Source: Hyphomicrobiales bacterium
GTDB lineage: Bacteria > Pseudomonadota > Alphaproteobacteria > Rhizobiales > Xanthobacteraceae
Direction: 5' to 3'
DNA: 35,393 nt
Assembly: GCA_019237215.1 (NCBI GenBank)
Contig: JAFAHL010000286.1
Location: 1-35,393 of the forward strand
Part shown: one piece after another, positions 1 to 35,393 of the stretch
Numbering within the stretch: the first letter of the stretch is position 1
Layout of the letters: each line of letters begins with the position of its first letter
Translations under genes and position numbers: made by a program
The notes under the pieces: model-generated
Told to the model about the DNA's origin: nothing
Databases searched by the model: none
The model's input: only the letters and a program-made list of their open reading frames with translations

Positions 1-308
1 ACCTCGCCGCTCGCGCGGTCGACCGCCTCCATCCCCGACTTGTTTCCATACCAGGCGACCTGGATCTTGTTGAAGCGCATCGCCTCGATGACGCCGGCGT
101 AATCGGTGGCGTAGAATCCGTTCACCTTGAAGCCGGTGGCTTTCGACATCGCCTCCAGGAACGGCTCCCAGTTCTTCTTCTGGTTCATCGAGGCCTCGGT
201 CGAAATCACCCCGAAATTGATTTCCGTGAGCGTCTGCGCGCCGGCCGGAAGCGCCGATGCGCCGATCGTCAGGGCGGCCGCCGCGCATGTCAGAAAAGCT
301 CGCATCAT
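1..308 (-). CDS. phnD: Phosphonate ABC transporter substrate-binding protein PhnD (N-terminal part; truncated by window start)
   Basis: Reverse complement reads MMRAFLT...LTEINFGVISTEASMNQKKNWEPFLEAMSKATGFKVNGFYATDYAGVIEAMRFNKIQVAWYGNKSGMEAVDRASGE, typical PhnD. AGGAG Shine-Dalgarno upstream of the ATG; located downstream of phnC. Confidence 0.93.
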   Translation of the reverse strand, partial: MMRAFLTCAAAALTIGASALPAGAQTLTEINFGVISTEASMNQKKNWEPFLEAMSKATGFKVNGFYATDYAGVIEAMRFNKIQVAWYGNKSGMEAVDRASGE

Positions 309-362
309 GAGAGTTCTCCTATGGTGATGTCCGGTGGAGCGGGGAATGGCTCCCCAACGCTG

Positions 363-1316
363 TCACGCGCTCAGGCGATCCGCCGATCCGTGCCCGGTTT
401 GACCGGCATGGCCCGCAACGGATCTTTCCTTTGGCGCTGCGCGCAGCTTGGCCGCTTCGCTCTCGCGTCGATCCCGAGGAAGGCCCGGCCGATCGAAGCC
501 CGGTGGAAAAAACTCGCTGCATTCCGCGCCGTAGATGTGGCTCAGCAGCGCCGGCGTGAGTTCGTCGCAGCGGCCGTCATAAACGATCTTGCCCGCTTTC
601 AGCGCGATCGCGCGCGGGCAGTAGGTCAGCGCGTACTCCACCTGATGCAGCGAGACGAGGATGGTGATGCCGTCCTTGCGGTTCATGTCGGCAAGAATGT
701 CCATGACCCGGCGCGCGGAGGCGGGGTCGAGCGAAGCGATCGGCTCATCCGCGATCACGAGCTCGGCGCCCTGCACCAGCGTGCGGGCGATGGCGGCGCG
801 TTGCTGCTGGCCGCCGGAGAGTTCGACGCCGCGCTTGAGGGCGTGCTCGGTCATGCCGACGCGAGCGAGCGCATGCATCGCTGCGCGCTTTTCGTCCAAG
901 GTGAAATTGCTCAGCGTTCCTCGCAGGAACGGCATGCGGCCGAGCAGCCCGAGGCAGACATTCGTGAGGACCGACAGTCGCGGCACCAGATTGAACTGCT
1001 GGAAGATGACGCCGACCCGAACCCGCAATTCCTTGGCGCCGCGCGCGATGCGGCCCTCGCGCTGTATCGGCCGGCCGAATATGGCGATCGTTCCGCCGCG
1101 AGCTTGCGCGGCGGGGGTCTTGTCGACGGCGACCAAGCCCGCCAGCGCTCGAATGAGTGTTGATTTGCCGGAGCCGGATGCTCCGATGAGCGCCACCATC
1201 TCGCGGCAGTCGACCGAGAAGCTCACGTCGTCGAGCACGCGCGTCCCGCGCTCGAACGATTTCGAGACGCGCCGCACATCGATGGCGGCTTCGTTCGGCA
1301 CGCCAAGCTCCTGCAT
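363..1316 (-). CDS. phnC: Phosphonate ABC transporter ATP-binding protein
   Basis: Walker A GASGSGKST, LSGGQQQR signature, VIADEPIASLDP Walker B; next to phnD. Carries a C-terminal extension of several tens of residues. Confidence 0.92.
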   Translation of the reverse strand: MQELGVPNEAAIDVRRVSKSFERGTRVLDDVSFSVDCREMVALIGASGSGKSTLIRALAGLVAVDKTPAAQARGGTIAIFGRPIQREGRIARGAKELRVRVGVIFQQFNLVPRLSVLTNVCLGLLGRMPFLRGTLSNFTLDEKRAAMHALARVGMTEHALKRGVELSGGQQQRAAIARTLVQGAELVIADEPIASLDPASARRVMDILADMNRKDGITILVSLHQVEYALTYCPRAIALKAGKIVYDGRCDELTPALLSHIYGAECSEFFPPGFDRPGLPRDRRESEAAKLRAAPKERSVAGHAGQTGHGSADRLSA

Positions 1317-1449
1317 TTTTGGCCTTTTTCCGGCAATTTGGACCTATCAGCCGCATGTGACAGCGGGATGAAATGACAACGAGAACAAAGGGGTGATCGC
1401 GGGTTTTGCACCGGGCGATGACGAGGCGGTTCGCCGATGAGGTAGGAGC

Positions 1450-2181
1450 CTATTGACCCGAGCGCACCGCGGTCAACGCGGCCTGACCAACGACCCGGAA
1501 CGGCCTCGAGCGGGCGTCCTGGCGCACGAGAGCGAGTTGCGTGATCGGCAGCGAATGCCCGCCGTCGATGTCGTTGAAGCGGGCCTGCAACAACGCCAGG
1601 ATGAAGGCACGGCGCTCGGCGTCGACCGGACCCGTCAAGGTCAAGTGGAAGCGAAAGTCTTCGAACACGTAAGGGTAGCCCCAGCGATCGAGATTCTCGA
1701 TCTGACGTTCGCTCAAACCGGCGCCGAGCCCTTGCTCCCTTTCGAGTCGTTGCTCCCTTTCGTGCGCGGTCAGCGGACGGCGAAATCGGTCGAATGCCAT
1801 CACGCCGTCGGCGGCCAGCCGATCGAGCGCCATGTTTGGCGCGGCGGCGACAACGGCAATGAATTGCGCGAGCGGCCGGATGGCCGGTTCGATCGCCGGC
1901 AGCGTTCGAGGGATGGCGGCAAATCGCTCGAGCTCCGCCGTCAAATCCGCTTCGGTGAACGGCGCCAACAGATGAAACGGCGCCTTCAGCGTCGCGTGAA
2001 ATCCGTATTTGCGCGGCTCGCGCGTGAGCTGCGCCCATTCGGACCCACGAAGCGCGATGCCTTGCGGAGGGCGGAGACTTTCGCCGGTGTAGCAGTCATA
2101 GCCGAGGAAGCCGGCGCCGAAGCGATAGAGACCACAACCGGCCGGCGGCACGAAATAGATCGCGTATCTTGGCTCGTCCAT
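1450..2181 (-). CDS. DUF1045 family phosphonate-metabolism-associated protein (2H phosphoesterase-like)
   Basis: MDEPRYAIYFVPPAGCGLYRFGAGFLGYDCYTGE...YGFHATLKAPFHL...FRFHLTLTGPV: two HxT motifs of 2H phosphoesterases; phn locus context. Confidence 0.88.
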   Translation of the reverse strand: MDEPRYAIYFVPPAGCGLYRFGAGFLGYDCYTGESLRPPQGIALRGSEWAQLTREPRKYGFHATLKAPFHLLAPFTEADLTAELERFAAIPRTLPAIEPAIRPLAQFIAVVAAAPNMALDRLAADGVMAFDRFRRPLTAHEREQRLEREQGLGAGLSERQIENLDRWGYPYVFEDFRFHLTLTGPVDAERRAFILALLQARFNDIDGGHSLPITQLALVRQDARSRPFRVVGQAALTAVRSGQ

Positions 2182-2217
2182 GGACGCTTTACGTCGTTCG
2201 CGGGACCGGCCACGCGT

Positions 2218-3387
2218 TCACCGCGCGCCGACGATGATGTCCGCTCGCGCGAGATGCACGAGGCGGCCGGCCACGATGGCGGCGACGACGCGCGGCGGCT
2301 GTCCGTCGGCCGACGGATCGACGATGATCAAGTCCGCGCGCCGGCCGGGTGCGATCTGTCCGCGGTCGTTGAGCTTGACGGCGTTGGCGGGCGTTTGCGA
2401 CACCAACGCCCAGGCTTGCCCGAACGGCAGGGTGCCGCGCCGCGCGAGCGCAAACGCCGCGAGCAGCGGCGCCGGGTAGTAGTAGTCCGAGGCCAGCACC
2501 GAGCAGAGTCCCCGCCCGATCATCTCGGTCGCGTCGATCCATCCGGTGTGGCTTCCACCGCGAACGACGTTGGGAGCGCCGAGCACGATATCGTCGCCGT
2601 GGGATGCGGCGTCCTCGGCGGTCTCGACCGTGGTCGGGAATTCCGCCAGGCGGCACCCGAGCGCGCGAAACCATCGCCGCTGCTCGGGACTGGCGTCGTC
2701 GTGCGACAGCAACGGAACGCCGCTTGCGTTGGCGGCCGCGGCGAGCCGCTCGATCGAAGCGGGGACTTCATCGGCCCTGCGTTTGGTGCGTTCCACCACC
2801 GCCAGGAAGCCCTCGCGCGTGGCGCCGGAGCGCTCGGCCATTTGCGCGAGGAGCCGTTGCGCGCGGCTCGATGCGTCCACCGTGTGCGACATGTGATCAT
2901 TGAACGCGATCGCGTCGATCCGGCGCCGGGCGAGCCACGTCATGATCTCGGCCTCGGCCTCGAGATTGTAGGTCTCGTGACGAAGGTGGTAGCGGGTGTC
3001 GGCGCCGAGCCGAGGCCGCAGGCGCTCGATGCCGTCGAGAATCGCGCGCGCATTCTCGGCCCCGCGCAGGCCGCCTTCCCACGACCAGGTCACGCCGTGA
3101 AATACGGTCGTGATGCCGTTGGCGACGGCTTGTCGATCGCTTTCAAGCAGCGCAACGTCGATCGGAAATCCCACTCCCGGCCGCGGCATCATCTGTCGCT
3201 CGAAGGCGTCGCCGTGGACGTCGACGATCCCGGGAAGGACCAGAAGGCCGCGGGCGTCGATCGCCCGCTCGGCGCGCGCTTGCGCACCGACGCCGGTGAT
3301 GATCCCGCCCTCGCAATCGAGATCGACGCTGGCCTCCTCGAGAGCGCCCCCGACGAGCGCGCGACCACCTTCGATGCGCATGCGCAT
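2218..3387 (-). CDS. phnM: PhnM-like alpha-D-ribose 1-methylphosphonate 5-triphosphate diphosphatase (paralog 1)
   Basis: Amidohydrolase fold: LVLPGIVDVHGDAFE, SHDDASPEQ, EFPTTVE, LGAPNVVRGGSHTGWIDA, LASDYYYPAPLLAAF. Confidence 0.9.
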   Translation of the reverse strand: MRMRIEGGRALVGGALEEASVDLDCEGGIITGVGAQARAERAIDARGLLVLPGIVDVHGDAFERQMMPRPGVGFPIDVALLESDRQAVANGITTVFHGVTWSWEGGLRGAENARAILDGIERLRPRLGADTRYHLRHETYNLEAEAEIMTWLARRRIDAIAFNDHMSHTVDASSRAQRLLAQMAERSGATREGFLAVVERTKRRADEVPASIERLAAAANASGVPLLSHDDASPEQRRWFRALGCRLAEFPTTVETAEDAASHGDDIVLGAPNVVRGGSHTGWIDATEMIGRGLCSVLASDYYYPAPLLAAFALARRGTLPFGQAWALVSQTPANAVKLNDRGQIAPGRRADLIIVDPSADGQPPRVVAAIVAGRLVHLARADIIVGAR

Positions 3388-3400
3388 GACTGATGCGACC

Positions 3401-4132
3401 TTACGAGCGAGCGGCCTGCTCGCTTCGATCCCTCGACTGACGCGTCTTCAACCGCGACATCTGCGATGGATCCCGCTGCGGTTGATACGCCTTCGAGCCG
3501 CGCTGGGCCGACGGCAGCTCGTATTTTTCAAGGAAGGCCTCGATCGACAGCTGCCGGAAATCAGGCAACGCCGCCCGCAGTCGCTCGTGGTCCCAGTCCC
3601 ACCACGCGAGTTGGTGCAGCCGCTGCGCGACGGCAGCCGAAAAGCGCTGCCGAATGACGCGCGCCGGGTTGCCGGCGACGATCGCATAGGGATCGACGTC
3701 CTTGGTCACCACGGCGCCGGCCGCGACCACCGCGCCCGTGCCGACGGTGCGGCCCGCAAGGATGATCGCGCCGTGCCCAATCCAGACGTCGTGTCCGATG
3801 ACGACCAGCGACGCGCGGCGCCACGCGAAAAACTCCTCTTCATCCCGCTCGCCGGGAAAATAGGCGCTTGCGCGATAGGTGATGTGCGACTGGGTCGCCC
3901 GGCCCATCGGGTGGTTGCCGGGATTGATCCGCGTCATGGCCGCGATCGAGCAGAACTTGCCGATCGTGGTGTAAGCGGCCTCGCTGTCGTTGACGATGTA
4001 GGAGTAATCGCCCAAGGCGACTTCGAGCAGCCTCGTTCGCGCACCGACTTCCGTGTAGGCGCCGAGCCTGCTGTCGCGCACCTCGGCCGTCGGATGAATC
4101 AAGGGCACGGTGGAGAGCGTCTTGATGGACAT
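3401..4132 (-). CDS. Left-handed beta-helix (hexapeptide repeat) acetyltransferase associated with phosphonate metabolism
   Basis: [30 protein letters not shown]...[54 protein letters not shown]; start chosen at internal ATG (ORF extends to 4198). Confidence 0.87.
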
Positions 4133-4199
4133 GGAGCGAACGTTTCTCGCCGGTCTGTGACAGTCCGATGACATGCGGGTGCGGCTGTGAGCGACCAAA

Positions 4200-4958
4200 T
4201 CAAGTCTCGATCACGAGTTCGATGCGGTCGGCGGCGAGGCGGGCCCGCGTCGTCAGGATCGGCCGGCCGTCCGCCGTGATGTCCGTGCTGTCGACCACGA
4301 TCAGCGGCCGGCCCGGCGCAAGGCGCAGCCGCGCGGCATCCGCGGCGTCGGCGATGGCCGCCGAAATCCGCGTGCTCTGGCGGCGAAAGTCGTCGACCCC
4401 GAGTTGCGCCAGCGTGCGCGTGAGCGAACGGGTGTCGCGGTAGATGCGGCCGGCATCGGGTGCGCGATCGGCCGGCAGCCACGTGGTCGCGGCGGAGACG
4501 GGCGCGCGATCGACGCTGCGCAGGATTTCGAGGCGGATGACCGCCGTCCGCGGCGCGACGCCGAGCCGTCGCGCGACGTCGGGCTCGGCTTCCTCGACCG
4601 CGCTGGCGAGGAGCCGGCCTCCCGGCTCGCGTCCGGCGGCGCCGACGATCTCGGAGAAGCGCGTGCGCGAGTGGATCGGGTAGCGCAGCCGTCGGGTTTC
4701 CACGTAGGTGCCGCTGCCGCGCTCGGCCCGCACGAAGCCGCGATCGGCGAGCGTCGCGATCGCGCGCCGGACGGTGTGCCGATTGACGCCGAGCCGTTGC
4801 GCGATCTCGATCTCGCCGGGCAGTCGCGTGTCGACGGGATAGCGGCCGTCCGCGATCGCATGCTCGAGGTGATCGGCCACCCGCCGCCACAGCGCCACGC
4901 CGGCGATCTCCGCGCTCGGCAGCGCGCGACCGGCACGTTTCATCACGCCAGCTTTCAT
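4200..4958 (-). CDS. phnF: Phosphonate metabolism GntR-family (HutC-type) transcriptional regulator PhnF
   Basis: N-terminal wHTH ([41 protein letters not shown]) plus UTRA-type effector domain; divergent from phnG. Confidence 0.93.
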
Positions 4959-5013
4959 GGGCGTCGTCGCATCGGCGTCATCAAAGCTTCACGCACGAAC
5001 GCTTTACTAAAGT

Positions 5014-5031
5014 TGTCTATTAGCATAGACA
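5014..5031. promoter_or_regulatory. Candidate PhnF operator: perfect inverted repeat TGTCTAT-TAGC-ATAGACA
   Basis: 7-bp arms with 4-nt spacer in the phnF/phnG divergent intergenic region. Confidence 0.72.
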
Positions 5032-5038
5032 TGTTACC

Positions 5039-5533
5039 ATGGCAACCGTGCCCTCCGCGAATGCTTCCGAACTCTCGGCCGCGCCCGCGCCGACCACGGC
5101 GGTGCGGCGCGGCGCCATGGCGGTGTTGGCGCAAGCCCGCGCCGAGGAAATCGAGCAAGGACTTCGCGCGGTGATGGATGCCGTCGACTACGTGGAGCTG
5201 CGCTCTCCTGAAACCGGGCTGGTCATGCTGCGCGGGCGAATCGGCGGCGACGGCGCTGCCTTCAATCTCGGCGAAGCGAGCGTGACGCGCGCGGCGGTGC
5301 AAATCGCGTCGGGCGAGGTGGGCATCGCCTACATCCTCGGACGCGATCAGAAAAAGGCGCGCCTCTCCGCCGTCTGCGACGCGCTTTGGCAAAGCAAAAA
5401 ATATCGCGACGCCGTGGAGCGGCGCGTGCTCGCGCCCATACGAAGGCGCCTCGACGCCGAGCGCGAGCACGCGCGCGCCCAAACCGCGGCCACGCGCGTC
5501 GATTTCTTCACCTTGGTGCGCGGTGAGGATTGA
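5039..5533 (+). CDS. phnG: Phosphonate C-P lyase system protein PhnG
   Basis: RRGAMAVLAQARAEEIEQ...GLVMLRGRIGGDGAAFNLGEASVTRAAVQIASGEVGIAYILGRDQKKARLSAVCDALWQ; first gene of phnGHIJ. Confidence 0.93.
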   Translation: MATVPSANASELSAAPAPTTAVRRGAMAVLAQARAEEIEQGLRAVMDAVDYVELRSPETGLVMLRGRIGGDGAAFNLGEASVTRAAVQIASGEVGIAYILGRDQKKARLSAVCDALWQSKKYRDAVERRVLAPIRRRLDAEREHARAQTAATRVDFFTLVRGED

Positions 5534-6126
5534 GCGTCATGCCGGCAGCCGCTTTTCCCGCGCCGGTGCTCGCGAGCCAAGCCGTCTTCCGCGCGCTCAT
5601 GGACGCGGTTGCGCGGCCGGGGACGGTCAAGCCGCTGCCTCCCGCTGCTGCCGCCCCACTGCCGCTGAGCGCCACGGCCGCCGCCGTCGCACTGACCATG
5701 CTCGACTATGAAACGCCGGTCTGGCTCGACGCCCCGCTCGCGCGATCGCCGCAGGTCGCCGATTGGATCCGCTTGCACGCCGGCGCACGCGTAACGTCCG
5801 ATCCCCGGCAGGCCGCGTTCGCGTTCATCGCCGATCCCGTCCATGCGCCGGCGTTCGACGGCTTTTCTCTCGGAACCCCGGAATACCCGGACCGCTCGGC
5901 CACGCTCGTGCTCCAGGTGGAGGGCTTCGGGACCGGGCAGCGCTTGTTGCTCGCCGGGCCCGGCATCGCGGATGTGCAAAGCTTTTCGGCGCAGCCGCTA
6001 CCGCCGGATTTCCCAAACCGAATCGCCGCCAATCGGGCGCTTTTCCCGCGCGGCATCGACGTGATCCTCGTTTCCCCCGACGCCGTCGCGGCGCTGCCGC
6101 GTTCGGTCGCAGCGACGCGAGGCTGA
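5530..6126 (+). CDS. phnH: Phosphonate C-P lyase subunit PhnH
   Basis: PAPVLASQAVFRALMDAVARPGTVKPL...LNTERM-like PhnH sequence with GPGIADVQSFSAQPLPPDF and LFPRGIDVILVSPDAVAALPRS. Start TTG 5530 or ATG 5539. Confidence 0.92.
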   Translation: MSVMPAAAFPAPVLASQAVFRALMDAVARPGTVKPLPPAAAAPLPLSATAAAVALTMLDYETPVWLDAPLARSPQVADWIRLHAGARVTSDPRQAAFAFIADPVHAPAFDGFSLGTPEYPDRSATLVLQVEGFGTGQRLLLAGPGIADVQSFSAQPLPPDFPNRIAANRALFPRGIDVILVSPDAVAALPRSVAATRG

Positions 6127-6128
6127 CG

Positions 6129-7226
6129 ATGTATGTCGCGGTCAAGGGCGGCGAGCGCGCGATCGAGAACGCCCATGCGTTGCTCGCCGACGCTAGACGC
6201 GGCGAGCGCGGCGTTGCGGAGATTTCGCTCGAGCAGATCTCGCAGCAGCTGGCGCTCGCGGTCGACCGCGTGATGGCCGAGGGCTCGCTCTACGATCGGG
6301 AGCTGGCGGCGCTCGCCATCAAGCAGGCGCGCGGAGACCTGATCGAAGCGATCTTTCTCCTGCGCGCGTTTCGCACCACGTGCCCGCGCTTCGGCGCCTC
6401 GGCGCCGTTCGATACCGCGGGCATGGACGTGCGGCGGCGCATCTCCGCCATCTTCAAGGATCTGCCCGGCGGACAGGTGCTTGGGCCCACGTTCGACTAT
6501 ACCCACCGCCTGCTCGATCAGGGCCTCGCCGATGAAGCTGCCGTCGCGGAGCCTCCCACGGCGGCCCATGACGGAACGCCGATGCGGCCGGTGACGGACC
6601 TCCTCGCCGCCGACGGCCTCATCGAGCGGTCCACGGCGAGCCCAGCCGATGCAACGGTCGGCGATCTGACGCGCGAGCCGCTGTCCTTTCCCGCCGAACG
6701 AGACGTACGCCTGCAGAACCTTGCGCGCGCAGACGAGGGCTTTTTGCTTGCGCTCGGCTACTCGACCCAGCGCGGTTTCGGCCGTACCCATCCGTTCGCC
6801 GGCGAGATCCGCTTCGGCGAGGTCGAGGTCGAATTCTTCGCCGAGGAGGTCGGCTTCGCGGTTCCGCTCGGGCGGGTCGCGGTGACCGAGTGTCAGATGG
6901 TCAACCAGTTCAAAGGCTCCGGCGCAGAGGCGCCGCGCTTCACGCGCGGCTACGGTCTCGCGTTCGGACAAAGCGAGCGCAAGGCCATGTCCATGGCGCT
7001 CGTCGACCGGGCCTTGCGTGCGCGCGAACTCGGCGAGGAGGTCGCCGCGCCGGCGCAAGACCAGGAGTTCGTGCTCTCGCACTCCGACAACGTCCAGGCG
7101 ACCGGATTCGTCGAGCATTTGAAATTGCCGCACTACGTGGATTTCCAGGCCGAGCTTGGGCTGGTGCGGCGGATGCGCGAGGAGTTCGCGCTCCGCGACG
7201 GCGCGCTGCGGGATGCGGCCGAATGA
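6129..7226 (+). CDS. phnI: C-P lyase core subunit PhnI
   Basis: MYVAVKGGERAIENAHALLADARRGERG...SHSDNVQATGFVEHLKLPHYVDFQAELGLVRRMRE; start at internal ATG 6129. Confidence 0.95.
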   Translation: MYVAVKGGERAIENAHALLADARRGERGVAEISLEQISQQLALAVDRVMAEGSLYDRELAALAIKQARGDLIEAIFLLRAFRTTCPRFGASAPFDTAGMDVRRRISAIFKDLPGGQVLGPTFDYTHRLLDQGLADEAAVAEPPTAAHDGTPMRPVTDLLAADGLIERSTASPADATVGDLTREPLSFPAERDVRLQNLARADEGFLLALGYSTQRGFGRTHPFAGEIRFGEVEVEFFAEEVGFAVPLGRVAVTECQMVNQFKGSGAEAPRFTRGYGLAFGQSERKAMSMALVDRALRARELGEEVAAPAQDQEFVLSHSDNVQATGFVEHLKLPHYVDFQAELGLVRRMREEFALRDGALRDAAE

Positions 7227-8116
7227 GCGCGCCGGTCTACAACTTCGCCTATCTCGACGAGCAGACCAAGCGGATGATCCGCCGCGCCATCCTCAAGGCG
7301 ATCGCGATCCCCGGCTACCAAGTCCCGTTTGCCAGCCGCGAGATGCCGATGCCGTACGGCTGGGGCACCGGCGGGGTTCAGGTCACGGCCGCGATCCTGG
7401 GCCCCGACGACGTGCTCAAGGTGATCGACCAAGGCTCCGACGACACTACCAACGCGGTGTCGATCCGCAAATTTTTCGCCAAGACGGCGGGCGTCCGCAC
7501 CACCACGCGCACCAGCGAGGCGACGGTCATCCAGACGCGGCATCGGATTCCCGAAACGCCGCTGGGCGAGCATCAAGTGCTGGTCTATCAGGTTCCGATT
7601 CCGGAGCCGCTGCGGTTTCTCGAGCCGCGCGAGACCGAAACGCGCCAGATGCACGCGTTGGCCGATTACGGCGTGATGCACGTCAAATTGTACGAGGATA
7701 TCGCCCGCCACGGCCACATCGCGACGACCTACGCCTATCCGGTCAAGGTGAACGGCAGGTACGTGAGCGATCCCTCGCCGACGCCGAAATTCGACAATCC
7801 GAAAATGAACGACTCGCCGGCGCTGCAGCTGTTCGGCGCGGGCCGCGAAAAGCGCATTTACGCCATCCCGCCCCATACGGCGGTCGTGTCGCTCGATTTC
7901 GAGGATCACCCGTTCGAGCGCTATCGCCACGACGGCAGCTGCGCGCTCTGCGGCTCGGCCGAAAGCTTCCTCGACGAGGTGGTGATCGACGATCGCGGCG
8001 GACGGATGTTCGTGTGCTCCGACACCGATTATTGCGAAGGTCGGCGTGCGGCGGCGCCCGAGGGCGGGCAAACAGCGCCCGCTGCGCCTGCCACCACGGA
8101 GCCGCCGCATGCTTGA
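7223..8116 (+). CDS. phnJ: Alpha-D-ribose 1-methylphosphonate 5-phosphate C-P lyase PhnJ
   Basis: MSAPVYNFAYLDEQTKRMIRRAILKAIAIPGYQVPFASREMPMPYGWGTGG...; Cys cluster CALCG...CSDTDYC; ATGA overlap with phnI. Confidence 0.96.
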   Translation: MSAPVYNFAYLDEQTKRMIRRAILKAIAIPGYQVPFASREMPMPYGWGTGGVQVTAAILGPDDVLKVIDQGSDDTTNAVSIRKFFAKTAGVRTTTRTSEATVIQTRHRIPETPLGEHQVLVYQVPIPEPLRFLEPRETETRQMHALADYGVMHVKLYEDIARHGHIATTYAYPVKVNGRYVSDPSPTPKFDNPKMNDSPALQLFGAGREKRIYAIPPHTAVVSLDFEDHPFERYRHDGSCALCGSAESFLDEVVIDDRGGRMFVCSDTDYCEGRRAAAPEGGQTAPAAPATTEPPHA

Positions 8117-8579
8117 TCAGGCAAAACTCCTGGTGCGGCCGGCGATGGAGTCGGATCTGGAGAAAATCCTCGGCCTCTACGCGCAAGCCGAATTCGACGC
8201 CGGCTGTGTGCTGCCGCTCGCGGCCGCAAAGCGTTTGTTCGAACGCTTCGCCGACTACCCCGACTACACGCTCTACGTCGCCGAGCACGGCGGCGACATC
8301 GTCGGCACCTTTGCCTTGCTGGTGATGCACAACCTCGGCCACCTCGGCGCGCCGTCGGCGATCGTCGAGGACGTCGCCGTGGCGCCGGCGCTGCAAGGCA
8401 ACGGCATCGGCAAGGAGATGATGCGATTCGCACTCGGCCTTTGTCGCGACAAGGGCTGCTACAAGCTCATGCTGTCCTCGAACGCCAGGCGCGACCGCGC
8501 CCACGCTTTCTATGAATCGCTTGGATTCGAACGCCACGGCGTCAGCTTCCGCATCGATATTTCCGCAGGCGCGCCATGA
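8109..8579 (+). CDS. GNAT-family N-acetyltransferase inserted between phnJ and phnK
   Basis: MLDQAKLLVRPAMESDLEKILGLYAQAEF...AIVEDVAVAPALQGNGIGKEMMRFALGLCRDKGCYKLMLSSNARRDRAHAFYESLGFERHG: GNAT acetyl-CoA motif and C-terminal FYESLGF. Overlaps phnJ stop; its own stop overlaps phnK ATG. Confidence 0.92.
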   Translation: MLDQAKLLVRPAMESDLEKILGLYAQAEFDAGCVLPLAAAKRLFERFADYPDYTLYVAEHGGDIVGTFALLVMHNLGHLGAPSAIVEDVAVAPALQGNGIGKEMMRFALGLCRDKGCYKLMLSSNARRDRAHAFYESLGFERHGVSFRIDISAGAP

Positions 8580-9364
8580 TCGAGCGCGATGGAGATCAAC
8601 CACTTCTTCGCGCCGAAGGCCTGAGCAAATGGTACGGCAAGCAGCTCGGTTGCCGCGACGTTTCGTTTGCGCTCTATCCCGGCGAGGTGATCGCCGTGGT
8701 GGGAGAATCCGGCTCCGGCAAAACGACGTTGTTGCAGCTTCTCTCCGCGCAGCTCGCGCCGTCGCGCGGCCGCGTGCTTTATTGCATGCGCGATGGAGCG
8801 ACGCGCGATCTTGCATCGCTGAGCGAGGCGGAGCGCCGTTTCCTCTTTCGCACCGATTGGGGCTACGTGCATCAGGATCCCGCCTTGGGCCTGCGCATGG
8901 CCGTGTCCGCGGGCGCCAATGTCGGCGAGCGACTGATGGCGATCGGCTGGCGTCACTACGGCCGCATCCGCGAGACCGCCGGCGATTGGCTCGCGCGCGT
9001 CGAGATCGATGGCGCGCGGATCGACGATGCGCCCTACACCTATTCGGGCGGGATGCGTCAGCGGCTTCAGATCGCGCGCAATCTCGTCACCCGGCCGCGC
9101 CTCGTGTTCATGGACGAGCCGACCGGCGGCCTCGACGTTTCGGTTCAGGCGCGCCTGCTCGATCTGCTGCGCGGACTCGTGGCCGAGCTCGCGCTTGCCG
9201 CGGTGATCGTGACGCACGACCTTGCCGTCGCACGGCTGTTATCTCATCGGGTCATAGTGATGAAGGATGGCGAGATCGTCGAAACCGGCCTCACCGACCA
9301 GGTGCTGGACGATCCGCACCAACCATACACGCAGTTGCTGGTGTCGTCGGTCTTGCCGCCGTGA
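8576..9364 (+). CDS. phnK: Phosphonate C-P lyase system ATP-binding protein PhnK
   Basis: LRAEGLSKWYGKQLGCRDVSFALYPGEVIAVVGESGSGKTTLL...YSGGMRQRLQIARNLVTRPRLVFMDEPTGGLDVSVQ. Confidence 0.94.
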   Translation: MIERDGDQPLLRAEGLSKWYGKQLGCRDVSFALYPGEVIAVVGESGSGKTTLLQLLSAQLAPSRGRVLYCMRDGATRDLASLSEAERRFLFRTDWGYVHQDPALGLRMAVSAGANVGERLMAIGWRHYGRIRETAGDWLARVEIDGARIDDAPYTYSGGMRQRLQIARNLVTRPRLVFMDEPTGGLDVSVQARLLDLLRGLVAELALAAVIVTHDLAVARLLSHRVIVMKDGEIVETGLTDQVLDDPHQPYTQLLVSSVLPP

Positions 9365-9371
9365 GGATGTC

Positions 9372-10067
9372 ATGTCGACCGTGCTCGAACTGACGGCCGT
9401 AGCGAAGACGTTCACCATGCATTTGCAGGGAGGCATTCGCCTGCCTGTGGTGACCGGCGTTGCATTCGCCGTGCAGGCGGGAGAATGCGCCGTGCTCGCC
9501 GGCCGGTCGGGCGCGGGCAAGAGCTCGATCCTGAAGATGATCTTCGGCACTTACCGTTGCGACGCCGGCAGCATCCTGGTGAATGCCGATGGCCGCACCG
9601 TCGACGTCGCCCAGGCGGAACCGCGCCAGATTCTTATGCTGCGCGCGCGGGCGCTCGGTTACGTCAGCCAGTTTCTACGCGCCGTTCCACGCGTGCCGAC
9701 GGTCGATGTCGTCGCCGAGCCGCTGGTGATCGCGGGAGTGGAGCGCGACGACGCCCGGCGGCGCGCGGCCGATCTCCTGCGCCGGCTCAACATACCGCAG
9801 CGGCTGTGGCCGCTGCCGCCGGCGACGTTCTCGGGCGGCGAGCAGCAGCGCGTCAACATCGCCCGCGGCTTCGTATCCGATCTGCCGCTGCTCCTGCTCG
9901 ACGAACCGACCGCCTCGCTCGACGCCGGCAACCGCGCCGTCGTGGTCGACCTGGTGGCCGAAAAAAAGCGGCGCGGAACGGCGGTGGTCGCGATCGTGCA
10001 CGACGACGTGCGCGCGGCAATCGCCGACACCGTCATTGACGTCAACCGTTTCACGGCGGCGGCCTGA
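9372..10067 (+). CDS. phnL: Phosphonate C-P lyase system protein PhnL (ABC ATPase)
   Basis: MSTVLELTAVAKTFTMHLQGGIRLPVVTGVAFAVQAGECAVLAGRSGAGKSSILKMIFGTYRCDAGSILV...FSGGEQQRVNIARGFVSDLPLLLLDEPTASLD. Confidence 0.94.
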   Translation: MSTVLELTAVAKTFTMHLQGGIRLPVVTGVAFAVQAGECAVLAGRSGAGKSSILKMIFGTYRCDAGSILVNADGRTVDVAQAEPRQILMLRARALGYVSQFLRAVPRVPTVDVVAEPLVIAGVERDDARRRAADLLRRLNIPQRLWPLPPATFSGGEQQRVNIARGFVSDLPLLLLDEPTASLDAGNRAVVVDLVAEKKRRGTAVVAIVHDDVRAAIADTVIDVNRFTAAA

Positions 10068-10075
10068 GGACATCC

Positions 10076-11227
10076 ATGGCACACCGCGATCTGCTTTTGG
10101 CCAACGCGCGCGTGGTCCTTGCGGAGCGCGTGATCGATGCCGGGTGGGTCGCGGCTGTGAACGGCGCCGTCGTCGAAATCGGCGAAGGCCGCGCCCCGGA
10201 TCATGCCGAGGATCTCGCCGGCGATCTGCTGCTGCCGGGTCTGGTCGAATTGCATACCGATCATCTCGAGGCGCATTACGTCCCCCGGCCCAAGGTGCAT
10301 TGGGATCCGGTCGCGGCCGTGGTCTCCTACGACGGGCAGCTCGCGACCTGCGGCATCACCACAGCGCTCGATTCGCTGCGCGTTTGGCGCGAGGAGGGAG
10401 CGGAAGACGTCGACGGGCAGGCGGAGATCCTCGCCGATGCCATAGCGATCGCGCGCGACGCGGACCTTCTGCGCCTCGAGCACTTCCTCCATCTTCGCTG
10501 CGAGGTGCCGATGCCGAGCGTCGTTGAGGAAGCGACAGCGTTGGTCGCGCGCGCGGACGTCCGGCTGGTGTCGCTGATGGACCACACGCCCGGGCAACGG
10601 CAGTTCCGCGACGAAGGCAAGCTGCGAGATTACTACCGCGGCAAGAACGGCGGCATGACCGACGCCGAGCTCGACGTGCTGTTTGCCAAGCGCATCGCCT
10701 ACCAGGCCGCGCATGCCGAGGGAAACCACCGCGACCTCGTCGGTCTCGCCCACGCCCGCAACGTCCCTTTGGCGAGCCACGACGACACCACTGCCGATCA
10801 CGTCGCGGAAGCGATCCGCGACGGTGTGGCGCTCGCCGAGTTTCCGACCACGGTCGAAGCGGCGCAGGCGCTGCACGCAGCCGGCATTCGGGTCTTGATG
10901 GGAGCGCCCAATCTCGTACGCGGCGGCTCGCATGCCGGCAACATCGCGACGCAGGCGCTGGCGCGCGCCGGCGCGCTCGACGTGCTGTCGTCGGACTACG
11001 TTCCGGCGAGCCTGCTGATGGCGGCGTTGCGTCTGCCGCAGGTCGTTGCCGACATCGAGCTGGCGGCGGCGATCCGCATGGTCAGCAAGACTCCCGCCGA
11101 GGCGGTCGGGTTGCGCGACCGCGGCGAAATTGCGGTCGGAAAGCGCGCCGATCTCATCCGCGTACGGGTCGTGCACGATGTGCCGGCGGTGAGAAGCGTG
11201 TGGCGCGGCGGTCGGCGCGTGGCATGA
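10076..11227 (+). CDS. phnM: Alpha-D-ribose 1-methylphosphonate 5-triphosphate diphosphatase PhnM (paralog 2, within C-P lyase operon)
   Basis: DLLLPGLVELHTDHLEAHYVPRPKVHWDPVAAVVSYDGQLATCGITTALDSL...SLMDHTPGQRQFRD...SHDDTTADHV...GAPNLVRGGSHAGNIATQALARAGALDVLSSDYVPASLL. Confidence 0.96.
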   Translation: MAHRDLLLANARVVLAERVIDAGWVAAVNGAVVEIGEGRAPDHAEDLAGDLLLPGLVELHTDHLEAHYVPRPKVHWDPVAAVVSYDGQLATCGITTALDSLRVWREEGAEDVDGQAEILADAIAIARDADLLRLEHFLHLRCEVPMPSVVEEATALVARADVRLVSLMDHTPGQRQFRDEGKLRDYYRGKNGGMTDAELDVLFAKRIAYQAAHAEGNHRDLVGLAHARNVPLASHDDTTADHVAEAIRDGVALAEFPTTVEAAQALHAAGIRVLMGAPNLVRGGSHAGNIATQALARAGALDVLSSDYVPASLLMAALRLPQVVADIELAAAIRMVSKTPAEAVGLRDRGEIAVGKRADLIRVRVVHDVPAVRSVWRGGRRVA

Positions 11228-11835
11228 GCTGGATCGCGCGAGCTTTCCGGTTGCTGACGGCCCGTTCGAGATTGGTCGGGCCGGGACGTCTGGTGCTGGT
11301 CGTCGGACCGAGCGGCGCCGGCAAGGACACGTTGATCGCGCGCGCGCGCGCCGCTTGCCACGGCGACGCGACGGTCGTTTTTCCCACCCGCGTGATCACC
11401 CGGCCGCCGTCGATTTTCGAAGACAATGAATTCATGCCGCCATCCGCCTTCGAGCAGGCGGCGGCCAACGGCGCCTTCGCGGTCTGGTGGAGCGCGCACG
11501 GCCACATGTACGGAATCCCCCTCGCCGTCGATTTCGATATCGAAGCCGGCCGCACCGTGGTGTGCAACGTATCGCGCACCGTCGTCGCCGCCGTGCGCGA
11601 GCGTTACGCCAATGTCGTGACCGTGCTCGTCACCGCGCCGCGGGAGGTGCTCGGCAGCCGCCTTGCCTCGCGCGAGCGGGCGGGCGATGCGGGCATCGCC
11701 GATCGAATGAACCGCGCCGCGCTCGCGGACGGCAAGTTGCGGCCTGACGTGATCATCAACAATGTCGGTGCGCCCGAGACCGCGGCACGCAAGCTCGTGG
11801 ACACTCTCTATGCCACCGGCGTGTTCGCGGGTTGA
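11224..11835 (+). CDS. phnN: Ribose 1,5-bisphosphokinase PhnN
   Basis: LVLVVGPSGAGKDTLIARARAAC...VFPTRVITRPPS...FEQAAANGAFAVWWSAHGHMYGIPLAVDFDIEAGRTVVCNVSRTVV; ATGA overlap with phnM. Confidence 0.95.
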   Translation: MSWIARAFRLLTARSRLVGPGRLVLVVGPSGAGKDTLIARARAACHGDATVVFPTRVITRPPSIFEDNEFMPPSAFEQAAANGAFAVWWSAHGHMYGIPLAVDFDIEAGRTVVCNVSRTVVAAVRERYANVVTVLVTAPREVLGSRLASRERAGDAGIADRMNRAALADGKLRPDVIINNVGAPETAARKLVDTLYATGVFAG

Positions 11836-11969
11836 AGGACGCGTGCAACTTCAAGCGGTTGCGGCCGCGCCTGGGTGCCGAAAATTGGCGCAAGAGGCGG
11901 GGCTCGGCTGATGCCCGACGTCATTCGCCTGCGCGTTTGGGTTTTGCGACCCGGTCGCGACGAGGCCGC

Positions 11970-12161
11970 TCAATGGAACACGAAGGTAAAGTCGGCAAAC
12001 TCCGCATTGCGCAGGTCCTTTGCGTCCATCATGAGTTGGAACGGTTCGATCCCGTGACTAGTCGGCGAGGCCACACGCGCATTGGTGGTCGAGGCCGCCC
12101 AGAGTCCGAAGCCAGTCGCGATCAAAGCGGCGGCAACGGCAAACACACTGCTCTTGCGCAT
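11970..12161 (-). CDS. Small secreted/periplasmic hypothetical protein (63 aa)
   Basis: MRKSSVFAVAAALIATGFGLWAASTTNARV signal-like N-terminus, then SPTSHGIEPFQLMMDAKDLRNAEFADFTFVFH; resembles small Rhizobiales conserved proteins. Confidence 0.68.
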   Translation of the reverse strand: MRKSSVFAVAAALIATGFGLWAASTTNARVASPTSHGIEPFQLMMDAKDLRNAEFADFTFVFH

Positions 12162-12263
12162 CCGAGTTCTCCCATTGATGCAAGTTCAACGTGCCGCCTG
12201 AAATAAGGTCCCGATTTCGATCGGTCCAACGAGTAATTCCGGTCACACTGATTGGGTAAACCG

Positions 12264-12476
12264 ATGACAAATTGCCGTCGGTGCGCGACCACCTTCAAGG
12301 GTCGGCCGGCCAAGTATCGGATTTATCAAACCGACGAAAACGGCGCGTTCGGGTCCTTTACTTTCGTCGATGGAGTTCTGATCGAATGCGCGGGCGGCGG
12401 CGCAATACCGCTGAGCCAGGTTCTCGATAGTCACAAGAGGTGGGCGACCCAAACGTGTCGCACAGGCGCTGCTTAG
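12264..12476 (+). CDS. Small hypothetical protein (uncertain)
   Basis: MTNCRRCATTFKGRPAKYRIYQTDENGAFGSFTFVDGVLIECAGGGAIPLSQVLDSHKRWATQ; plausible composition but no family recognised; competes with an antisense ORF. Confidence 0.3.
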   Translation: MTNCRRCATTFKGRPAKYRIYQTDENGAFGSFTFVDGVLIECAGGGAIPLSQVLDSHKRWATQTCRTGAA

Positions 12477-12556
12477 TTCCGCTGAATCGACAATGCCAGT
12501 TATCGACGTTCATGCTCACAAAAGGGCCGGATTTTGCTGACAGTATTGGTTGAGGG

Positions 12557-12826
12557 GTGCACAACGGAGTGACGATGACGATGATGCCCAGGTCATTCTT
12601 AGCGATCACAGCGATCGCGATCGCAATACCCGGCGCAGTTGCAGTCGCGCCCACCTTGAGCCGGGCGCAAAGCGACAGGGAGGCTGAAATTATTGGCTTC
12701 CATCAGCTTTGCGAAAAGGGCGATAGGCGCGCCTGTGTGCGCTTTGGCATTCTGATCGGCGAGAACAAACAACGCCACGCCGACTGGCGCAGGCTTCATG
12801 CCGACTGGTGGTGGTGGGAGAGATAA
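12557..12826 (+). CDS. Small secreted hypothetical protein with Trp/Arg-rich C-terminus (start may be 12575 or 12584)
   Basis: MTMMPRSFLAITAIAIAIPGAVAVAPTLSRAQ signal peptide, then SDREAEIIGFHQLCEKGDRRACVRFGILIGENKQRHADWRRLHADWWWWER. Confidence 0.6.
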   Translation: MHNGVTMTMMPRSFLAITAIAIAIPGAVAVAPTLSRAQSDREAEIIGFHQLCEKGDRRACVRFGILIGENKQRHADWRRLHADWWWWER

Positions 12827-12943
12827 CGCCTAATTCGGTGGCGGTGGCGGTGAGCTTCAATAGGCCGCCTCGTAGTGACGCCCATTGGCGGATGCTGTGA
12901 ATCTTATCAATGGGCCATTTCAGCGCCCTCGGGCGCAAACCCC

Positions 12944-13204
12944 TTAAGAGCCCGCCTGGCCTGCGGCGTCGTTGTGGGCCGCCGATCCCGCGGAGCGTTC
13001 CCCGCGAATGCGCGGTGGCGTTCGTCGCAGCCGCTCAATGGCCTCCTTCGCGGCGGCTTCGGCCTTGTCTCGGTCCGGTTCCAAGATGATCCCGGTTTCT
13101 ACCGGACCGCTGTCGCCTTCAAAAATAAACCAGCGCCAGACAACCCCGTGCCGGCGTGGATATTTTCGGAGCCCGTAACGGTAGTCGCGCTGTGGCTGCC
13201 GCAT
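12944..13204 (-). CDS. Hypothetical protein (86 aa)
   Basis: MRQPQRDYRYGLRKYPRRHGVVWRWFIFEGDSGPVETGIILEPDRDKAEAAAKEAIERLRR: protein-like composition. Confidence 0.45.
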   Translation of the reverse strand: MRQPQRDYRYGLRKYPRRHGVVWRWFIFEGDSGPVETGIILEPDRDKAEAAAKEAIERLRRTPPRIRGERSAGSAAHNDAAGQAGS

Positions 13205-13332
13205 GGGCGCAATATGACATGCTCAGTCGCGAATTTCCAGGCCGGATGGTCCCCGACTGACTCGAACGGGACTTTCCGGTCCCGCTTGAGGCCTGACAGT
13301 TCCACGAATTGCCGAATCTGGGACGCCTCGAC

Positions 13333-13611
13333 TTATTTCTCCGCGCCAAGCCGTTTCGGCGTCGTCGCGCCATCGTCGGCCGATGCGCTCCAAGACGGCG
13401 CGCGCGAGCCACTGAGCTGTCGCGGATCGCGCGAGCGCAGCACGGGGCCTATCCATGCATCCTGTGCGTCCCACGTATGCGTTTGACCGCACGCTGGGCA
13501 CCGCAGCGGAATAGGCACGCGAGGAAGGCTTTTGAGCAGAACCCACTCGCTGCGCAGACCCGTTGAAATCGGCGTACCCGTGCGCGGGCACTGAACGAAT
13601 ATGTCAGCCAC
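13333..13611 (-). CDS. Hypothetical protein with Cys-containing zinc-ribbon-like motif
   Basis: MADIFVQCPRTGTPISTGLRSEWVLLKSLPRVPIPLRCPACGQTHTWDAQDAWIGP: CP...CPACG arrangement. Confidence 0.55.
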   Translation of the reverse strand: MADIFVQCPRTGTPISTGLRSEWVLLKSLPRVPIPLRCPACGQTHTWDAQDAWIGPVLRSRDPRQLSGSRAPSWSASADDGATTPKRLGAEK

Positions 13612-14035
13612 CTGCGACCCCTTGGTGAGAGAACCAACGTCCGCCGGTCAGTCGCCAGCGCGCATTTGCAACGCGTACACCATTGCCTTGGGCACGATCG
13701 TGCGCCCCGAATATGGGCACGGCACCGCGGTATCCGCCGTGCGCAATTTCCCCGCCGATTCGATTTGAGGGCGCCGAAAGAGTCCAGCATATTTTTAAGG
13801 CAGTGGATAACTCGCGCAGACCTCAGCCGGCGCTGCACAAGCCCGTGCAATCGTAGTACTGCACTCGATCCGCACGGCGCACGAAGTGGATGAAAAAATT
13901 AATGCGTCGCCGGCTGCCGCTTGAAACGCCAACGCGATTGCGTGCGGACATTCATCGTCATCTCGCGGACATCGAACCCTTATAGAAGGGCCTTTCGCGT
14001 CGTGCGCCCCCCGCGGCTTGGATTGGTCCCGCCAC

Positions 14036-14758
14036 ATGGTTCATTCCCGACACACCACCAAGGTCTTCGATGCTGATTTGCAGGAGCTCGCGCGCGCAAT
14101 CGCCGAGATGGGTGGGCTGGCCGAGCGGCAGATTGCCGAGGCGATCGAGGCGCTGACGACGCGCGAAAGCGCTCCTGCAAGGCGCATCGTCGCCGCCGAC
14201 GCGACAATCGATGCCATGCAACGCAACATCGAAAAAAGGGCGATTGAGACCATTGCACGCCGGCAGCCGGTCGCTGGCGACCTGCGGGAGATTGTCGGGA
14301 TCTTGCGGATTGCGAATGAGATCGAGCGCATCGGCGATCTGGCCAAGAATATCGGCAAGCGGATCATTGCCATCAATGGCGAAGACGTATCGCGAAAATC
14401 AATGCGCGGCGTCTGCCAGATGGCTGCTCTCATGCTGGCTCAGTTGCGCGATGTCCTTGACAGCTTTGCCTGCCGCGATGTCGCGAAGGCGGTCGAGGTT
14501 TGGATGCGCGACCAAGACATTGACCGGCTGTGCACAAGTTTGTCGCAGGAGCTTCTCGCCCACATGATGGAAAACTCCGTCGCCATGTCCTTCGGCGCGC
14601 ACCTGATGTTTTGTGCGAAGAATCTCGAGCGCATGGGCGATCACGCCACCAATATCGCCGAAGCCGTTCACTACATGGTGAAGGGCGAGACGCTTTTGCG
14701 GGAGCGGCCGAAAGCGGATTTCACCAGCATGCTGACCGTGGCCATGGCGCGGACATGA
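14036..14758 (+). CDS. phoU: Phosphate signaling complex protein PhoU
   Basis: MVHSRHTTKVFDADLQELARAIAEMGGLAERQIAEAIEALTTRE...LREIVGILRIANEIERIGDLAKNIGKRI...NLERMGDHATNIAEAVHYMVKGE. Confidence 0.95.
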   Translation: MVHSRHTTKVFDADLQELARAIAEMGGLAERQIAEAIEALTTRESAPARRIVAADATIDAMQRNIEKRAIETIARRQPVAGDLREIVGILRIANEIERIGDLAKNIGKRIIAINGEDVSRKSMRGVCQMAALMLAQLRDVLDSFACRDVAKAVEVWMRDQDIDRLCTSLSQELLAHMMENSVAMSFGAHLMFCAKNLERMGDHATNIAEAVHYMVKGETLLRERPKADFTSMLTVAMART

Positions 14759-14769
14759 CAAAACCGACG

Positions 14770-14809
14770 CCCAACGTCGGCGGCGCTGACCGCCGATCGT
14801 GTCGTTGGG
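14770..14809. terminator. Candidate bidirectional terminator hairpin between convergent phoU and DUF445 gene
   Basis: CCCAACG-TCGGCGG-CGCTGA-CCGCCGA-tcgtgt-CGTTGGG: two nested perfect 7-bp stems with a one-sided bulge; no clear U-tract. Confidence 0.5.
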
Positions 14810-16087
14810 TTACGCGGGCGCGATCCACTTGGATGCAACGAAGATCAACAGCCCGACGAGCCCGCCCACGAGGGTGCCGTTGATGCGGATGTATTGCAGG
14901 TCCTTGCCGACTTGCAGCTCCAGCCGGTTGACCAGCGTGGCGGCGTCCCAATTCTGCACCACGTGGGTCACGTAGGCGCCGATCTCCGCGCGGCGCGGCA
15001 ACAGCACGCGCAGCATGAGCAGCCTTATCCAGCGGTTGAGCCGTCTCTGGCGATCCGCATCCTGCTCCAACCAGCGGCCGAAATTGTGCAGGGCGACCTC
15101 GATCGTCCTTGCGGCGGTTTCGGCGCGGGCCTGCGGGTCGGACTCAAGGCCGCGCTCGATCTCGTCCCACAGGCTTCTGGCCTGCTCCAGGAGTAGCGGG
15201 TTCGCTAGCAGCTGCGCCTTCATGCGCTCGCCCACGGCGTGCATGTCGGGATCGGTTGCGAGGTCCGCGATCAGCTTTTCCACCGCCTGGCTCAACTCGA
15301 CCCGCCACGGATGATCCGGATCGCGCAGTTCCTCCATCGTGCTGAGGAGGCCGGCCATGACGCGCTCTGCGATCATGTTGTCCACCCATTTGGGTATCCA
15401 GCGCGACGAGTGCTCCGACACGATCCGGTGGATCGTGGCCTTGTTGCGCCTGAGCGAGCGTTCGCCCAGGTCGAGCGCGCGCTCGAGCGCGGCCTGCGCC
15501 GCGCCACCCGCCCACAGCACCGCCAAGAGCTTTGAGGCCAGCGGCGCGGCCGGAATCGATTCGATGCCTTGGCGGGCGACATTGCCGAGAAATTCGCCGA
15601 GCTCCGGCCGAGCCAGCGATTTCAGGATGCGGGGAAGCAGCGTCCCGACATACTGCGCCAGCTGCTTTGCATTGTCGGGATCGTTGACCCAATGCGTGAT
15701 CCAGCCGACCACGTCGACCTGCAGGAGCTGTTCGTGCGCCACTCGTGGGCTCAGAAAGTTGTTGGTGATGAAGCGGCCCAGCGCGGCTCCGATCCGATCC
15801 TTGTTGTTCGGCACGATGCCGGTGTGCGGGATGGGGATGCCGAATGGATGCCGGAACAGCGCGACGACCGCAAACCAGTCGGCGCACGCGCCGACCATGC
15901 CGGCTTCCGCGAAGGCGCGTGCGTAAGGCAGCCAGGGCCAGTCCACCGTGGCGACGCTGGTCGCCACGAAAATACAGGTCATCATTCCGAGCAGGGCGAC
16001 GGCGATCGCCCGCATGCGCTTGAGATCGGCGAGCTTGGCTTCCGCGCTCTTGATTTCGGGCTCGGCGGTTCGGCAAACCTCTGCCAC
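14810..16087 (-). CDS. DUF445 family membrane protein
   Basis: AFAEAGMVGACADWFAVVALFRHPFGIPIPHTGIVPNNKDRIGAALGRFITNNFLSPRV...YIRINGTLVGGLVGLLIFVASKWIAPA. Confidence 0.9.
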   Translation of the reverse strand: MAEVCRTAEPEIKSAEAKLADLKRMRAIAVALLGMMTCIFVATSVATVDWPWLPYARAFAEAGMVGACADWFAVVALFRHPFGIPIPHTGIVPNNKDRIGAALGRFITNNFLSPRVAHEQLLQVDVVGWITHWVNDPDNAKQLAQYVGTLLPRILKSLARPELGEFLGNVARQGIESIPAAPLASKLLAVLWAGGAAQAALERALDLGERSLRRNKATIHRIVSEHSSRWIPKWVDNMIAERVMAGLLSTMEELRDPDHPWRVELSQAVEKLIADLATDPDMHAVGERMKAQLLANPLLLEQARSLWDEIERGLESDPQARAETAARTIEVALHNFGRWLEQDADRQRRLNRWIRLLMLRVLLPRRAEIGAYVTHVVQNWDAATLVNRLELQVGKDLQYIRINGTLVGGLVGLLIFVASKWIAPA

Positions 16088-16114
16088 CGTGGTTGGCCTC
16101 CCTCGCCGTTAGGC

Positions 16115-16939
16115 TCAGGTCCCGGTTTGCGAATATCGCGACGACAGATGCTCGTAGTGGTGGCGTATGAGCGCTTGCCCATAGCGACGCTCGAGCCGCC
16201 GGATGGTGAAATGCGCCTGCGCGACACGCTGAAAATGATTGATAAAAATGAGGTTGATCGTGGCTCCCCCGATGGCGCCGAGGAGAGGTATCGCACTGGC
16301 CGCGAACCGTTCGGAGGCGATCACGCCGAAGCGCGACGCGACTTCCGTCACCAGGCTGTTCACCACCGGCGTCGACGCGCTGGCCGTGCTGCGTTCGATG
16401 AGATAGACCGACGTTTGGCTGGCAAGCTTGCTCAGCAGCGCCCGTGACGCGTAGTAGCCGATGTTCATTTGTTTTCTCGCGCCGCCGGTGCCGAGTGCGA
16501 AGACCTCGATGCAGGCCAGACGCGCTTCCAATTGCGATAGATCCTCGCCGTGATGACGGGCGAGGTCGGCAATCGATCGCAACATCAGCGTCGTCGTCAG
16601 CGGCAGCTCGATCGGAAGCGCCGCAAAGCCGAAAAATCCGCTGATGCCGCCGTTGATGCCGGCCAGCAGTGACAAAAGGTTGGTTGCAGGCGGCTGCTTC
16701 GACTGCGGCCCGATCGAGCTGATCGCCAGATTGAGGCATTTGAGAATTGCGGTTTCAATGGCGCGATTGAGACCGGCGCTCGCCGGTCTCGGCATCATGC
16801 GCAGCAGGCGATCGACCGGTTGGCCGGCATAGTCCGCAAGCCGCGCGGCAAAGTTCTGGCGCTCGAGCAGAAAGCAGGCGCGTTGCAGGGCTTTTTGATG
16901 GTGGGGCGAAAGCGATCCCCCGGTCGCGACCGCCATCAT
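16115..16939 (-). CDS. EcsC family protein
   Basis: LARHHGEDLSQLEARLACIEVFALG...SRFGVIASERFAASAIPLLGAIGGATINLIFINHFQRVAQAHFTIRRLERRYG. ATG overlaps the upstream ATPase stop (ATGA at 16939-16936). The longer ORF to 17146 lies inside the ATPase gene. Confidence 0.85.
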   Translation of the reverse strand: MMAVATGGSLSPHHQKALQRACFLLERQNFAARLADYAGQPVDRLLRMMPRPASAGLNRAIETAILKCLNLAISSIGPQSKQPPATNLLSLLAGINGGISGFFGFAALPIELPLTTTLMLRSIADLARHHGEDLSQLEARLACIEVFALGTGGARKQMNIGYYASRALLSKLASQTSVYLIERSTASASTPVVNSLVTEVASRFGVIASERFAASAIPLLGAIGGATINLIFINHFQRVAQAHFTIRRLERRYGQALIRHHYEHLSSRYSQTGT

Positions 16940-19074
16940 CGGTAGCGCAAGATCGGCCGCAGTCCGTTGAGCGTGGCCACGATCGCCGAGCCGTTGCTGA
17001 TCAATGCCGTCACCGTCGGGGTGATGAGTCCGCCCGGCAGCGCGAGCGCCAACGCCAACGTGTTCAGTCCCGCCACGATCGCATAGTTCTGCTTGATCAG
17101 ACGCACCGCGCCCTGCGAGATCTCGACCGCCTTCACGAGTTTCCACAGCGAGTCCTCCATCAGCACGACGTGCGCCGATTCGTGCGCGACTTCGGCCCCG
17201 TGCTTCATGGCGATGCCGACGTCCGCGTAGCTCAGCGCCGGCGAATCGTTGATGCCGTCACCGACCATCGCAACAACATTGCCGGCGCGCTGGAGTTCCG
17301 CAATGGCGTCGGCCTTGTCCGCCGGCAGCATATCGGAAAAGTGGCGGGTGAGGCCGAGCCGGCGCCCAACCGCCCGCGCCACGACCGCGTTGTCGCCCGT
17401 CAACATTACGCTGTTCTTCACTCCCATGTTGCGCAGGCGGTGCAGCACGGAGCGGCTCTCCGCGCGGATCTCGTCCGAATAAGGCACCATTCCGGCCAGC
17501 GCGCCATCGACCGCGATATAAACGCACGAATAGCCCTGCTCATCGAGGGCGGAACGATCGTTGGCGGTCTTGCGCACGCAAATGTCGCTTTGCCGCATGA
17601 AACGTTCGTTGCCGACGTGCAAGTAATAGCCGTTGACTTGGCCCTCCACGCCGAGCCCGACCCGATACTGCGTTTCGTCGCACGATGGGATGTTGACGGC
17701 GAGCTCCTGGGCCTTGACCCGCAATGCCTCGGCCACGGGATGTTGCAGCTTCGTTTCCGCCGCCGCCGCCAGCCCGAGCAGATGACCCGGCGTGATATGG
17801 TCCTGATAGGTGAGCACGTCGAGAACGGCGGGCGTGCCGTGGGTCAAGGTGCCGGTCTTGTCGAAGACGATGGTGTCGACCTCGGCGAGGCGCTCCAGGT
17901 GCCGGCCGCTCTTGATGATGATGCCCGTGCGCGCCGCGTGCGTCATCGATGCCAGCACGGCGGTCGGCGCCGCCACGCGGATGCCGGTGCCGTAGTCGAC
18001 GATCACCAGCGAGAGGAACCGGTCGAAATCCGCGGACACCACCGCCGCGCCGGTTGCTAGCACCAGCTCCGGCACGACCAGCCGGTCGGCCAGCCGCTCG
18101 GCATGGTTCTGCATGCGGGTGTCGCCGATAGGCGCGGATTCGACGAGGCGCACGATCTGCCCGGCCGTGGTGTCGGCGCCAACCCGGGTCGCGCGGATCG
18201 TCAGATGGCCATCGCTGATGACCGTCGCCGCGAACGCCGCGTCACCCTTGCCGCGCGTCACCGGCAGGCCTTCGCCGGTGATGGTCTTCTGGTCGATCAA
18301 AGCTTGCCCGGCGATGATCTCGCCATCGATCGGGATCACGCCGCCGTGGTGGACGACGACTTCGTCGCCGACCGCGAGCTCGCTGCTCGGGATCGAGACC
18401 AGGGTGCCGTCGCGGATGACCCATGCGGTCTTGACCTGGAATTCGAGCAACTCGCGGATCGCGCGCCGGGAGCCGGCCGCGGTCAGGTCGCGGATCCAAT
18501 CCCCGAGCTTGATCAGCCAGGTCACGATCGCACCGGCCATTGGATTGCCCTGCGCCAGCGACGCAGCGACCGCGAGCGTATCGAGGAAATCCACGTTGAG
18601 GCGGCGCTCGCGCTGCCACACCCGCCACGCGCGCAGCGCAATCGGATAGGCGTTCCAAAGCATCAATGGCAGATTGATCGCCCGGACGACGGGATTGGCG
18701 CTAAACGCCAACGCAACCGACAGGGTAGGCAGGGCGAGCGGCACGCGCCGCAGCAGCGATTGGCTCTCGTCGAGGCGGCCGCTCGCGCGCTCGGTCGGAG
18801 CATCGTCCCCGACATCCGTGGGAGTCACCAGGCTGCGGAGCTCGGCGATGCTCATGAGCCGCAAGCGGCCGATGACGGCGCGCAGCAACGCCTCGTGCGT
18901 CACGTCGTACTCGACGATCAGGCAGGCGCAATCATAGTTGATGCGCGCGCTTCTGATGCCGTCACGCGCTCGCAGCCACTTCAGGGACGCTTCCGCCAGG
19001 GACCGCCGTCGGCCGAGGGACGGAACGTGCAGGCGCACGCGGCCCGGAATGAAATGGCGGATGGTCAGTTCCAT
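16936..19074 (-). CDS. P1B-type (heavy-metal-like) P-type ATPase with N-terminal HMA2-like domain and no CPx motif
   Basis: DKTGTLTHG phosphorylation site, AVAEALRVK HP-loop region, MLTGDNAVVARAVGRRLG, VAMVGDGINDSPAL; membrane motif reads LVIVDYGTGIRVAAPTAVLASM instead of CPC/CPH/SPC. Confidence 0.93.
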   Translation of the reverse strand: MELTIRHFIPGRVRLHVPSLGRRRSLAEASLKWLRARDGIRSARINYDCACLIVEYDVTHEALLRAVIGRLRLMSIAELRSLVTPTDVGDDAPTERASGRLDESQSLLRRVPLALPTLSVALAFSANPVVRAINLPLMLWNAYPIALRAWRVWQRERRLNVDFLDTLAVAASLAQGNPMAGAIVTWLIKLGDWIRDLTAAGSRRAIRELLEFQVKTAWVIRDGTLVSIPSSELAVGDEVVVHHGGVIPIDGEIIAGQALIDQKTITGEGLPVTRGKGDAAFAATVISDGHLTIRATRVGADTTAGQIVRLVESAPIGDTRMQNHAERLADRLVVPELVLATGAAVVSADFDRFLSLVIVDYGTGIRVAAPTAVLASMTHAARTGIIIKSGRHLERLAEVDTIVFDKTGTLTHGTPAVLDVLTYQDHITPGHLLGLAAAAETKLQHPVAEALRVKAQELAVNIPSCDETQYRVGLGVEGQVNGYYLHVGNERFMRQSDICVRKTANDRSALDEQGYSCVYIAVDGALAGMVPYSDEIRAESRSVLHRLRNMGVKNSVMLTGDNAVVARAVGRRLGLTRHFSDMLPADKADAIAELQRAGNVVAMVGDGINDSPALSYADVGIAMKHGAEVAHESAHVVLMEDSLWKLVKAVEISQGAVRLIKQNYAIVAGLNTLALALALPGGLITPTVTALISNGSAIVATLNGLRPILRYR

Positions 19075-19109
19075 GGTGTGAAGGTCCTAGCTTCGATGTC
19101 CCGGGCCAA

Positions 19110-19682
19110 TCAGCTCTTGACGATTACCGGGGCGACAGCCGGACCTCCGTTAGCACGCGGCGCATGCATTTCGATGACATGGTTGAGGGCAAACAGCGTG
19201 AGCGTGACCCATACCGGCGTCGCCGCCGCGGTGCCGACTTCGAACACGGTGAATCCGATGACCCCTAGCGCCAGGACGATCTTCAGGTCGACATAGTTGT
19301 CGGTGGCGACCCTGACCTCGCGGTCGCATTGCTTGAAGAAATCCACCACCGCGCGGGCGCTTTGTGAATGGCGGGCCAGGAACTCGGCCTCTTGCTCGAT
19401 CCTGCGCGCAAATTGGTCGATGTCCGTGAGCGGCGGGGCACTGGCGCCCGCCTGCTCAACATGGTCCTGGAAGCGGCCATGAAACTCGTCATGCCGATGG
19501 ACGTCGTAGTGCATCACCACGCTGCCGGTCGCCGGATTGCAGTTGATGCGCTCGATGCCCGGTATCGCCGCGAACGTCTCGGCGATCTGTTGCAGCAATT
19601 CGGGATTTCCTTTGGCGGCCGGGATTTTCATGCGAACCCGGCCCGGCACCTGATGGGCGACGTTGAATTTGAGCTTGGTCAT
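19110..19682 (-). CDS. HMA2-like domain membrane protein (190 aa)
   Basis: MTKLKFNVAHQVPGRVRMKIPAAKGNPELLQQIAETFAAIPGIERINCNPATGSVVMHYD parallels the ATPase N-terminus (HFIPGRVRLHVPSLG...INYDCACLIVEYD). Hydrophobic C-terminal segments LKIVLALGVIGFTVFEVG and WVTLTLFALNHVIEM. Confidence 0.8.
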   Translation of the reverse strand: MTKLKFNVAHQVPGRVRMKIPAAKGNPELLQQIAETFAAIPGIERINCNPATGSVVMHYDVHRHDEFHGRFQDHVEQAGASAPPLTDIDQFARRIEQEAEFLARHSQSARAVVDFFKQCDREVRVATDNYVDLKIVLALGVIGFTVFEVGTAAATPVWVTLTLFALNHVIEMHAPRANGGPAVAPVIVKS

Positions 19683-19721
19683 GGGCTTGTCAGCCAGCCG
19701 ATGACCGTCGCGCCAAAAGCA

Positions 19722-20141
19722 TCACGCCGCAGGCATGGACGAACGCGGCGAGGATTTGGATGTGGCAGCCTTCTTGTCGCCTTCGGCGTCGACCTCCGCG
19801 ACAATGTCATGCACGTGCTCCTGGGCCTCAGCGACCATTTCGCGGGTTTTCTGCCCCATCTTGTAGGCGCCCCGGACCGTCGACTTGACCAGGGGACTCA
19901 CGGCCCCGCCGAGCCTCGGCAGGTATTTCGGGACCAGCATGGTGGCGATGCCGAGCACAAGGCCGGGGAGGAGGGCCGCCTCGAAAATGATCACACCTGC
20001 GCCAACCACCGCGACCGTTGCCGCGGTCGCGATCAGCTCGTCCTGGCTCTCGGCGAGCTCATCGAAGCCGTCGGCGGGCTCATTCGCATCGCTGTCAGCC
20101 ATTTTGCCGCCGTTCGAGGCGTCGGACTTGTGCCGTTCCAT
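19722..20141 (-). CDS. DUF5132-like small membrane protein (139 aa)
   Basis: AATVAVVGAGVIIFEAALLPGLVLGIATMLVPKYLPRLGGAVSPLVKSTVRGAYKMGQKTREMVAEAQEHVHDIVAEVDAE; the annotated start could instead be internal. Confidence 0.72.
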   Translation of the reverse strand: MERHKSDASNGGKMADSDANEPADGFDELAESQDELIATAATVAVVGAGVIIFEAALLPGLVLGIATMLVPKYLPRLGGAVSPLVKSTVRGAYKMGQKTREMVAEAQEHVHDIVAEVDAEGDKKAATSKSSPRSSMPAA

Positions 20142-20267
20142 GGAATTTCTCTCTATCAGCGCTCGACCGAGGCGCGTTGAATGGGGGAGTCGGAATCCTG
20201 CCGCATCCCCTGTTTCGAGGTTGATCCGTCCGGTACGCCGGCCAACAGCCCATGATCGAGCAGGATT

Positions 20268-20296
20268 GTGACACTTTGAATATACTTATGTGACAA
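20268..20296 (-). promoter_or_regulatory. Pho-box-like element (11-nt phasing, TTGTCAC-N15-GTGTCAC)
   Basis: Minus strand TTGTCAC-ATAA-GTATATT-CAAA-GTGTCAC: outer heptamers 22 nt apart (2 x 11) with A/T-rich linkers, about 130 nt upstream of the DUF5132-like start. Confidence 0.5.
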
Positions 20297-20582
20297 GTGA
20301 TTACCAACCTCGCTTGTTCTGAGCCGCGAGCCTGCTTCGGCTGGAAAGCTGAAAGGCTCAACACGGTCCGTTCCTCGGGGTATGTGTCTAGGCGAGATCG
20401 GATGGTGTGTGTGCTGATTGTCCCTGCGGTTGCGCCGCCGGGTTGGAGCACGCGGTGACACGGAACTGTCATATAGCGAAAGTACCATTGCGGCGGCATG
20501 CGCCTGATCGACCGCGGGCGCTACATCCTTCCCAAAGATTGTAACAGCGACCGCGAGAGAACTTGCGGGGGTGGGGAGTGCC

Positions 20583-22187
20583 ATGAGATTTGCAGCGCTG
20601 GCGGCAAGTTTGGTCGGAAGCGCCGTTTTTGCGGTGCTTATTCCCTATAACGGAGTGTTTATCGCGTTATTTGCGGTCTGCGCGATTTTGAGCGCAATCG
20701 GCATTTGGGATCTCTTGCAATTCAAGCACAGCGTCCGGCGGAATTATCCCATCCTCGCCAACATCCGCTTCATACTGGAAAAGATCAGGCCGGAAATCCG
20801 TCAATATTTTCTGGAGAGCGAAACCGACGGCACCCCGTTCAATCGATCGAAACGGGCGATTGCTTATCAGCGGGCGAAGGGCGCGCTCGACAAGCGGCCG
20901 TTCGGCACCCAGCAGGACATCTACGGCAACAACTTCGAATGGATCAATCATTCGATCGTTCCTTGCCCGGTCGAAGGTTATGACTTTCGTATCACGGTGG
21001 GCGGGACCGACTGCCGCAAGCCCTACGCGTTGTCGCTGTTCAACATTTCCGCCATGAGCTTCGGCGCGTTGAGCGCCAACGCCATTCGCGCCCTCAACCG
21101 GGGCGCCAAGCTCGGGGGCTTCGCCCACGATACCGGCGAGGGCGGGGTCAGCCGCTATCATCGCGAGTTCGGCGGCGACCTGATCTGGGAGATCGGCAGC
21201 GGCTATTTCGGCTGCCGCAACGAGGACGGCTCGTTCTGCGCCGACCGGTTCGCCGCGCAGGCGCAAGAGCGACAGATCAAGATGGTCGAGATCAAGCTGT
21301 CGCAAGGGGCCAAGCCCGGCCACGGCGGCGTGTTGCCGGGCGCCAAGGTGACGGCGGAGATCGCCAACGCACGCGGCGTGCCCATGGGCGTCGATTGCAT
21401 CTCGCCGGCGCGCCATCCCGCGTTCAGCACCCCGCTCGAGATGATGCACTTCATCGCGCAATTGCGCGAGTTGTCCGGCGGCAAGCCGGTCGGCTTCAAG
21501 CTCTGCATCGGCCACGCCTGGGAGTTCATGGCGCTCTGCAAGGCCATGCTGGAGACCGGGATTCGTCCCGACTTCATCGTTATCGACGGCTCGGAGGGCG
21601 GCACCGGCGCGGCGCCGCTCGAATTCGTCGATCACGTCGGCACGCCGCTGCGGGAAGGTTTGGTGCTCGCCCACAACTCCCTCGTGGGAGCGGGGCTGCG
21701 GCAATCCATCCGCCTGGGCGCCAGCGGGCGGGTGGTGACCGCTTTCGACATCGCGCGCTTGCTGGCGCTCGGAGCCGATTGGTGCAATGCAGCCCGCGGC
21801 TTCATGTTCGCGTTGGGCTGCATCCAGGCGCAATCCTGTCATACCGACCGTTGCCCAACCGGCGTCTCGACGCAGAACCCATGGCGTCAACGAGCCCTCG
21901 TGGTCGACGACAAGGCTGCTCGCGTGCGCCAATTTCACCAAAGCACGCTCGTCGCCTTGGGCGAATTGGTGGGCGCGGCCGGATTGGCTCACCCGAGCCA
22001 TCTTCAACCCATGCACATTCTCAAGCGACTATCGCCGAGCGAGGTCAAAAGCTTCGCGGAGGTTTACACGTTCTTGCAGCACCGCGAGCTCCTCTCCGGC
22101 GTCGGTCATCCACACTATTGCGAGCAATGGGCGCTGGCGGATGCACAGCGTTTCGCACCGCTGCCTCGCGTGCAATCTGCGGCGTAG
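20583..22187 (+). CDS. FMN-binding glutamate synthase family protein (GltB-like), N-terminal membrane segments
   Basis: SFGALSANAIRALNRGAKLGGFAHDTGEGGVSRYHREFGGDLIWEIGSGYFGCR...EIKLSQGAKPGHGGVLPGAKVT...DGSEGGTGAAPLEF...CIQAQSCHTDRCPTGVSTQ. Confidence 0.93.
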   Translation: MRFAALAASLVGSAVFAVLIPYNGVFIALFAVCAILSAIGIWDLLQFKHSVRRNYPILANIRFILEKIRPEIRQYFLESETDGTPFNRSKRAIAYQRAKGALDKRPFGTQQDIYGNNFEWINHSIVPCPVEGYDFRITVGGTDCRKPYALSLFNISAMSFGALSANAIRALNRGAKLGGFAHDTGEGGVSRYHREFGGDLIWEIGSGYFGCRNEDGSFCADRFAAQAQERQIKMVEIKLSQGAKPGHGGVLPGAKVTAEIANARGVPMGVDCISPARHPAFSTPLEMMHFIAQLRELSGGKPVGFKLCIGHAWEFMALCKAMLETGIRPDFIVIDGSEGGTGAAPLEFVDHVGTPLREGLVLAHNSLVGAGLRQSIRLGASGRVVTAFDIARLLALGADWCNAARGFMFALGCIQAQSCHTDRCPTGVSTQNPWRQRALVVDDKAARVRQFHQSTLVALGELVGAAGLAHPSHLQPMHILKRLSPSEVKSFAEVYTFLQHRELLSGVGHPHYCEQWALADAQRFAPLPRVQSAA

Positions 22188-22284
22188 CCGCCAATCCACC
22201 GACACGATCGCTGCATTCATACGCCTGTCAGATTGAGGTCGCAGTCTCCCCGCCGTCGATGGACCAGAGCGAGAGGAGAGCGAC

Positions 22285-22500
22285 ATGAGCGCCAAGGCGC
22301 ACAAGGGTGGCAGCCACCACGAGCTCGCGGCCGAGCATCACGAGACTGCCGCGCACCACCATCGTGAAGCCGCCAAGCACTACGAAGCGGGTGATCACGA
22401 GAAGGCGGGCCATCACGCCCACGTGGCGCATGCGCATGAACTGCATGCGACCCATCACGGCCACGAGGCCGCGAAGCATCACGCCGAGCACCACGAGTAA
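22285..22500 (+). CDS. Histidine-rich small protein (71 aa, 23 His)
   Basis: MSAKAHKGGSHHELAAEHHETAAHHHREAAKHYEAGDHEKAGHHAHVAHAHELHATHHGHEAAKHHAEHHE; preceded by GAGAGGAGAG ribosome-binding-like sequence. Confidence 0.82.
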   Translation: MSAKAHKGGSHHELAAEHHETAAHHHREAAKHYEAGDHEKAGHHAHVAHAHELHATHHGHEAAKHHAEHHE

Positions 22501-22654
22501 GCTAGAGCGAGCGGGCAGCGCGCGGCGGCCGCGGGATAGTGGTGGGCCTGCAAGCCCATCAGTCCGCAAGGTTTTGCGTCAGCGCGGCCGTGGTGAGGGG
22601 GCTTGATCGCCCGCCCGCCGCTGTGCCCTTATCCGCACTGCTGCAAGTCCCGGT

Positions 22655-22672
22655 GCGTCACACGCCTGTCAC
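22655..22672 (+). promoter_or_regulatory. Candidate Pho box upstream of pit
   Basis: GCGTCAC-ACGC-CTGTCAC: two heptamers at exactly 11-nt period, 46 nt before the pit ATG. Confidence 0.58.
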
Positions 22673-22717
22673 ACCGGACGGCTTTGCTTTCCAACGACCA
22701 TCAGCTCCGAGGCAACC

Positions 22718-24334
22718 ATGACCGATCTTGCATTACCCGGTTCGATCGAACCCGCAAGGCGGAAAGGGCCGGATCTCGATCGCGGCTTTCATCCGCTATA
22801 TGGCATCTTTTTTATGGGCTTCGTCGCCGCGGCGTTGCTGTATGTCGCCTACAGCATCTATGTGGACGTTGCAGCTACAGGGCAGCAGACTACGACCCTT
22901 CTGCCGTACATTCTGCTTTTCGTAGCCTTGCTAATCGCGCTTGGCTTTGAGTTTGTGAATGGTTTTCATGATACCGCCAATGCGGTCGCTACGGTGATCT
23001 ATACGCATGCATTGCCCGCAAATATCGCGGTCGTGTGGTCGGGCATGTTCAATCTGTTAGGTGTCCTGCTGTCGAGCGGCGCTGTCGCTTTCGGCATCGT
23101 ATCGCTGCTGCCGGTGGAATTGATCCTGCAAGTTGGCAGCAGTGCCGGGTTTGCAATGGTGTTTGCACTGTTGATCGCGGCCATCATCTGGAATGTCGGC
23201 ACTTGGTATTGCGGCCTACCGGCTTCGAGCTCTCATACCCTGATCGGCTCGATCATCGGCGTCGGCATCACCAACGCCCTGCTGCGTGGTCGCGACGGCA
23301 CCTCCGGGGTCGATTGGTCGCAAGCGGCCAATATTGGAAAAGCCCTGCTGCTATCGCCGATGTTCGGCTTCGCGCTGGCGGCTATTTTGCTTTTGGCGCT
23401 GAAGGTCGTGGTCCGCAACGTGGCGCTTTACGCCGAGCCGAAGGGGGACCAGCCGCCGCCATGGTGGATTCGCGGCATTCTGATCCTCACCTGCACGCTC
23501 GTGAGCTTTTTCCACGGCTCCAACGATGGCCAGAAGGGCATGGGTTTGATCATGCTCATTCTGATCGGCACGGTGCCGACGGCATACGCGCTCAATCGCG
23601 CCCTGCCGGCGAGCCAGATCGAGCGCTTCGTCGCGACCTCCAGGGCCGCGAGTGCCGTCGTCGAGCGCAAGGCGGCGGGATACAATGTGTTAGGCGATCC
23701 TCGCCCGGCGGTCACCAGTTATGTGGCGCAGCATCAGATCAATGAGGGAACATATCCGTCATTAGCGGTGCTGATGCGCGACATCTCCGACCAGGTCACC
23801 AAGTATGGCTCGCTGGCAAAGTTTCCAGCCGATGCCGTCGGCAACACCCGCAACGATATGTATCTCGCGTCCGAAGCGATCCGCAATCTGATGAAGGATA
23901 AGGAAAGCGAGCTCAACGACGAAGAGATCGCCACGCTCAACGCCTATAAAGGCTCGCTCGACAGCGCGACGAAGTTCATCCCGCTCTGGGTGAAGATTGC
24001 GGTTGCCATCGCGCTCGGTATGGGGACGATGATTGGCTGGAAGCGCATCGTCGTTACAGTGGGCGAGAAGATCGGCAAGGCGCATCTAACCTATGCGCAG
24101 GGCGCCTGCGCCGAAATCACGGCTGCTGCAACGATTGCGGCCGCCGACGTATACGGCCTGCCGGTCTCGACCACGCACGTGCTTTCGTCAGGTATTGCCG
24201 GCACCATGGCCGCCAATGGATCTGGGCTGCAATGGGCGACGGTTCGCAACATCGCGCTCGCCTGGGTGCTGACGTTACCGGCTGCAATGATGCTCTCGGG
24301 CTTCCTGTATTGGTCTTTTTCTCAGGTGTTCTAG
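22718..24334 (+). CDS. pit: Inorganic phosphate transporter, Pit family
   Basis: GFEFVNGFHDTANAVATVIYTHALPANIAVVWSGMFNLLG...SSSHTLIGSIIGVG...FFHGSNDGQKGMGLIMLIL...GLPVSTTHVLSSGIAGTMAANGSGLQWATVRNI. Confidence 0.96.
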   Translation: MTDLALPGSIEPARRKGPDLDRGFHPLYGIFFMGFVAAALLYVAYSIYVDVAATGQQTTTLLPYILLFVALLIALGFEFVNGFHDTANAVATVIYTHALPANIAVVWSGMFNLLGVLLSSGAVAFGIVSLLPVELILQVGSSAGFAMVFALLIAAIIWNVGTWYCGLPASSSHTLIGSIIGVGITNALLRGRDGTSGVDWSQAANIGKALLLSPMFGFALAAILLLALKVVVRNVALYAEPKGDQPPPWWIRGILILTCTLVSFFHGSNDGQKGMGLIMLILIGTVPTAYALNRALPASQIERFVATSRAASAVVERKAAGYNVLGDPRPAVTSYVAQHQINEGTYPSLAVLMRDISDQVTKYGSLAKFPADAVGNTRNDMYLASEAIRNLMKDKESELNDEEIATLNAYKGSLDSATKFIPLWVKIAVAIALGMGTMIGWKRIVVTVGEKIGKAHLTYAQGACAEITAAATIAAADVYGLPVSTTHVLSSGIAGTMAANGSGLQWATVRNIALAWVLTLPAAMMLSGFLYWSFSQVF

Positions 24335-24411
24335 CTCGCTTAGGCCGTGCAGCTTCCGCCCGATCGCAACAGCCTTAGGGCGCAAGCGCGCTGCGCGAAC
24401 AGGAGGTTACA

Positions 24412-25086
24412 ATGAAAGCCCAAGACGTCATGGTCCGCGACGTCGTCACCGTAAAGCCGGAGACCGACGTCGCTTCGGCGATCAAGCTCTTGATCGAACA
24501 CGACATCAGTGCGTTGCCGGTGGTTGATGACGATGGCACGGTAATCGGCATGCTCAGTGAGGCGGATCTCGTGCGGCGCACGGAAATCGGGACGGAGAAG
24601 CACCGGCCGTGGTGGCTCGAGGCGCTGACCCCGGGCTCCATGCTCGCGGAAGATTTTGCCAAGGCGCACGGACTGCGGGTGAGCGAGGTGATGTCGCATC
24701 ACGTGGTGTCGGCGTCGGAAGAGACCCCGCTGGCGGAAATCGCCGCGCTCTTGGAAAAGCACCGCATCAAGCGCGTTCCCATCATCGAGGACGGCAAGCT
24801 CCTCGGCATCGTGAGCCGATCGAACCTCGTTCAAGCCTTGGCCTCGTCCCTGCAGGCGGAGCCAGCGAAGGAGACGGATCGCGAGATCCGGCAGGAGGTG
24901 TTGTCGCGCCTGGCCGATCAGGACTGGACCGACTTTGGTTCGCGCAACATCATCGTGACCGGCGGTGTCGTCCATCTGTGGGGCCTCGTCGGCTCTCCCG
25001 AGGAGCGAACCGCGCTCGTCTCCCTCGCCGAAGGCGTGCGCGGCGTTGTCGGGGTATCCGACGAGATGATCCCGTCCTACGGCTGA
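24412..25086 (+). CDS. CBS-domain pair plus BON-domain protein
   Basis: MKAQDVMVRDVVTVKPETDVASAIKLLIEHDISALPVVDDDGTVIGMLSEADLV...IIEDGKLLGIVSRSNLVQAL...IRQEVLSRLADQDWTDFGSRNIIVTGGVVHLWGLVGSPEERTALVSLAEGVRGVVGVSDEM. Confidence 0.95.
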   Translation: MKAQDVMVRDVVTVKPETDVASAIKLLIEHDISALPVVDDDGTVIGMLSEADLVRRTEIGTEKHRPWWLEALTPGSMLAEDFAKAHGLRVSEVMSHHVVSASEETPLAEIAALLEKHRIKRVPIIEDGKLLGIVSRSNLVQALASSLQAEPAKETDREIRQEVLSRLADQDWTDFGSRNIIVTGGVVHLWGLVGSPEERTALVSLAEGVRGVVGVSDEMIPSYG

Positions 25087-25114
25087 GGCGCGAGCATCAG
25101 CCGGCCTCCCGGCG

Positions 25115-25639
25115 TCAATGGGCGGTTGGCGCAATGCGGGCGTTCTGGCCCCGCCGCGCGCCCTTGTTGTAAACCCACGGCTTGCTCGACTTCTCGCGCG
25201 CGGATTGCTTAGCCGCCTTGAGCGCGACCGGACCCACGTTCGCGAGGAACACTTTCTCGTGCGCGCGCGTGAGGATCTCGACGGCTTGTTTCAACGACAC
25301 CCATTTCACCGACTTGATGTCGTCCATCAGCGCGCGCCGCGGTCCGCCGATGGCGCGCATATGCCAAAACTGCACGATCTTGATTCGGCCATCCACCGAA
25401 TACAACATCGAACCAAGAAATCCGTGGACTGAAACCTCGTGTCCGGTTTCTTCCAACACCTCGCGTCTGGCGGCAGCAAGCGCATGCTCACCCGGATAGA
25501 GCTTGCCCTTTGGCAGGACCCAAGACTTGTCCCTTCGCAATCGCACGATTGCGATGCGCGGTCTGCTGCCTTCCCCTAAGACAATTCCGCCCGCAGCCAG
25601 AATCGGCGGTGGAGCCTTCGCGTCGGGTAGAAGAGGCAT
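25115..25639 (-). CDS. NUDIX hydrolase
   Basis: Nudix box pattern GKLYPGEHALAAARREVLEETGHEV; start taken at internal ATG (MPLLPDAKAPPPILAAGGIVLG). Confidence 0.93.
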   Translation of the reverse strand: MPLLPDAKAPPPILAAGGIVLGEGSRPRIAIVRLRRDKSWVLPKGKLYPGEHALAAARREVLEETGHEVSVHGFLGSMLYSVDGRIKIVQFWHMRAIGGPRRALMDDIKSVKWVSLKQAVEILTRAHEKVFLANVGPVALKAAKQSAREKSSKPWVYNKGARRGQNARIAPTAH

Positions 25640-25979
25640 GGCGGTTCCCCGTGATCGAGAGCGCCACGCATGCTGGCTCGGCATACTTAACGCGAGGTTA
25701 AGGTGCCGAGATCATGGCCCCGGCGGTGGTCGCTGCGGATGACCTAATGGACTGCGGTGGCGTCGATGATCATGCCGCTCACCTTCAAGCATTTTGCACC
25801 TGCGCAGCCGCGACGATCCATGCACGAAACGCGCGCATGGCCTTACAAATGATCGTTTGTGGGAGCCAGACCCCTTGAATTAGTAGGGTCATCGGTTCGC
25901 TCGCCGGCTGGCGGTGGGAGCAGCGGCCCCAGCAACAACCGCCAAGCCGCAATCGACGCCACCCGCAAACAGGAGTCAT

Positions 25980-26810
25980 ATGAAGATGACTGCAGCGCTT
26001 AGCCTTTTCACTCGCCGGACGGCGCTCGGTGTTTCGATCGGCGCCATCACCGTGATCGCACGTGGCCGCGCCCCGTTGGCTGCAGGCTCGACGGAGCGGG
26101 CGGACCTCGAGGCTGTCTTCGCCGAGAACGGGGTCGCAGGCACGTTTGTGCTCTACGACGTGGCAACGGATCACTTCACGCTGATCAATGCCACGCGCGC
26201 CGAGAAGCGTTTCGTCCCAGCCTCAACCTTCAAGATCGCGAACACCATCATCGCGCTGGAGACCGGCGTCGTGAAAGACGAGAACGAGATCATTCCCTAT
26301 GGCGGTCAGCCGCAGCCGTTCAAGACCTGGGAGAAGGACATGTCCATGCGCGAGGCGATCGCGCTGTCCGCGGTTCCCATCTACCAGGAGCTTGCCCGCC
26401 GCATCGGGCTCGAACGCTATCGGGAGTGGCTTCCCCGGCTGGACTTTGGCAATCGGCAAACGGGGACGATCGTCGACACGTTCTGGCTGGACGGGCCGCT
26501 GGAAATCAGCGCCCTCGAGGAAGCTCGCTTCGTCGCCCGGCTGGCGCAGCAAAAACTCGATGCGTCGATCCGTTCGCAGTCGATTGCGCGCGACATCATT
26601 CGACTTGAAAGCCGCGACGGCAAAATCCTCTACGGCAAGACCGGATGGCGCTTTTCCAGCGCTCCAAACCTCGGCTGGTGGACCGGGTGGGTGGAACAGA
26701 ACGGCAAGATTTCAGCCTTCTCATTGAACATCGATATGCCGGCTGCGACCGATGCCCCCAAGCGCGTCGCCGTCGGCAAGACAATGCTCTCGAAGCTGGG
26801 CGTTCTCTGA
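25980..26810 (+). CDS. Class D (OXA-type) beta-lactamase
   Basis: STFK active site (VPASTFKIANTIIALETG), SAV motif (IALSAVPIYQELARRIG), FGN (LDFGNRQTG), KTG (YGKTGWRFS), WWTGWVEQNGK; signal/Tat-like N-terminus TRRTALGVSIGA. Confidence 0.93.
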   Translation: MKMTAALSLFTRRTALGVSIGAITVIARGRAPLAAGSTERADLEAVFAENGVAGTFVLYDVATDHFTLINATRAEKRFVPASTFKIANTIIALETGVVKDENEIIPYGGQPQPFKTWEKDMSMREAIALSAVPIYQELARRIGLERYREWLPRLDFGNRQTGTIVDTFWLDGPLEISALEEARFVARLAQQKLDASIRSQSIARDIIRLESRDGKILYGKTGWRFSSAPNLGWWTGWVEQNGKISAFSLNIDMPAATDAPKRVAVGKTMLSKLGVL

Positions 26811-26877
26811 CTGTGTTCTGACGCTGGCAAGCGATCGAAGTGCCGCCTGCCCTGGCTATCGTGGAACTCCGAGGCAC

Positions 26878-28563
26878 TCAGAGCGGGCGGACCTCGCCGC
26901 TCGCGATCTTCACCTTGTCCCCGTTGAACTTTCGCACGACGAAGCCGTCGAAGCGCTCGTTGTAGGTGGGGCTGTAGTCGCGCAAGAGCCCGAGCGCCTG
27001 TTGCTCGCCGACGAAGAGGCCGCGCACGCTGTCGGAGCGGTAGTGGACGCCGGCGGCGTCGCGGCCCAGCGCGATGTTGCCAGCGAGCTTGTCGATCTCG
27101 TTGCCGAGGGTGAGGGGGGCGTCGCGCCAGGGCTCCAGCCCCGCGCCGTCCGCCGTGGCCTCGACCGGATGTGGCAGGACGTAATCGGCGTCGAAGAAGG
27201 CTTTGAGGATCGTGGCGCAGGCGCCTGCGTTGCAGGCGTGGGCCGCGGGGTAGGACGGGTGCGTGGGACATCCCTCGGGGAAGGCCAGCGGCAGCAGGCG
27301 TGTCCCATGCTGGGAGCGGACCCGCGCGACGGCGTCGCATTGAAGGATGTCGGTGTGGATGTCGTATTGTCGCCGGCCGGTCGCGTGCGTCTCGATCCGT
27401 CCGGCAAAGCACTCCGGCCGCAGGCGCCGGTGGACCTGCCATTTGTGAAAGTAGGCGCCCTTCTGCCCGAGCAATGCCGCCTGTGCGAGCAATGACAGCA
27501 CGTTCTTGCTGCCCAAGGTAATGTCGCCGAACTGCGTGCGCGAGGCGCGATAGGGATTGGTCGGCGAAAGCGCGTCTTTGCCCTGGGCGAGCATGATCAG
27601 CGCCGCGTTCATGTAGGCCTGAAAGCTGAAGTCGCGATGGACGTATTCCGCAAGCTCGCGCGCGCTGCAGATGAAGCGCGGCGTCGCATCGAACGCGGCC
27701 GTCGATCGCGGCATGGCGCCGCGCTGGCAGGCGAGCCAGTCGGCGTAGTTCGTGAGGAAGCTCTGCCCGCGGCTGGGCACGCTATAGCGCTGCTCGATCG
27801 TCTTGATGCCGTAGGGGATGTCGAGCCACAGGAACTGGCTGAGATAGGGGCCGATCAGGTTGCCCCGCGTCTCGCCGCGGAACACCGTCGCGGGCGTCGG
27901 CTTCTCCCCGGCGCCCGATGTCAGCGGTTCCGTGAAGGCGTTGAGGTCCGTGACGGCCGCGGCAACGAGCGGATCCGTTTCATAGTCGCGGAACGGCACG
28001 TCCCGCGTCAGCGCGCGCCAATACACTTCCGCCATGTCGGTTGCCATGTGGGCGCTGGCAAAGGCCGCAGGCGGGTCGAGGCTGGTCGCGGCGGCATCGA
28101 GGCCAACGAGATCGAAGGCGTAGGTCGCTTGCGGATTATTCAGTTCAATCTCGGCGTTGCGGTCGCGCGGGATTGTTTCGAAGCCATTGTGATCGCCGCT
28201 TGCGAGAACCGACACGAGCGTCGCGAAGGCATCGGCATCGACCTCGCCGGCGTCGTTGTGGGGCAGCGTCTTGGCAAAGCTCGCGCGCTTGTCGGCGTAG
28301 CGCGCTTCGTCGCCGTTCGAACGATGCACCGGCTGCGGCTCGTCGAGATAGGCCTGCGCCGCCGCCTGACGCATGCGGAATGCTGCCGTCTGGCGTGGTG
28401 ACGCCTCAGTCGCGTTCGCATCGCCCGGGCGCAGCGCCGCACTGCCCCATCCGACCGCCGCGGCGGCCAAGCCGGCGCTGGCGCTCCCTTCGAGCAAGGC
28501 ACGGCGCGAGACGGGATGCAGGCTTGCGCGATCCGGCTTCGGTGGCTCGACGATGTGACGCAT
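26878..28563 (-). CDS. Vanadium-dependent haloperoxidase-like / PAP2-superfamily protein with Tat signal
   Basis: SRRALLEGSASAGLAAAAVGWG Tat-like signal; KWQVHRRLRPE, CPTHPSYPAAHACNAGACATILKAFFD and LGRDAAGVHYRSDSVRGLFVGE match the three active-site motifs of the superfamily. Confidence 0.86.
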   Translation of the reverse strand: MRHIVEPPKPDRASLHPVSRRALLEGSASAGLAAAAVGWGSAALRPGDANATEASPRQTAAFRMRQAAAQAYLDEPQPVHRSNGDEARYADKRASFAKTLPHNDAGEVDADAFATLVSVLASGDHNGFETIPRDRNAEIELNNPQATYAFDLVGLDAAATSLDPPAAFASAHMATDMAEVYWRALTRDVPFRDYETDPLVAAAVTDLNAFTEPLTSGAGEKPTPATVFRGETRGNLIGPYLSQFLWLDIPYGIKTIEQRYSVPSRGQSFLTNYADWLACQRGAMPRSTAAFDATPRFICSARELAEYVHRDFSFQAYMNAALIMLAQGKDALSPTNPYRASRTQFGDITLGSKNVLSLLAQAALLGQKGAYFHKWQVHRRLRPECFAGRIETHATGRRQYDIHTDILQCDAVARVRSQHGTRLLPLAFPEGCPTHPSYPAAHACNAGACATILKAFFDADYVLPHPVEATADGAGLEPWRDAPLTLGNEIDKLAGNIALGRDAAGVHYRSDSVRGLFVGEQQALGLLRDYSPTYNERFDGFVVRKFNGDKVKIASGEVRPL

Positions 28564-28818
28564 GGATGAACCTCCGTCGCAACCGAGGTACTGCTTGGCG
28601 ACGTAAGGCGTATCCTAACTCATGCCCGCAACTCGCTACAGTCACGTGGACTGCGCCGCTCAACTCGTGGCCGGCCCGGCAGGATGCCGGCCCGACAGCG
28701 ACGTCAGATCATGTCCGCGCGAGTGCGCCCGTGCAGCTCGATATCGAGCCGGCCAGCCGTCGCGGGTTTTGGCACACCGTTTGCTAGATAGGCTCACAGA
28801 AAGAGACTGGAGGGGCCT

Positions 28819-29601
28819 ATGCAGCTCCATGCCGCCGGCGCGGAACGGGAGCGCGTCGTGGCTCCGCGCCCGCCTTTATCCGAGGCCGGCGGCTGGCAAG
28901 CCCTGCTGCTGAGCGAGAGCAGAGCGCTGCTGGCCGGTCCGCCGCCGCTGTTCCAAGCGTTGTCAGCGCGCGAGCGCGAACTGGTGCTGAGCCATGGCCG
29001 GCGACGCGTGCTCAATCGCGGGCAAACGCTTTTCAGCCAGGGTACGACGCATGAGGGCATCTACCTCATCGAGAGCGGCCGGATTCGCGTGTTTTACAAC
29101 GCGCCGTCGGGACGCGAGATCACGCTGGCCTATTGGTATCCCGGAAACTTCGTCGGTGGTCCGGACATCTTCGGGCCCAGCGTTCATTTGTGGTCCGGCG
29201 TTGCCACCAACAACAGCAGTGTCGTTCAGCTGCCGGGCAAGGCCCTACGCAACCTGGTGATGCAGATTCCGGCGCTTGGAATCGGCTTGATTGAAGGTCT
29301 TTCGTTCAAGGGCAAGTGCTATTCCGCCCTCGTGCAGATGCTCGGCACCCGCTCGGTTACCGATCGGCTTGCCCAGCTGCTGCTCCATCTGGTTGATGCC
29401 TATGGAATCAAGGTGCCCGACGGAACCCTCATCGGTGCCGCGTTTACGCACGCCGACCTTGCTCACATGGTCGGTGCGACTCGGCAATGGGTGACAATCA
29501 GCTTGAAGCGATTGCAAGAGCAGGGCGTCGTGGTGTGCCGGAAATCGCAGATCATTGTGCGGCGTCTCGACGCCCTCGTGGAGATGCGGGGCGGCGGGTA
29601 A
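28819..29601 (+). CDS. Crp/Fnr family transcriptional regulator
   Basis: cNMP-binding-like domain (GQTLFSQGTTHEGIYLIESGRIRVFYNAPSGREITLAYWYPGNFVGG) and HTH (FTHADLAHMVGATRQWVTISLKRLQEQGVV). Confidence 0.94.
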   Translation: MQLHAAGAERERVVAPRPPLSEAGGWQALLLSESRALLAGPPPLFQALSARERELVLSHGRRRVLNRGQTLFSQGTTHEGIYLIESGRIRVFYNAPSGREITLAYWYPGNFVGGPDIFGPSVHLWSGVATNNSSVVQLPGKALRNLVMQIPALGIGLIEGLSFKGKCYSALVQMLGTRSVTDRLAQLLLHLVDAYGIKVPDGTLIGAAFTHADLAHMVGATRQWVTISLKRLQEQGVVVCRKSQIIVRRLDALVEMRGGG

Positions 29602-29699
29602 CCCTTGCTGCCTAATGAATGAGCGTTCTACGGCGCAATTGCCGAAAATATGCGCAGCGAGTGATTTTGGGCAACTAATAACCGTGACCGCCACTCCTG

Positions 29700-29717
29700 G
29701 TTTGCGGCGCAGCAAAC
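29700..29717. promoter_or_regulatory. Inverted repeat GTTTGC-GGCGCA-GCAAAC upstream of ABC operon
   Basis: Perfect 6-bp arms, 6-nt spacer, in the gap between the Crp/Fnr gene and the substrate-binding gene. Confidence 0.35.
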
Positions 29718-29782
29718 GCAGGCCAATAATCCCGGAAAGCGGGGAGACCGCGCACATCGCGCCAGCGAGAAAGAGAGAAGCC

Positions 29783-31200
29783 ATGAGACAAGCCAACTTT
29801 GCGACGGCCGTCGCGATTCGGATGCAGGCTTCAATGAACCTCGCATGCATTCCTCTTCTGGCAATGGCGTTGTTGCTGCCGACTGCGAGTCCCGCCGCGG
29901 CCGAGACCATCGATATCGCAATCGGGCACCAGAGCATGTGTACCGACACCTATACCGGCGGCATCGTGATTAAGGAGTTGAAGCTGCTCGAGAAGCACCT
30001 GCCGCACACCGGCAAGTACGCCGACGCTACCTACAACATCTCCTGGGCGGACTACGCATCCGGCGGACCAATCACCAATCAGATGCTCGCCGGCAAGCTC
30101 AACTTCGGCACCATGGGCGATTATCCGCTGGTCGTGAATGGCTCGAAGTTTCAGGAGACCAAGAGCCTGCGCACGATCTACGTCTCGGGTACTGGCTACA
30201 ATCTGAAAGGAGCCGGCAACGCGATCGTCGTTCCGGTCAGTTCCAATTTCCACAAGCTCGAGGACCTCAAGGGCAAGGCGATCTCCACGCCGGTCGGCAG
30301 CGCCTCCTGGGGCATGCTGATCAAGGCGCTGCAGGACAAGAAAATGCCACTCGCGAGCATCGAGCTGAAGAACCAAGCCCCGGCGGTCGGCGCCGCCAAT
30401 ATCGCGACCAACAAGATCGACGCGCATTCCGACTTCTGCCCGTGGTCGGAGATCATGGAGTTCCGTGGCACCGGCCGAAAGATCTATGACGGCAGCGAGA
30501 CGGGGATTCCTTATCTTCACGGCGTCGTCGTGCGACAGGACTTCGCCGAGAAATACCCGGAAATTGTCGTCGCCTTCATCAAGGCGATCTACGACGCCGG
30601 CAAATGGATCGATGAAGACCCCATGCGGGCGACCGATTTGATGGAGAAGTGGACCGGCGTCGAGAAGGAGTGCTCTATCTCTACTTCTCCAAAGGCGGCC
30701 ATCTCACTCAGGATCCGACAATCAAGAAGGCGTGGGTCGACACGCTGAAGTTCGACCATGGTGTTCTTGCGCAAGAGAAGCTCGCCTCCGCCTTGGACTT
30801 CGACAGCTGGATCAACGAGAGCTATATCAAGCGCGCCTACGTCGAGATGGGGCTGGACTACGAAGCCGACAAGGCGAAGATCGTCGATACGCTTGAAACC
30901 AACGCTGGCCGGCCGAAAGAGATCTGGCACGCGCGCGACGGCATTCTCTCTTATCCAACGATGAGGCAATTCCTCAAGGCGGTCGCCGAATTCCAGGCCA
31001 CCGGCGCCAAGCTCAACGCGAGCTACGTCTACGATCATGCTACCGGGCTCAAGCTGTTCGGCAAGACGGCATTCTACGTGCGCAAGCCTGACGGCGAGTT
31101 CGTGAGCTTCCTGCGCAAAGGCGAGGCCGAGGAATTCGCCGCGACGGCGAATGGGAAGATCTTCTCGTTCGAGGAGGCGGTGGCGAATTCGGGGTCATGA
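29783..31200 (+). pseudogene. NitT/TauT-type ABC transporter substrate-binding protein, interrupted by a -1 frameshift near 30668-30671
   Basis: Frame 2 (29783-about 30670) reads signal peptide plus ETIDIAIGHQSMCTDTYTGGIVIKELKLL...DLMEKWTGVEKE; frame 1 continues VLYLYFSKGGHLTQDPTIKKAWVDTLKFDHGVLAQEKLASALDF...EEAVANSGS. Confidence 0.85.
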
Positions 31201-31231
31201 TCGGCTGATCGATCGGTTCGAGATTGGGCAC

Positions 31232-32140
31232 ATGACGGCGAGAGCAATGGTCGCCCACCACGCGAACGCCGATACGCCGTCTTCCGCGGCGGCGGCGGAC
31301 GGCGCCGCCAAACCGCCCCGGCCGCAGGTCGCAGCCCCGGATGCTCGATCGGAATCGATGTTGGGCGTTAGAACGTCGGCGGCGCGCTGGGTGGTGCGGC
31401 TTGCGGCGCTGCTGGCCGGGCTCGCTTGCTGGCACTACGCCAGCTCCACCAGCCTCAATTTCTATGTCCGATTTGACAACGTCCCGGGGCCGCTGCAGGT
31501 CGGGCAATCGCTGCTCGGCCATCTCGAGCAGAGCGCATTCTACCTGCACATTGCCGCGAGCCTGCGCCGTATCGCGATCAGCTATTCGCTGGCCGCCGGC
31601 ATCGGCATCACGCTCGGTCTGCTGATGGGACGTTCGCGGCTCGTTCGCGACGTTGTTTCCCCCTACATCGAGCTGCTCCGGCCGATCCCCGCGGTCGCCT
31701 GGATCCCGCTCGCCATCTTGCTGTGGCCGACCGAGGAAGGCTCGATTATCTACATCACGTTCCTCGGCGCCTTGTTTCCGATCGTTCTCAACACCGTTCA
31801 CGGCGTGGAGCAGACGCCCGAAGTTCTCATTCGCGCGGCGCAGTCGCTCGGCGCTTCGCGCCTATGCATCTTCCGCCACGTCGTGCTGCCGGGAGCGCTG
31901 CCGAGCATCTGCGCCGGTCTCGCAATCGGCATGGGCGTGTCGTGGTTCTCGCTCTTGGCGGGCGAGATCATCAGCGGCCAGTACGGAATCGGCTACTTCA
32001 CGTGGAACGCCTATTCCATCATCAACTATCCGGACATCGTGGTCGGAATGTTGGCCATCGGCCTGTTGGGTACAGCATCCACCGCCTTGATTCAGCTGCT
32101 CACCCGCCCGGCCCTGGCGTGGCAGAGGAAAGCCAGATGA
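31232..32140 (+). CDS. NitT/TauT-type ABC transporter permease
   Basis: Binding-protein-dependent permease loop: YIELLRPIPAVAWIPLAILLW...EQTPEVLIRAAQSLGASRLCIFRHVVLPGALPSICAGLAIGMGVSWFSLLAGEIISGQYGIGYF. Confidence 0.94.
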   Translation: MTARAMVAHHANADTPSSAAAADGAAKPPRPQVAAPDARSESMLGVRTSAARWVVRLAALLAGLACWHYASSTSLNFYVRFDNVPGPLQVGQSLLGHLEQSAFYLHIAASLRRIAISYSLAAGIGITLGLLMGRSRLVRDVVSPYIELLRPIPAVAWIPLAILLWPTEEGSIIYITFLGALFPIVLNTVHGVEQTPEVLIRAAQSLGASRLCIFRHVVLPGALPSICAGLAIGMGVSWFSLLAGEIISGQYGIGYFTWNAYSIINYPDIVVGMLAIGLLGTASTALIQLLTRPALAWQRKAR

Positions 32141-32832
32141 GTGCGCTGGTGGACGTGTCGCGCGAGATTCGCGCCAGCCTGTTGCTGTGGCTTGCATTGC
32201 TGGTCGCCTTTTTCGCTGCCTTCCCGCTTCTGCAGCTCGCGCTCCTGATCGTTCGCTTCCAGGAGTTTCCCAACTATCTGATCGTGCACGACTGGCCCGG
32301 CAACATTGCCAGGATCGTCCGCATGACGCCGTCGATCGCCGACATGGTTTCGATCATGCGCGACGAATGGCTGATCGAAATCGGTTCGATGAATTTCGCC
32401 TATGGCCACGGTATCGCTGAATGGAGCTTTGTGCTGGTGCCGGCCAAGGCCGGCGTCACGCTCGTGATCGCGTTGCTTCTCGCCACCAACGTGGTGCTCT
32501 TGCGTGCCGTGCGCAAAACGTGCCCGCTCTTCGCGCGACTCGGCGCGTCGGCTGCCGCCGCTGGCGGAGCGCTGTTGGCGGGCGTCGCGACGATGACCAT
32601 AACTTGGGTCGTGTGCTGTGCGGCGCCGACCTGGGTCGTCGGGCTTGCCGTGTTGGGAGTAAGCGTCGCGACTGCGTTCGCGCTGCAGCCTATTGGCGGC
32701 TGGCTGTCGCTGTTCGGCATCGTGCTGCTGGGCGCAATCGCGGCGGCGCTGGTTCGGCAGTTGTCCGGACGTCGTCGCGGCGCATCTGCTGCGATGGTGG
32801 AGCCGACCCAACTCGCGCGGGCGTCATCGTGA
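32137..32832 (+). CDS. Unknown multi-pass membrane protein encoded between ABC permease and ATPase genes
   Basis: ATGA overlap with the permease gene and GTGA overlap with the ATPase gene; several hydrophobic segments including TMTITWVVCCAAPTWVVGLAVLGVSVATAFAL. Confidence 0.85.
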   Translation: MSALVDVSREIRASLLLWLALLVAFFAAFPLLQLALLIVRFQEFPNYLIVHDWPGNIARIVRMTPSIADMVSIMRDEWLIEIGSMNFAYGHGIAEWSFVLVPAKAGVTLVIALLLATNVVLLRAVRKTCPLFARLGASAAAAGGALLAGVATMTITWVVCCAAPTWVVGLAVLGVSVATAFALQPIGGWLSLFGIVLLGAIAAALVRQLSGRRRGASAAMVEPTQLARASS

Positions 32833-33683
32833 TCCTGGCGTTCGCCAAGCCGGCGGGCGGCGCTTGGAGCCGCGGTCGCTCGCCGGCAGGCGAGCCGTTC
32901 GGGCGAGTCGAGATCTGGCAGGTGTCGGTATCGTTCCGGCAAGGCTCGACCCTCAATCACGCGCTGGAAAATACCTCGGTCGATATCGCGCCGGGCTCGT
33001 TCGTGTGTCTGCTTGGTCCTTCGGGCTGCGGCAAGTCGACATTGCTGAACACGGTGGCCGGCTATGTCCAGCCCACCACTGGGTGGGCTCGCGTTGACGG
33101 CGCCCCGGTTCTCGGTCCCGGTGCCGACAGGGGCATGGTGTTCCAGCAATATTCGCTGTTCCCGTGGAAGACGGTTCGGGACAATGTTGCCTTCGGGCCC
33201 TATGCAACCGGGGCCGGTCGCGCGCGCGCGCGCGCCATTGGCGATGAGCTGCTCGATATGGTCGGCCTTGCGCGCTTCGCCAATCGCTATCCGGCTGAGC
33301 TTTCCGGCGGAATGCAGCAACGGGTCGGCATCGCCCGCGCGCTCGCCAACAAGCCGGCGGTCCTTTTGATGGACGAGCCGTTCGGCGCGCTCGATTCGCA
33401 AACGCGCGCCATGATGCAGGAGCACCTGCTGCGGTTGTGGGCCGAATTCAAGATTACGGTAATCTTCGTGACGCACGACGTCGACGAGGCAATTTTTCTC
33501 GCCGACCGAGTGCTGGTGATGAGCGCGAGTCCAGGCCGCATTATCGAGGACGTGCGCGTGCCGTTGCCGCGTCCACGCGACCCGGAGATCACGACGGATG
33601 CCGAATTCATCAGGTTGAAGCGGCATTTCTTGCAAGTCATTCGGGCCGAGAGCCTCAAAGCATTCGAGGACCAGGATCGATGA
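32829..33683 (+). CDS. NitT/TauT-type ABC transporter ATP-binding protein
   Basis: LLGPSGCGKSTLLNTVAGY, GMVFQQYSLFPWKTVRDNVAFG, LSGGMQQRVGIARALANKPAVLLMDEPFGALDSQTR; GTG start coupled to the upstream stop. Confidence 0.94.
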   Translation: MILAFAKPAGGAWSRGRSPAGEPFGRVEIWQVSVSFRQGSTLNHALENTSVDIAPGSFVCLLGPSGCGKSTLLNTVAGYVQPTTGWARVDGAPVLGPGADRGMVFQQYSLFPWKTVRDNVAFGPYATGAGRARARAIGDELLDMVGLARFANRYPAELSGGMQQRVGIARALANKPAVLLMDEPFGALDSQTRAMMQEHLLRLWAEFKITVIFVTHDVDEAIFLADRVLVMSASPGRIIEDVRVPLPRPRDPEITTDAEFIRLKRHFLQVIRAESLKAFEDQDR

Positions 33684-33837
33684 GGCGGCTGGCCCGACAT
33701 CGGCTGCGGCTCTCTGCGACGCGGGCCCATGCCGTCGACGATGGTGCGCGCCCGCAGCATGGCGCCAACGCTCGGCCCTCCTGCGTGGCCACGACGTCGC
33801 CCACCGCGGCAGTGCATCTCGAGCCCGGGGCCAGCCG

Positions 33838-34509
33838 ATGATGGCGTTCATCTCCGACCGGCGGAGATCGCGAACGAGCGTGCTCCTGATTGCCCTCGGA
33901 TCGACGATCCTCTCGGCTCGCGCCGACATGATCGTTACTGACGGCATGCAGCCGTGGGAAACCTGCGCCGAATGCCATGGCCTCGACGGCATCAGTGTGA
34001 TGGCGCGCTTCCCCAAGCTCGCCGGACAGCGGTTCGGCTACATTGCCAAGCAAGTCCGCGACATTCGCGCTGGCCGCCGCCGCAACGATGGCGGCCAGAT
34101 GGCCGCGATCGCCGGCGAGATCGACGACAACGATCTTGCGAAATCGGCTGCTTATTTCGCCGGCCTGCCACCACCGCCGCCCGACCCTTCCTTGGCAACG
34201 GACTCGGAGGATTGGCGACGCGGCGCCGCACTCTATCGGGACGGCGATGCGGTTTCCGGCATCGCGAGCTGCGGCTCCTGTCACGACGACGCGGAGCCAA
34301 ATCGCCCGGACGCGCCGCTGTTGAAGGCCCAACACGCCGGCTACCTTGCCAAACAGTTGCGCGATTGGCGGTCCGGCGAGCGGCATAACGATTTAAGCCA
34401 AACGATGCCGGCGGTCGCCGCAAAACTGTCTGACCGGGACATTTCCGCGCTTGCCACATTTCTTGCCTCGCAACCTCGGCTCGGCCCGAACGGCGCGCCG
34501 GCGCAATGA
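33838..34509 (+). CDS. Diheme cytochrome c (c4-like)
   Basis: Two CxxCH heme motifs (CAECH, CGSCH), repeated PKLAGQRFGYIAKQVRDIRAGRR / PLLKAQHAGYLAKQLRDWRSGER units, N-terminal signal. Confidence 0.93.
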   Translation: MMAFISDRRRSRTSVLLIALGSTILSARADMIVTDGMQPWETCAECHGLDGISVMARFPKLAGQRFGYIAKQVRDIRAGRRRNDGGQMAAIAGEIDDNDLAKSAAYFAGLPPPPPDPSLATDSEDWRRGAALYRDGDAVSGIASCGSCHDDAEPNRPDAPLLKAQHAGYLAKQLRDWRSGERHNDLSQTMPAVAAKLSDRDISALATFLASQPRLGPNGAPAQ

Positions 34510-34566
34510 ATTGCTTTTCGTGATCCCAAGTCCGGCCTAATCAATCGCGACCGCCGGAGGACTGCC

Positions 34567-34770
34567 ATGACCTACGTCGTCAGCCGTATGTGGGACCAGA
34601 TCAAAGACGCCCGTCCGCTTCTACGCCGCGCCTCATTGCGGTGGTTCAACGGAGCGTTCCTGAAAGCGATGTTCGATACTTACCATCCCGAGCAATACTA
34701 TATGCGGGGTTCCGGGCCGAAAAGTCGCTCCATGAATTGCAAGCAAGGTCCGCCTTCTAAGCAAACATGA
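34567..34770 (+). CDS. Small hypothetical protein (67 aa)
   Basis: GGAGG-like sequence upstream (gccggagg); MTYVVSRMWDQIKDARPLLRRASLRWFNGAFLKAMFDTYHPEQYYMRG. Confidence 0.5.
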   Translation: MTYVVSRMWDQIKDARPLLRRASLRWFNGAFLKAMFDTYHPEQYYMRGSGPKSRSMNCKQGPPSKQT

Positions 34771-34845
34771 GTGCCACGCCGCCGTTGCGGATAGACGTCC
34801 GCCACGCCGATCCTCATCAAAACTGCCGTCAACCGGGAGTAATCC

Positions 34846-35393
34846 ATGCCCTCTCAAAAACCGAACATCCTCTTCTTTCATGTCGATAACCTGGGCATGG
34901 GCGAGTTGGGTTGCTACGGCGGCGGGATCCTCAGAGGAGCTGACACCAAACGCACGGACAAGTTCGCCACCGAGGGTATCAAGCTGACGCACTACGTCGT
35001 CGAACCGCAATGCACGCCAACCCGTTCGGCCTTGATGACCGGGCGGTATCCGATCCGGTCGGGCAACCACACAATAGCGCTCGGCGGCAATTCCGGCGGT
35101 CTCGTGCGGTGGGAGAGAACCCTGGCGGAAATCCTGTCCGAGGCTGGGTACGCTGCGTCCTGCCTTGGGAAATGGCATATCGGGGCGGAAGACGGGCGCT
35201 GGCCAACCGATCATGGCTTCGACGAATGGTACGGCCCTCTGCGCACCTACGACGAATGCATGTGGCCGGAGGATCCCCATTACGTGCCGGAACGCGATGG
35301 CCGCTCCTATATGCGTGAGGGGAGAAAGGGCGAGGGCGTAAGGCCGATCCTCTCTCAGCAGCTCACGCTCGAAATAAAGAGGACGTGCGATTT
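34846..35393 (+). CDS. Sulfatase / arylsulfatase (N-terminal part; truncated by window end)
   Basis: MPSQKPNILFFHVDNLGMGELGCYGGG...VEPQCTPTRSALMTGRYPIRSG: CxPxR formylglycine signature and N-terminal metal-binding region. Confidence 0.93.
   Translation, partial: MPSQKPNILFFHVDNLGMGELGCYGGGILRGADTKRTDKFATEGIKLTHYVVEPQCTPTRSALMTGRYPIRSGNHTIALGGNSGGLVRWERTLAEILSEAGYAASCLGKWHIGAEDGRWPTDHGFDEWYGPLRTYDECMWPEDPHYVPERDGRSYMREGRKGEGVRPILSQQLTLEIKRTCD

Follow-up and report, generated by a model that had tools for sequence, protein, structure and literature searches.

Genes and organization of the operon

The window, the whole 35,393-nucleotide stretch analysed here, is a contig (G000:C89) of a Hyphomicrobiales assembly that consists of 794 contigs and is 91% complete. 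The contig is assigned to its genus because its DNA (phnN, phoU, and the small-gene region) matches a same-genus genome at 73–85%. Five adjacent genes lie on the minus strand. The first encodes a DUF5132 protein of 139 aa (19722–20141; PF17195, 34.1 bits at a cut-off of 25), the second an HMA2-domain protein of 190 aa (19110–19682; PF19991 (HMA_2), 60.6 bits at a cut-off of 30), and the third a P1B-type ATPase of 712 aa (16936–19074) with E1-E2 ATPase, Hydrolase, and N-terminal HMA_2 (31.6 bits) domains. These are followed by genes for an EcsC-family protein of 274 aa (16115–16939; PF12787, 88.8 bits) and a DUF445 membrane protein of 425 aa (14810–16087; PF04286, 341.9 bits). The intergenic gaps are short, 39 bp between DUF5132 and HMA2, 35 bp between HMA2 and the ATPase, and 27 bp between EcsC and DUF445, and the EcsC start (16939) and the ATPase stop share 4 nt (ATGA). 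A terminator-like hairpin followed by a T-rich tail lies past DUF445 on the same strand (14763–14781), and it rests on position only because the scan found 3 such hairpins against 4.0 expected by chance.

The five-gene minus-strand operon proposed in the initial annotation was recovered in its genes and coordinates, and Pfam profiles returned the families that had been named. The HMA2-like GRVR motif that it had read in two of the proteins is also present, as HQVPGRVRMKIP in the 190-aa protein and as HFIPGRVRLHVP in the ATPase, and neither protein has a CxxC.

Partner proteins of the ATPase

The DUF5132 protein has a glycine-rich transmembrane (TM) stretch (PGLVLG) and an amphipathic tail that is first basic and then E/A-rich. 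Compared with a FezA-like set it gives a profile-profile match of 94.6% over 64 columns, in helices that are short and compositionally biased. The controls gave 0.23% for the reversed profile, at most 0.15% for 30 column-shuffled profiles, and 0.3% for another glycine-zipper set. As judged from these profiles, DUF5132 is likely homologous to FezA-like proteins and is a candidate FezA/PacL-like scaffold. No mention of DUF5132 was found in the literature searched.

A TM GXXG motif and E/A repeats enable PacL proteins to cluster P1B pumps (PMC13043812), and the repeats bind the N-termini of these pumps (PMC9374683, PMC13043812). In the mycobacterial PacL1-CtpC effluxosomes, as in the window, a small single-TM protein with a glycine motif and an E/A-rich tail is encoded beside a P1B ATPase. 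This PacL-like architecture, the effluxosome precedent (PMC9374683, PMC13043812), and the sporadic distribution of the operon would fit an efflux platform that, like PacL/CtpC, sits in the plasma membrane, exports a toxic divalent metal (Fe, Mn, Zn, or Co), and forms no compartment inside the cell. We nevertheless regard such a platform as unlikely, since the window proteins lack CxxC, CPx, and any other thiol ligand that could bind soft metals and the recurrent neighbours of the ATPase clade are Feo and ferritin genes. Homology of DUF5132 to PacL was rejected as weak, with a profile probability of 9.9% against the one PacL-like sequence compared (from L033). Pfam assigns DUF5132 only, and DUF1490 and DUF6110, the domains of the PacL1-CtpC system, were not found in the protein. 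Further differences from PacL1-CtpC are that the window protein has no metal-binding end of the DLHDHDH type and that the window pump has neither CPC nor HN.

The HMA2 protein consists of a ferredoxin-like GRVR domain without CxxC, long helices, and a C-terminal hydrophobic hairpin of two helices. Its HMA2 domain is common to the HMA2 proteins of fez-type operons (profile 98.6%), and its sequence profile matches classical HMA domains starting past their CxxC. The hairpin has one conserved His, against two in the FezC-like proteins of L034 and L029. In the AF2 model the HMA-like domain reaches a pLDDT of about 90 and confidence is low elsewhere. A Foldseek search returned best E-values above 0.02, with HMA-domain chaperones among the matches.

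EcsC adjoins the pump only in alphaproteobacterial copies, and we propose that it acts as a membrane-associated partner specific to this lineage, with its translation coupled to that of the ATPase. Its AF2 model, made from two sequences, has a mean pLDDT of only 34.7, and a sequence search found no solved structural relative. DUF445 is linked to the operon only in the window genome, and in G074 and in G408 the single DUF445 gene lies elsewhere. It is a local addition to the operon.

The ion site and the clade of the ATPase

The ATPase keeps all the catalytic motifs (TGE, DKTGT, HP, and GDGxND). The CPC of other P1B pumps aligns with its YGT, and the M4 ion-site motif D360-Y-G-T-G-I-R366 (17977–17997, minus strand, located by alignment) stands in place of CPx; M4 reads DYGTGIRVAAP, which bears out the description of the pump as CPx-less. 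An HN motif in the last TM helix is the hallmark of P1B-6 pumps (PMC9374683), and the window ATPase has S693-N694 there instead.

We define a TGIR clade by the M4 motif D[FLYM]x[TS]G[ILV]R, an N-terminal HMA2 domain, and monophyly; the window ATPase has the motif and the domain and falls in the clade. In the trees its members are the window ATPase and its alphaproteobacterial kin, one Desulfobacteraceae protein, and many cyanobacterial proteins; it also takes in one odd Thioploca row that lacks the motif. The FezB-type clade (M4 DY[SA]C[AP]x[KR]) was set by operon content and the cited papers rather than by the R. palustris or D. magneticus sequences. In two trees the TGIR and FezB-type clades are sisters, with SH-aLRT values of 99 and 98 for the joint branch, 99 and 96 for TGIR, and 92 and 92 for FezB-type. 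Forcing the FezB-type rows and the alphaproteobacterial TGIR rows together is rejected by an AU test run with the M4 motif columns removed (p-AU 4.8e-6). The TGIR clade is a branch separate from the ferrosome machinery and apparently undescribed so far.

An M4 Asp and a basic residue six positions later are common to the TGIR and FezB-type clades and absent in CPx pumps, while the M4 Cys and the invariant last-helix His are FezB-specific. In the M4 alignment, D360 and R366 are present in 33/33 main TGIR rows and T363 in 32/33. The FezB rows have Cys in 12/12 and K/R in 12/12, and the CPx rows also have Cys. The His position of the HN motif is occupied by His in 12/12 FezB rows and by N (19), H (9), or S (5) in the TGIR rows. 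The window pump resembles P1B-6 pumps in its N-terminal HMA-like domain and shares the M4 Asp, the basic residue, and the last-TM Asn with FezB-type pumps, but the M4 Cys and last-TM His are replaced. What is most unusual about the pump, as read from the alignment, is a putative ion site that is free of thiols and carries a fixed Arg. Compared with FezB, the pump has lost the Cys and the HN His, which could reflect a changed substrate and to that extent speaks against iron.

A second, longer TGIR subgroup (about 850 aa, D[LMF]GTGIRMAAP) occurs in the window's own genome (G000:C289, L005) and in L009, L010, L013, and L076, with neighbours that differ from those of the operon; in loci related to L005 a small TM protein precedes the longer ATPase. 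In small-genome cyanobacteria (L148–L150, L153, L155, L156, L159, L160) the TGIR ATPase is solitary, with no DUF5132 or feo neighbours, and its motif is mostly DLGTGIRVSVP.

Comparison with fez operons

The fez-type operons examined come from Rhodomicrobium udaipurense, Rhodobacter capsulatus, Cereibacter, Vibrio, Photobacterium, Hahella, Sulfurospirillum, and others. They encode a small TM protein with an acidic or E/A-rich tail, often a second glycine-zipper protein, an ATPase with DY[SA]C[AP]xK, HMA2 proteins, and in several cases a DUF4405-like small protein. This content fits what is expected for FezC, a cytochrome that binds heme b (PMC10979944), and for the six fez genes of R. palustris (PMC12016538).

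The window operon resembles the fez clusters (FezA, FezB, FezC; RPA2333-2338 in R. palustris) in its small, probably FezA-like TM/amphipathic protein, in the pairing of an HMA2 protein with an HMA2-bearing P1B ATPase, in its compactness, and in the iron-gene linkage of its clade. With fez operons of the three-gene type it further shares an HMA2 protein that ends in a two-helix membrane hairpin. These common components, and the sister relationship of the two ATPase clades, are what could be expected of a genuine fez operon that builds ferrosomes and whose members have strongly diverged. A fez operon of this kind is improbable on the remaining evidence. The window ATPase lies outside the FezB-type clade in the trees and in the AU test, it has DYGTGIR where fez-type pumps have DYSCAxK and SN where they have HN, and the heme-binding His pair of FezC is missing. 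EcsC and DUF445 are added, and no fez-type locus examined has either. Many fez-type operons also encode a second glycine-zipper protein and a Pro/Met/Trp/His-rich protein, neither of which was found in the window. Because trees, AU test, motifs, and gene content are all against it, membership in fez, the first of two readings offered by the initial annotation, was rejected.

A fez-type operon was also seen on pORIO2, a predicted conjugative plasmid of Cereibacter azotoformans (L014, 4071–9644), so that ferrosome genes may be mobile. Its flanking genes encode FeoA, TonB receptors, FecR, and a sigma factor.

Conserved unit and distribution

The first four genes form a unit that recurs outside the window genome. 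In another genus of the same family (G074, L016) a 73%-identical ATPase lies within DUF5132-HMA2-ATPase-EcsC, and all four genes recur in unchanged order in a Rhodospirillales MAG (L031), with an ATPase of 62% identity. A contig end (L017; ATPase 60%) shows DUF5132-HMA2-ATPase. The overlap of ATPase and EcsC is kept in 3/3 complete alphaproteobacterial copies (window, L016, L031). Among 120 genomes sampled from the family, an ATPase match of at least 60% was found only in G074 and G117 besides the window, and the other seven members of the genus gave none at that level. A search of 289 genomes of the class found no copy (best match 38%). The alphaproteobacterial unit is rare. In L031 the gene that comes after the four-gene unit encodes a large protein (5888–8395, 835 aa) that reads as Cas9-N-terminus-like.

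The DUF5132-HMA2-ATPase core recurs in cyanobacteria. Clusters such as those of Tolypothrix (L041) and a Gloeothece plasmid (L012) have the same ATPase clade and the same three-gene core, but differ from the window in that they often lie beside feoAB or ferritin genes and in that EcsC was not found near them.

Iron genes near TGIR ATPases

A TGIR ATPase is carried by 29 of the 145 cyanobacterial genomes sampled. In 7 of 26 cyanobacterial TGIR loci, read over 12–14 kb, feoB lies within about 3 kb of the ATPase (L161, L163, L167, L168, L169, L171, L172); most of the seven also have feoA, some have FeoC, and three have a ferritin gene on the same strand. The order ATPase-DUF5132-HMA2-feoB is found in L168, and in Tolypothrix the same genes stand in line. 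All five members of one strongly supported cyanobacterial subclade are among the seven, and the linkage is concentrated in this subclade and its near relatives. Since a genome of several Mb has one or two feoB genes, such closeness is far beyond chance; a rough estimate, which is not a computed test, gives well under one locus per hundred. These neighbours support an iron role for the TGIR clade, and because the branch so often adjoins cyanobacterial genes for iron uptake and storage, the system is probably another iron-handling membrane system. The second reading of the initial annotation, a divergent relative of fez, gains from this linkage, from the sister position of TGIR to FezB-type, and from the probable FezA-like nature of DUF5132.

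No iron gene was found near any alphaproteobacterial copy, and the window's own genome (91% complete) gave no strong FeoB, its FeoB_N matches being weak and at GTPase level. For these reasons we infer iron for the window pump rather than read it from its neighbours. The TGIR pump might instead move a non-transition-metal ion (e.g. Ca2+, K+, or H+) or be regulatory, an unlikely reading in favour of which are the loss of all thiol ligands, the fixed R366, and the Desulfobacteraceae locus, where the ATPase adjoins an Na/Ca exchanger and a CLC channel. The repeated linkage to feoAB and ferritin in cyanobacteria and the FezB-type sister group speak against it. An HMA2 protein and several small TM proteins are also encoded in the Desulfobacteraceae locus (L032, 2873–10518, from a MAG), in addition to the TGIR ATPase, the exchanger, and the CLC chloride channel.

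Relatives of a ferritin-like DUF2202 protein occur in a fez-type locus (L030, 3895–4641) and in a TGIR locus (L161, 3783–4271), and this protein is a possible further partner common to both kinds of loci.

Phosphate surroundings

The operon is flanked by genes for PhoU, a Pho4/Pit-family transporter, and a C-P lyase-like (phn) set. Reading of the ORFs by eye places the phosphonate (C-P lyase, phn-like) set upstream of phoU, at 1–11835 of the window. The phoU and pit flanks had been described correctly, but the Pho-box-like sites described with them are at chance level (4 found, 1.6 expected, and 13 of 100 shuffles reach 4). A locus for metal-phosphate storage had been suggested from these surroundings, and the position of the operon between phoU and pit in the window genome is in its favour. 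It is nonetheless a highly improbable explanation: phoU, pit, and phn do not lie near other copies of the operon, and in the same-genus genome G806 phnN, the small gene, and phoU lie close together with the operon absent. Phosphate regulation was rejected on the same grounds, the chance-level Pho-box scan and the lack of conservation of the phosphate neighbours. The phosphate neighbours are local to the window genome, and the operon looks like an insertion into a phn-phoU-pit neighbourhood.

Proposed model of a metal-pump platform

We give about even chances to the reading that the products of the operon form a scaffolded metal-pump platform, which is a relative of ferrosomes but not one of them, with Fe(II) as the most likely substrate; P1B-6 pumps are listed as Fe(II) pumps (PMC7558416). 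The platform may work as follows. DUF5132 would act as a FezA/PacL-like organizer whose glycine-rich TM helix self-associates and whose E/A-rich tail, on the PacL precedent, binds the N-terminal HMA2 domain of the ATPase and so probably gathers the pump into a membrane patch. The two-helix HMA2 membrane protein would serve as a FezC-shaped accessory without the paired histidines, and EcsC as a membrane-associated partner of the ATPase. The ATPase would couple ATP hydrolysis to the movement of a cation, most likely Fe(II), out of the cytosol and into a lumen or the periplasm, through the thiol-free M4 site with its fixed D360/R366 pair. The patch might also bud off as a compartment if the analogy with ferrosomes extends that far. 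A bolder claim, which we hold to be doubtful, is that TGIR, DUF5132, and HMA2 make up a second class of iron organelle, or of iron-pump microdomain, in bacteria. It would be a sister of the ferrosome with a thiol-free Asp/Thr/Arg site and, in alphaproteobacteria, an EcsC subunit, and its pump would be the one that about a fifth of the sampled cyanobacteria carry.

Few membrane-bounded organelles of bacteria have a defined gene set, and the iron-storing ferrosomes are one of them. A sister clade of pumps with matching partners and, in cyanobacteria, links to feo and ferritin would provide a handle on how such compartments evolved. It would also let one ask whether cyanobacteria have ferrosome-like compartments and how a P1B pump moves metal without any thiol ligand.
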